Virus record (IMG/VR): IMGVR_UViG_3300046684_000080
Span: 1 to 42,541 of that record
Strand: one strand, 5' to 3'
Length of the DNA stretch: 42,541 bases
Source of the DNA: a virus
Numbering within the stretch: position 1 is the first letter of the stretch; each line of letters starts with the position of its first letter. The position numbers and the translations under genes are program-made. Below the pieces are notes generated by a model, which was not told the origin of the DNA, ran no database searches, and was given only the letters and a program-made list of their open reading frames with translations. Positions 1 through 42,541 of the stretch are shown piece after piece.

Positions 1-110
1 AACCTTTCTACTACATTGTCACCTTGAATCAAAACAAACTTCCCTTCATCAGCGAGAAGATTAGAAAGCTCGCGCTGGTAGGTTACGAGCTCTTTCTCAA
101 GAGCAGCCAT
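1..110 (-). CDS. Partial small protein (3' end outside window), DUF5678-like guess
   Basis: An open frame starts with ATG at 110 and runs off the left edge, giving 36 codons without a stop (MAALEKELVTYQ..., later GKFVLIQGD). GGAGA lies about 7 nt upstream of the ATG, a good ribosome binding site. The readable part resembles the start of short widespread proteins of the DUF5678 kind, whose role is unknown; this is from memory of the pattern and is weak. It could be host DNA flanking the prophage or a terminal accessory gene. Confidence 0.55.
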   Translation of the reverse strand, partial: MAALEKELVTYQRELSNLLADEGKFVLIQGDNVVER

Positions 111-303
111 GATGATCTCCTATTGAATACTCAGTGCGACCGAGACTCAGGTATGTTAGCACTCTCACATACAGTCAAATGTTAGAAAAGGGACGGACAT
201 TACCCTTACTTCAACCGATGCGCAGGTTCTGTACCCGTCCCTTTTTGCGGAGTGGACACTGGACTCTCGATGTGCATACTTGATCGGACAGCGGTGGCGA
301 TGA
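111..303. other. Intergenic region with an 11-bp inverted repeat
   Basis: No gene is seen here. It holds a 6-bp inverted repeat (GTATGT at 151-156, ACATAC at 167-172) and the longer repeat listed separately at 186-246. It is a candidate for the junction between phage and flanking DNA, but no attachment core could be identified. Confidence 0.4.
186..246. repeat. Inverted repeat with 38-nt spacer, possible bidirectional terminator
   Basis: AAAAGGGACGG at 186-196 is the exact reverse complement of CCGTCCCTTTT starting at 235, and the right arm runs on to T at 246. The arms are flanked by A and T runs as in a bidirectional intrinsic terminator, although the 38-nt loop is long. It lies between two minus-strand genes. 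Confidence 0.45.
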
Positions 304-537
304 TCAGTCAGGCGCGCCGGGCGCCATGTACGGTAGGACTTCATCCCTCGCGACGCCGAGCAGCTCGAGCGCGCGGCGCAGTTCCTCGATCTGCGCGCTG
401 AAGTTCAGACGGACCTGCTCCCCTTCCGAGTCCGCCGTCATTCCGTGATGCACGACTAGCGCGTGCAGCGCGACGTTCAATGCTCGCGCGATCTGACCGT
501 CCCTGCCGGGATCATTGAATATCGGGTTCGTTTTCAT
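304..537 (-). CDS. Hypothetical protein, 77 aa
   Basis: Not recognised. A small soluble, mostly helical protein without membrane segment or cysteines. AGGAGG sits 6 nt before the ATG at 537, which strongly supports the start. It is divergent from the plus-strand gene at 594, with a 56-nt gap that must hold any promoters for both. It lies in the accessory end of the phage beyond the lysis genes, so it is probably an accessory gene. Confidence 0.65.
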   Translation of the reverse strand: MKTNPIFNDPGRDGQIARALNVALHALVVHHGMTADSEGEQVRLNFSAQIEELRRALELLGVARDEVLPYMAPGAPD

Positions 538-593
538 ATCCGCCTCCTGCGTCTGTCGCTACACTTTCAGCAACCATCGTTCCGGAGACGGCT

Positions 594-890
594 ATGACCT
601 TTGACGAATTCACTGTCCAGCTTGCTGATGTTTTGCGCGCGCAGCCGCCAGGCACGAGCGCAGAACTTACGGAAGACATCTCCGCCTACTGGAATGGGAG
701 CCGCGTGATCTACGCGTTCCTGTGCGAGCATGGATCCGGGCGGATCGAGGAGGAATTCGATCCAGAGGATTACATCTGGGCAGAATGGTCGCCCGATTTC
801 GTCCAGTGGCTCGACGATCCGAAATTCGGTGTGCGGCCGGAGATCCTGGACTGGCTGAAAGAGCCTGCCCCGCCCGCCGGCAATTCCTGA
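594..890 (+). CDS. Hypothetical acidic protein, 98 aa
   Basis: Not recognised. Acidic protein rich in Asp, Glu and Trp (for example DPEDYIWAEWSPDFVQWLDD), without signal peptide. GGAG lies 7 nt upstream of the ATG. The stop is 5 nt before the ATG of the ligase gene, so the two are probably co-transcribed and translationally linked. The position at the end of the phage late region and the opposite strand to the late operon fit an accessory (moron) pair. Confidence 0.7.
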   Translation: MTFDEFTVQLADVLRAQPPGTSAELTEDISAYWNGSRVIYAFLCEHGSGRIEEEFDPEDYIWAEWSPDFVQWLDDPKFGVRPEILDWLKEPAPPAGNS

Positions 891-895
891 CGATC

Positions 896-1567
896 ATGCT
901 GTCAGCGCCGCTTATCGAGGCCGCCGACTTGATGCTGGCGACGCTTCGCCCGCGTGTTTTCTCGGACAAGGCTTTTCTATACGAGCTCAAGTACGACGGC
1001 TATCGATGCCTGGTGCGAAAAACCGGAGCGAGCGTCGATCTGATTAGCCGAGCCGGCAATTTGCTGAATCCTTCCTTTCCGGACATTGTCGCAGCCGTCA
1101 CCGCAGTGCCTGGCGACTTTACGTTCGACGCGGAGTTGACGGTCGACGAAGCCAACGGGAGATCATCTTTCGAGTGGCTCAGACGGCGCGCTGTAACGAA
1201 GCTCCCGATGCGCGTGCGTGCGGCCGTTGCCCGGCACCCGGCGCGCCTGTACCTATTCGACGCACTGTCAGTCGGCGGTGAAGACCTGCGCGAGTTACCG
1301 CTTGTCGAGCGCAAGAACTACCTACGCGATGCGTTCGGGGACACAAATACCCTGATTTACGCAACCGGCATCGTAGGCGCTGGCGAATGGGTATTCGAGC
1401 AGGCGAAAGGCCTTGATCTGGAGGGTATGGTCGCCAAACGCATGTCGTCGCCGTACCGGAGCGGCAGATCCCCAGACTGGTTGAAAATTAAGAACCCGCG
1501 CTACAGCCGCCCGGCCGCGCTGGGTTGGGGCCGCGAGGAACCGACGGTGCAGGAAGCTGCCCCCTGA
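896..1567 (+). CDS. Minimal ATP-dependent DNA ligase (adenylation domain only)
   Basis: A 223-aa nucleotidyltransferase of the ATP-dependent DNA ligase type. Motif I is ELKYDGYR, with the Lys that would be adenylated. Motif III is FDAELTVD, IIIa is LYLFDALSV, IV is EGMVAKR and V is WLKIKNP. The sequence most resembles the ligase part of LigD-type proteins. Ligases of this class normally carry a C-terminal OB domain after motif V; here only about 20 residues follow, so the OB fold is missing. I chose ATG 896 because the open frame upstream overlaps the preceding gene and the fold starts here. The stop abuts the stop of the convergent Rz gene. It may seal nicks, or need a partner for DNA binding; activity is inferred. 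Confidence 0.88.
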   Translation: MLSAPLIEAADLMLATLRPRVFSDKAFLYELKYDGYRCLVRKTGASVDLISRAGNLLNPSFPDIVAAVTAVPGDFTFDAELTVDEANGRSSFEWLRRRAVTKLPMRVRAAVARHPARLYLFDALSVGGEDLRELPLVERKNYLRDAFGDTNTLIYATGIVGAGEWVFEQAKGLDLEGMVAKRMSSPYRSGRSPDWLKIKNPRYSRPAALGWGREEPTVQEAAP

Positions 1568-2113
1568 CTACTTCTCGATGTACCCCTGAGCCTGCATAGC
1601 GCGGACGTATGCCTGGAGCGCGGTGAGCTTATCAATTTCTGCCTGATCGTCTGCCACTACCTTGAAAACGCTGCTTGCAACCTGGCCGTCGAGGTATCCA
1701 TAGGCGGCGGCACCATAAGAGCGGCCGGGGGAGGCGGGGCTTTGATCTGCGACGGCGGGAGAACAATCGGCGACCCTGACGCGCATGCGGTCAACACCAG
1801 CGGCGAGGCGAGCACGATAGTCGAGAGAATCTTGCGCATGTTTTGATACCTCATCGTTGAATGATTTCTCGATGGCCGCGACCTTCCCTTCGGCGGCCTG
1901 TTGATTCGCCAGCGCATCGGCAAGATCCTTCGCCGAGGCCGCATTGATCTTGTCCACTACCTGCTTTGCCTGCGCTTCGCCAGCGCGGGCCGCGTCGATC
2001 TCAAGGTGAAGCGTGACGATGTAGCCGGCCAGCGCGAGCGCGCACGCGACCATCAGCGCAGCTTTCAAGTGCTCTGCGACAAACCGAAGAGCCGTCGGAA
2101 TGAATGCGAACAT
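1568..2113 (-). CDS. Rz: i-spanin (Rz-like)
   Basis: Inner-membrane subunit of the spanin complex that disrupts the outer membrane at the last step of lysis. The 181-aa product has one N-terminal membrane segment (about residues 17-36, AALMVACALALAGYIV) followed by a long Ala/Glu/Lys-rich helical periplasmic region, as in Rz proteins. A Rz1 reading frame is nested inside it in another frame, which is the classic spanin arrangement and the strongest evidence. The ATG at 2113 is 1 nt past the TGA of the holin gene, so translation is coupled. The frame could extend upstream, but that would run through the holin. Confidence 0.88.
   Translation of the reverse strand: MFAFIPTALRFVAEHLKAALMVACALALAGYIVTLHLEIDAARAGEAQAKQVVDKINAASAKDLADALANQQAAEGKVAAIEKSFNDEVSKHAQDSLDYRARLAAGVDRMRVRVADCSPAVADQSPASPGRSYGAAAYGYLDGQVASSVFKVVADDQAEIDKLTALQAYVRAMQAQGYIEK
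1657..1839 (-). CDS. Rz1: o-spanin lipoprotein (Rz1-like), nested in Rz
   Basis: A 60-aa lipoprotein encoded entirely inside Rz in a different frame. It begins MRKILSTIVLASPLVLTAC, a lipoprotein signal with lipobox LTAC, followed by a short Pro-rich mature part (PPSQIKAPPPPAAL) as in Rz1 proteins. It should be anchored in the outer membrane and bind Rz across the periplasm. An in-frame ATG 5 codons upstream (MRYQN) is possible, but the charged residues fit the signal better from 1839. Confidence 0.87.
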   Translation of the reverse strand: MRKILSTIVLASPLVLTACASGSPIVLPPSQIKAPPPPAALMVPPPMDTSTARLQAAFSR

Positions 2114-2114
2114 G

Positions 2115-2321
2115 TCACTTCCCCAGTTTCGCGGACAAACCGAGCCCGCCGAGCAACCCGACAGCACCGATCCCGTACGCCTGAAAGTCGAATGCCTTCC
2201 CGAAGACCACGCTGTAGACCTCGAGGCAGAGACCAATTAGGATCACGATCGCGGTCCAGAAGTAGCTCGGCTCGAGCGTCGCATTGTCGTCGCCGGTGAT
2301 GAGTTGGATGAGACGCTTCAT
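2115..2321 (-). CDS. Putative holin, small membrane protein of 68 aa
   Basis: Two hydrophobic segments (about residues 20-40, YFWTAIVILIGLCLEVYSVVF, and 48-65, YGIGAVGLLGGLGLSAKL) separated by a short polar turn. Size and topology fit a class II-type holin, which would permeabilise the inner membrane to trigger lysis. Placement directly before Rz/Rz1 supports this. Its ATG overlaps the TGA of the upstream HNH gene (ATGA) and its own stop precedes the Rz ATG, so HNH, holin and Rz form one coupled unit. Family assignment is by topology and context only. Confidence 0.7.
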   Translation of the reverse strand: MKRLIQLITGDDNATLEPSYFWTAIVILIGLCLEVYSVVFGKAFDFQAYGIGAVGLLGGLGLSAKLGK

Positions 2322-2749
2322 GCTTTCTCCTCGTCGGGCGAGAACACAAAGTCCGCGCGCTGATTGCGCTGCATCACCCAGATCGGATAAGGCAACAGAT
2401 GGATGCCGTGGTCCTTACCGCGGTGATGTTTCGCGCAGAGAACCATCATGTTGTATTCAGAGTCGATGAAATCGGCCGGCTCCGCGAACGACGACCAGTC
2501 GAAACTCGGATGCAGCTCGCGCATCTTGGCGAAGTCGATCCCGCCTGCGTCGGCCCACTCCGCGTGGAAATGGTGCACTTCCCGGCCTTCTTTGCTGCCG
2601 CAGACCCAGCACGGCGTATCGAGAACCGCGACTAGGTGATGCTTCGTCTTGCGGAACAGGGATGACTCGGTGCGCGGGACATGGTCCGGATAGAAGATGT
2701 CGATCGTCATCGACTCGTGCTGCTCGTGTTCGTGGGCGACGTTTGTCAT
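2318..2749 (-). CDS. HNH-type endonuclease-like protein
   Basis: A small zinc-finger nuclease-like protein with CWVC (about residues 49-52), then GREVHHFHAEW and NMMVLCAKHHRGKDHG, the His/Asn/His and second-zinc-ligand pattern of HNH proteins. Such proteins often sit in phage genomes as packaging-linked nucleases or homing enzymes. Here the gene is in the lysis block, coupled to the holin by an ATGA overlap. Start ATG 2749 is a choice; ATG 2710 (MTIDIFYPDH) also fits, and neither has a clear ribosome binding site. A terminator stands just upstream (2762-2782). Confidence 0.75.
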   Translation of the reverse strand: MTNVAHEHEQHESMTIDIFYPDHVPRTESSLFRKTKHHLVAVLDTPCWVCGSKEGREVHHFHAEWADAGGIDFAKMRELHPSFDWSSFAEPADFIDSEYNMMVLCAKHHRGKDHGIHLLPYPIWVMQRNQRADFVFSPDEEKA

Positions 2750-2761
2750 GGGTCGTAAACG

Positions 2762-2782
2762 AAAAAACCGCCCGAAGGCGGT
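2762..2782 (-). terminator. Intrinsic terminator inside the late operon
   Basis: On the minus strand this reads ACCGCC-TTCG-GGCGGT followed by a run of T, a 6-bp stem with a stable TTCG loop. It lies between the fibre-tail adaptor gene and the HNH-holin-spanin genes, so lysis genes downstream need read-through, antitermination or their own promoter. Confidence 0.8.
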
Positions 2783-2806
2783 CGAAGGATGAAATCGTCT
2801 CGGCAA

Positions 2807-3076
2807 CTATCTGTCCATGACGGCGATCGTTATTGAACGGGCATCGGTCCGTCCAGCTGAAGTGATGACTTGGCATTTCACCGGATAGGATTGCCCCGCG
2901 GTGCCTCCAGAGATCCACGCCGAGACACGCGCGTCCGAAATGGTCGAAGAGTCGACGGTAAGCCCGCTCGCAGCAGTCGCCGATGCATCGAGGATCGTTT
3001 CCCCTGCGGCGAGCCAGGCAGTCCAGTCCCATTCGAAATCGAGCACGGCAACGGGGTCTTTCGAAAAACTCTGCAT
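2807..3076 (-). CDS. Phage fibre-tail adaptor-like protein, 89 aa
   Basis: A small all-beta protein. It shares with the short phage fibre-tail adaptor proteins the opening (FSKDPVAVLDFEWDWTAWL), a mid GLTVDSSTISDARVSAW stretch, and a closing TSAGRTDARSITIAV. These are Ig-like proteins thought to connect fibres or spikes to the virion. It lies directly after the repeat-rich protein whose C-terminal repeat often precedes this family. The assignment is from pattern memory; function is inferred. Confidence 0.7.
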   Translation of the reverse strand: MQSFSKDPVAVLDFEWDWTAWLAAGETILDASATAASGLTVDSSTISDARVSAWISGGTAGQSYPVKCQVITSAGRTDARSITIAVMDR

Positions 3077-3096
3077 TTGATCTCCATATGCCGCCT

Positions 3097-4569
3097 CTAT
3101 CGAGAAACGACTTTCAGCCGTGTTTCAGAAACGACGACGAAGCGTCGCGTCTCTGATGCCGTGTATGCCCCACGTGTTTCCGATCGAAAAAGCGACGAAC
3201 GCGTTTCAGAAGAAACGATCGCGACTCGATTTTCAGGAACGACGGCGATGCGCAACGGCGGTGCCGAGCGAGAGAATCTCGATGTCGCGAAGATCGTTCC
3301 TGTGACACCCGCCAGCACCCCTGACAACGCCACGCTCATACTCACCGCGCCAGCGAGATGACCGGACACGCCCGCCAGCTGGCCGGCAATGCCGCCGGTG
3401 ATCGGCAGGGTGATCGAGCCAGCGAGTGAACCAGTCACCCCCGCCAACGTGCCATATATGGCACCTGTCAGACCGGTGAGGGAGTTGCCGCTGAAGGCGC
3501 CGGTGAGATTCGCGAGCGTGCCGCTGATCGAGGCCGACAGTACCGGCGTGGCCGAGATCGCGCCCGACACCCCGCCGAGCGTGCCGCTGAATGCGCCCGG
3601 TATCGACTCGACGGCAGCGAGTGCCCCGCTCACCCCAGCGAGGCTTCCGCCGATCGCTGCGCCGAGTGTTTCCCCGGCTGTGATCGCGCCACTCGCGCCC
3701 GAGAGCGTCCCGCTGATCGCCGCGGCTAAAGTTTGCGCCGCCGAGATCGAGCCGGCGACACCCGCCAGCGTTCCGGTCAGCGCGCCCGCGACGAGCTCGG
3801 CGCCGATGATCGAGCCCGAGACGCCGCCCAGAGTGCCGCCGATCGCCGCCGACAGCGACTCAGCGCCCGCGAAGGCGCCGGTGACGCCGGCAAGCGTTCC
3901 CAAGAAAGAACCCGGCAGCGTTTCTGCACCCGAAAAGGCACCAGAAACGCCCGCCAGCGTGCCCGCGAGCGTGCCGGTCACAGCCGCCACTGATGTCGTG
4001 TACGCCGCCGCCTCAAGCCACGCCTGCCCCGCGCTGGCGAGCAGGCCGGTGATCGTGATTGCGAGCGTCAGCGTCTGCCCGGCAGAATTCGCCGAGTAGG
4101 TGATCGTCGTTTTCTGATAGGCCGGGTTGCCCGAGTTGCCTGTCGTGTTGAGCGTCAGGTCGGCGGCGCTGCCGTCCGACAGGTGCGCGACGATCCGGCC
4201 GGGCGCGCTGTACGTTCCCCACCATATGTCGAGCGTGCGGGTGCTCGTGTCGGCCGGCGCAGTGAAGGCGATGCCCTGCCCCGCTGCCGGCGTCGCCGGG
4301 CTGACGATGATGCCCTGCGTGACAGAGCCGCTCGCGGCAGGCGCGCCGTCCGACCATGCGATCGTGTAGCCGATGCCGCTGAAGCTGTCTTTCGTCAGCG
4401 TGCCGGTGCCAACCGTAGTCGGCAAGCCGAAGGCGGAGCCGCCCCCGCTCTTACGGTTCGGCGCGGTCCACGATTGCGGGAATTGAATCCAGTCCGTGCG
4501 GGCGGGCGAACTGAGATTGAATGTCTCCGTGCCCGCCTGGACGGCATTCGAGCCGGAAAGAGCGCCCAC
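3097..4569 (-). CDS. Repeat-rich virion protein with Gly-rich 21-aa repeats and SETR 9-aa repeats
   Basis: A 490-aa protein in three parts. Residues 1-200 are a beta-rich domain (contains DIWWGTYSAPGRIVAHL). Residues about 203-430 are some eleven copies of a 21-residue repeat, consensus GTLAGVSGAxxxAExLxxAxx, with two copies of 23. Residues 445-490 are four to five copies of a 9-residue repeat starting SETR or PENR. The start is GTG with AAGGGGG 5 nt upstream. Similar xxVPAENR-type tandem tails occur in phage proteins next to fibre-tail adaptors. A surface-exposed or fibre-associated structural role is likely but inferred; it could also be a displayed adhesin-like protein. Confidence 0.75.
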   Translation of the reverse strand: MGALSGSNAVQAGTETFNLSSPARTDWIQFPQSWTAPNRKSGGGSAFGLPTTVGTGTLTKDSFSGIGYTIAWSDGAPAASGSVTQGIIVSPATPAAGQGIAFTAPADTSTRTLDIWWGTYSAPGRIVAHLSDGSAADLTLNTTGNSGNPAYQKTTITYSANSAGQTLTLAITITGLLASAGQAWLEAAAYTTSVAAVTGTLAGTLAGVSGAFSGAETLPGSFLGTLAGVTGAFAGAESLSAAIGGTLGGVSGSIIGAELVAGALTGTLAGVAGSISAAQTLAAAISGTLSGASGAITAGETLGAAIGGSLAGVSGALAAVESIPGAFSGTLGGVSGAISATPVLSASISGTLANLTGAFSGNSLTGLTGAIYGTLAGVTGSLAGSITLPITGGIAGQLAGVSGHLAGAVSMSVALSGVLAGVTGTIFATSRFSRSAPPLRIAVVPENRVAIVSSETRSSLFRSETRGAYTASETRRFVVVSETRLKVVSR

Positions 4570-4578
4570 AGAACCCCC

Positions 4579-4974
4579 TTACGCGTTACCTTCGTTGAGC
4601 ACGCCCGAGCTGATCTGCACCGTCGCGTTCGTGACCACCGAAGTCGTCGGCATCTGGACAATGCCCGTTCCGGCGGCGACGGTGCTCACATCGAAGTCGG
4701 CGACGAAGGTGCCGCCCGAAGTCGTCAGCCGCGCCCACGTCGCCGTGCCAGTCGCGCCTGCTGTCGCGCTGCCGATCGCGTTGAACGTCAGCACGCCGCT
4801 CGCGACCGTGCCGAGCACCGACGCGCAAGTGTGCGCCGACAGCGCGGCCGTGACGGCGCCGCCGGTGGCAGGCTGCGTGCCGCTGTAGAGCGTGAGGATT
4901 GCGTTCGCGCCAGCGGCCGTGACGATGGCGGAGAGGCGCGAATTGCGCACGGCTGCAGAAAGGCCGATGTTCAT
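4579..4974 (-). CDS. Phage structural-region hypothetical protein, 131 aa
   Basis: Small Ala/Gly/Thr-rich all-beta protein (AGANAILTLYSGTQPATGG near residue 22), a pattern seen in uncharacterised virion-associated proteins that precede fibre proteins. I chose ATG 4974 because the longer open frame upstream crosses a terminator hairpin and the end of the endolysin gene. Its stop is 9 nt before the GTG of the repeat-rich protein, so the two are likely translated from the same message. A virion role is inferred from position only. Confidence 0.7.
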   Translation of the reverse strand: MNIGLSAAVRNSRLSAIVTAAGANAILTLYSGTQPATGGAVTAALSAHTCASVLGTVASGVLTFNAIGSATAGATGTATWARLTTSGGTFVADFDVSTVAAGTGIVQMPTTSVVTNATVQISSGVLNEGNA

Positions 4975-4994
4975 AGAGAGGAGCCCCAGAAATG

Positions 4995-5016
4995 AAAAAG
5001 CCCGCGCGCGGCGGGC
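4995..5016 (-). terminator. Intrinsic terminator after the endolysin gene
   Basis: Minus strand: GCCCGC, 5-nt loop, GCGGGC, then TTTTT (plus-strand A run 4995-4999). A clean 6-bp GC stem, 25 nt after the endolysin stop, again within what is otherwise one minus-strand gene series. Confidence 0.8.
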
Positions 5017-5041
5017 GAAAACTTCGTCGATTGCTCGACGG

Positions 5042-5659
5042 TCACGCAATTCCGAATGCTCGCTTCGCCGCGCCGTAGAGCGCGAGCCGTTGCGCAGCGC
5101 CGTTCGTGCCGCCGTTGATAACGCGAGTGATGCGATCGAACTGCCCAACGTCCGCATAGCCGTTCAGATAATGGTTCGCCCACCACCAGGCAGAAGCCAA
5201 CGCCGCGTCGGCCGGCTGTTCGAGCAACTCCGGATGCGCGATCAGATCAAGGTCGATGCCGATGCTCGCGAGCTGGTAATTCCGACGGCCGGTGATTTGG
5301 AGGCATGCGCGGCCGCGATACTTCCAACCGTCACCGCTCGCCTCATCGCCGTTCCCGTTCCGGTTCGCATATGCGCGATTCGCGATGCGCTCGGGCTGAC
5401 GCGCATACTTCGCAGCGTCGGCCTCGGTGAAGTGCGAAGGAAACGTCGACAGAAGCCCCGGCGCCCCATAGTTCAGGTTCTCGACCAGAGCCGTCAGCCC
5501 GGCGCTCTCATGCCCGATCTGAGCGAGGAACGCGGCCATGCGAAGCGGCGTGTTGATAGCAAATCGATCGCACGCGGCCTGAAGCGGCTCAATCCACTGC
5601 GCCGCGCGCAGCTGCGTCGCGCCGGTCGCAGCGGAGATGATGTTGGAAGTAAGATTCAT
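5042..5659 (-). CDS. Endolysin, glycoside hydrolase family 19 type
   Basis: A 205-aa soluble chitinase-class lysozyme that cleaves the glycan strands of peptidoglycan. Signature stretches are MAAFLAQIGHESAG with the likely general acid Glu51, a second Glu at about 60 (LVENLNYG), then GDGWKYRGRACLQITGRRNY and ASAWWWANHYLNGYAD, all typical of GH19 phage endolysins. There is no signal peptide, so export depends on a holin. The ATG at 5659 overlaps the TGA of the upstream membrane protein (ATGA). A frame extension of four codons is less likely. A terminator follows. Confidence 0.92.
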   Translation of the reverse strand: MNLTSNIISAATGATQLRAAQWIEPLQAACDRFAINTPLRMAAFLAQIGHESAGLTALVENLNYGAPGLLSTFPSHFTEADAAKYARQPERIANRAYANRNGNGDEASGDGWKYRGRACLQITGRRNYQLASIGIDLDLIAHPELLEQPADAALASAWWWANHYLNGYADVGQFDRITRVINGGTNGAAQRLALYGAAKRAFGIA

Positions 5660-5952
5660 AGCTCGGGCCACTTCCCGTTGCGAATCGCCATGAATGCGCC
5701 GATCGGAGCAAGGATGTAACTAGCCCACTTCGCCACCTTGCCGAGCACACCGAGGAAGCGAATCCCTCCCTGCATGACATCGAACATCTGCACGATGCCC
5801 TCCGTCGACGTAGCCACTTTCTGTGTGAGATCAGTATTCGTCTGGATCGCGAGATCCTGGCTGCTCAATCGTAAATTCAAAGCCTCGAATTGCTTGACAA
5901 CGCTCGCGCGGAACTCGTCTTCGGGCATGTCCATGATTTTGGAGGATTCCAT
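5656..5952 (-). CDS. Putative holin-like membrane protein, 98 aa
   Basis: A helical N-terminal part (MDMPEDEFRASVVKQFEAL, then polar residues suited to oligomerisation) is followed by one membrane segment near the C-terminus (about 69-90, GVLGKVAKWASYILAPIGAFMA) and a short tail. The same layout occurs in one-membrane-segment phage proteins next to GH19 endolysins. It is coupled to the endolysin by an ATGA overlap. It may be the holin, with the 2115-2321 protein as a second holin or antiholin; sequence alone does not decide. Confidence 0.65.
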   Translation of the reverse strand: MESSKIMDMPEDEFRASVVKQFEALNLRLSSQDLAIQTNTDLTQKVATSTEGIVQMFDVMQGGIRFLGVLGKVAKWASYILAPIGAFMAIRNGKWPEL

Positions 5953-5969
5953 TGGGCCCCGGAAATAGG

Positions 5970-5989
5970 AAAAGCCGCCCGGGGGCGGC
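5970..5989 (-). terminator. Intrinsic terminator upstream of the lysis pair
   Basis: Minus strand: GCCGCC-CCCG-GGCGGC followed by TTTT. It ends minus-strand transcription before the holin-like and endolysin genes and lies at the left edge of the moron insertion. Confidence 0.7.
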
Positions 5990-6040
5990 CGTTGGTCAAA
6001 TCGTTTCTTATGATTGACTTAATAGCGTCTAAACGAGGCT

Positions 6041-6049
6041 TGATATACT
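6041..6049 (+). promoter_or_regulatory. Extended -10 promoter of the glycosidase moron
   Basis: TGATATACT is an extended -10 element (TG-N-TATACT). No good -35 lies 16-18 nt upstream, as is common for extended -10 promoters; a TTGACT at 6014-6019 is too far. Predicted start is near 6056, about 25 nt before the ATG. It would allow expression in the lysogen, independently of the late operon on the other strand. Confidence 0.55.
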
Positions 6050-6079
6050 GCGACGCCCACACAATCGAAGCAGAGCCTA

Positions 6080-7591
6080 ATGACATATCGCGCGATCGGA
6101 CTATTTCTATGCATCGTCCCGCTGATGATCGGCCAGGCATCGGCGAAGACATCTGAAACTGACTTCAGCTTGGCGGCTTCGACGAAACTGTCGGCCCCTG
6201 TCCCACTCACCGTCGAAAGCGTGATGCCGAACCCCGTCCTATCAAAAGGCGGCTCCGGGCAATGGGATGGCGTCGATCTGCTCAACCCGTCCGTGATCAA
6301 GTTCAACGGGAAGCTGTTCAACTACTATTCAGGCTACAACGGCAAGGTCTGGCGGACTGGTGTCGCGACCTCTAAAGACGGCGTAATCTGGGACAAATAT
6401 CAGGGCAATCCCGTTCTTCAGCCGTCGGCAAAGGACTGGGACGTTTCCTATATATCTGCCAATGGCGCAGCGATCGTCTGGAAAGGCAAGGTTCTCTACT
6501 TTTACCAAGGACGCGATAAAGGCGGCGTCACCAACATAGGTCTAGCTACCTCTGCAGACGGCTTCCAATTTACGAAGATGCGTACGCCAGTCCTATCTGC
6601 CGGCAGCGCTGGTCGGTGGGACAGCGCCGCAGTCGGAGATCCGTATGTGGTCGAAAAGGGCGGCTATCTTTACCTGTACTACTTGGGGCAGGATGCGTTA
6701 GCCATGCAGCGCCTCGGGGTCGCTCGGTCGTCTGACGGCGTGAATTGGCAGACTTCTTCAGCAAATCCGATCCTAGACGTTGGAGCGTTCGGCACATTTG
6801 ACGAGAACGGCCTCGGAGAACCTAGCGTCGCGTTTCAGCCTCCGTATTTCTACATGCTGTACACCGGCCGCAGCAACACAGAAAGACGCAATCTAGGATA
6901 CGCAGTATCGACAGACGGCATCCACTGGAAAAAGATGTCAATCAATGGGTTGCTGCAGCCTAAACAAATGAGCGCTTGGAGTTCTCAGGTAGTCTGCGAT
7001 TCGACGCTCCTTTCTAACGGCAACGGCAAATGGTCCGTATGGTTTGGCGGAGGAAACAAGCCAGAGCCAGCACAAAATCTAAACGGCCAGGTCGGCATGA
7101 TGACCATCAACCTATCTCAGGGCCGTGATCCATCATCCTTTGACGCCAATGCCGAATGGTCAAAGACCAAAATTCACTCGACCGACGTTTTGAACGGATC
7201 GTTCCCGATTGAAGGAGAGCCCGGCAAGCGGCATGCGTGGATCGGTCCTTCGGCGGCCATTGCGTTAGTGCTCGGCGAATCGCAACAAAACAAGGATCTC
7301 AGCATATCGGGGTGGGTTCCTGCTGCCCTGATCTCGAGCAAGACGAAGAACAAGGTTCCGATGCGCGTTGACGTTCTAGTGAACGGAAAGACGGTTACAT
7401 CGCGTACGTTCGCCGGTGACGACCTGTTCGCTTTAACGGCGCCGTGGGCCGCTGTTGAAAACGCATTGCACGGAAGCGACATCGCCAACGTTGAAATTCA
7501 TTCGAGCAAGTTCATGATCCCTGCGGACACAGATGGAAGTCCAGACCGGCGCGCGCTGTCCATGCAAATTTGGACCATCAAGTTTCAATGA
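6080..7591 (+). CDS. Secreted five-bladed beta-propeller glycosidase-like protein (moron)
   Basis: A 503-aa protein with a signal peptide (about residues 1-22, cleavage after ASA). Residues about 45-310 are a beta-propeller with repeated blades of the form GVATSKDGVIWDKYQGNPVL, GLATSADGF, GVARSSDGVNW and GYAVSTDGIHW, as in the GH32/GH43/GH130-type superfamily. Residues about 375-503 form a beta-rich domain ending with IPADTDGSPDRRALSMQIW, which resembles a C-terminal domain found in surface-polysaccharide glycosyltransferases. Periplasmic or outer-surface action on a host glycan is the best inference; catalytic residues were not assigned. The gene runs opposite to the tail operon, has its own promoter, and is visibly richer in A/T than its neighbours. 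Confidence 0.75.
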   Translation: MTYRAIGLFLCIVPLMIGQASAKTSETDFSLAASTKLSAPVPLTVESVMPNPVLSKGGSGQWDGVDLLNPSVIKFNGKLFNYYSGYNGKVWRTGVATSKDGVIWDKYQGNPVLQPSAKDWDVSYISANGAAIVWKGKVLYFYQGRDKGGVTNIGLATSADGFQFTKMRTPVLSAGSAGRWDSAAVGDPYVVEKGGYLYLYYLGQDALAMQRLGVARSSDGVNWQTSSANPILDVGAFGTFDENGLGEPSVAFQPPYFYMLYTGRSNTERRNLGYAVSTDGIHWKKMSINGLLQPKQMSAWSSQVVCDSTLLSNGNGKWSVWFGGGNKPEPAQNLNGQVGMMTINLSQGRDPSSFDANAEWSKTKIHSTDVLNGSFPIEGEPGKRHAWIGPSAAIALVLGESQQNKDLSISGWVPAALISSKTKNKVPMRVDVLVNGKTVTSRTFAGDDLFALTAPWAAVENALHGSDIANVEIHSSKFMIPADTDGSPDRRALSMQIWTIKFQ

Positions 7592-7635
7592 AGCGGGACG
7601 CGTAAAATGTTCTCGCAAACAATCATGAGGCATAC

Positions 7636-7848
7636 ATGGTGAATTCAACCAACGAGCAGATGTACCGTGCGCATTTTCCGGACGGCAGCACGCGGCTTCT
7701 CACTCAGGCAGAAGTCGACGCGCTGCGCATTAGTCCGTACGGCAATCAGGCGCTAATCGAACCAATTCCTCGACTAGATCAGGCCCAGGCGATCAATTTC
7801 ACCGCGTCGACCGACTCTGCTGCAGCGACGCGTCCGACTAGCGCCTGA
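7636..7848 (+). CDS. Small hypothetical protein, 70 aa, downstream of the glycosidase
   Basis: Not recognised. TGAGG at 7626-7630 is a good ribosome binding site 5 nt before the ATG. The sequence (MYRAHFPDGSTRLLTQAEVDALR) looks like a real small domain. The last 70 nt overlap the 3' end of the convergent tail fibre assembly gene, so the C-terminal residues may be an overprinted addition. It is probably co-transcribed with the glycosidase. Confidence 0.55.
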   Translation: MVNSTNEQMYRAHFPDGSTRLLTQAEVDALRISPYGNQALIEPIPRLDQAQAINFTASTDSAAATRPTSA

Positions 7849-8303
7849 TTCTTCGACATCGCCGCAAGCACCGCAACCTTTGCGTCTTTGCCGACCTGCT
7901 GAATCTGCGCGGCGGTGTGCATGCGGAACGCCCAAACACCATCAGGGTCAGCGCACCAGAACGGCGTAGCCCAACCGGCCGCGCCGTCGCTTAACAGCGA
8001 ATCGATCACCGACGACGCGAGGTTTTGCTGGTCGGTGTCTTTCGCCGGATAGGTGTAGCCGGTCGCGAGCGCGTCGGACGTGAATCCCGCATAGATCGAG
8101 GCTTTGCACGCGGCCGACAGTTCGGCGATTTTCGCGGCGCGCGCGCCGGCGAGCGTTGATGCCGGATTAGCGAAAGCGAGGTATCGCGGGTCCGATTCGT
8201 CAATCTGCGCTTGGTTCGGGTACGCTTCTGCGTCTTGTGGCGAGGCAAAATACGCTATTACTTCTTGCTCGGACGCATCCGAGAACTGCACATTAATGGT
8301 CAT
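7779..8303 (-). CDS. Tail fibre assembly protein with DUF4376-like domain
   Basis: A 174-aa protein coded just after the tail fibre gene, the usual place of a fibre chaperone. The C-terminal half (from about residue 56, AAKIAELSAACKASIYAGF, then YPAKDTDQQNLASSV) matches the DUF4376 pattern seen in Tfa-like proteins. It is expected to help fold or attach the fibre. The 3' end overlaps the plus-strand 70-aa gene by 70 nt. Confidence 0.82.
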   Translation of the reverse strand: MTINVQFSDASEQEVIAYFASPQDAEAYPNQAQIDESDPRYLAFANPASTLAGARAAKIAELSAACKASIYAGFTSDALATGYTYPAKDTDQQNLASSVIDSLLSDGAAGWATPFWCADPDGVWAFRMHTAAQIQQVGKDAKVAVLAAMSKNQALVGRVAAAESVDAVKLIAWA

Positions 8304-8315
8304 TATTTTTCTGCC

Positions 8316-9329
8316 CTAGAACGAATAGCCGGTCGTGTAAATGCTGAGTTGCGGCGAGGTCGCTGAGGTAGCGTTGAAGCTGTACCAGATCGATTGCGGA
8401 GTAACTAGCGGGATGCTCCCCATCCAACCAACCACCTGCTGGATCGCGGAATTACCCTGAGCCTGCGCGTATTGCTGACCGATCAACGAGGAGTTTGCTG
8501 CGACAGACGCGCCGAGTGAACTTGCTGCGGTGCCCGACTGCTGCGCATTGACACCAATGTTGGCAGCCTTCGCGTTGAGCGGCACGCCGGCTGCGATTGA
8601 AAGCGTCGTCCCGGTCGTGATCGTCGTTGTCGTAAGAACCGTGATGAGCGGCGTGAAGAATTGACGATCAAGCTGGAATCCAACGGTAAACTGCTTTGAC
8701 GCGTTCGTCGGCCACACACCGATCAGGGCGGATGCCGCATAGCCAGCCGGCATGTTGGCGCCGCCATAGACGTTCGGTTGCGCCGCCGACGTCGCGTCTT
8801 TTGCCAGAATGCTTGCTGTCGCGGTCGTCGAGTTGTAGATCGCATACAGCGCGACGTACCCGCTCGTCGGGGCAGTGCCGGTGTCCATCCCGCCAGCGCC
8901 GGTCGTTGCCAGGTTGATCGCTTGGCTGAAGCTGGCGACTTTGAATGTCTGCCCGCCAAGAGCCGTTTCAACAATGATCTCGTCGGCTGTAAATGTTGCA
9001 GTAGCGGATGCCGTCGACACAGACATCTTCGCGTTGCGCACCGTCCCGACAACAGCGTTCGAGACCGATTTCACAGCCGCTAAAAGGTTGGCCAAGAGAG
9101 TCGCCGTGGTCCCATCATCTACTGAGTTGGCGCCAGTCTGGTTTGCAATAAACTGCGCCAGCACCGCCGCCATAATGCTCGACTGGCGCCACGTCTTGTT
9201 GAGGGCAGCCGACTGCGCAATACCAGAAGAGTAGCCGTTGGCAATCGCCGACAGGGCGGCATATGCAGACTGCGAAAGCACGTTCGCAGAGCCACCAACC
9301 GCAAACGGGAGGAAATCATTCGTTGCCAT
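8316..9329 (-). CDS. Tail fibre protein
   Basis: A 337-aa Ala/Ser/Thr/Gly-rich protein. Its N-terminus (MATNDFLPFAVGGSANVLSQ) and following region (GIAQSAALNKTWRQSSIMAAVLAQFIA, about residues 35-61) are the conserved virion-attachment part of many Burkholderia and Pseudomonas tail fibres. The rest is low-complexity beta-rich shaft and tip, ending SIYTTGYSF. It should mediate receptor recognition. It lies between DUF2612 and the assembly protein, as in other contractile-tailed phages. Confidence 0.85.
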   Translation of the reverse strand: MATNDFLPFAVGGSANVLSQSAYAALSAIANGYSSGIAQSAALNKTWRQSSIMAAVLAQFIANQTGANSVDDGTTATLLANLLAAVKSVSNAVVGTVRNAKMSVSTASATATFTADEIIVETALGGQTFKVASFSQAINLATTGAGGMDTGTAPTSGYVALYAIYNSTTATASILAKDATSAAQPNVYGGANMPAGYAASALIGVWPTNASKQFTVGFQLDRQFFTPLITVLTTTTITTGTTLSIAAGVPLNAKAANIGVNAQQSGTAASSLGASVAANSSLIGQQYAQAQGNSAIQQVVGWMGSIPLVTPQSIWYSFNATSATSPQLSIYTTGYSF

Positions 9330-9345
9330 TTATGCTCCGTGATGG

Positions 9346-10008
9346 TCAGGCAGCGACGCCCCAAGCGCCGACGTCGAAACCAGAAATCAGATTGTTCTCG
9401 ACGTCGAATCCGAACAGTGGACCGCCAGGATTCGATGTCACGTAGTAGCCGTTGATGTGGACCGCTTCCGGCTTCAACGGGATGTACCCGCCGCGCAGGA
9501 GTGCGAGGAAGATAGCGCTCGGCACGTTGCCAGCGATGCCATACGTGATCGACATGTCGCCGTTGTCTTGAATGAAGACAAACGTACCGCCGTCGAAAAT
9601 GCTGTTGAGGATTTCGGCAGAAGTCGCCAGCGTGCCATCCCAACTGTTTGCGCCGATCTTTGCTCTAATCAGAAGCCGGTATGTATCGTCATCGAGCGAG
9701 ACGACACCGGTCGTCGGGTCGAACGGTCCTTGCCACACTCCTTGGTCGAATCCGAGGCCCGATGTGTCGAGCGAAAAATAGACGCCGGTCAGTGGCGTGT
9801 TGACGTTGCGTGTCACGCCAACCCACAGACCTACCGCGTCGAGCTGCACGACGCCGGCAGAATCGAGGTCGAACTTCTGCGGCGTGGCAGCGAGTTGATT
9901 CTGGATGTCGACGAACGCCTGCGCGACGCCGCCGATCATCGCCATGAACCTTGGCTTTTCGGCGTGCTCAGATGTGACGAGTCCGGTGTAATCGGTAACG
10001 TCAGCCAT
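9346..10008 (-). CDS. DUF2612 baseplate/tail protein
   Basis: A 220-aa protein with the DUF2612 hallmarks: the N-terminal YTGLVTSEHAEKPRFMAM, then LDAVGLWVGVTRNV, and WQGPFDPTTGVVSLDDDTYRLLIRAKI. By gene order it takes the place of gpI of P2-like phages, between baseplate J and the tail fibre, and probably links the baseplate rim to the fibre. It starts 4 nt after the J gene stop. Confidence 0.88.
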   Translation of the reverse strand: MADVTDYTGLVTSEHAEKPRFMAMIGGVAQAFVDIQNQLAATPQKFDLDSAGVVQLDAVGLWVGVTRNVNTPLTGVYFSLDTSGLGFDQGVWQGPFDPTTGVVSLDDDTYRLLIRAKIGANSWDGTLATSAEILNSIFDGGTFVFIQDNGDMSITYGIAGNVPSAIFLALLRGGYIPLKPEAVHINGYYVTSNPGGPLFGFDVENNLISGFDVGAWGVAA

Positions 10009-10011
10009 AGA

Positions 10012-11199
10012 TCAGGAAACCGTGAGAGTCACACTAGCCGGCGTGCACGTCGCAGACTGGTTGAAGGCGAGCGCGACATCGGGCGAACCAGCGCCGCCCG
10101 GCCCCGCCAACGTGAGCGCCGTGATCTTGAATGTGTTGCCGCCGCTAACGCCCTTTGCCGCAGCGATGCACGAGTCCCACTCGACCACACCAGCCGGGCC
10201 GCCGCCGATGGCGACACTGTTGACGTAGTCAGAGATTGCCTGCTGAACGGCGGCGCCGATGACGGACGAGTAGCCGGCCAACGCCTTCATCGAGACCGCA
10301 ACAGTGATTGCCTGAGTCGTCGGCCTGTAGAAATTGATCGGATGCGGAATGCCGTAGACGTCCGTCACGGTGACAGTCGTGGATCCGTATGTGCCACCGC
10401 CTGGCGTCTTCTTGGCAGCAATCGCACTCGCGATCGCGGTCGAATCGCCACCTTCCACGACGAGCGAGATCATGTGCGCGGGGATTCCGTTCGAATCGGT
10501 CGATCCGGTGTCATTTTCGTACGCGGCGTAGCGCGTGACACCGGAGACACCAGCGACGGCGCCGATCATGCCCGCCAGCACGGTCAGGGACGGGATCGCA
10601 ACCGAGGTCGCCTGCCGCTTGCGCAGCGCCGCATCCGTCTCGACAGGCGCGCCGGGATCCGCGTCGTTCGCTGCGGTTGCCGTCTGCCATCCGCGCGTCG
10701 GCGTCGAAATCTGCAGCGCCGTGCCCGATGCGAGCGTCACAGCGCCGTCCGTTTGGCACGTTGCAGTCGCCACGACAGAGCCGCCAGAAGGAACCAGCAC
10801 GCTCTCCGGAATAGCCCACTGATTAGTGCCGTCCGAGACGATGCCGTTCGTGATCGTCGTTCCGGCCTGCCCTACAATCGTCACATCGACTGTCGACTGC
10901 GACGAGACGTTGCGCGCGATGCCGTTGATCTTCACGACGCTCGACAGGTTCGCGCCCTGCGCCGTCGCGGGCGAGAACGCGTTATAGCAGGCAACTGCGC
11001 CGTTATTGCAGTCGTTGATCGCGGTTGCGATGTTCGCGATCCATTGTCCGTCCTGGCTGTCAGGCGTCACGACAACGTCGGACCCGTAGATGCTCTGGAA
11101 AGTCGCGATGAGGCTCTGATATACGTCATTGAACGAGGGAATGGAAATCCCCGCGCTCGTGATCGTCGGGCCGAGCGTTGCGAGAGGGTAAGTCGCCAT
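10012..11199 (-). CDS. Baseplate J/gp47-like protein
   Basis: A 395-aa wedge protein of the baseplate. The N-terminus (SFNDVYQSLIATFQSIYGSDVVV with DSQDGQWIANIATAIND) and the middle (GAPVETDAALRKRQATSVA) are typical of the J/gp47 family. It would form the periphery of the contractile baseplate together with the gp25-like protein upstream, whose stop shares a base with its ATG. Confidence 0.93.
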   Translation of the reverse strand: MATYPLATLGPTITSAGISIPSFNDVYQSLIATFQSIYGSDVVVTPDSQDGQWIANIATAINDCNNGAVACYNAFSPATAQGANLSSVVKINGIARNVSSQSTVDVTIVGQAGTTITNGIVSDGTNQWAIPESVLVPSGGSVVATATCQTDGAVTLASGTALQISTPTRGWQTATAANDADPGAPVETDAALRKRQATSVAIPSLTVLAGMIGAVAGVSGVTRYAAYENDTGSTDSNGIPAHMISLVVEGGDSTAIASAIAAKKTPGGGTYGSTTVTVTDVYGIPHPINFYRPTTQAITVAVSMKALAGYSSVIGAAVQQAISDYVNSVAIGGGPAGVVEWDSCIAAAKGVSGGNTFKITALTLAGPGGAGSPDVALAFNQSATCTPASVTLTVS

Positions 11200-11552
11200 C
11201 AGAGAGCCGCCGTGATTGTCGTTTGGCCATAGATCGTGTCGATGGTCGCCGCCACCGTGAAGGCGCGCGTCGAAGGATCGACGACGCTCGCGTAGTCAGC
11301 GATGCCGGTCACGCCCTGCGTTTCGAGAATGCGTTCTTGCACCGCGAGATCGCGCGTCGATGAGGTACCGCTTCCCAGGATTTCGGTCGCGTATGGCGTG
11401 CCCTCGGTAGTGTCGAGAAACCACTCTCCTGTCATCAGTCGGAGGCGCGTGAGAACGAGTTGTGCAACTGCTTCTGGCGAGTCGACTAGGAAGTTCGCGG
11501 AACCTAGGCCGAAGCTGAAATCGCCGTCGGCGTCGAGCGCTCGGTATCTCAT
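11199..11552 (-). CDS. gp25-like baseplate wedge protein
   Basis: A 117-aa protein related to T4 gp25/P2 gpW. Conserved features are LVLTRLRLMTGEWFLDTTEGTPY and the internal EILGSG region, the standard pattern of short myovirus wedge proteins that anchor the sheath to the baseplate. It overlaps the spike gene by ATGA and the J gene by one base. Confidence 0.9.
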   Translation of the reverse strand: MRYRALDADGDFSFGLGSANFLVDSPEAVAQLVLTRLRLMTGEWFLDTTEGTPYATEILGSGTSSTRDLAVQERILETQGVTGIADYASVVDPSTRAFTVAATIDTIYGQTTITAAL

Positions 11553-12265
11553 ACGACCGTCCCTGTCTGGCCGGCGCCAGTCGTAACGCCGGTATGCTTG
11601 TGGGTTTCGTCGATCCTGTGTCCGTTCGCGGACACTTGACCTGTGAAGTTTGTATTACCGTTGATCGACATTGAAGTCGGCGCGCTATTCACGTTCTGAA
11701 CGTTGACGACGCCAGTAACGGTAACGGTCGGAGTGTCCAAGGTGATTCCGTTCGGCGCCTTCACCTTCACCACCTTGCCCGCCGGGTCTAGATCAACGTA
11801 AGTCTGACCGTCGTCGCTTCGCAGCTGCGTGGTGCTGGTACTGACGCCGCTTATCTTCGTCGCCTGCGAGAACGGCCCGAGAATCGCGAACCCGTCCGAC
11901 AGGTCATGCATGCGAAGCTCAGCCTGGACCTGAACTCCGCCGGATTGCCACCACGCATCGATGCAGCGCGACGAGAAAACGATGAGCGCTTCGTCGCCGG
12001 CTGCGACTGGAAACGTCAGCGTGCAGCCGCCTCCGCGCGGGAAGCAGACAGGTACGTCGACAAGCAGTGGAAGCGAGACCCATGAAGTGCTGCCGTCCTG
12101 CGCTCGAACCTGCGCCTTGATGGCGGGTTGCGCTACGCAGGTCAGTTTTGTAGCATCGAAACTCTGGATGATCGCCGGAAGCGCAGTCCAAACCCCGGTC
12201 TGGTGGCCGCCAAGCGCCGCACGCAAAGCTTCGCCTAAGTCGGCAGAGCGTTCAGTTTGAAGCAT
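11549..12265 (-). CDS. gp138/gpV-type membrane-piercing spike protein
   Basis: A 238-aa central spike. The N-terminal half (IIQSFDATKLTCVAQPAIKAQ, then CFPRGGGCTLTFPVAAGDEALIVFSSRC) is the OB-fold of the gp138 N-terminal family. The C-terminal half is a beta-helix region ending in GHRIDETHKHTGVTTGAG. That H-x-H motif chelates iron at the tip of P2 and gp138 spikes. The gene is followed downstream by gp25-like and J, and upstream on the other strand sits a moron. Confidence 0.9.
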   Translation of the reverse strand: MLQTERSADLGEALRAALGGHQTGVWTALPAIIQSFDATKLTCVAQPAIKAQVRAQDGSTSWVSLPLLVDVPVCFPRGGGCTLTFPVAAGDEALIVFSSRCIDAWWQSGGVQVQAELRMHDLSDGFAILGPFSQATKISGVSTSTTQLRSDDGQTYVDLDPAGKVVKVKAPNGITLDTPTVTVTGVVNVQNVNSAPTSMSINGNTNFTGQVSANGHRIDETHKHTGVTTGAGQTGTVV

Positions 12266-12278
12266 AGGAGCCTAAAGA

Positions 12279-12722
12279 ATGAAAATAACGACACTGCTTT
12301 TCGTCATCCCGATCACAGCGGCGGCCGGCCAGACAGACATGCCAGAGATAACGATCCCTCCAGCCACAATTGCAGAACGAATTGCTCCAGCGGCACGCAC
12401 GCCGACATCGCGGGGCGTGGACCTAGTTGAAGGCGCGATCGTGTGCAGCTCGTACGACCTTGCCGAGTTCATGTACGGGCAGATCAACTCGGCCCGCCAT
12501 ACGCGTGCGTCGCTTCCTCAAGAATTGATGAGGCAGGCGGCGCTCGTCAACGGCTACGATTACGGCGCGGAGCCGCGCCTGTCTGACTATGGCTGCGTCA
12601 TGGTCCCCTCAGGGACGAAGCTGTCCGTCGAGAAGGGCAATTTCGTGCCCGTCGTATCAGGAAAACTCCCGGACGGCCGGAAGTTCACCGGCGTTACACT
12701 GCCGCCCATGATCGAGCGCTAG
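12279..12722 (+). CDS. Secreted hypothetical protein, 147 aa (moron)
   Basis: It starts MKITTLLFVIPITAAAGQ, a short signal peptide likely cleaved near residue 16-17, so the product is probably periplasmic. The C-terminal part (GCVMVPSGTKLSVEKGNFVPVVSGKLPDG, quoted in pieces: GCVMVPSGTKLSVEK and PVVSGKLPDGRKF) looks like a small SH3-like beta domain. Two cysteines (about 57 and 106) could form a disulfide. It is a plus-strand gene wedged into the minus-strand baseplate operon, and its last 4 nt overlap the hub gene stop. A role in superinfection exclusion or envelope change is possible but unproven. The promoter was not identified. Confidence 0.7.
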   Translation: MKITTLLFVIPITAAAGQTDMPEITIPPATIAERIAPAARTPTSRGVDLVEGAIVCSSYDLAEFMYGQINSARHTRASLPQELMRQAALVNGYDYGAEPRLSDYGCVMVPSGTKLSVEKGNFVPVVSGKLPDGRKFTGVTLPPMIER

Positions 12723-13660
12723 CCCGCAGCCTGAACCGAGCTGCTGGCCGGTGCAGACGTGTCGACTGCAAGGCACGTGAGGTCGCAGTACCACTCCTGT
12801 CCGCGCGTATCGCCAAGGAACTCGGAGACAAGCACCCGATAAAAGCCGGCTGCGGTGGTCACGGCCGCAGACGTAAGACTTGTGTAGGCCAGCCCCAGTT
12901 GCTTGACCGTCAGCGTGTTGATGTCTGACTGCGCGATTTGCACGAGGCATCCGATGCGCACCAGCGGATTCAACAGAATGCGTGCGCGCACGCCGTCCGA
13001 AGTCGCCTCTGGAACGCCGATCAGCCCGGTCGTCGAAGACAGCACAACGGCCTCACCGGGGCGGTATCCCGTGATCGGCACGACAACCGCCTGGCCGTTC
13101 TGGATGCTCCAGCGGAAGCCGTTCTTCGCGGCCCAGTCTTGCGCGTAGTCGCGCGCCATCCCGAACAGCACCTTCCCTCGTGCGAGTGCCTGCGCCGGCA
13201 CTCCTCCGACCAGTCCATTGACGTCTGTCGCGTACGGAAGCTTCCCTGAATCGGCGTTTTGCTTTGTGACCGCGTCGAGAATTTGTGACGGCGTGCTTCC
13301 AGCGGCCAGCGTCTGATTGACCATGCCGAAGTTGTAAAACTCGTCGCCGTCCGCAGCCCATATGTCGAGAAACGAATCGACGTTGCGCTCTTTCCCGCGA
13401 ACGAACTGCTTTATCGTGCCTTGAAAAATAATGCCGAAGTTACCGCTCTCGTATCCCGCCTGAAGCGTGATAGTCGTGAACTCGCCCTGAATCGCCTTGA
13501 CCGTAGCTGGTGCCAGGTTGTAGACGCGCACATAGAGCGTGTTCGGTGCCTGCGTGTCAGCCTGTCGCACCTCGAACTTAAATCGAAGCTGCGACAGATC
13601 GAGTCCGCTCGAGCCAGTCGAAACGATTAGCGTTGCCTTCCGTCCGAACTGGTCGCTCAT
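12719..13660 (-). CDS. Baseplate hub protein (gpD/gp44-like)
   Basis: A 313-aa protein positioned between the baseplate plug and the spike, the slot of the hub in this class of phage. It starts MSDQFGRKATLIVSTGSSG, then LSQLRFKFEVRQADTQAPNTLYVRVYNL, a pattern shared by hub proteins of DUF3383-type phages. It is expected to form the ring from which the spike hangs. It overlaps the plug gene by ATGA. Confidence 0.82.
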   Translation of the reverse strand: MSDQFGRKATLIVSTGSSGLDLSQLRFKFEVRQADTQAPNTLYVRVYNLAPATVKAIQGEFTTITLQAGYESGNFGIIFQGTIKQFVRGKERNVDSFLDIWAADGDEFYNFGMVNQTLAAGSTPSQILDAVTKQNADSGKLPYATDVNGLVGGVPAQALARGKVLFGMARDYAQDWAAKNGFRWSIQNGQAVVVPITGYRPGEAVVLSSTTGLIGVPEATSDGVRARILLNPLVRIGCLVQIAQSDINTLTVKQLGLAYTSLTSAAVTTAAGFYRVLVSEFLGDTRGQEWYCDLTCLAVDTSAPASSSVQAAG

Positions 13661-13965
13661 GAGGTTACAAAATACAAGTGCCCGGTCGTGCCGAGGTTGT
13701 CGAAGGTCGGAACTGCGTCCGCGTCATAGTCTGTTTGGACGATGAGTTTGCCGGTGAAGCCGAGATACGCGTACTGCCCGAGCAGATCGGCGCCCGTCAC
13801 GAGAGGAATACTGCCAACCATCGGGCTGCCCGTTGCGTCGGCAATGTCGAGCATCCACGCGGCCGCCGGCAGGTTCCACCTAACCGTCATCTTGTAGGTG
13901 ACGCCGCCGAGCGCGATGCTGAACGTCTGCGGCTTGGCCGACAACGGAATCTCGTATGAGGTCAT
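13657..13965 (-). CDS. Baseplate plug protein (Pam3 gp18-like)
   Basis: A 102-aa beta-rich protein with IPLSAKPQTFSIALGGVTYKM, RWNLPAAAWMLDIADATG and LGQYAYLGFTGKLIVQTDYD, the pattern of the baseplate plug family first seen in the Pam3 baseplate. It would close the inside of the tube at the baseplate. It is coupled at both ends by ATGA overlaps. Confidence 0.85.
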   Translation of the reverse strand: MTSYEIPLSAKPQTFSIALGGVTYKMTVRWNLPAAAWMLDIADATGSPMVGSIPLVTGADLLGQYAYLGFTGKLIVQTDYDADAVPTFDNLGTTGHLYFVTS

Positions 13966-14645
13966 GGGATTGCCGTCACGTTGATGTTGGGCGCAGGAAC
14001 TGCCGAGGCCACGCCGGCATCTTCCGGCGATGCGGTACTTGCAGGGTTCGACATGACGCTAGAGTCGGGAACCGTCACAGTCTGGGTCTGCGCCATCAGG
14101 ATCTGACGCATTCCGATCCGAATCAGCATCGAATTCTCATTCTCCTTGTCCGTGGTCGTGGACAGGGATTTGATGAGCATGTTCTTGTACAGGCGCTTTC
14201 CAGTGTAGACGGTGAACAGCGTGCGCGCCTGATAAGCCGCTAGAAGACTGTCGTATGCATTCTGGACAGGAGACGCGCCTTCGCTCAGCAGATTGATGAC
14301 CCCACTTCCCAGCTCAACCGCGCCAATGAGCGCGCGTGCCGCGCTGCTGCGCGCTGCCGCGAATCCCGCGACGGCGCCCACAACGCTAGTCGAGTTAGGG
14401 CTGTTCGACCAGCCGGCAGTAATGATCAGATCGGCCGGCCGGACGAACGCATGATCGGCGATCACCGTGCCTTGCTCGACCGGATGCTCGGTGACTTCGA
14501 GTTCGTCCTGGTGAACTTCCTCAATCGTCGCGTGGGCAACGATCGAGGACCCTCCGTCCTGCGCGATCAGCCCGCGCGAGGGTTTCATCGTCAGAAGCTG
14601 AAGCCCGAGCTGCGCGCCCGATTCGATGAAGCCGAGAATACTCAC
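13962..14645 (-). CDS. Dit-like baseplate protein
   Basis: A 227-aa protein with an N-terminal Dit-type domain recognisable from HQDELEVTEHPVEQGTVIADH followed by FVRPADLIITAGWS, found in many contractile and long flexible tails. It should form the ring joining tube and baseplate. It follows the tape measure with an ATGA overlap, the canonical position. The C-terminus is Ser/Ala/Pro-rich. Confidence 0.85.
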   Translation of the reverse strand: MSILGFIESGAQLGLQLLTMKPSRGLIAQDGGSSIVAHATIEEVHQDELEVTEHPVEQGTVIADHAFVRPADLIITAGWSNSPNSTSVVGAVAGFAAARSSAARALIGAVELGSGVINLLSEGASPVQNAYDSLLAAYQARTLFTVYTGKRLYKNMLIKSLSTTTDKENENSMLIRIGMRQILMAQTQTVTVPDSSVMSNPASTASPEDAGVASAVPAPNINVTAIP

Positions 14646-16279
14646 ACGTATGCCCCTGTCATATTGCGCACGAGATCAGCATTCACGCGCGACTGCTCGC
14701 CAGCGACAGCGCGCCCGGTGCCGCCCGGATCAGGCGAGCCATGCACGTGCACGTCTGTCTTCTGGCTGATCGTTACGGATCTCGACGCTGCCGGCGCCCC
14801 TCCGACGCCGAGCTTTCCATAGGCAGAGCCGTTCTCATGCTGAAAGATCGAGCCCGCTACGCCCCTTAGTTGCTCTCCGTTCAGTTCGACGTCGGCAGAC
14901 ACGCCAAGCCGCTTCGCCACGTTGGCGATATACGCCTGCGTGTCGTTCTCGTTGGCGGGTGCCCAGCGCGAGATGATCTTGCGGATCGTGTTGAAGCCTC
15001 GATCGGCATAACTGCGCAACAGCTTCGCCGTCGCCTCCATGCCCGTTTGCATGTCGGAGAAAACCGCGAACCCTCCACTGTCTGCACCTGTCGCACCAGC
15101 GTTCCTCGCGAATTCGCCGTAACGGATGTTGCCCGGGTTATTGTTTCGAATGCCGCGCGGCGCCTTCTTCGACGGGCCGTCGGCCGGGACTTCGACGATT
15201 GATCCATCTGGCTGGAATCCACCGTCTGGCTTCGCATCGAACCGGTCGTGCAGCGATTGGACTTTCCCACGCAACCAGCCAATGAACGGACTGTCTCCGG
15301 GGCGCGCGCTGCTCTTCGAATCTGGTTGTGCCTGCGCTGGCGCTCGCGAGTCGGCCTGGGTAAGGCTAGGAGAATCGTCAGAGCTACCGCCGAACCACGC
15401 GGCCATTTTGGCGACACCGCCGACGATGTTGCCGATCACTTCCGCGACCTTGCCTGCTTTCGTCAGGAAGATGTCGACGTCCTTGCCGACTTCGGTCCAG
15501 TTGATCTCCGAGACCCACTTCGCCACCGCCTCGAGTGCCGACGCGATCTTGCGTGCGACCTCGTCAGCATGACCGGCCGCCCATCGCTCAAACCCCGTGG
15601 AGATCTTTTCGAGCACCGGAGCCAGATGCTCCTGAAGCAGCACCCAGAAAAGGTGAATGTCTCCGGTTAGATCGCGGATCGAGTTATCGAACGCTCGGCC
15701 CGCGTCGGCCGCCTGCTCGGGGTTGATCCCGAATGCGCCGAGCTTCTGGCGATACTTCTCCTGCGCCGCCTGAATCTTCGGCAGACCGTTCTCGAGCATT
15801 AGCAGCGTGTCGGGATCGATCCCGAACAGGCTTGCGTACTGAGCCGCGATGTACGGCTGCATCTGCTTCATCTTGCCGATGAAGCTCTCGAACTGCTCAA
15901 GCGGCCCCTTGCCGGTGACTCCTAGCTGCGTGAGCAGGCCGTTCATTCCCGGGTTGAGGCGCAGCGTGCGCGTGAAGCCCTCGAGGGACGCCTGCGCCTG
16001 GTCGGCGGTGAGGCCAATCTGGCCGGCGGCGTACCGCAGCGCCATGATATTGCCGACGGTCTCGCCGGTGCGCTGCGAGGCGTAGTACAGGCGCTCCATC
16101 TCTCCCGAGATGACCTTGACACCAGCGACGACGGCGACGGCGGTCGCCGCCACGGCCGCGCCGAGCTTCATCACCGTCTTCGTGACACTGGCGAGCGATG
16201 CCGTGAACTTCTTCAGGCTGGTCTCGTCGGTCCTGTAGCCGATCGAAACCAGAAACTCCTTGATGACTTCTTCGTTCAT
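14642..16279 (-). CDS. Tail tape measure protein with virion lysozyme-like domain
   Basis: A 545-aa tape measure. The N-terminus is helical, with a hydrophobic stretch at about residues 37-55 (LGAAVAATAVAVVAGVKV). The middle is helical, and a flexible Ser/Asp/Pro linker follows at about 300-330. From about residue 375 the motif RGIRNNNPGNIRYG starts a structural transglycosylase/lysozyme domain that continues to about 490 (QAYIANVAKRLGVS, FQHENGSAYG). It sets tail length and probably opens the peptidoglycan during DNA entry. It is rather short for a tape measure, so a short tail is inferred. Coupled to the chaperone frame by ATGA. Confidence 0.92.
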   Translation of the reverse strand: MNEEVIKEFLVSIGYRTDETSLKKFTASLASVTKTVMKLGAAVAATAVAVVAGVKVISGEMERLYYASQRTGETVGNIMALRYAAGQIGLTADQAQASLEGFTRTLRLNPGMNGLLTQLGVTGKGPLEQFESFIGKMKQMQPYIAAQYASLFGIDPDTLLMLENGLPKIQAAQEKYRQKLGAFGINPEQAADAGRAFDNSIRDLTGDIHLFWVLLQEHLAPVLEKISTGFERWAAGHADEVARKIASALEAVAKWVSEINWTEVGKDVDIFLTKAGKVAEVIGNIVGGVAKMAAWFGGSSDDSPSLTQADSRAPAQAQPDSKSSARPGDSPFIGWLRGKVQSLHDRFDAKPDGGFQPDGSIVEVPADGPSKKAPRGIRNNNPGNIRYGEFARNAGATGADSGGFAVFSDMQTGMEATAKLLRSYADRGFNTIRKIISRWAPANENDTQAYIANVAKRLGVSADVELNGEQLRGVAGSIFQHENGSAYGKLGVGGAPAASRSVTISQKTDVHVHGSPDPGGTGRAVAGEQSRVNADLVRNMTGAYV

Positions 16280-16874
16280 CGCTTGCCTTTATCCATGTGG
16301 TCTCGGACGCGCTCCTCGTTTTCGCGCTTGACCGACAGCGCGTCATTCAGCAAGGCCACGTCGCACAGGTCGACTGTGCCGTCGATGAGGGACTCGTATT
16401 TCAGCAGCCCCTCCATCACCGGCAGCAGCAGCCAGTCCTCGCCATCAGGAAGCGAAGCGTACTCGACGCCGCTCAGGCCGCCGCGGTCAAAGCTGACGAC
16501 GGCCCGGCGGGAAAAAAACTGCCGAGGTTCTGCTGAATTACTGCGACCGTGAGTTGAAGCATGGCGGGCAGGTCGATGTCCTGGAACAGCAGGCCGCCGT
16601 TCTTCACCATGACGCTCTGCCAACCTTGGCCGGACTGCCGCTGCACGACGAGCAGGCACGTATCGAGCACGTAGTCTGTGTCCTCGTCGGACATCTTCGC
16701 CAGCGCTTCGGCGATCGGGCTGACCATTTCGGCAAAGCCCTTCGCCTCGCCCTTCAGTGCACCGCCGAGCCCAGCAAGGAGCGGAGCCAGCCGGCGCGCG
16801 ACGTGGAACTGGCGTTTCGCATCGAGGCGGCCGATCCGATACTGCTGGCCGCTGATTTCGACAAGTTCGCTCAT
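16276..16874 (-). CDS. Tail assembly chaperone GT fusion made by -1 frameshift
   Basis: The G frame is continued in the -1 frame after the slippery run at 16512-16518. The added C-terminal part (SRRAVVSFDRGGLSGVEYAS, ending RDHMDKGKR) has no plausible start of its own before the slip. Its stop overlaps the tape measure ATG. In lambda-like tails the same arrangement gives a small share of fusion protein that carries the tape measure during tail assembly. Coordinates span both parts; the reading frame changes inside. Fusion length is about 199 aa. Confidence 0.82.
16473..16874 (-). CDS. Tail assembly chaperone (G-like)
   Basis: A 133-aa protein starting MSELVEISGQQYRIGRLDAK and continuing with FHVARRLAPLLAGLG, the shape of tail chaperones in DUF3383-type myophages (the same place as gpG of lambda or gp14 of others). 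It ends with SSALTAAA after the slip site. I chose ATG 16874 because it lies 2 nt past the tube gene stop and the longer frame upstream is inside that gene. Confidence 0.82.
   Translation of the reverse strand: MSELVEISGQQYRIGRLDAKRQFHVARRLAPLLAGLGGALKGEAKGFAEMVSPIAEALAKMSDEDTDYVLDTCLLVVQRQSGQGWQSVMVKNGGLLFQDIDLPAMLQLTVAVIQQNLGSFFPAGPSSALTAAA
16512..16518 (-). other. Programmed -1 ribosomal frameshift site
   Basis: The minus strand reads GGC AGT TTT TTT CCC in the G frame. A run of seven T gives the heptamer T TTT TTT, which lets both tRNA-Phe re-pair one base back. The -1 frame then stays open for 78 codons and joins the tape measure by overlap. Placement near the 3' end of a tail chaperone gene is the classical one. 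Confidence 0.82.
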
Positions 16875-16876
16875 AG

Positions 16877-17320
16877 TCAGACGCCCGCGGCGAGTGCCGG
16901 ATCGACGATGCCGGCGTTGAATTCCCATTCGATCGAGCCGGCTTCCTTGGCGTAATCGTTCTTCGGGAACTTGGTGAACGCCACCGACTGGCAGGTGTAG
17001 ACGTCGCCGCGCACGGTGTCGGTCGCAGTGAAGATGTTCTGCGCCCAGTTCGCCGAGCTCGTGCGCTGGAAGTTGTACATCGCCGAGAGCAGAGCATTCG
17101 TCGGCGAGGTCTTCTGCAGACGAATGGTCAGCTTGCCCGCCTTGCTCGGGTTCAGGCTGTGCATCGGAGTGCCGTCGGCGCCGACCTTCATGTTGTCTGC
17201 GTCCTCGGTGAACTCGACCGAGAAGCCGCCCTCATCGATGCCGGCGCCTGCGCCAAGCGAGATGGCCCCGCCGGGGCCGATCAGCGACGCATTGAAATTC
17301 GAAAACGAGTACGTGCCCAT
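16877..17320 (-). CDS. DUF3277 tail tube protein
   Basis: A 147-aa protein. MGTYSFSNFNASLIGPGGAI, the central GFSVEFTEDADNMKVGADGTPMHS and LTIRLQKTSPTN identify the DUF3277 family, which forms the inner tube of KPP10-like contractile tails. It directly follows the sheath gene, as expected for a sheath-tube pair. Confidence 0.92.
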   Translation of the reverse strand: MGTYSFSNFNASLIGPGGAISLGAGAGIDEGGFSVEFTEDADNMKVGADGTPMHSLNPSKAGKLTIRLQKTSPTNALLSAMYNFQRTSSANWAQNIFTATDTVRGDVYTCQSVAFTKFPKNDYAKEAGSIEWEFNAGIVDPALAAGV

Positions 17321-17330
17321 TCAAGCCCCT

Positions 17331-18815
17331 TTATTGGTTCACGGTGATTGCGATGTCCACCGAGTGGATCGCGCCAGCTTCCTTCGCTGCGACCTGAAAC
17401 GCGACCGACTTGCGCGCGGCGCGGTTCGCCTGGCTCTGGTTCGAGATCGGCGGCGCATAGACGTAGAAGCCCTTCGGCATGTAGTCACCCTGGCTCAGCG
17501 TGCCGAATCCACCGGAGTTCCACACACCAGCGGCAAGGAAGCCGTTGCTCACGTATTGCGCGCACACCTGCTCGATCTTCGTGGCGATCAGGTGATTGCC
17601 CGCGTCCGTCTGCGGGATCTTCGTCGTGCTCGTGTAGAGCAGGTTGAAGACCGCGTTCTGAATGTCGATCGCGAGGTTGTCGGCGCCCATCACCGAGTCT
17701 ATGAAGTCACCCGACGAGCAGACGCCTTGCTCGATGATCGCGGTGTCGTTCTCGTACTCGACAAACACGTTACAGTTGAACGCTTCGAGCGCGTTTGCCT
17801 GCGTCGTGTTGAGGTTCTCGGCGGCAATGCCCGGCTCATCCTTGAACTTCAGCGTGATGACGGTATTGTTGCCGGTGTAGTCGGTCGTCAGGATGCGCGC
17901 GAGCAGGGATACAACCGCGTAGGCGCTCGAGCTCGAATACTGAACCGCTGTCTTCTTGTATCCGAGCGCCTTGAGTTGGTACGCGATGTTCGTCGTGTCG
18001 CTCGCGACAAGTACGCCCGCCTCTTGCGTGGACACACCGTAAAAGTGCTTCGTTGCCGTGGCTTCGATGTATCCGGCGACAGCGACATGATCTGCGTCGA
18101 CAGCGGACGGGATCGTCAGCGCATACCACTGCTGGCCGAAGTTCGCGTCGAACAACGTCGCGGCGGCCAGTGCGGTTTCGGCTGCGGCGCCGCCGGACAC
18201 GTATGCTCCGGAAAACGTCGACGTCAGGCCCATCAGGCCCGAGATGTCCGTCCCGGAAACAGGCGCCTGCGCGAAGCTCACCGTCGAGCTTGCGCCGGTC
18301 GTCGAGCTCGTGATCTCGAACCGCTGGAACACCGCATTCCAGACGCAGGTGCCCGCGCCCGCGAGAGCCGTCGTGACAGCCGACGCGACACCGTTCAGAT
18401 TCGTCACGCTGCTGAGGTTGATCGCCGAAAGCGACTTGAGCGTGCCGTCGACGGTCACCTTCATGCCGCCGGCAGTGACTGCGGTGAAGTTGGACAGCGC
18501 TTGCTGTGCGGCCGACAACGTGCCGCCCAGCAACTGACCGGCTGCGGCCGCCTTCGCCCACCGACCGATCGTGACCGACGCGGGCTGCGGCGCCTGCTGA
18601 AACCAGAGAACAGCAGCCTTATATTCTTCCGACGAGGTGCCGAAATCGGTACCGACAGACGTGATGTCGCCGTAAGTCCGGAAGCGCGACACGAGGTCGA
18701 TAACCGCCGAGGTTCCGAGAATCAGCAGCGTCGAGGTGTTTTGCGACTGCGCGGCTTTCTGCGTGAGCGTGATCGTCGCGTTGACCAACCGGCTAATCGG
18801 CAGTGTGTTCGACAT
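17331..18815 (-). CDS. DUF3383 tail sheath protein
   Basis: A 494-aa protein with the DUF3383 N-terminus (LPISRLVNATITLTQKAAQ, LLILGTSAVIDLVSRFRTY) and C-terminal closing region (MPKGFYVYAPPISNQSQANRAAR). This family makes the contractile sheath in a group of myophages and R-type particles that lack the classic P2-type sheath. It is preceded by an intrinsic terminator and followed by the tube. Confidence 0.93.
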   Translation of the reverse strand: MSNTLPISRLVNATITLTQKAAQSQNTSTLLILGTSAVIDLVSRFRTYGDITSVGTDFGTSSEEYKAAVLWFQQAPQPASVTIGRWAKAAAAGQLLGGTLSAAQQALSNFTAVTAGGMKVTVDGTLKSLSAINLSSVTNLNGVASAVTTALAGAGTCVWNAVFQRFEITSSTTGASSTVSFAQAPVSGTDISGLMGLTSTFSGAYVSGGAAAETALAAATLFDANFGQQWYALTIPSAVDADHVAVAGYIEATATKHFYGVSTQEAGVLVASDTTNIAYQLKALGYKKTAVQYSSSSAYAVVSLLARILTTDYTGNNTVITLKFKDEPGIAAENLNTTQANALEAFNCNVFVEYENDTAIIEQGVCSSGDFIDSVMGADNLAIDIQNAVFNLLYTSTTKIPQTDAGNHLIATKIEQVCAQYVSNGFLAAGVWNSGGFGTLSQGDYMPKGFYVYAPPISNQSQANRAARKSVAFQVAAKEAGAIHSVDIAITVNQ

Positions 18816-18832
18816 GTGTGCGTCCCAAATAG

Positions 18833-18855
18833 AAAAGGCCCGCGCGCGGCGGGCC
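18833..18855 (-). terminator. Intrinsic terminator upstream of the sheath gene
   Basis: Minus strand: GGCCCGC, loop, GCGGGCC then TTTT. It sits between the neck protein gene and the sheath gene, only 18 nt from the sheath ATG, so the most abundant tail proteins lie beyond a terminator. Confidence 0.75.
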
Positions 18856-18878
18856 TCAATGCTTTGTGAATGAGGGTG

Positions 18879-19463
18879 TTACTGCGAGACGTGAATCGCG
18901 GTCGTCACGGTGTCGGTTTCGAGCGTGGCATCAGCCGACAGCAGATTGAGAACGCTGTACGTGCGGACCACCTGGCGACGAATGCGAAACGAAAGGTCGA
19001 ACCGGCGCTGCCACTGCTGATTGATCAGTTCGGGTGCGGCAATCAACTTGCCGACGTCGACCAGACCCATCGAGTTCAACGTGAGCATCCCGTGGTTCTG
19101 CTCCACATAGATGCCGTCGCGCGCCTGCGCGGCGTACTGCATCGCTGACGGGCCGTAGAAGCTCGCGAGCAGCGCCAGGATCTCGTGCCGGTACAGCACG
19201 TCCGTGCCGTCCGTGTTCGGGACGTGGACAATTGCCGGGCGAGCATCCTGCTCGATCTCGGTCACGCCGATTGCGCACCAGTTCTGGTTCGGCTCGGGCT
19301 GCTTCGGTGCGACCGGCTGCCAGCGCGGGCGAACCATGCTGCCGGGAAGCCCAGTCAGGCCGACGATCAGCTGCTGGAAGAGTGCGTCAAGCGCGGCGCC
19401 CTCGATCGGCGGCGACGCGACGACTGGCTGAAGGTATCCGCCAGTACTTGAGTCGTTCGCCAT
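18879..19463 (-). CDS. Neck/tail terminator-like protein
   Basis: A 194-aa protein with ALFQQLIVGLTGLPGSMVRPRWQ followed by NQNWCAIGVTEIEQD, the pattern of phage neck terminator proteins that cap the tail tube under the head. The position just before the sheath supports a tail-completion role. Family name is from pattern memory. Confidence 0.8.
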   Translation of the reverse strand: MANDSSTGGYLQPVVASPPIEGAALDALFQQLIVGLTGLPGSMVRPRWQPVAPKQPEPNQNWCAIGVTEIEQDARPAIVHVPNTDGTDVLYRHEILALLASFYGPSAMQYAAQARDGIYVEQNHGMLTLNSMGLVDVGKLIAAPELINQQWQRRFDLSFRIRRQVVRTYSVLNLLSADATLETDTVTTAIHVSQ

Positions 19464-19464
19464 A

Positions 19465-19839
19465 TCAGCCTCCGGAGAGCGGGATCAGTTCGCACTGCGC
19501 GGCCACGAAGCCGCGGCCGTACGTCGACCAGTCCCGCACGTTGACCACCGTGTATTGCCGCCCCTGCCATGAGACGAGGTCGGCGTCGAAGCCGATTCGC
19601 CCATCGGACAGTTGGAACTGCGTGTGGATCGTGATCGATCCTTCAATGCGCGAGCCGTCCGGCCGGCGCAGCAGCTGATCGCCGGCGTCGTTCGTGACGA
19701 CGCCAGCGAACGGCGTGACCGTCTGCGTGTTGCTGGCGATGCCGTTGGCGTCGACCGTCTGCGCCTGGCGCGTGCATGTCAGGCTCGTGTCCTGAAACAT
19801 CGGATCGAGCAGGACATCAGATACGTCGAGCAGCGGCAT
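19465..19839 (-). CDS. Head-closure/neck protein, 124 aa
   Basis: A small beta-rich protein (FQDTSLTCTRQAQTVDANGI, VSWQGRQYTVVNVRDWSTYG) typical of the connector proteins between DUF4054 and the sheath in this phage group. It probably closes the portal channel after packaging. Its ATG shares a base with the stop of the preceding gene. Confidence 0.7.
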   Translation of the reverse strand: MPLLDVSDVLLDPMFQDTSLTCTRQAQTVDANGIASNTQTVTPFAGVVTNDAGDQLLRRPDGSRIEGSITIHTQFQLSDGRIGFDADLVSWQGRQYTVVNVRDWSTYGRGFVAAQCELIPLSGG

Positions 19840-20318
19840 TATTTCTTCTCACGAATGACGTGCGTGACGGAGTTGCGAAGCGAGCCGGTGTCGACCAGCG
19901 TGTTCTCGCGGGTCACGCCGCGCGCGCGCCGCGCTGCCAACGTGGAGTCAGCGAGCTTCGGCTGAATGTTGCTGTTGATCTTGGCCTTCACGCCTTTCTC
20001 AGCGGTCAGGCCAGCTGCGGTGAGCGCCGCGTCGGCGCCTTGCAGGTTGCCGCTGAGTGCGGCTGTCGCGCCTTTCTTCAGTCGCTCGGCGCACTCTTTC
20101 TGCACGTCCTCGACGCCCGGCACGAGCCAGGGGCGCGCGGGGATGTTCTTCGCAGGCGAGCCGCGGTCGAGGATGTATCCGATCTGCGCGTTCGTGATCG
20201 GCGTGTCTTTGCGCTCCGGCGCGCTGTCAGGGATGCCGACCAGCACATCCTTTTTGACCAGCGCGGTCATGCTGCGGAGCACGCCCTGCAGCTTGTCGCG
20301 CGTGATCGAGACGCTCAT
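19839..20318 (-). CDS. Neck protein (HK97 gp10-like position), 159 aa
   Basis: A helical and basic protein with VGIPDSAPERKDTPITNAQIGYILDRGSP (in pieces: KKDVLVGIPDS, TNAQIGYILDRGSPAKNIPARPWL) and a closing RENTLVDTGSLRNSVTHVIRE. The stretch from IGYILDRGSP to the TGSLRNS end is a common signature of minor neck or tail-completion proteins. It lies between DUF4054 and the closure protein and is linked by ATGA overlap. Confidence 0.75.
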   Translation of the reverse strand: MSVSITRDKLQGVLRSMTALVKKDVLVGIPDSAPERKDTPITNAQIGYILDRGSPAKNIPARPWLVPGVEDVQKECAERLKKGATAALSGNLQGADAALTAAGLTAEKGVKAKINSNIQPKLADSTLAARRARGVTRENTLVDTGSLRNSVTHVIREKK

Positions 20319-20698
20319 AGCTGCATACCGCCGGCGCCCATCAGGCGCGCGAGACCAAGGAAGCGGATTCCGTAGCTCGTCAGGTTCCAGAACCCGGCAT
20401 CGGACAGGCTGACAGCGCCTGCGTCATAGCTAACGCTGACCTTGTCGACCGACTTCGAAGCGGTCGGACCGGTCACCTGCCCCGGGATACCGCCGGCGGA
20501 GGCCGCCTGCTCATCGCGCGCGGCCATCGCCAGATGGTGCGCCGTGACCAACTCGATTCCGATGTTCGTCAGATCGCCCCAGCGGCACGCGTTCACGAGC
20601 GATACCGCAATCGTCAGCCAGAGATTGACTGTCGCATCGGGGTAAGTCGTCGTGTCGGCGAACTCGGGGAAGTCCGTTCGGAATTGAGTTGAATCCAC
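20315..20698 (-). CDS. DUF4054 head-tail connector protein
   Basis: A 127-aa protein starting with GTG at 20698. FRTDFPEFADTTTYPDATVNLWL and the later WNLTSYGIRFLGLAR are the DUF4054 pattern, a helical adaptor that docks under the portal. It lies after the small 56-aa gene and before the gp10-like gene. Confidence 0.87.
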   Translation of the reverse strand: MDSTQFRTDFPEFADTTTYPDATVNLWLTIAVSLVNACRWGDLTNIGIELVTAHHLAMAARDEQAASAGGIPGQVTGPTASKSVDKVSVSYDAGAVSLSDAGFWNLTSYGIRFLGLARLMGAGGMQL

Positions 20699-20700
20699 GG

Positions 20701-20871
20701 CTAGCCTTTGGTCTTGGCGGTTTTCGTCTCGGGCTTCACGACTTGCGCGTGCTCCTGGACGTACCAGTGTTTGGCGGTCGCGTCGTCAACCTCATGCTCG
20801 CCGGCCGCGAACTCGCGCTGGCCGGCGGCATCGGTGAGAACGAACGGCTTCTCAACGATGATTTTCGGCAT
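20701..20871 (-). CDS. Small phage protein, 56 aa (STY1053-like)
   Basis: A short gene between the capsid and DUF4054 genes, start ATG 20871, stop TAG 20701-20703. It reads MPKIIVEKPFVLTDAAGQRE, then FAAGEHEVDDATAKHWYV, and a Lys-rich tail. The same short protein with the HWYVQEHA motif is frequently found next to phage capsid genes and is called STY1053-like; its role is unknown. The gaps of 2 nt to both neighbours support that it is real. Confidence 0.8.
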   Translation of the reverse strand: MPKIIVEKPFVLTDAAGQREFAAGEHEVDDATAKHWYVQEHAQVVKPETKTAKTKG

Positions 20872-20873
20872 CG

Positions 20874-21896
20874 TCAGATACCGTCACGATAGCCGAGCGT
20901 CTCCGGATACACCACTTCGACCACGCCCAGACGACCGAAATAGGTCGTCAGTTGGCGGATGTCGCGGTATTCCAGCGGCGTGCGCTGCAGCGGCACGAGC
21001 GGGAAGCGCACGCGCTCTGCGTCCTTCGTGTACGCGACCATGCGGTTCGTGCTGCCTGCACCGCGGCTGGTGAGCCACTTCGACGGCAGGATCTCGAGCG
21101 GACGGCCGTTGATCGCGTTCGACAGCGAGTTGTTCTTCAAATACTCGAGCACGCTGATGTTGCCGGCGGAGCTGACGAGCGTCGCGACGAGGCGCGAATA
21201 GTTCGTCGGGTCGATCAGCAGGCGATCCGGGCACACCGCGTACGCCGACGCTGCCCAGACGCTGTTCAGCAGATCGTTCACGTCCGCGAGCATCTGTGCG
21301 GGTGTTGCCGTGCCCCAGCCGCCGGTGACAGCGTTCGAGACGTTCGTCACGTTGGCGTTGTTCACCAGACCCGTCACGCCCAGCACGGTGTCGCCGATGT
21401 AGACCTGCTCATCGACGTCCATGTTGTGCTTCAGGTTCATACCGGCGAACTTCTGCTGATCGACCGGGCGACCGAGCTTCTGAGCCGATTCCAGTTCCGG
21501 AATCGTCCAGCCGATCTGCATGGCCCAGAGGGTCAACGGGTTCGGCGTCTTGCCGATGTCCAGCGCGATGCCGGCGATCGCCGATGCATCCTTGCCGACC
21601 CACGACTTGCCGTTCGGCGATGCGCCGCCGGCGGCCGCGAACGTCGAGTTCGTGAACGACGATGTTTCGTCGGCGATCGACACGTCTTCACGCAGGTCGA
21701 TGTCGCGCGACCAGGTGACCGACGACAGCGGCATGTGCAGGCGCTGATCGAGGCGTTCGAGCTCGCCGATCAGGAATGCGCCGGTGCTGTCGATCGTCTG
21801 CGAGTCGAACGTCAGCAGGCTGTCGGTCGTGCGCGCGCGGATGATGGCGGGCGCAGCGCGAAACGCGAGAGCCGCCGAGAGAAGCGATTTCTTCAT
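20874..21896 (-). CDS. Major capsid protein, DUF2184 type
   Basis: A 340-aa HK97-fold capsid protein of the DUF2184 family. Characteristic parts are LTFDSQTIDSTGAFLIGELERLD near residue 28, GWTIPELESAQKLGRPVDQQK, and the end QLTTYFGRLGVVEVVYPETL. It forms the icosahedral shell with the cement protein coded next to it. No separate cleaved scaffold stretch is evident at its N-terminus. Confidence 0.92.
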   Translation of the reverse strand: MKKSLLSAALAFRAAPAIIRARTTDSLLTFDSQTIDSTGAFLIGELERLDQRLHMPLSSVTWSRDIDLREDVSIADETSSFTNSTFAAAGGASPNGKSWVGKDASAIAGIALDIGKTPNPLTLWAMQIGWTIPELESAQKLGRPVDQQKFAGMNLKHNMDVDEQVYIGDTVLGVTGLVNNANVTNVSNAVTGGWGTATPAQMLADVNDLLNSVWAASAYAVCPDRLLIDPTNYSRLVATLVSSAGNISVLEYLKNNSLSNAINGRPLEILPSKWLTSRGAGSTNRMVAYTKDAERVRFPLVPLQRTPLEYRDIRQLTTYFGRLGVVEVVYPETLGYRDGI

Positions 21897-21905
21897 TCTT
21901 GCCCC

Positions 21906-22394
21906 TTAGATGTTGAAGGCGATTTCGACGTTGCCCGAGGCATCGCCAGCGTTCATGAACGTGGCACCAGCGACGGCGATCGTGTTGGTGGAGTCGGCTG
22001 CCGCTTCGATGCCGCCGATCGGCTTTCCTGCAGCGGCCGCAGCGACGCGGACATAGACCTGGCTGCCGAGCGACGGCGTGCCGGCGTTGACCTTTACGGT
22101 CATGTAACCGCGGCGCAGCACGTCGGCCATGCCCGAAACCGGCGGCGTCGAGGTGCCGAGCGGGTCCTGCGACGAGACTGTCGGGTACGGACGGACGAGC
22201 AGGCCATACACTGCCGTCGCGGCGTCGCCGGTCGTGATCGGAACGAACTTGCCGCTCGCGACCTTGCCAAACAGGCCGTAGCCCGGGAACGGCAGCGAGG
22301 AGTTCAGAACACCGGGTTCGACGGTCGCCTGCGATTGGCGGCTGATGTCACCCGGAATGCCCGAAGGCATGCGAAACAGAATTGCGTTGCCCAT
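21906..22394 (-). CDS. Structural cement (capsid decoration) protein
   Basis: A 162-aa beta-rich protein with FRMPSGIPGDISRQSQATVEPG and VYGLLVRPYP, typical of the gp24-like cement proteins that stabilise DUF2184 capsids. It lies directly before the major capsid gene (9-nt gap). Confidence 0.85.
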   Translation of the reverse strand: MGNAILFRMPSGIPGDISRQSQATVEPGVLNSSLPFPGYGLFGKVASGKFVPITTGDAATAVYGLLVRPYPTVSSQDPLGTSTPPVSGMADVLRRGYMTVKVNAGTPSLGSQVYVRVAAAAAGKPIGGIEAAADSTNTIAVAGATFMNAGDASGNVEIAFNI

Positions 22395-22405
22395 GAGGCT
22401 TCTCC

Positions 22406-23653
22406 TTACTTGGCGGACCGATCGGCCCAGTATTCGCGGTTGCGTTGGTTGATGTCAGCGACGGTCGAGCGCTTGCCGAAGTCCTTCGTCGGCGCGGCCG
22501 ATGCGTGCGCGCGGACGTTGTTCTGCGCCTTCATCAACTCGCTGGCGCCCATGAACGCGGCATTCACCAGGGTGACGGGCATCGCTTCGAAGTCCGCCGT
22601 CTTGCCACCGATGAACGGGGCGATTGCAGCGCGGCCTGCGTCGCTCTGGTACGCCAGATCGAGCGCCTTGCGTTGGCACTTGCACAGCGCTGCGGCTTGG
22701 TCCGTGGTGCTGGCCTTCGCGTCGAGCGTCGGCAGCTTGATGCCCGGCGACAGGATCTCGGCGCGCGACAGGATGGTCTTCGCCGAATCGCCGGTGTACA
22801 GATCGACTTCAGCCTGATTCAGCTTGCCGGCCTGCTCTGCCTCGAGGATGTCATCGCCGGTCTCGGCCTTCTCTTCCTCTTCTTCATCATCGCCGTCGGC
22901 ATCCTTCGCGGTCGCCTTGACGAGCGCGGCGAGGAGCGCGTCCTGCGCTTCCATGCGCTTCATCAGCGTCTTGATGAGAGCCGAGTCGCCGGTCTTTTCC
23001 TTCCTCTCTTCTTCCTCCGACTCTTCGTCGTCGGTCTTCTTTTCAGTTTCCATCTCCGCTTCGGCGTCTTTCATCAGAGCGCGAAGCTTGTCGAGAAAGC
23101 TGGGCTTCTTCTTCATCTCAGGTTCCTTATCTCCGATCGCGCAACGCGGGCCGCAGCGGCCGCGCTCAACGAGGGCTACGTGGTTGACAACGATGTTCCG
23201 CTGAACCCCGCGGCCGGGTGATACCTGTTCGTAATCGGCTTCGTAGCCGAGGGAAACTTCTTCGATGCCGTCGTCCTGCACGGCCTTAATGGCGGCCTGC
23301 TCGGTCACCAGCAGATCGGCGATGATCAGGTCATCCTCGATGCCGGAGCCGCGGCGCACGTTGAACATCGTTCCGCGCGAGAGCGCGCCGAAGTTCGCCG
23401 GGCCGACGAAGTCCTGCGGGTGATCCAGCGTGACCGGCTTTCCCTCGCAGCTCGCGAGCGTCTCGTCGCGAAACACTTCCTCGGGCGTGCGGCTGATGCG
23501 GATCAGTCCGTCGGCGCCTGGCTCGACGGGCACCTCCCCGGCGCCGTAGAGCATCTCGCCAGTGCGCGCGACAGGAACCTCCTGACACAGCAGGAAGCCC
23601 TCGGGCGTCAGCGATCGCTTCGGGCCGAGCTTCTGAATGGTGTAAAAGCGCAT
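22406..23653 (-). CDS. DUF2213 prohead protease fused to a scaffold-like acidic region
   Basis: A 415-aa protein. The N-terminal domain (to about residue 170) is a DUF2213 protease with LASCEGKPVTLDHPQDFVG (His about 78), EEVSLGYEADY (Ser about 134) and NHVALVERGRCG (His about 158). Residues about 190-260 are extremely rich in Glu, Asp and Lys (EESEEEERKEK, DEEEEEKAE), which suggests an internal scaffold that is digested in the maturing head. A further helical part follows. Such protease-scaffold fusions are common in phages. Confidence 0.87.
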   Translation of the reverse strand: MRFYTIQKLGPKRSLTPEGFLLCQEVPVARTGEMLYGAGEVPVEPGADGLIRISRTPEEVFRDETLASCEGKPVTLDHPQDFVGPANFGALSRGTMFNVRRGSGIEDDLIIADLLVTEQAAIKAVQDDGIEEVSLGYEADYEQVSPGRGVQRNIVVNHVALVERGRCGPRCAIGDKEPEMKKKPSFLDKLRALMKDAEAEMETEKKTDDEESEEEERKEKTGDSALIKTLMKRMEAQDALLAALVKATAKDADGDDEEEEEKAETGDDILEAEQAGKLNQAEVDLYTGDSAKTILSRAEILSPGIKLPTLDAKASTTDQAAALCKCQRKALDLAYQSDAGRAAIAPFIGGKTADFEAMPVTLVNAAFMGASELMKAQNNVRAHASAAPTKDFGKRSTVADINQRNREYWADRSAK

Positions 23654-23654
23654 G

Positions 23655-24401
23655 TCAGTCAGGGATGACCGGTTCGGGATAGCACCGGCAGTTGTAGATC
23701 TGGCCCGCGTGCGTGACGGTGCCGTCCGAAAGCCTCGGAGGCGTATCCCATCGCACGTAGCGGCCGTTCATCTCCTTGTGCGAGTGCCGCACGTCGGAGT
23801 CGTTCGAGGTTCGCCAGATGTAGCCTTCGCTGCCGATGTGCTCGGCGCGCGCCTGCGTAAGCACCGACGCCGTCCGAGCAACCTCGGTGCGGGCGATCAG
23901 CTTCGCGCGGTTCTCCGACACGAGGCCGGAGCGGGCGACTTCCTTCTGGATCTCTTTCGCGCGCGTGCTGTTCTCGATGCCGGCCAGCGTCAGGTCATGC
24001 ACACGCTGCGCGGCGTCGAGCGGCAGGCTCTTAATGAGCGTCACCTGATCGGCGAGCAGCGCGCGCATCAGTTCGCCCGTCGGAGCAGTGCGGATCTCGG
24101 CGGCTAACCCTCGCGATAGCTCGCGAGCCTGCTCCATCCACGCCTGCTCGTCCCGGCGGTTGACGTCGGCGAGCATGCGCGTGGCCGTCGCTTCAGCCCA
24201 CGGTGTGAGCGCCTCGGCATACCTGCGCAGCACGTCGGTCATTGTCGGAACGACCGCCGGATCGCCCGGCGGAAAGCCGTTGATCAGCACGCCCACCTGG
24301 TGCGCGACCTTGCGCAACTGGGTGGCGTACTGAATCTCAGCTTTGCGCGCCCGGACCGGATTCTTGTTCCGGTCCCGCTTCTTGTCGTGCGTTCGGATCA
24401 T
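23655..24401 (-). CDS. Mu F-like minor head protein
   Basis: A 248-aa protein with the head morphogenesis signature: KLIARTEVARTASVLTQARAEHIG, then YIWRTSNDSDVRHSHKEMNGR and the closing GQIYNCRCYPEPV. These proteins bind the portal and help initiate capsid assembly. The gene overlaps the 3' end of the portal gene by 65 nt, which suggests tight coupling; a shorter form starting downstream cannot be excluded. Confidence 0.9.
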   Translation of the reverse strand: MIRTHDKKRDRNKNPVRARKAEIQYATQLRKVAHQVGVLINGFPPGDPAVVPTMTDVLRRYAEALTPWAEATATRMLADVNRRDEQAWMEQARELSRGLAAEIRTAPTGELMRALLADQVTLIKSLPLDAAQRVHDLTLAGIENSTRAKEIQKEVARSGLVSENRAKLIARTEVARTASVLTQARAEHIGSEGYIWRTSNDSDVRHSHKEMNGRYVRWDTPPRLSDGTVTHAGQIYNCRCYPEPVIPD

Positions 24402-25791
24402 CGGGCGCCGTCAGTTCGGTCAGGTCTGGCAATTCATCGTCGGCGTCGTTGATCATCTCGTCGGTGATGTTCGACCAGACGCCAGTGATGTGGCTGGACT
24501 GCCGCAGTTCCTTCAGCGCTGTCTGCTGGCTGATGAGGCCGTCGTCAAACGCCATTGCGACCGTCGTTGTCGTCTTCTGCGCGACGTCAGCCTTCTCGGT
24601 ATCGGACATCTGCCAGAGCGGGTTGAACCCGAACTGGAAGCCTTCCGGCGGCGCCTCGCCGATTTCGGACCGACACACGACCTCAAGCAAGCGCGTCAGC
24701 GGGTTGCGCAGCTTGCGCTCCTGCTGCTGCTTGGTGCTGTCGTAGTAAAGACGGATGTCCGAGTCGCCCGTCGAATTCAGGCCGGCAGGCGATTGGCCGA
24801 ACAGGCGAACTAGCGGAATGCCAGTCGCGCCCGAAAGTTGCTGCCCGAACTGCAGCAGCACGTTGTCGAGGCCCGAGAACGAATACTGGTGCGTCTCGAA
24901 CGTGTCCTTCGCGTCGATGAGGGTGATGCCCTCGTTCGACTGGAAGCGCCGGATCATGTCGACGTTCTTCAGCAGCGCCTCGAGTGCCGGGCCGCCCATG
25001 CCGATCACGTCGCGCAGGCCGTCAACCGCCAGCGTGCGCAGATGCGCCTTGTAGACGAGCTGCGCGGCGCCGGCCGTCGTGCTGTCGAACGCGATCAGGC
25101 GATCGAACAGCCGCTCGATGACCGACTGGCCCCACAGGTTCTCGGCGATCTTCTGCCAGTACGGCAACTCGACGCCGTCGAGGCGCAGCACCCGGCTGTA
25201 ATGGATGCGCTGACGCGGAAGCGCCATCGAATCGGCGACCACGTCGTAGAACTTCGGCTGGCCCATGTCGGGGCCGTAGTCCGTCACCAGATCGTTGAGC
25301 GACGGCTGCACGAGCCACCGGTCGAGCACGAAAAGGCCCTTGAACTGATCCGGCCCGATGCCGTTCAGATTCAGCGGCGTTTCCGGCCGCTGTCCGTCGA
25401 TCATCATCACCGCCAGGGCGCCGCCGTACAGACGCGACCACTTGATGGTGTCGTTGATCCGATCCCAGATCGCCATGCGTTCGAACGCGGCGTGGATCTT
25501 GTCCATCTTGTCGGGCGCGAGGTCCGACTCGATCTCGATGCCCGCGCGCGTCATGTCGTCGGCGACAACGTCGGTCACAGCGCCCACGACCCACGACGAG
25601 CGATACATCGCCTCGAGTTGGATGCGGTTGCGGCTGATGAAGTCGAAGCCGTATCCAGAGCCGGACGTCTGGTTCTTTGTGCCGACGCCGACGCGCGCTT
25701 CGAAGTTCTGGAAGCTGTCGCCTGCCACCCATCGCTTGTTGCTCGTCGCCTTCGCGGCGCGGGCTACAGAATTCCCTCGTTTGCGTGTCAT
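24337..25791 (-). CDS. Portal protein, DUF1073 type
   Basis: A 484-aa portal of the DUF1073 family (some databases name it after Acb1 because a few relatives carry that domain at the C-terminus). Key stretches are YRSSWVVGAVTDVVADDMTR, WSRLYGGALAVMMIDGQ and QQLSGATGIPLVRLFGQSPAGLNSTGD. There is no Acb1-like domain here; the C-terminus is a short acidic tail. It is the dodecameric DNA gate of the head, between terminase and Mu F-like protein. Confidence 0.92.
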   Translation of the reverse strand: MTRKRGNSVARAAKATSNKRWVAGDSFQNFEARVGVGTKNQTSGSGYGFDFISRNRIQLEAMYRSSWVVGAVTDVVADDMTRAGIEIESDLAPDKMDKIHAAFERMAIWDRINDTIKWSRLYGGALAVMMIDGQRPETPLNLNGIGPDQFKGLFVLDRWLVQPSLNDLVTDYGPDMGQPKFYDVVADSMALPRQRIHYSRVLRLDGVELPYWQKIAENLWGQSVIERLFDRLIAFDSTTAGAAQLVYKAHLRTLAVDGLRDVIGMGGPALEALLKNVDMIRRFQSNEGITLIDAKDTFETHQYSFSGLDNVLLQFGQQLSGATGIPLVRLFGQSPAGLNSTGDSDIRLYYDSTKQQQERKLRNPLTRLLEVVCRSEIGEAPPEGFQFGFNPLWQMSDTEKADVAQKTTTTVAMAFDDGLISQQTALKELRQSSHITGVWSNITDEMINDADDELPDLTELTAPDDPNARQEAGPEQESGPGAQS

Positions 25792-25836
25792 GTGTAGAGA
25801 ATCCTTGCTTTCCGCCCCGCAAGGCTTGAGTGAAAA

Positions 25837-27432
25837 TTAACCGGCTAGGCGTGACCAGATGTCGAGCGAGCGAGCCGCAGGCTGATAGCAGATCATCACC
25901 GCGTCCGCTAAGTTCGGCGACTTCGTGCCGTCAGGCTTCTTGTCAATCGCCACCTTGCCCACAGCGTTGATGGTGTAGGTCGGCTGCGAGAGCTCCATAG
26001 TGAGGATCGACAACTCAGGCAGGTCCGAGCGGATCGAGATGATTGCGTCAGGGTCGTAGGCCATGCCGTCAACCACAGCGCGATAGGTTTCTTGGAAACG
26101 CATGCGAAGCGACCACCACGACTGCGCCTTAGCATTCAGGAAGAAATCCTTGTTCTTTCGCTTCGGGACCATCTCTCCTTCGGGGTCGTGGGCCGCTCCT
26201 GATCCGCGGAAAGGCTCGACGCGCACCATGCGGTGCCCGGCCTCTCGCCGCTTCTCGTTGATCTCGCGCGAGTCGCCGCGCACACCCGCGCCGAGGCCAT
26301 CAGCGTCGTAGTCGAACACCTCGTAGCCGTGCTCGTCGCAGATTGAGAACGTCCTGACGACCGTCTGGTAGATGTCGCCGCCTTTGCCAGACCACGACTG
26401 CAGATGCTGGAGCAGCACTCCGTGCCGGCCCGCGAAGGCGTTCTTGTCGACGCCCTCGTCAGCGACGTCCAATCCACCGCGCAGCGCACCAGTCGGCTCG
26501 ATGCCCAGCTTCACATGCGCGTCGATCGACGCCTGCACCCAGGCAGACGGGATCACGACGCCCTCGACAGATGCCGAGTAGTTGATGTCGATTTCCTGCG
26601 CGACCGTTACAGCGTCGAGCTCGTTGACCTGCTTTTGGTACCACGCCTCATCCTTGCGCGGGTCATCGCGCCAGTGGAACGTGAACACCTTCATCTTCCC
26701 GCTGAAGCGCTTCTGCGCGAACGGGTTGCCCATGCCATTAGGCGTCGAGATGTCCTGTCGGCAGTTGGTCGTCTGAGAAAGCGACGCATCGACGAGCATC
26801 GGTCGCTCGAGGAACGCCGATTCATCAACGATGTAGAAACTGGAGCGGTCGCCGCGGCCGATGCCGTCGCCAGACTCACCCGTGATCGTCGAATCCGTGT
26901 CCGGAAACATGATCCGCATGTGCGGCGCATGCTTGTTGATGTCCCAGCTTCCGCGAAACTCCGGCGGAAGCATCTGAAGGAACATCCGCGCTTTCCAGAA
27001 CAGCGACTTCGGCGCACCGATCTTGTCGACGTATTCCTCTTTGCGCGAGCCGAACCCGGCGACCACGCCACGATTGAAAAGGCAGACAGAATCAGCAAGC
27101 GCGATCGTGAGCCACGACATTCCCATGTCGCGGGTCTTCTCGGTGATGCCTGGCTCTTGGCTGCGCCACCGCTCGATGAACCAGAGGATCCATTCTTCCT
27201 GTTTTGGAAAGAGAAGAAACGGGATGCTCGCCGGCAGGCCGCGCTCGACGTTACGAGGATCGAACGTCATGCCCCAGTCGATGATGAACTGGGCGGGGTT
27301 GTCCTTGTAAAACGTCTTCAGCGCAGGCAGCGCGCCGGGATTCGCACGAATGCGCTGCAACCGCTCCGCCCGCCACTCGAACACCTGCACATAGTCAGGG
27401 TTGCGGAAGTCGAACGGAAACGGAATTGGCAT
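25837..27432 (-). CDS. terL: Terminase large subunit
   Basis: A 531-aa DNA packaging motor. The ATPase half has a Walker A-like [10 protein letters not shown] (about residues 98-107) and a Walker B YIVDESAF (about 200-207). The nuclease half contains [20 protein letters not shown] and later [15 protein letters not shown] with Asp residues suited to an RNase H-like fold. It starts 2 nt before the small-subunit stop region and is followed by the portal. Type of ends (cos or pac) cannot be told from this sequence. Confidence 0.93.
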
Positions 27433-27433
27433 A

Positions 27434-28078
27434 TCAAGAATTCATCAGAAGCGCGTATTGCTTGGCTGCCTCGATAGGGTCAACTGCAGTGAACTGCTTG
27501 GGATCGCTGTTTCCACCGGGCGGCTCACTGCCAACCCCGTATGCCTCGCGCTCAAGCCCGACGAGCGTCTTCAGCGTATCGCTCAGCTTTTTCATGCTGT
27601 CGATCCGGCCGACGCTGGATATAACGCGTTGATACACATCGTTGCGCTTGTCCTGCCCCTTGTCATCGTCGCTGCGGAGGAAGCTTCCGAGTTCCTCGAA
27701 CAGTTCGATGTTGTCGGTCGCGATCTCCAACTCGCCGAGCAGCGACATCGCCACCTTGCGCGCGCGGGAAATATCCTTTCGGTGCGCCAGCCGAATGTCG
27801 GCAATCACCTTGGCGTTCGCCTCGACGATCACCCTGTCGGACAAGGCTGTTTCCGTGGAAACATCGCTGGAAACAGTCGCAGTGGAAACAAGCGCTTCCG
27901 CCTTGTCCTGTATACGTTTGGACAGGTCTCGGACCCATCCGAATTTCTTCGCCCGCGTATTGATGTACGTGTGCGAGATGCTGTGAGCGGCGGCTAATTC
28001 CCGAACCGACAACAGGCCGGCCCGGTAGTCAGCTTCGATGCGCTCCCAGTCCGGCGCGGCCTTCTTTTGCTGCGCCAT
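27434..28078 (-). CDS. terS: Terminase small subunit
   Basis: A 214-aa DNA-recognition subunit. The N-terminal HTH is [20 protein letters not shown] followed by [21 protein letters not shown] helical oligomerisation part follows, and a C-terminal tail leads into the large-subunit gene. It is the first gene of the minus-strand virion operon and lies divergent to the beta-flower gene. No strong ribosome binding site was seen upstream. Confidence 0.85.
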
Positions 28079-28109
28079 GATTTAACCCACAGGATTTTGT
28101 TCTAAGATT

Positions 28110-28138
28110 GTTGCGCTCGGCGTAAGACCGAGAGCAAC
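28110..28138. repeat. Hairpin between terS and the beta-flower gene
   Basis: GTTGC-g-CTCGG, a 7-nt loop, CCGAG-a-GCAAC: ten base pairs with one mismatch. It lies 32 nt upstream of terS and 20 nt upstream of the plus-strand TTG start. It could be a 5' leader structure of the moron mRNA or part of the packaging recognition region. Confidence 0.6.
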
Positions 28139-28157
28139 CTTATACGAGGAAAACACG

Positions 28158-28529
28158 TTGACACCAGCATTCGACAAGGACTGCAATCTCACCCTCTGGG
28201 TGGATCATGAGTCCGGCCACATTTTCGACACGGAGATCAACTGGGTCGGATTCATGCAAAACGGCTACGCCTTCAGTTCCAAAACACTCAACTTCCTAGG
28301 AAAAGTTGATGACGGGACGCTTCAGGACACAACCGGTAAAGCGGCGTTTTGGATGCCGGCTCTCGGCTCCCCGTCAAGCGGACTGCGCCCACTGCAGCCG
28401 CTTCGTCCTTTGCGCCCACTGACACCGCTCAGACCGCTTCGTCCGCTTAACCCGCTGAGGCCTCTTCGCCCGATAGACCCGCTTGGCGGCTGGTCGAATC
28501 TCAACCTTCCGGCGTGGCTCGCTGCATAA
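28158..28529 (+). CDS. 4-fold beta-flower-like protein with L-x-P repeat tail
   Basis: A 123-aa product with a TTG start, GAGGA 7 nt upstream. Residues about 1-70 have the repeated short-strand pattern (FDKDCNLTLWVDHESGHIFD, LNFLGKVDDGTLQDTTGKA) of the 4-fold beta-flower family, whose function is unknown. Residues 76-108 are eleven L-x-P triplets (LRP, LQP, LRP, LRP, LTP and so on), an extended proline-type helix, followed by a short Trp-containing end. It is a plus-strand moron next to terS, and a minus-strand terminator follows its stop. Confidence 0.65.
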   Translation: MTPAFDKDCNLTLWVDHESGHIFDTEINWVGFMQNGYAFSSKTLNFLGKVDDGTLQDTTGKAAFWMPALGSPSSGLRPLQPLRPLRPLTPLRPLRPLNPLRPLRPIDPLGGWSNLNLPAWLAA

Positions 28530-28559
28530 AAAGAAACGCCCCGGGGATGAGCCGGGGCG
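28527..28559 (-). terminator. Intrinsic terminator at the end of the minus-strand early region
   Basis: Minus strand: CGCCCCGG, 7-nt loop, CCGGGGCG, then TTTCTTTTTATG. An 8-bp perfect stem. It stops the transcript that comes through the 58-aa gene before the virion operon. Confidence 0.8.
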
Positions 28560-28596
28560 CGAAGCTCTTGACGAGCGAGGAGACACGAGGACGTGT

Positions 28597-28773
28597 TCAG
28601 AGCTTCGGCAGATGCGTGCGCAGCCGATCGAATTCGCTGCCGAGGTGCGCGCGGGCTTCTGCCGAAAGGAATTTGAAGTTGCCGATGAAGGATTCGAGCC
28701 GGTCGACGATGCCGTGCGCTTCTGCTGCGGAGCTTTGGAGAGGCTCGATGTTGCTCGGTGCGGCGTCTGACAT
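28597..28773 (-). CDS. Small hypothetical protein, 58 aa
   Basis: Helical acidic protein, MSDAAPSNIEPLQSSAAEAH then RAHLGSEFDRLRTHLPKL, seen as a short unassigned gene in Burkholderia phages. GGAG 5 nt before ATG 28773 fixes the start; a longer form from 28863 lacks a binding site. It stands alone between two terminators (28920-28943 upstream, 28527-28559 downstream), so it needs its own promoter or read-through. Confidence 0.6.
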   Translation of the reverse strand: MSDAAPSNIEPLQSSAAEAHGIVDRLESFIGNFKFLSAEARAHLGSEFDRLRTHLPKL

Positions 28774-28919
28774 GGTGACTCCAATGTGGCGAGAGCTGGC
28801 CGCGTCTTCCGTGAATGGATTCGCTGGGCGAGCGGAAGGGGTTGCGCTCTCATCCGCGCTCACTGCCCCGTATGTGTTGCCAGGTGCCTGCCCTGAGCAA
28901 TGAGCGCGAATCAGAACGC

Positions 28920-28943
28920 AAAAAAGCCCGCTCAGTGGCGGGC
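28920..28943 (-). terminator. Intrinsic terminator after the late-regulator candidate
   Basis: Minus strand: GCCCGC, 6-nt loop, GCGGGC then TTTTTT. It lies 12 nt after the stop of the candidate late regulator, the usual place of a terminator that a Q-like system must override. Confidence 0.85.
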
Positions 28944-28954
28944 TTCTCTCAGGT

Positions 28955-29443
28955 TCAACTCAGAACCAACTCGGCTTTATCTTGAGGCACCGATCCCTCC
29001 CTATGGGGATCAGTAAGCTCACGCCGAAGCGGAATCGGTAATCTGAATAGCATTTTAGCGATATTTTCAGGGTTTACAAGCTGTTTTTTCAGAGAAGCCT
29101 CAGCCTCTGCGATGATCAGATCCCACGGCCGGCCTCGCAAGTTGACTCCGTGCGCCTTGCGCATCCGCGTGACGACCTGAACGTCGCTCATGTTCCAGAT
29201 GTAGTGATACTTGAGGATGAACTTGTGCACCGGGTGCTGCATCGATGCCCACGCGCGCTCTACTAGCCAAGCGTCGAGCTCGTCTTTAGTGAGGCCGAGC
29301 GGCGCGCCGTCATACTTCGCTTCCGAATCGCGGATCGCGACGTACCATCGCGCCCACTGCGCGCATACGCCTGACTGAAACTTCGGAAGGCGCACCACGC
29401 GCGCCCAATTGTCCAGCCGCTCGCCGAAAGTCTCAAAGTTCAT
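28955..29443 (-). CDS. Candidate late-gene regulator (antiterminator Q-like position)
   Basis: A 162-aa protein, last gene of the replication operon, right before the terminators and the virion genes: the place of Q-type antiterminators. The sequence is helical, with an HTH-like part (VHKFILKYHYIWNMSDVQVV, then RKAHGVNLRGRPWDLI) similar to sigma-region-4-type folds of some late regulators. The first half has WARWYVAIRDSEAKYDG. The function is inferred from location and general shape, not from a diagnostic motif. It overlaps the preceding gene by ATGA. Confidence 0.6.
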   Translation of the reverse strand: MNFETFGERLDNWARVVRLPKFQSGVCAQWARWYVAIRDSEAKYDGAPLGLTKDELDAWLVERAWASMQHPVHKFILKYHYIWNMSDVQVVTRMRKAHGVNLRGRPWDLIIAEAEASLKKQLVNPENIAKMLFRLPIPLRRELTDPHREGSVPQDKAELVLS

Positions 29444-29637
29444 TCATCCCCCGTTTCGTATCGCGCGCAGCGCTTCGATTGCCAATCATCCCGCCAGTGC
29501 TTTGACGGGTCCTTCTTGCACGCCATGTAACTGACGTCGAAGACCCGCTGCTCGACGAAGTGGCGACAGCCGCGACACGTTCTCGCTTCACGTTCTTCCA
29601 CGATAATCGCAGGGTCTCTGTAGTCGCCGCGCCTCAT
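29440..29637 (-). CDS. Small zinc-ribbon-like protein, 65 aa
   Basis: It contains ARTCRGCRHF, MACKKDPSKHW and SKRCARY, so four cysteines spaced like a small metal-binding ribbon. Similar short Cys-rich proteins lie next to late regulators in phages. Coupled to the next gene by ATGA. Confidence 0.7.
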   Translation of the reverse strand: MRRGDYRDPAIIVEEREARTCRGCRHFVEQRVFDVSYMACKKDPSKHWRDDWQSKRCARYETGDE

Positions 29638-29663
29638 ACTGGATCACTCATTAGGATGCCTAT

Positions 29664-29692
29664 ATTTTACATTAGATTTATTAGCTAAACAA
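29664..29692 (-). promoter_or_regulatory. Putative minus-strand promoter before the late-regulator pair
   Basis: Minus strand: TTGTTT, 17-nt spacer, TAAAAT, in the only strongly A/T-rich stretch of the operon (29640-29700). A perfect 12-bp palindrome AAACAATTGTTT (29687-29698) overlaps the -35. It would give the late-regulator genes a second, separately controlled start. Confidence 0.5.
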
Positions 29693-29699
29693 TTGTTTC

Positions 29700-30110
29700 T
29701 TATGATGTTTTGAGTTCCATCTTGCGCGTTCGTACGGGCTCCCAGTGCTCATACGCGAGGTCCCAAACTGAGAACTTTTCTTCGCGCGGCGCCGGACCCT
29801 GATCGAGCCACGCGTGGCACCAATAGCACCCCGGCACCGTGTACTGATGCGCCGCTTTCTTCGCGCCTCCCTTGCCGTGCTTGCTCTGGTTGCTGTGGCA
29901 CGGAACAACGATGTCGGGCGACGCGTCACCGCCGCAGATAACGCTCAGGTAGCAGCGCTCGTCGCGACAGGCCGCCAGATACTTTGAGCCCTCGGCGACC
30001 GTCGGCTTCTTCGCTCGACGGCGCAATGTCGTCTTGCGGTCGGCGAGCGCGAACGGCTTCGGCTCCTTGCGCTTGAACCCGGTGCGCTTCATCGGCGCTG
30101 ATCGCTTCAT
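29700..30110 (-). CDS. YbcO-family nuclease (DUF1364)
   Basis: A 136-aa product. It has a basic N-terminus (KRSAPMKRTGFKRKEPKPFA), a cysteine pair region (AACRDERCYLSVICGG), then VVPCHSNQSKHGKGGAKKAA and VPGCYWCHAWLDQGPAPREEKF. These are the HNH-like nuclease residues of the YbcO/DUF1364 family, Nin-region nucleases of lambdoid phages. It probably acts in recombination or repair. I chose ATG 30110, which overlaps the NinB stop (ATGA) and removes a spurious long N-terminus. Confidence 0.88.
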   Translation of the reverse strand: MKRSAPMKRTGFKRKEPKPFALADRKTTLRRRAKKPTVAEGSKYLAACRDERCYLSVICGGDASPDIVVPCHSNQSKHGKGGAKKAAHQYTVPGCYWCHAWLDQGPAPREEKFSVWDLAYEHWEPVRTRKMELKTS

Positions 30111-30523
30111 GCTGAGAACTCCACGCCGAGCTCGCCGGCCGCGTACGACTGAACGTCGCCGAGGAATGTCGAAAACTCGCCGACGGTCATCTGCGTGGTC
30201 GACTTCCGCCGCGTAATGATCTCGCCGTCTGGCAGCACCATCTCGTCGAGCACGCCATACTTGCGCGCGAAGAACTCGTGCCAGGCGTCCTTGTGGAACT
30301 GGCGGCCGTCGACCCACGCCTGCTCGGCGATCTGCTTCAGGACGCCGCCCCAGTAATAGCGGTTCTGCTGCGCATTGCGCTGCTTCTCCTCGGCGGTGAC
30401 GATCACGCGGAGCGGCTCGCCTCTGTCGGCGAAGACGCCGGCGTTCGCCTTCAGGAAGGCTACGAGATGGTGCGCGACGCCCGGATCATGTAGACGGAAC
30501 TCTCGGTACAGGACCTCGCTCAT
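30107..30523 (-). CDS. ninB: NinB-like recombination protein
   Basis: A 138-aa protein with LRVIVTAEEKQRNAQQNRYYWG, DGRQFHKDAWHEFFARKYG and RRKSTTQMTVGEFSTFL, the NinB (Orf) family pattern. These proteins bind single-stranded DNA and help recombination mediated by phage annealing proteins. GGGGAG lies upstream of ATG 30523. The gene is in a Nin-type cluster before YbcO. Confidence 0.9.
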   Translation of the reverse strand: MSEVLYREFRLHDPGVAHHLVAFLKANAGVFADRGEPLRVIVTAEEKQRNAQQNRYYWGGVLKQIAEQAWVDGRQFHKDAWHEFFARKYGVLDEMVLPDGEIITRRKSTTQMTVGEFSTFLGDVQSYAAGELGVEFSA

Positions 30524-30873
30524 GGATATGCGCTCCCCGGCTGGCCCGGCACATTGCTGCCGGTGCACGCGTTGCGATGGTCATTCGCGTGAGGACAGCG
30601 CTTATTGCCGCATGCCTCGCAGACGATCATTCGACTCATCGTCAGGGGAACGTCCATGCCGCCAATGTCGACGGCCTTCCCTTCGAGGCACTTTCGACAC
30701 TCGCAGGGGCCCGACTTTGCAGCCTTCATCTCAACCGCCACGCCTGCGGCGCGTGTGATCTGCGCCTGGGCCCACTTAACCAGCTCGACGAGACTCTCGA
30801 CGCGGCCTGAGATGTTCAGGTCGCACGCCTGGCGCGCGACTTCTTGCGGCGTGATTCCGATCAGGTCGCTCAT
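30520..30873 (-). CDS. Zinc-finger phage protein, 117 aa
   Basis: N-terminal helical part (MSDLIGITPQEVARQACDLN) and a C-terminal part with several cysteine pairs: CECRKC, VCEACGNKRCPHANDH, then NACTGSN. It may bind nucleic acid or metal; no family is recognised. It shares ATGA overlaps with both neighbours. Confidence 0.75.
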   Translation of the reverse strand: MSDLIGITPQEVARQACDLNISGRVESLVELVKWAQAQITRAAGVAVEMKAAKSGPCECRKCLEGKAVDIGGMDVPLTMSRMIVCEACGNKRCPHANDHRNACTGSNVPGQPGSAYP

Positions 30874-30959
30874 TGCTTCGGAGCCTCCGCCGGCTTCGTC
30901 CAATCCTTGCGTCGGATGCCCAGCGCGAACCAGAGTGCGTCGAAATTTTCCGGAATCAT
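30870..30959 (-). CDS. 29-aa micro-protein
   Basis: Starts at ATG 30959, which overlaps the TGA of the preceding gene (ATGA), and ends in a TGA that overlaps the next ATG (ATGA). The sequence begins MIPENFDALWFALGIRRKDW. The exact fit between two overlaps argues for a translated gene, or for a coupling bridge whose main job is to carry ribosomes across. Confidence 0.6.
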   Translation of the reverse strand: MIPENFDALWFALGIRRKDWTKPAEAPKQ

Positions 30960-31498
30960 GCTGCTCTCCCAAAAAGTGCTTGAATGATCGGGTCCTTCAT
31001 ACGTGGTGCCTTGCGCTTTCGTGCTGCGTACCGCTGCTTTCGGATTTCCCACTCCACCGGGTCGATGCGCTTCATGAAGCGCTCAACCCGCTGTTTCTGG
31101 GTCATCTTCTTGGGCTTCGGTTGGCTGACTCCGGCGCCGATGACGTAGAGCGCCTGCCACTGCCCGTTGCAGCCGGCCTGCCGCCAGAGAGTGATGTGCG
31201 CGCGTCCTTCGTTGACAAGTCGGCCCAGCAACTCGCGCGCGTGGCCGAGATCAATGTCGATCTCCTTGAAAACGTCGATGGCGGCCCGGGCCTTGCCGTC
31301 AGCCATAAGATCGGCGACCACGCCCAGCATTTCGGAATGGCCGCGGTGCTTCGCGCCGAATCCCAACTGCTTCGCCTTGCGGAATGCGTATTGCATGCTT
31401 CGGCCCGGCAGGAGATGCATCTGATCCTTTATCGGCACGGACGACTGCCACATGACGCGCAGCGTCTCGATCTCTTGTTGAGTCCAGACGGCAGCCAT
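30956..31498 (-). CDS. Hypothetical protein with N-terminal HTH-like region, about 180 aa
   Basis: The start region (AAVWTQQEIETLRVMWQSSV, then RSMQYAFRKAKQLGFG) is like a Myb/GcrA-type or SANT-like DNA-binding helix set. The middle (HARELLGRLVNEGRAHITLW) looks like a winged helix. The C-terminus is very basic. ATG 31498 is used; GTG 31501 is also possible. Probably DNA binding; role unknown. Confidence 0.7.
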   Translation of the reverse strand: MAAVWTQQEIETLRVMWQSSVPIKDQMHLLPGRSMQYAFRKAKQLGFGAKHRGHSEMLGVVADLMADGKARAAIDVFKEIDIDLGHARELLGRLVNEGRAHITLWRQAGCNGQWQALYVIGAGVSQPKPKKMTQKQRVERFMKRIDPVEWEIRKQRYAARKRKAPRMKDPIIQALFGRAA

Positions 31499-32007
31499 CA
31501 CGCAACCCTCAGTTCGAAGCGCTTCGTCCCGCCGGCATTCTTCACCATCACGACCTTCCCGCTTTCTTTGCGTCGCACGGATTCCCCGGCGGCCCGCGTG
31601 TACTGAAGCTTTGTCACCGTCTCGGTCAGCTGCTCGAACAGCTCGATGCCGCTGTTCATGGCCGGCAGGCCGCCGATGCCGAACACCAGTCGTCCGGTCG
31701 CATGGAACCGCTCAGCCGCGTCGATCATTGCGTTTTGCGCTGCATACACGACTTCGAGCCCGATACTCCCGTTGCCTGCCTCTTCGCACAGGATCTGCGC
31801 GATGTTCAAAGCATTGACGACCGTGTGCCATGCGTTCTTGACGTTCTCGCCGCGCGAGATGGACAGCGCCGATGCATGAACTGCCGTGAGAATCGCCGTG
31901 CGGGCGCTGCTGTCGAGCGGCGCATTGCCTTCGAACAGGAAAGACGTGATGTCCTTCCGCTTCGATCTCGCGATGTATGGCTTCCTGGTCTTACGATTCG
32001 CCGGCAT
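31498..32007 (-). CDS. Hypothetical protein, 169 aa
   Basis: It starts MPANRKTRKPYIARSKRKDI (basic), then a helical body with ALDSSARTAILTAVHASAL-like Ala-rich helices and a C-terminal basic end. Similar genes lie near replication genes in Burkholderia phages, but I do not recognise a function. ATG 32007 overlaps the TAA of the VRR-NUC gene. Confidence 0.65.
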   Translation of the reverse strand: MPANRKTRKPYIARSKRKDITSFLFEGNAPLDSSARTAILTAVHASALSISRGENVKNAWHTVVNALNIAQILCEEAGNGSIGLEVVYAAQNAMIDAAERFHATGRLVFGIGGLPAMNSGIELFEQLTETVTKLQYTRAAGESVRRKESGKVVMVKNAGGTKRFELRVA

Positions 32008-32297
32008 TAAGCGGCCCTCCCCATCAGATAATTGATCGCCTGTTCCGGCGTCTCGACTACGTATGCTTCGCCCTTCCAGTTCCCGAACCAAACCGCTTCG
32101 TCGTCGGTCAGCTTCCGCGCGCTGGGCGGCTTCGCCCCATCCTTCACTTCCATCACCACCGTCCTGCCTCTAAACCCGACCAGAAGATCCGGGCATCCCG
32201 AACCGACCATGTGAATCGGCGTAACGCTCGCCCCTACTTTCCGCAGCGCCGACACCACGTCGGCCTGATTCGCATCCACCTTTGCCGCTCGCCTCAA
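32007..32297 (-). CDS. VRR-NUC domain nuclease
   Basis: A 96-aa nuclease of the PD-(D/E)xK type: MVGSGCPDLLVGFRGRTVVM followed by EVKDG. That gives GxPDL with the acidic residue and ExK. Stand-alone VRR-NUC proteins are common in phage replication clusters and are thought to resolve branched DNA. The start is probably TTG 32297, which overlaps the DnaB TGA (TTGA) and has GAGAGG about 7 nt upstream; there is no suitable ATG, and a longer frame would run into DnaB. Confidence 0.87.
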   Translation of the reverse strand: MRRAAKVDANQADVVSALRKVGASVTPIHMVGSGCPDLLVGFRGRTVVMEVKDGAKPPSARKLTDDEAVWFGNWKGEAYVVETPEQAINYLMGRAA

Positions 32298-33664
32298 TCG
32301 AAACCTCTCGTGCGCGATGTCTTGTTCACCGTTGCCGTCGGCCAGGCGCCGGCATGGTTCTCGAACTTCATGAACTCGCCGCGATACGTCAGCGGAATGT
32401 CGCCAGTACGGCCGTGGCGGAACTTCGCGACGCGCAACTGTGCGAATCCTTGCCACTGCTCGCCCGCCTCCGGGTTCGAGACTTCCTCGCGGTGGATGAA
32501 CAGCACGGCGTCGGCGTCCTGCTCGATCGAGCCCGAGTCGCGCAGGTCGGAAAGCATCGGCAGTCGGTTGCTGCGTTCCTCGACCTTCCGGTTGAGCTGC
32601 GCGAGAGCCACGATCGCGACGTTCAGTTCCTTGGCGAGCGCCTTAAGGCCGCGCGAGATGCCTTCGATCTCAGCGTTCCGGTTCGCGCCCTCGCCCGTCA
32701 TCAGCTGCAAGTAGTCGACGACGATCACGTCTAGGCCGGCCTTGCGCTTCACCAGGCGCGCCTTCGAGCGGACGTCTAGCATCCGGAGTGCGGCCTGATC
32801 GTCGATGTAAAGGTTCAGGTCGCGGATCTTCATCGTTGCGGCCGTCACGCGGTTCCAAAATTCGTTGTCGTCTTCGGGCGAGGCCATCACGGTGTCGAGC
32901 GGGATGCGGCCCAGAGACGCGAGGTTCCGGTCGTGGAGTTCCGATTCGGGCATTTCCATCGACAGGAACAGCGCGCTGTGATCGATGGCGACGTGCGTCG
33001 CGATGTTCAGCGCCAGAGCCGTCTTGCCCATGCCGGGACGCGCTGCGAGGATCACCAGCCAGCCCGGGCGCAGTCCGCCGTTCAGTTGGCGATCTATGTC
33101 GTCCAGGCCCGTTTTGATGACCCGATCGGAACCCGTCGAGCGGCGCTCAAGCGCGCTGATGTGCTCGGCGAGACCTTGCGCGGCCAGCTTCGGCTCGCGC
33201 TTGATCGTCGCCTCACCGAGCGCCTCGAGCTTTGCTGCAGCGCGATCGATCAGCGTTCCGGCGCTCTCCGGCGTCGCGCCGACCGAATCCTGAATCTCTG
33301 CCGCTACGGTCAGCAGACCGCGCTTCTGGGCCCTGTCCCGAACGATTTCGGCATAGCGCGCCACGTTCACGGAACTCGGCGTGCTCTGCGCGAGGTCGTT
33401 CAGATACCGCAAGCCGCCCACGTCAGCGGCGCGGCCGTCGACGTTCAGACGTTCGAAAACGGTCATCACGTCGGCGCCGACGCCGCCGGCGATCAGCTTC
33501 GTGACCTCTGCGAAAATCGTCCGATGATCAGCCCGGTAAAAATGCTCGGTGCGCAGATCGCCGATGCGGTCGATCGCGTCGTTGTCGATCAGCAGTGCGC
33601 CGATGACGCTCTGCTCGTGCTCGATGCTGTGCGGCGTTGCACGCTGCAAGTCGTTGGCGCTCAT
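32294..33664 (-). CDS. dnaB: Replicative DNA helicase, DnaB type
   Basis: A 456-aa helicase with the N-terminal DnaB domain (PHSIEHEQSVIGALLIDND), Walker A AARPGMGKTAL (about 207-217) and Walker B VIVVDYLQLM (about 315-325), plus DLRDSGSIEQDADAVLFIHR. It is the phage's own hexameric fork helicase, recruited by the initiator coded just upstream, so the phage can assemble its fork without host DnaB. Overlaps the initiator gene by ATGA. Confidence 0.95.
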   Translation of the reverse strand: MSANDLQRATPHSIEHEQSVIGALLIDNDAIDRIGDLRTEHFYRADHRTIFAEVTKLIAGGVGADVMTVFERLNVDGRAADVGGLRYLNDLAQSTPSSVNVARYAEIVRDRAQKRGLLTVAAEIQDSVGATPESAGTLIDRAAAKLEALGEATIKREPKLAAQGLAEHISALERRSTGSDRVIKTGLDDIDRQLNGGLRPGWLVILAARPGMGKTALALNIATHVAIDHSALFLSMEMPESELHDRNLASLGRIPLDTVMASPEDDNEFWNRVTAATMKIRDLNLYIDDQAALRMLDVRSKARLVKRKAGLDVIVVDYLQLMTGEGANRNAEIEGISRGLKALAKELNVAIVALAQLNRKVEERSNRLPMLSDLRDSGSIEQDADAVLFIHREEVSNPEAGEQWQGFAQLRVAKFRHGRTGDIPLTYRGEFMKFENHAGAWPTATVNKTSRTRGFD

Positions 33665-34509
33665 GCGGCCTCCGCGTCATGGAATCGGCCTTCGCGGATC
33701 TTCGCGAAGTTCTCGGCTTTGCAAATCCAGTCCAGCCCCGGCGTGAACGGCTTCCGATCACCGGCAGTCGCGCGGCCGGTCAGGAAGTCCGACTTGGCGA
33801 TGTAGCCGAAGAAACGGCGCCACCACTCGAGGTTTTGGCGCTTCGCGTCTTCGTTCCAACGGCAGCGGAGGTGATCGGCGCGTGACGCGGTCCAGTCGCG
33901 GATCATCGGGCTTGCAGGCAAAAGCTCGTGGTACAGGGCAATGATTTCCTGATGCGGGCACGCAGGCTTAGCAGACTTCGGTCGCTGCTCGGACAGGTCG
34001 TCAGCCTGGCTGGCGACAAGCAACACGTCAGTGTTGCTAGGGGTTATCTCTTCTCTTATCTCCTCTTCTCTGTCGTTGCATTGCGTTGCATCGCGTTGCA
34101 TGTCGTCCCCGATCGTTTCAGTGAGTTTCTTTTTCTCGCGGTGGAGACGACTACGTTCAGTGTTGGAAAGGGCGCCAGTATTGGGATTGCCGGAATCTTC
34201 GCGCTTCGGCTGACGTCCTTCCCATCCGGCGATGCGACCGTCGACGATCAGCTTCTTCTCGACCATTGCATTCCAAACCTGCTCCACGCATCCGTCAGCG
34301 AGACCCAGCAAAACGTCGTAGTCGTTGCAGTCGAACGATGCAACGTTGCCGCGCGTTGCATCTGCGTTGCATTGCGTTGCATTGCTCGCGCACTCAAGAA
34401 GGCATGCCCACACGGAAATAACAGTCGGCAGCGGCTGAGCGCTGCGACGTGCCACCCACTGGAACTTTGGGTCTGTGACCGTGCCGTGCCACCAACGAAA
34501 CCAATCCAT
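33661..34509 (-). CDS. Replication initiator protein (O/DnaT-like)
   Basis: A 282-aa protein directly before DnaB. The N-terminus (MDWFRWWHGTVTDPKFQWVA) and the winged-helix-like region to about residue 95 resemble primosomal initiator proteins. A central variable part follows (ERSRLHREKKKLTE and acid-rich stretches), then a C-terminal helicase-loader-like part (LEWWRRFFGYIAKSDFLTGR, TPGLDWICKAENFAKIREG). GGAG precedes ATG 34509. The coding sequence contains the CGTTGCAT iteron array, as lambda O contains ori. It should bind the iterons and load DnaB. Confidence 0.82.
   Translation of the reverse strand: MDWFRWWHGTVTDPKFQWVARRSAQPLPTVISVWACLLECASNATQCNADATRGNVASFDCNDYDVLLGLADGCVEQVWNAMVEKKLIVDGRIAGWEGRQPKREDSGNPNTGALSNTERSRLHREKKKLTETIGDDMQRDATQCNDREEEIREEITPSNTDVLLVASQADDLSEQRPKSAKPACPHQEIIALYHELLPASPMIRDWTASRADHLRCRWNEDAKRQNLEWWRRFFGYIAKSDFLTGRATAGDRKPFTPGLDWICKAENFAKIREGRFHDAEAA
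34074..34382. other. Candidate replication origin: CGTTGCAT iteron array
   Basis: Exact CGTTGCAT occurs at 34074-34081, 34084-34091 and 34094-34101 (10-bp spacing) and again at 34354-34361, 34365-34372 and 34375-34382 (11 and 10 bp). An inverted copy sits at 34338-34345 and a one-mismatch copy at 34323-34330. One-turn spacing on a single face of DNA is what an initiator array needs. A pyrimidine-rich, A/T-containing stretch at about 34044-34074 flanks the first group and could be the unwinding element. Location inside the initiator gene parallels lambda ori in O. Confidence 0.75.
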
Positions 34510-34510
34510 G

Positions 34511-34696
34511 TCAGGCTCCGACAGCGACCAGCGCTTCGTTAAGTCGCGCGAGGCGGCCGTCATTGAGAGCCTTGATCTCGCGCTTCAGCTGGTCACAAAT
34601 CCACAGGCGAGCGGCACGCTCTTCGCACGTCGTCATGCGGTGGCAAAGCTCGTTGATACGAGCCTCGCGCGCCGAGTCCAGGTTGGTCGAATCCAT
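34511..34696 (-). CDS. Small helical protein, 61 aa
   Basis: Not recognised. MDSTNLDSAREARINELCHR and an otherwise charged helical sequence with three cysteines. It starts at ATG 34696, 2 nt past the preceding stop, and ends 1 nt before the initiator ATG, so it is part of the coupled replication operon. Confidence 0.7.
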   Translation of the reverse strand: MDSTNLDSAREARINELCHRMTTCEERAARLWICDQLKREIKALNDGRLARLNEALVAVGA

Positions 34697-34698
34697 GA

Positions 34699-35001
34699 TT
34701 AAGCCTTGGGCAATCCGAGAAGTTCCTGACGCTTTCCGGTGTGCAGATCGCGCACCGAACCGCGAACCTGCAGGCGGTTGGCGTCGATCAGCGCGCGGGC
34801 ACGGCCGCACACACTGGAAAGCTTCAGGTTGGTTTGTGCGCTGATCTGCTCGCGCGTCAGCAGGATCTCGGGCGAGTCGAAGCAGTCCATCACCATTTGC
34901 TGGGTGTGGCAGAGCTGCTTGACCGTCATCGAGTGAAACGACTCCGACTGTGTGTCGGAGACGCGGCGACCTGAGCGGCCGCTAAAGTGTTCGGTGTTCA
35001 T
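34699..35001 (-). CDS. Winged-helix/HTH-type protein, 100 aa
   Basis: AGGAGG about 6 nt before ATG 35001 is a strong binding site. The C-terminal 60 residues (ILLTREQISAQTNLKLSSVC, then GRARALIDANRLQVRGSV) are an HTH-wing module as in small phage regulators. It is probably a DNA-binding accessory factor of the replication region. Confidence 0.75.
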   Translation of the reverse strand: MNTEHFSGRSGRRVSDTQSESFHSMTVKQLCHTQQMVMDCFDSPEILLTREQISAQTNLKLSSVCGRARALIDANRLQVRGSVRDLHTGKRQELLGLPKA

Positions 35002-35087
35002 ATGGGTCCCTCCTGTGAGGAGTACTAAATCGGAACAGAAGGAGGCTCCCGTAGAACCTGCTTGTGTATCGACTCATCCCATTCGAT

Positions 35088-35110
35088 GCGCCGGCAGGCC
35101 GTGCCGGCGC
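35088..35110. repeat. Perfect 9-bp hairpin in the gap before the HTH gene
   Basis: GCGCCGGCA, loop GGCCG, TGCCGGCGC. Strong stem without a T run on either strand. It lies 8 nt past the stop of the 60-aa gene; perhaps an mRNA stabiliser or a transcription pause. The 35002-35117 gap otherwise holds only the ribosome binding site of the downstream gene. Confidence 0.6.
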
Positions 35111-35117
35111 GGTGTTT

Positions 35118-35300
35118 CTAGTGCCCTTGCTGCGTGGACTGCATCAACTGACCGATCTGTTTGAATGCTTCGAACAAGGTCGGGTCGGTTGCTCGTTGCT
35201 GCCTGAGGTCCTCCCTTATGGCGTTTTTGTCGTCTCCCACTCGGCTTCTCGCTGCTTCGATTGCCTCATGGACTCTTGCAAGTGCTTCCTCGTCGGACAT
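35118..35300 (-). CDS. Small hypothetical protein, 60 aa
   Basis: Not recognised. A charged, fully helical protein (MSDEEALARVHEAIEAARSR, then EAFKQIGQLMQSTQQGH). Its start is 1 nt from the stop of the CII-like gene, so the two are coupled. Confidence 0.65.
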   Translation of the reverse strand: MSDEEALARVHEAIEAARSRVGDDKNAIREDLRQQRATDPTLFEAFKQIGQLMQSTQQGH

Positions 35301-35301
35301 G

Positions 35302-35685
35302 TCACCTCTTGTTGGCGATCATTCTCTCTAATATGGTCAACTCGACCCGGTCAGCCCACCACTGACTAACGGCCCGGTTGCCTACAACACGCTCGAACTC
35401 GTCGACCTTTTCGGCCGGCAAGTCCGCCCGCTTCTTGCCCTTCGTATCGAACGCCTGCGGATTCACGAAGTTCGTGACGTGCGGCGCGTACAGTCCGCAC
35501 AGCTCCGCGAGTGTTCTTTTCGTCATGCCTTTGACGGCCCGGTTCTCCCAGGCAAGCCAAACGGCATCGCGAAAAGTCGCACACTTGGCGATCTCAGCGT
35601 CAGGCAGGAACCGCGGAGCATCTGCAGAGCCTTCCGACTTCAGGTTGTGTGCAGCGGCCTTGTGCGGCGTTTGTTGTGTCTGCAT
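35302..35685 (-). CDS. CII-like regulator
   Basis: A 127-aa protein in the slot of cII, second gene after cro. The central HTH (AVKGMTKRTLAELCGLYAPH, then VTNFVNPQAFDTKGKKRADL) resembles phage CII-like activators and other small HTH regulators. AAGGAAG precedes ATG 35685. It may activate the repressor or integrase promoters; this is inferred from position. Confidence 0.65.
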   Translation of the reverse strand: MQTQQTPHKAAAHNLKSEGSADAPRFLPDAEIAKCATFRDAVWLAWENRAVKGMTKRTLAELCGLYAPHVTNFVNPQAFDTKGKKRADLPAEKVDEFERVVGNRAVSQWWADRVELTILERMIANKR

Positions 35686-35754
35686 CTTCCTTTCCAGTTA
35701 GTGAAAAACAATCGTATTACGACTTGGATTACTGCATGGAGCCGGGGGAAATTG

Positions 35755-35831
35755 AAGGGGTCGACCGACCCCTTAACCCCATGAAACTCACCCAGAAGAA
35801 AATCCGCCAGATGATGCGTTTCAGAAGAGCA
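35755..35831 (-). promoter_or_regulatory. Post-cro leader with boxA-like element and hairpin (nutR/tR1-like)
   Basis: Just downstream of cro on the minus strand lies TGCTCTTCTGAA (35820-35831), which matches the first seven bases of boxA (TGCTCTTTAACA). It is followed by a 9-bp inverted repeat AAGGGGTCG-N2-CGACCCCTT at 35755-35774. The order cro, boxA-like, hairpin, cII-like is that of lambda nutR-tR1. The hairpin has no T tract, so a rho-dependent or pausing function is more likely. Short matches could be chance. Confidence 0.4.
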
Positions 35832-35837
35832 GCAAAA

Positions 35838-36041
35838 TTAAGCAGCAACCTTGTCCCGGGATCGCATGACCTTCCGATGAAGAGCGACGAGCTTCCGCCC
35901 CTTTTCGTAACCGAAGGACTTTTGCTTGGTTTGCCTCAGGACATGGTTGACGGCCGACTGACTGGCGCCGATTTGGACGGCGATTTCAGTCTGGGTCATA
36001 CCGGCATCGAGGCAGTCGCGGATGAGTTGGGTCCAGTTCAT
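35838..36041 (-). CDS. cro: Cro-like repressor
   Basis: A 67-aa HTH protein (MTQTEIAVQIGASQSAVNHV at about residues 15-34) divergent from the CI-like gene. Its promoter's -10 ends 8 nt before ATG 36041, so the transcript should be leaderless or nearly so. The C-terminus is basic. It should bind the same operators as CI and favour lytic growth. Confidence 0.85.
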   Translation of the reverse strand: MNWTQLIRDCLDAGMTQTEIAVQIGASQSAVNHVLRQTKQKSFGYEKGRKLVALHRKVMRSRDKVAA

Positions 36042-36048
36042 GAGTCCA

Positions 36049-36076
36049 ATATTAGCACACTAATATGCACTGTCAA
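36049..36076 (-). promoter_or_regulatory. Leftward lytic promoter (PR-like) with operator
   Basis: Minus strand: -35 TTGACA (36071-36076, perfect), 16-nt spacer, -10 TAATAT (36049-36054). The operator ATATTAG-CACA-CTAATAT (36049-36066, perfect 7-bp arms) covers the -10. Because the palindrome is symmetrical, it also offers a TAATAT -10 (36061-36066) for weak plus-strand transcription of the CI gene, with a poor -35 (TTCATG, 36037-36042). Confidence 0.8.
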
Positions 36077-36102
36077 TAGTGATCTACTTGAGAAAACTAA
36101 TA
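36074..36102. promoter_or_regulatory. Degenerate second and third repressor operators
   Basis: CAATAG-TGAT-CTACTT (36074-36089) matches the operator TATTAG-N4-CTAATA at 8 of 12 positions, 24 bp from the first operator. CTTGAG-AAAA-CTAATA (36087-36102) has one perfect half. Weak copies near a strong one are typical of switch regions. Confidence 0.45.
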
Positions 36103-36104
36103 AC

Positions 36105-36776
36105 ATGCGTCTCATGAGCATAGGTCACCGAATCCGTCAATTAAGGGAAAAGGCCGGACTTTCCCAGTCAGATCTCGCAATTAAGGCGGGCGTGTCGCAA
36201 GGTACGATCAGCCAACTCGAGAAGAACCCCAATCAGAAGACAAAGCACCTGGTCGCAATCGCTCGCGCATTGGATGCGTCGGTCGACTGGCTCGAGAAAG
36301 GGACCGGTCCGATCGAACGCCAAAGAAAGACGGCGATCACTCCGGATGACTCGGACGAGTTCATTGCCATCAGAAAAGTCGTGTTCAGAATAAGCGCAGG
36401 TGTAGCAGGATTTGCCGTCGATTTCCTAGACAACGGCGACGGCGCCCCACTGTTTTTCCAAAAGACGTGGTTCGCAACCCGTGGGTACGACCCGGACGAT
36501 CTCTATGCGATCAAGGTGCGCGGCGCCAGCATGGAGCCGTCGCTCGCGGACGGCGACACGGTTGTAGTCAACACGGAAGACAAAACTCCAATGGACGGCG
36601 AAGTGTTCGCCGCCAACTATGACGGCGAGCTGGTCGTGAAGCGCCTGGTGCGGGACGCCGGCGAATGGTGGCTCTCATCCGACAATCGCGATGAGCGTCG
36701 ATACCCGCGCAAGCGATGCGACGAGCACACCTTCATCCTTGGCCGGATCGTCCACAAGCAAAGCGAACGGATCTAA
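36105..36776 (+). CDS. cI: CI-like repressor with S24 autoprotease
   Basis: A 223-aa repressor. The N-terminal HTH is QSDLAIKAGVSQGTIS (about 21-36). The C-terminal S24 peptidase has Ser142 in RGASMEPSLADGD and Lys179 in ELVVKRL, with a probable cleavage site Ala98-Gly99 (ISAGVAG). RecA-stimulated self-cleavage would induce the prophage on DNA damage. ATG 36105 is chosen; ATG 36114 (MSIGHRIRQL) is also good, and neither has a strong binding site. It is divergent from cro and followed by a terminator. Confidence 0.92.
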   Translation: MRLMSIGHRIRQLREKAGLSQSDLAIKAGVSQGTISQLEKNPNQKTKHLVAIARALDASVDWLEKGTGPIERQRKTAITPDDSDEFIAIRKVVFRISAGVAGFAVDFLDNGDGAPLFFQKTWFATRGYDPDDLYAIKVRGASMEPSLADGDTVVVNTEDKTPMDGEVFAANYDGELVVKRLVRDAGEWWLSSDNRDERRYPRKRCDEHTFILGRIVHKQSERI

Positions 36777-36870
36777 CCCAGTCGCGCGGCGGGGCCAGCT
36801 TAATAAGGAAGATCTCCAAGACTGCGCCGGGCTCTGGCCCGAACGCAGCGAGCACAAACGCGCCATCACA

Positions 36871-36892
36871 GCCCGCCTCGAGCGGGCTTTTT
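36871..36892 (+). terminator. Intrinsic terminator of the repressor gene
   Basis: GCCCGC-CTCGA-GCGGGC followed by TTTTT, 94 nt after the cI stop. Confidence 0.88.
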
Positions 36893-37021
36893 GTTGTCCG
36901 CATCATGCGAATCGGCAACAATTGCACGGTCGGATTGTTTCGAAAGGTAATTTCTGTACCGAAAAGGTGTGACAAAAATACGTCGCCCTAACCTCCTCCC
37001 TGTTTCCATTCAATCGCTAAA

Positions 37022-37038
37022 CGCAACAGTCTGTTGCG
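37022..37038. repeat. Perfect 17-bp palindrome CGCAACAG-T-CTGTTGCG
   Basis: Two 8-bp arms around a single T, 48 nt upstream of the -35 of the rightward promoter. It differs from the CI operator, so it may bind a second regulator or the CII-like protein; it has no T run and lies in no gene. Confidence 0.6.
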
Positions 37039-37072
37039 CCGAAACGCGTCCCTAGTACCATCCAAAAGAAAT

Positions 37073-37114
37073 TATTAGTTTGCTATTGACGTTCATCTAT
37101 TAGCCAACTAATAT
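37073..37114 (+). promoter_or_regulatory. Rightward early promoter (PL-like) with two operators
   Basis: -35 TTGACG (37086-37091), 17-nt spacer, -10 TAATAT (37109-37114). The operator TATTAG-CCAA-CTAATA (37098-37113, perfect) overlaps the -10 exactly as at the leftward promoter. A second, imperfect copy TATTAG-TTTG-CTATTG (37073-37088) lies 25 bp upstream over the -35. CI binding would shut off the recombination operon together with cro. Confidence 0.83.
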
Positions 37115-37143
37115 TCATTCCATGCGCTGACCGAACAGCGTGG

Positions 37144-37332
37144 CGGCGAAAGCCGGTGCTCTTTAAAAACCTATCTCGCTGGCCTCTTACGGGACTCGCC
37201 AGCCGGTCTGAAGACAGATCGTGAGCCAACTACAGCAACCCGCGCTAGGCCGATGTTCGGCTACCGGGCCCTGCTGAGCGAAGTTGGCGAAAAGTCTTAC
37301 CAGTGCGCTTCGACGGAGCGCACCGCTAAGAC
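37144..37332 (+). ncRNA. Structured leader RNA of the early rightward transcript
   Basis: The leader holds in order: CGGC-GAAA-GCCG (37144-37155); boxA-like TGCTCTTTAAAA (37157-37168); GCTGGC/GCCAGC (37178-37203); GGTCTG-AAGA-CAGATC (37205-37220); a 64-nt stem-loop at 37225-37288 with segments 7, 5, 4, 3 and 4 bp, closing on the loop TGT; and 37294-37332 with GTCTTA/TAAGAC outside and GTGCGCT/AGCGCAC inside. The last ends 4 nt before the GGAG of the first gene. Almost the whole leader is base-paired, which is unusual for chance in a 190-nt stretch. It recalls HK022 put RNA or a nut region, but no N protein is seen. Confidence 0.7.
37157..37168 (+). promoter_or_regulatory. boxA-like antitermination element
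   Basis: TGCTCTTTAAAA differs from the rRNA-type boxA TGCTCTTTAACA at one base. It sits about 36 nt after the predicted start of the rightward early transcript, where NusB/NusE could bind. Confidence 0.62.
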
Positions 37333-37346
37333 AAATGGAGATGGAC

Positions 37347-37487
37347 ATGAGCCAACCGGCCGAAGACCTTATCGAACTAAAGCGCCTTGCCGAAGGCGGC
37401 GCTGGCGCCTTGACTGAAAAACTGCTGCGCGAATACGCGGCGCGAATCATTGCCTCAGGTCTGAGAGATGACCGAGGAGGCCTCTGA
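37347..37487 (+). CDS. Small hypothetical protein, 46 aa
   Basis: First gene of the early rightward operon. ATG 37347 has GGAG at 37337-37340; two other ATGs just upstream in frame have no such spacing. The sequence MSQPAEDLIELKRLAEGGAG and a helical remainder are not recognised. It is not Arg-rich and does not look like an N antiterminator. Its TGA overlaps the next ATG. Confidence 0.7.
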   Translation: MSQPAEDLIELKRLAEGGAGALTEKLLREYAARIIASGLRDDRGGL

Positions 37488-37684
37488 TGTGGCCGTACCT
37501 GCTGGTGTTCGCAGCTTACGCGCTGCTCGATCACGTACTTTTTGGATGGGAGAGGTTATGGGAGCCATCACGCCGATTCATGTCACGCGCTGCGGTGATG
37601 TGGTCCTTGGACGAGAGATTGAAGCGATCGAGCAGCTGGATGAAGCAGCTCAGGAAGCGCGCTATCAGGCCGAGCAAGACCTGA
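37487..37684 (+). CDS. Small membrane protein, 65 aa, overlapping the next gene
   Basis: ATG 37487 overlaps the TGA of the previous gene, and GAGGAGG stands 6 nt upstream. Residues 1-20 (MWPYLLVFAAYALLDHVLFG) form a membrane helix; the rest is basic and overlaps the following gene by 127 nt in another frame. The first 20 residues are the only unique part, so the true product may be short. Confidence 0.5.
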   Translation: MWPYLLVFAAYALLDHVLFGWERLWEPSRRFMSRAAVMWSLDERLKRSSSWMKQLRKRAIRPSKT

Positions 37685-37857
37685 CATTCGACGAAGTGCT
37701 CGAGGAGATCGCCGAGAGCTTCACGAGCATCGACAAGGCAATGTTCATGGATCGTCTCATGAAAGACACGGACGAAGCGAGAAAGGTGCTGCATCGGCTC
37801 TGCCAGAAGGCATTCGAGAGCGTCGTCGAGAAGGTAATCACGCGGCAGGAGCGATAA
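37558..37857 (+). CDS. Hypothetical protein, 99 aa
   Basis: Not recognised. Starts MGAITPIHVTRCGDVVLGRE with GGGAGAGG just upstream, then a helical acidic body (DEVLEEIAESFTSIDKAMFM). Part of the early operon before the recombination genes. Confidence 0.68.
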   Translation: MGAITPIHVTRCGDVVLGREIEAIEQLDEAAQEARYQAEQDLTFDEVLEEIAESFTSIDKAMFMDRLMKDTDEARKVLHRLCQKAFESVVEKVITRQER

Positions 37858-37979
37858 GCCTGCCGCAAAGGAATCCAGCAGAGCCCTGACTGATGAGCGT
37901 TCACGAAGCGCTTATTTTTCAGTGCTTTGCCTTTAGTAGTCCTACTCGCCTGGCTGAGTCTCAGGCACTTGGAGATCAC

Positions 37980-39059
37980 ATGGAATCGAAGGAACTGACC
38001 GTCGTAGAGCGCGCAGCAGTCGCTCTCGGCACGCCGGAACATGAGAAGAAGCTGGTCGAGCTGGTGAAGCAGTCGGCGTCGATCGTCGAGATCAAGAATG
38101 CGGATGCGCGCGCGCAGTGCCATTCGGCTTACATGGTGCTCAAGACGGCACGTGTCGACATCGAGAAGGCCGGCAAGGCAGCGCGCGAGGATGCGACGGC
38201 GTTCTCGAAGGCGGTGATCGCGGAAGAAAAGCGGCTCGTGGGAATAACGGCGGCCGAGGAATCGCGGCTGCAAGGTCTGCGAGACGTGTGGGATGAAGCG
38301 CGCGAGGCTGAGAAGCGAGCCATCCGCGAGGAGGAAGAGCGGCGCGTCGCAGCGATCCGGGCCCGAATCGAAGCCTTCATGCTCGACGCGGTGACGGCAG
38401 CTTCGAAGTCATCCGTAGAAATTGCGGCGCACGCCGACAGCGTTGACGCGACGGTCATTTCCATCGACGAGTTCGCAGAGTTCACCGGCGAGGCGCAGGC
38501 GAAGCAATATCAGACGGTCAAGTGGCTGCGAGAGCGCCACGCTGACGCGGTTGCGAAGGAAGCCGAGCAGAAGCGCCTCGTCGACGAACGGGCAGCTTTG
38601 GAGCGCCAGCGCGCAGAGCACAAAGCACGCGAACGCCAGGCTGCGGCCGAGCGAGCCGAGCAAGAGCGCAAAGACCGCGAGGCGCGCGCGTCAGAAGAAG
38701 CGAAGCTTCGCGCCGAACGTGAAGCGCACGAAGCCGAGATGCAGGCGCAGCGCGACGAGATTGCACGGCAGCAGGCGGAGATCGCCGCTGAGCGACGGCG
38801 GCAGGAAGAGGAAGCTTCAGCTAAGCGCCGGGCAGAAGAGGCCGCAGCGCGCGCAGAAGTCCAGCAAATCCGCGCCGAGCAGGACGCCAAGATCGCCGAG
38901 CAGAAGCGGCGCGAGCGCGAGCAGTTCGTCGAGAAAGGTCCGACCGATGACGAACTGGTCGACGTGCTGGCGTCTCACTACGGCGTCACGGTCGGCGATG
39001 TTCTCCGCTGGCTCGAAGCGTTCGACATCGAGTCCTTCAAATCCAACATCGAAATCTAA
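37980..39059 (+). CDS. Coiled-coil protein of the recombination operon
   Basis: A 359-aa protein. GGAG 5-6 nt before ATG 37980. The N-terminus (MESKELTVVERAAVALGTPE) is followed by nearly uninterrupted charged helix from about 95 to 320, with long stretches of Ala/Glu/Arg/Lys, a coiled coil. A small C-terminal domain (DELVDVLASHYGVTVGDVLRW) closes it. Similar proteins lie before the annealing protein in phages with RecT-exonuclease pairs and may scaffold the recombination complex; this is inferred. Confidence 0.75.
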   Translation: MESKELTVVERAAVALGTPEHEKKLVELVKQSASIVEIKNADARAQCHSAYMVLKTARVDIEKAGKAAREDATAFSKAVIAEEKRLVGITAAEESRLQGLRDVWDEAREAEKRAIREEEERRVAAIRARIEAFMLDAVTAASKSSVEIAAHADSVDATVISIDEFAEFTGEAQAKQYQTVKWLRERHADAVAKEAEQKRLVDERAALERQRAEHKARERQAAAERAEQERKDREARASEEAKLRAEREAHEAEMQAQRDEIARQQAEIAAERRRQEEEASAKRRAEEAAARAEVQQIRAEQDAKIAEQKRREREQFVEKGPTDDELVDVLASHYGVTVGDVLRWLEAFDIESFKSNIEI

Positions 39060-39100
39060 ATCCACGACGCCCGACAGAGAGTCTCGGGCAAGGAGAAATC

Positions 39101-39910
39101 ATGTCTGACCTTATCCCCGCTCAATCCTTTGACCTTTCGCCCAAGTCCCTCGAGGAGGCGCTGAAGTTCGCCGACTACCTGGCCGACTCCAGCATTGTCC
39201 CGAAGGACTTTCAGCAGAAGCCCGGCAACATCCTCGTCGCCATCCAATGGGGCATGGAGCTCGGCCTGAAGCCGATGCAGGCCATGCAGAACATCGCCGT
39301 GATCAACGGCCGGCCTTCCCTCTGGGGTGACGCCGTGCTCGCGCTGGTGCGCGCGTCACCGCTCTGCGAGTACGTCTACGAGTCGTTCGAAAACGGCACA
39401 GCCATGTGCCGGGTGAAGCGCCGCGGAGAAGACGAGCAATTCAGGACGTTCTCCGAGGCCGACGCCAAGCAGGCCGGGCTGATCGGCAAGCAGGGGCCGT
39501 GGGCGCAGTACCCGCAGCGCATGAAGCAGATGCGTGCCCGGGCATTCGCTCTGCGCGACGTCTTCCCCGACGTGCTCAAGGGGATGCCGATCGCCGAAGA
39601 GGTCAGCGACTTCGCCACCGAGAAGGACATCACGCCGCGCGGCAAGCAGACGCCGACGCAGATTGCCGAGAGCGCCGCGCAGAGCGCGCGCGCCGAGCGC
39701 ACCGAGCGTCACGAGGAGATTATCAAGAAGCTCGAGAAGGTCGCCAAGGACTTCGGCTTTAACCCCTTCAAGGAGGAATGGAGCAAGTTGTCCGTCGAGG
39801 ATCGCTCGGCGATCGGGCTGAACGAGCGCAATCGCATCGGCGCAATCGCCAATTCGACGCCGGTCGAACCGATGCAAACGGGCCGCCAGCCAGGAGCCGA
39901 CGATGAGTGA
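39101..39910 (+). CDS. RecT/Redbeta-superfamily single-strand annealing protein
   Basis: A 269-aa protein. MELGLKPMQAMQNIAVINGRPSLWGDAVLALVR (given in pieces: ELGLKPMQAMQNIAVINGRP and SLWGDAVLALV), GPWAQYPQRMKQMRARAFAL and FPDVLKGM are the conserved core of RecT-type annealing proteins. It would anneal complementary strands made single-stranded by the exonuclease coded next. AAGGAG precedes the ATG. Its stop overlaps the exonuclease start. Confidence 0.9.
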   Translation: MSDLIPAQSFDLSPKSLEEALKFADYLADSSIVPKDFQQKPGNILVAIQWGMELGLKPMQAMQNIAVINGRPSLWGDAVLALVRASPLCEYVYESFENGTAMCRVKRRGEDEQFRTFSEADAKQAGLIGKQGPWAQYPQRMKQMRARAFALRDVFPDVLKGMPIAEEVSDFATEKDITPRGKQTPTQIAESAAQSARAERTERHEEIIKKLEKVAKDFGFNPFKEEWSKLSVEDRSAIGLNERNRIGAIANSTPVEPMQTGRQPGADDE

Positions 39911-40583
39911 CGTGATCGAACAACGTAGCGATGCGTGGCGCGCCGAGCGCGCCGGAAAGCTGACCGCGTCGCGCTTCATCGACGCTATCGCAATGACCCG
40001 ACCGGAACAGGGCGAGGTCTACAAGTCGGGCCCGCGCAAGGGACAGCCGAAGCTGCCCGAGTCTCTGGCGCCGCGCGAGAAGTACAAACGCGAGGTCGCT
40101 TTCGAGCGGATGGCAGGCATCCCGCGCCACGAGATCAGCGGGCAGGCGCTCAGGTACGGGACGGAGGTCGAGCAGTTCGCTCGCGAGGCGTACGAGCTGG
40201 CGACGGGAAACATCGCCGTCGAAGCGCAGTTCGTATGTCATCCCACCTACCCGTTCATCGGCGCATCGCCCGATTTCCTCGTCGACGACGACGGTGGCGG
40301 GGAAATGAAATGCCCGATGGACGAAGGCGTTCACATCGGCACGTGGCTTGACGGTGTGCCGCCGGATCACCTTCCGCAGATTCAAGGTGGGATGCTCGTC
40401 ACCGGTCGGCAGTGGTGGGACTTCGTCTCATACGACCCGCGCCAGTGCGAAAAGCTCCGCCTGTTCGTCAAGCGCGTGCCGCGCGACGACAAATTTATCG
40501 AACAGATCCTCCTGCCCGGCCTGCTGCAGTTCAACGCAGAGGTCGAGCAGATGATCGCCGAACTCAACCGCCGCGCGGCGTAA
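39903..40583 (+). CDS. YqaJ-type (lambda exonuclease-like) recombination nuclease
   Basis: A 226-aa exonuclease. It has the conserved RSDAWRAERAGKLTASRF, IGASPDFLVDDDGGGEMKC (Asp124, Glu134, Lys136) and HLPQIQGGMLVTGRQWWDF. The ATG overlaps the annealing-protein gene by 8 nt. It should degrade one strand of double-stranded ends, giving the partner substrate for annealing. Confidence 0.93.
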   Translation: MSDVIEQRSDAWRAERAGKLTASRFIDAIAMTRPEQGEVYKSGPRKGQPKLPESLAPREKYKREVAFERMAGIPRHEISGQALRYGTEVEQFAREAYELATGNIAVEAQFVCHPTYPFIGASPDFLVDDDGGGEMKCPMDEGVHIGTWLDGVPPDHLPQIQGGMLVTGRQWWDFVSYDPRQCEKLRLFVKRVPRDDKFIEQILLPGLLQFNAEVEQMIAELNRRAA

Positions 40584-40594
40584 CGGAGCACGAC

Positions 40595-40720
40595 ATGAAT
40601 CACGCCATTAAAGAAGCCGACTACGGGGCAGCAGAAGCGCTTATTGGCGCGGTTCTTGTCCTGTCAATTGTAGGCATCGCAACGACCGTAATCGTCGCCA
40701 TTTTGGGAGGTGTCGCATGA
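40595..40720 (+). CDS. Small membrane protein, 41 aa
   Basis: GGAG 7 nt before ATG 40595. Residues 14-38 (AEALIGAVLVLSIVGIATTV and on) are a membrane helix. Its stop overlaps the next ATG (ATGA). Confidence 0.65.
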   Translation: MNHAIKEADYGAAEALIGAVLVLSIVGIATTVIVAILGGVA

Positions 40721-40917
40721 AGACGCCACAGCGCGGAGACGATCTCCGCCATTTCGACACATCACGCCTTCTATCGCCGGCCGAGCGCCTCGCAGCTCGC
40801 AACGCCGGACGGTTGCAAAAGCTGCCACCTCGCGAAATCAAGGTGGCGATCGGCTGCTTCCATGTCCCCGCCAGCGTTGCCCGCCAGTTCGCCTACATCT
40901 ACGTCGGTGCTCGATGA
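40717..40917 (+). CDS. Small hypothetical protein, 66 aa
   Basis: Not recognised. MKTPQRGDDLRHFDTSRLLS, basic and soluble, with one cysteine. Coupled to the preceding gene by ATGA. Confidence 0.6.
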   Translation: MKTPQRGDDLRHFDTSRLLSPAERLAARNAGRLQKLPPREIKVAIGCFHVPASVARQFAYIYVGAR

Positions 40918-40935
40918 CTCCCGCAAAGGCTCACC

Positions 40936-41085
40936 ATGACCGAATCCCTTCTCGTCGCTCTCCTCTGGGCGCTCTGCTGTGGCGTCGTGTGTGCATTCAT
41001 CCACGGCGCGAAGAAAGCGCGTCGCACCCAACACTGGGTCGACGAAGCCCGGCGCAATGTGAAGTGGCCGGCGAGAACTGAATAG
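40936..41085 (+). CDS. Small membrane protein, 49 aa
   Basis: ATG 40936 with AAGG 6 nt before it; stop TAG 41083-41085. Residues 4-24 (SLLVALLWALCCGVVCAFIH) are a membrane helix; the C-terminal half is basic (KKARRTQHW). Convergent to the DUF1488-like gene. Confidence 0.6.
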   Translation: MTESLLVALLWALCCGVVCAFIHGAKKARRTQHWVDEARRNVKWPARTE

Positions 41086-41119
41086 CCAGCCGTTGCGCGT
41101 GACGACGAGCCGGTAGTGA

Positions 41120-41392
41120 TCAAAAGTCGAGTGTGTCGATGACGACACGCTCGGGTAACGGATGAACGCCGGACTTACGAAAAGCGGCGGCACAGATTTC
41201 CTGCTCATGCGTGTAGAAGCACTTCAAGACTTCGTTCGGGCTCGATGCTTCTTCGGCTCCGAAGTGATCGCGTAGAGCTTGAAGGGTGATCCGAAATCGG
41301 TCGATTCGTCCGCCGGACGTAAGTGTGAAATCGACGCCCGCATCGCCTGCGAGGATCTGCACGTTCAATGGCTGGTACACGAAAGTCTCCAC
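41120..41392 (-). CDS. DUF1488-like protein, minus strand in an otherwise plus-strand operon
   Basis: A 90-aa protein with VDFTLTSGGRIDRFRITLQAL, then LRDHFGAEEASSPNEVLKCF and a closing ERVVIDTLDF, close to the DUF1488 pattern. Start is GTG at 41392 without a clear binding site. It is the only minus-strand gene in this block, so it must have its own promoter; role unknown. Confidence 0.68.
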   Translation of the reverse strand: METFVYQPLNVQILAGDAGVDFTLTSGGRIDRFRITLQALRDHFGAEEASSPNEVLKCFYTHEQEICAAAFRKSGVHPLPERVVIDTLDF

Positions 41393-41454
41393 TGTTGGCG
41401 AGTGGAAAGCGTAACACGCTGGCGCATCGCGCCGGACACGATAGAGAGAAGAAC

Positions 41455-41751
41455 ATGAGCTATTGCCCGACCTGCGGGAAAAGCACGTACTTCAGTGGTA
41501 ACAGCCACAGATGCCCGCCGCAGTGGGAAGTGCGCGACGCGGATGACTGCGATGACAGCGATTGGGAAGTTGTGCGCGAGATCGACGCCGAAGATGCCGC
41601 GCGCGAGTATGCGCAGCGCAGTGACAGCGATGGCGGCGAAGGCCCTCATGAGCGCATCGTTCTCGTCCGTGAACTCGGCTCGACTGAAACGAAGCGCTTC
41701 GAGATCACATTCGATTACAGCATCGATTACTACGCGCACGAAACCGCATGA
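41455..41751 (+). CDS. Zinc-ribbon hypothetical protein, 98 aa
   Basis: It starts MSYCPTCGKSTYF with a CxxC motif, then HRCPPQW, a likely metal site; the rest is acidic (DADDCDDSDWEVV). ATG 41455 is used; the extended frame upstream lies antisense to DUF1488. Overlaps the next gene by ATGA. Confidence 0.7.
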   Translation: MSYCPTCGKSTYFSGNSHRCPPQWEVRDADDCDDSDWEVVREIDAEDAAREYAQRSDSDGGEGPHERIVLVRELGSTETKRFEITFDYSIDYYAHETA

Positions 41752-41927
41752 CCCCCACAAAGACAGCAGCTCTCACGCACCTAGGAGCGCTATGCAACGC
41801 CAATAAGCCGACTACGGTGTTGCTGCATCAAGCGGTGGCGTCTAGCGCGGCGCTGTTTTCCACCCTAGCCGGCGAACCGGTAGAGATCAGGATCGGCTCT
41901 GTGCTGATCGCAAGGAGCGAGAAATGA
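41748..41927 (+). CDS. Small hypothetical protein, 59 aa
   Basis: Runs from ATG 41748 (overlap ATGA) to TGA 41925-41927 (overlap ATGA with the next gene). MTPTKTAALTHLGALCNANK and a short helical-beta remainder. No known family. Confidence 0.62.
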   Translation: MTPTKTAALTHLGALCNANKPTTVLLHQAVASSAALFSTLAGEPVEIRIGSVLIARSEK

Positions 41928-42541
41928 ATATCGAAAACATAGTTTTGAGCATCGGAACCCACGAATCGCCGGATGAGGGGCATTGCCTTCTTGAGGTCGT
42001 TAGCATGTTTGCGGGAGAAAATTTCGGAGATTCGCCAGCATGTGTCGATCCGGTCCTTGCTCAATTCGGTCGGTCATGGAATGCCGGAATGCGATCCGAC
42101 GAAGAACGCGATCAGCTTAAGCAGTACATCGCACGACTTCCCGGAACTAACAAAGGGCTTGCGCTCAAGAATAAACGCTCTTGGATGGCGCTCGATTGGC
42201 TGATCCGCGTAAATACCGTCGCATGGCTTTCGCTGAATCCAACCCTCACACATCATGCTAAAGCGCTCAAAGCGCTGCCGCCGATTACCTGCTGGGCCGA
42301 TCTCGTCGTAGCACAACCAACGCTTGATGCGGCAAATAAAGATGCGGCCGCCGCATTGGACGCCGCACGGGCCGCCGCACGGGCCGCCGCACGGGCCGCC
42401 GCATTGGACGCCGCATGGGACGCCGCACGGGACGCCGCACGGGCCGCCGCACGGGCCGCCGCATTGGACGCCGCATGGGCCGCCGCATTGGACGCCGCAG
42501 GGGACGCCGCAGGGGACGCCGCAGGGGACGCCGCATGGGAC
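41924..42541 (+). CDS. Partial protein with DAA/AAA tetrapeptide repeat tail
   Basis: 206 codons without a stop to the window edge. N-terminal about 139 residues are a normal domain (LIRVNTVAWLSLNPTLTHHA, then LKALPPITCWADLVVAQ) of a family found in phages and actinobacteria with Ala-rich tails, function unknown. From residue 145 a tetrapeptide repeat [LRWG][DA]AA runs on, 15 full copies and a half. Reading in this frame only gives a stop-free chain. The 3' end is missing. Confidence 0.75.
   Translation, partial: MNIENIVLSIGTHESPDEGHCLLEVVSMFAGENFGDSPACVDPVLAQFGRSWNAGMRSDEERDQLKQYIARLPGTNKGLALKNKRSWMALDWLIRVNTVAWLSLNPTLTHHAKALKALPPITCWADLVVAQPTLDAANKDAAAALDAARAAARAAARAAALDAAWDAARDAARAAARAAALDAAWAAALDAAGDAAGDAAGDAAWD
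42356..42541. repeat. 12-bp tandem repeat array (15.5 units, continues past window)
   Basis: Unit NNGGMCGCCGCA, with first codon ttg, cgg, tgg or ggg and second gac or gcc, then gcc gca. The codons at positions 3 and 4 are constant. Such an array can gain or lose units by slippage without a frameshift because the unit is 12 bp. Confidence 0.9.

Follow-up and report, generated by a model that had tools for sequence, protein, structure and literature searches.

The window analysed here is a 42,541-nucleotide stretch of viral DNA, and we propose that its ORF at 6080-7591 is probably a lysogenic-conversion (moron) gene altering the surface glycan of the phage's own host. On the basis of family matches and a predicted model, we confidently assign the 503-aa product to the five-bladed beta-propellers of the GH43/GH62/GH32/GH68/GH117/GH130/GH137 superfamily. 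The strongest evidence for a surface-glycan role is the genomic context: the corresponding slot in related phages mostly holds surface-glycan genes, which makes conversion of the host's own glycan likely. It counts against this reading that the gene is connected with glycan through its neighbourhood and not through a common pathway.

As an IMG/VR virus record, the window represents a contractile-tailed phage with genes for portal, protease, capsid, sheath, tape measure, baseplate and fibre, together with a DnaB-type helicase, a replication initiator and a RecT/exonuclease. The presence of a CI-like repressor at 35649-36776 suggests a temperate phage, and we regard it as probably a temperate phage of soil; none of the window proteins scanned was identified as an integrase. 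By the baseplate J protein, the Burkholderia phages BgManors32 and Magia are the nearest relatives in culture (~59 % identity), so that a Burkholderia-type host is probable. Elsewhere in the window, the gene at 722-1567 (+) adjoins an Rz-like gene and has an ATP-dependent DNA ligase domain (Pfam DNA_ligase_A_M, 4.9e-27); a longer LigD-like gene is found near the same place in locus L015. The lysis-side operon also contains a 490-aa protein at 3097-4569 (-) that is kept in relatives (43-54 %) and matches nothing in Pfam or PHROG.

DNA similarity to close relatives is ~75-83 % on either side of the ORF and vanishes between ~5660 and ~8700, a region that we define as the swap slot. The slot and the elements in and around it are as follows.

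5660-8700, no strand: swap slot, with DNA similarity lost at both edges
8316-9329, minus strand: tail fibre gene flanking the slot
7779-8303, minus strand: tail-fibre-assembly-like gene (DUF4376) at the slot edge
5042-5671, minus strand: GH19 endolysin gene flanking the slot
5656-5952, minus strand: small protein, holin-like by position only
5973-5990, minus strand: terminator-like hairpin with a T-rich tail, between the slot cassette and the lysis genes (consensus match only)
6041-6049, plus strand: extended -10-like element TGATATACT, ~31 bp upstream of the ATG (consensus match only)

To count what occupies the slot, relatives were fetched by baseplate protein and by fibre N-terminus, yielding 33 non-redundant loci that have a common fibre N-terminus and at least 2 kb after the fibre. 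A named surface-glycan gene is found in about 19 of the 33 loci, or 22 with weak calls included; these counts are approximate since genes were called as the longest ORFs and assigned by hand on the basis of family matches. The named genes comprise 12 AT3, several SGNH/GDSL, one GT2, one FkbM methyltransferase, one GH43 and the window gene, while the three weak calls are 2OG-oxygenase-like, GT/methyltransferase-like and Wzy_C-like below the cut-off. The slot also takes genes of other or unclear kinds, with 11 of the 33 loci having no named glycan gene. All 19 matches to the AT3 model in slot loci lie downstream of the fibre. The glycan genes run opposite to the tail operon in 16 cases out of 22, and their G+C is on average 4.5 points below that of the adjacent tail genes (Wilcoxon p = 3e-4).

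In the closest relatives (~90 % in the baseplate protein), the slot itself is taken by AT3 or SGNH genes. An acyltransferase-3 on the opposite strand occupies it in L007 and L012, one GDSL lipoprotein-like hydrolase in L011, two GDSL proteins in L022, a PhyH protein in L021 and, in L016, a GH43-like lipoprotein with a second lipoprotein-like gene. The second, secreted lipoprotein-like gene directly overlaps the GH43-like one, and the pair (L016 12153-14635, minus strand) is a possible two-enzyme cassette. Another group of related slot proteins (L061 10926-11639, L064 10425-11198, L074 11821-12774 and L072 12311-13420) has signal peptides, is outer-membrane beta-barrel-like (L072 weakly matching OMP_b-brl) and sits beside SGNH or AT3 genes.

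The window gene has the characteristics of a moron: a position and strand of its own outside the logic of the operon, A/T-richer sequence and variability among relatives. As originally predicted, it is on the strand opposite to the tail operon, and the gene map places it between the tail-fibre-assembly gene and the lysis genes, opposite to both tail and lysis genes. The predicted A/T-richness was likewise borne out: the G+C is 0.546 for the ORF and 0.611 for the window, which places the ORF among the lowest 2 % of equally long stretches. The frame is intact over 503 codons with gene-like position-specific GC (0.54/0.46/0.64), and an independent second assembly of this virus (L005; 99.99 % over 15.6 kb) contains practically the same ORF. 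No 9-mer is common to the two edges of the ORF that would indicate flanking repeats. Downstream on the same strand, a 70-aa ORF at 7636-7848 (+) overlaps the tfa gene antisense; its relatives are absent from all fetched loci except the same virus.

The extended -10 element of the original prediction is present at 6041-6049, but a -35/-10 scan found no promoter there, and the whole window contains 4 such matches compared to 4.5 expected. Since these matches occur at the chance rate, only the position of the element is suggestive. A motif search in the upstream regions of slot genes gave 7/8 matches in 3 of 19 (shuffle p = 0.006), too weak a basis for a promoter motif common to slot genes, and we did not build on it. 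The hairpin at 5973-5990 (-) falls below the shuffle mean for the region.

The features of the gene and its product are listed below.

6080-7591, plus strand: secreted five-bladed beta-propeller, glycosidase-superfamily protein (family matches, model, fold search)
6080-6145, plus strand: Sec-type signal peptide, residues 1-22 (sequence and hydropathy; cleavage after ASA judged by eye)
6275-7114, plus strand: propeller of five blades, with strands at residues 66-344 (model, residue spacing)
7115-7588, plus strand: C-terminal region, residues ~346-503, beta-rich in a low-confidence model

The signal peptide claimed from the sequence alone holds up: the N-terminus, MTYRAIGLFLCIVPLMIGQASA before a K, has an A-S-A cleavage pattern, and residues 6-17 are the most hydrophobic 12-mer of the protein. 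It contains no lipobox. A polysaccharide-type, surface-glycan C-terminal domain had also been claimed but found no support: searches of Pfam, the PDB, GenBank phages and plasmids gave no match to residues ~345-503, and this part is modelled badly, the single-sequence fold being unreliable.

Structure prediction and a fold search, proposed earlier as a check, clarified the remainder. With an alignment of 23 sequences as input, AlphaFold gave a confident core of five three-strand blades, with ten-residue blocks mostly above 90 pLDDT over residues 61-280. The best Foldseek matches are BT_0996, a protein described as a glycoside hydrolase, and enzymes of GH117 and GH130; against the GH130 phosphorylases 7fip_B and 9fj8_A the TM is 0.77-0.79 by target length. 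A profile search of the PDB agrees. Pfam GH130 (1.8e-12; 47.3 bits for a cut-off of 26) and GH32N (7e-11) both match above cut-off and Pfam GH43 does not match; the NCBIfam models for beta-1,2-mannobiose phosphorylase and beta-1,2-mannosidase match far below their cut-offs (60 vs 450 bits). Membership can therefore be claimed at the superfamily level only. The propeller of the original prediction stands, while its Asp-box-like character does not: the protein has no true Asp box (S.D.G..[WFY], i.e. SxDxGxxW) and no BNR/sialidase Pfam match, and we rejected a sialidase identity. Instead, it has four S.DG..[WF] repeats, at residues 98, 158, 217 and 277, as in GH43/117/130/32 relatives.

Five evenly spaced residues, N69, N128, D187, E247 and D307, lie at the start of the first strand of each blade and form a ring around the pocket. 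In GH43, GH32 and GH117 the blade-I Asp is the catalytic base or nucleophile. From sequence alignments at ~25-33 % identity, on which this residue analysis rests rather than on model coordinates, the blade-I column is Asp in 19 of the 19 homologues having a residue there and Asn69 in the window protein. D187 aligns with the blade-III Asp of the GH43/GH117/GH32 type. In blade IV the usual Glu (two before Pro) is Gly, and E247 is one residue off the Glu column. GH130 enzymes carry Asn naturally at blade I ('FNAAVI' in 7fip; also 9fj8) and use the Asp of 'EDPR' in blade II; this acid motif is absent from the window protein, whose blade II reads SANGAAI, although E247 would coincide with the GH130 acid if the register is shifted by two blades, as one local alignment has it. 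Three carboxylates are present and no canonical set is complete, which makes catalysis plausible and not established; it may be non-canonical or lost. Because Asn69 replaces the blade-I Asp, catalysis is uncertain, and so is that part of the original prediction of a secreted propeller glycosidase moron acting on host glycan, which otherwise gains strong independent support from the slot comparison.

The replacement of the blade-I Asp also makes a non-hydrolytic glycan-binding protein a real, if rather improbable, possibility. Such a catalytically dead or lectin-like propeller would mask receptors by binding surface glycan without cleaving it, as the missing GH130 acid motif and the shifted blade-IV Glu would allow. 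The D62N mutant of the related GH32 endo-levanase BT1760 is titled 'Inactive' (PDB 7znr), and we take D62 to be the equivalent of position 69. Conversely, D187, E247 and D307 are still in place around the pocket, and Asn at blade I is natural in GH130 enzymes. The main rival is a catabolic role, in which the gene would be a nutritional auxiliary gene whose secreted glycosidase makes poly- or oligosaccharides of plants or soil usable for the lysogen. GH43, GH130 and GH117 are mostly catabolic enzymes, as are the best structural matches here, and glycoside hydrolase genes have been discussed for soil viruses. The closest homologues (25-33 % identity) are from bacterial genomes, the search covering Verrucomicrobia-type and Bacteroidota centres. 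We nevertheless consider this role unlikely: the slot neighbours in relatives are surface-modifying and not catabolic, the ORF has no transporter or sugar-utilisation gene beside it, and the canonical catalytic Asp is missing.

The position next to the fibre genes would also fit a virion-associated depolymerase or tail accessory protein, and propeller enzymes are known on tails (tail-spike and sialidase-domain proteins). The signal peptide, the opposite strand, the lower G+C and the integral-membrane acyltransferases that take its place in close relatives make this very improbable. We give least credence to the view that the gene is neutral or decaying cargo, acquired not long ago from a bacterial genome and without a role under selection. 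It would explain the odd composition and why only one virus in IMG/VR carries the protein, but hardly the intact, gene-like frame or a function class the same as that of the slot replacements. GenBank phages contain no relative of the window protein and none of the GH43-like L040 protein described below; a profile scan of viral contigs was dropped, the alignment being too divergent. In favour of conversion, a homologue on a Devosia plasmid (L041 4860-5774), annotated 'glucosyl hydrolase', is inside an O-antigen-type cluster with a GNAT acetyltransferase, a DegT aminotransferase, an O-antigen translocase and a glycosyltransferase.

Under the favoured reading of lysogenic conversion, the gene would be transcribed in the lysogen independently of the tail operon, and the protein, free of a lipobox, would be exported to the periplasm. 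There it may cut or bind a sugar in the host's own O-antigen, capsule or exopolysaccharide. Whereas neighbouring phages attach acyl groups or take them off, this protein would remove sugar units or occupy them, and phages that depend on the receptor so altered would superinfect less.

Most known conversion genes either attach a group (acetyl, glucosyl) or stop polymerisation. The glycosidase-type window protein together with the independent GH43-like and SGNH occupants suggests a parallel strategy in which surface sugars are removed or masked. We tentatively hypothesize that exported glycan-degrading or -capping propellers of temperate phages are a distinct, repeatedly acquired class of surface conversion, the lysogen trimming the polysaccharide of its own receptor in the periplasm, in parallel with decorating transferases, and that receptor-binding and receptor-altering genes travel together through one fibre-proximal slot. 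The fibre-adjacent slot makes it easy to look for receptor-altering genes and to predict the glycan on which a phage depends. A search of the available literature found no paper on phage-encoded periplasmic glycosidases as conversion factors.

Among enzymes, the window protein is like GH130 (7fip, 9fj8) in its five-bladed propeller, its Pfam GH130 match and its blade-I Asn, and differs by the missing EDPR general-acid motif and an extra C-terminal region. GH130 includes beta-1,2-mannobiose and oligomannan phosphorylases (7fip, 9fj8) and beta-1,2-mannosidases of the 3qc2/5a7v kind. With GH117 (the anhydro-galactosidases 4u6d, 4ak5 and 3r4y) and the GH43/GH32 clans it has the SxDGxxW repeats in common; 4u6d is its best PDB sequence match and the DPY in blade III aligns, whereas the blade-I Asp is Asn69 and the His-Glu pair of GH117 is not seen.

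Among phages, Burkholderia phage Magia (MT701587) has in the same slot, from tail fibre to holin/endolysin, an annotated membrane acyltransferase and, on the opposite strand, an SGNH 'outer membrane-associated lipid esterase'. Both Magia and the window have a secreted hydrolase-type protein on the opposite strand, of an esterase fold in Magia and a propeller in the window. L016 (IMGVR 3300048854_000074) and L040 (3300030498_000015) have, like the window, a signal-peptide or lipoprotein-like protein of a propeller family right after the fibre. These two GH43-like proteins are ~43 % identical to each other and can scarcely be aligned with the window protein (pairwise E 2e-4); unlike it they keep the blade-I Asp and blade-IV Glu, and in L040 the gene lies on the strand of the tail genes.

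In phage Sf6, acetylation by the AT3 protein Oac blocks superinfection by hindering the Sf6 endorhamnosidase (PMC9558356). Phage O-antigen conversion genes (AT3 of the Sf6 Oac type, gtr) have, like the window gene, a moron position in a temperate phage. AT3 conversion genes are moreover the replacements of the window gene in close relatives, and an effect on the receptor glycan is proposed for both. In contrast to these integral-membrane transferases, the window protein is predicted to be a soluble exported propeller that would remove or bind a sugar instead of adding a group.
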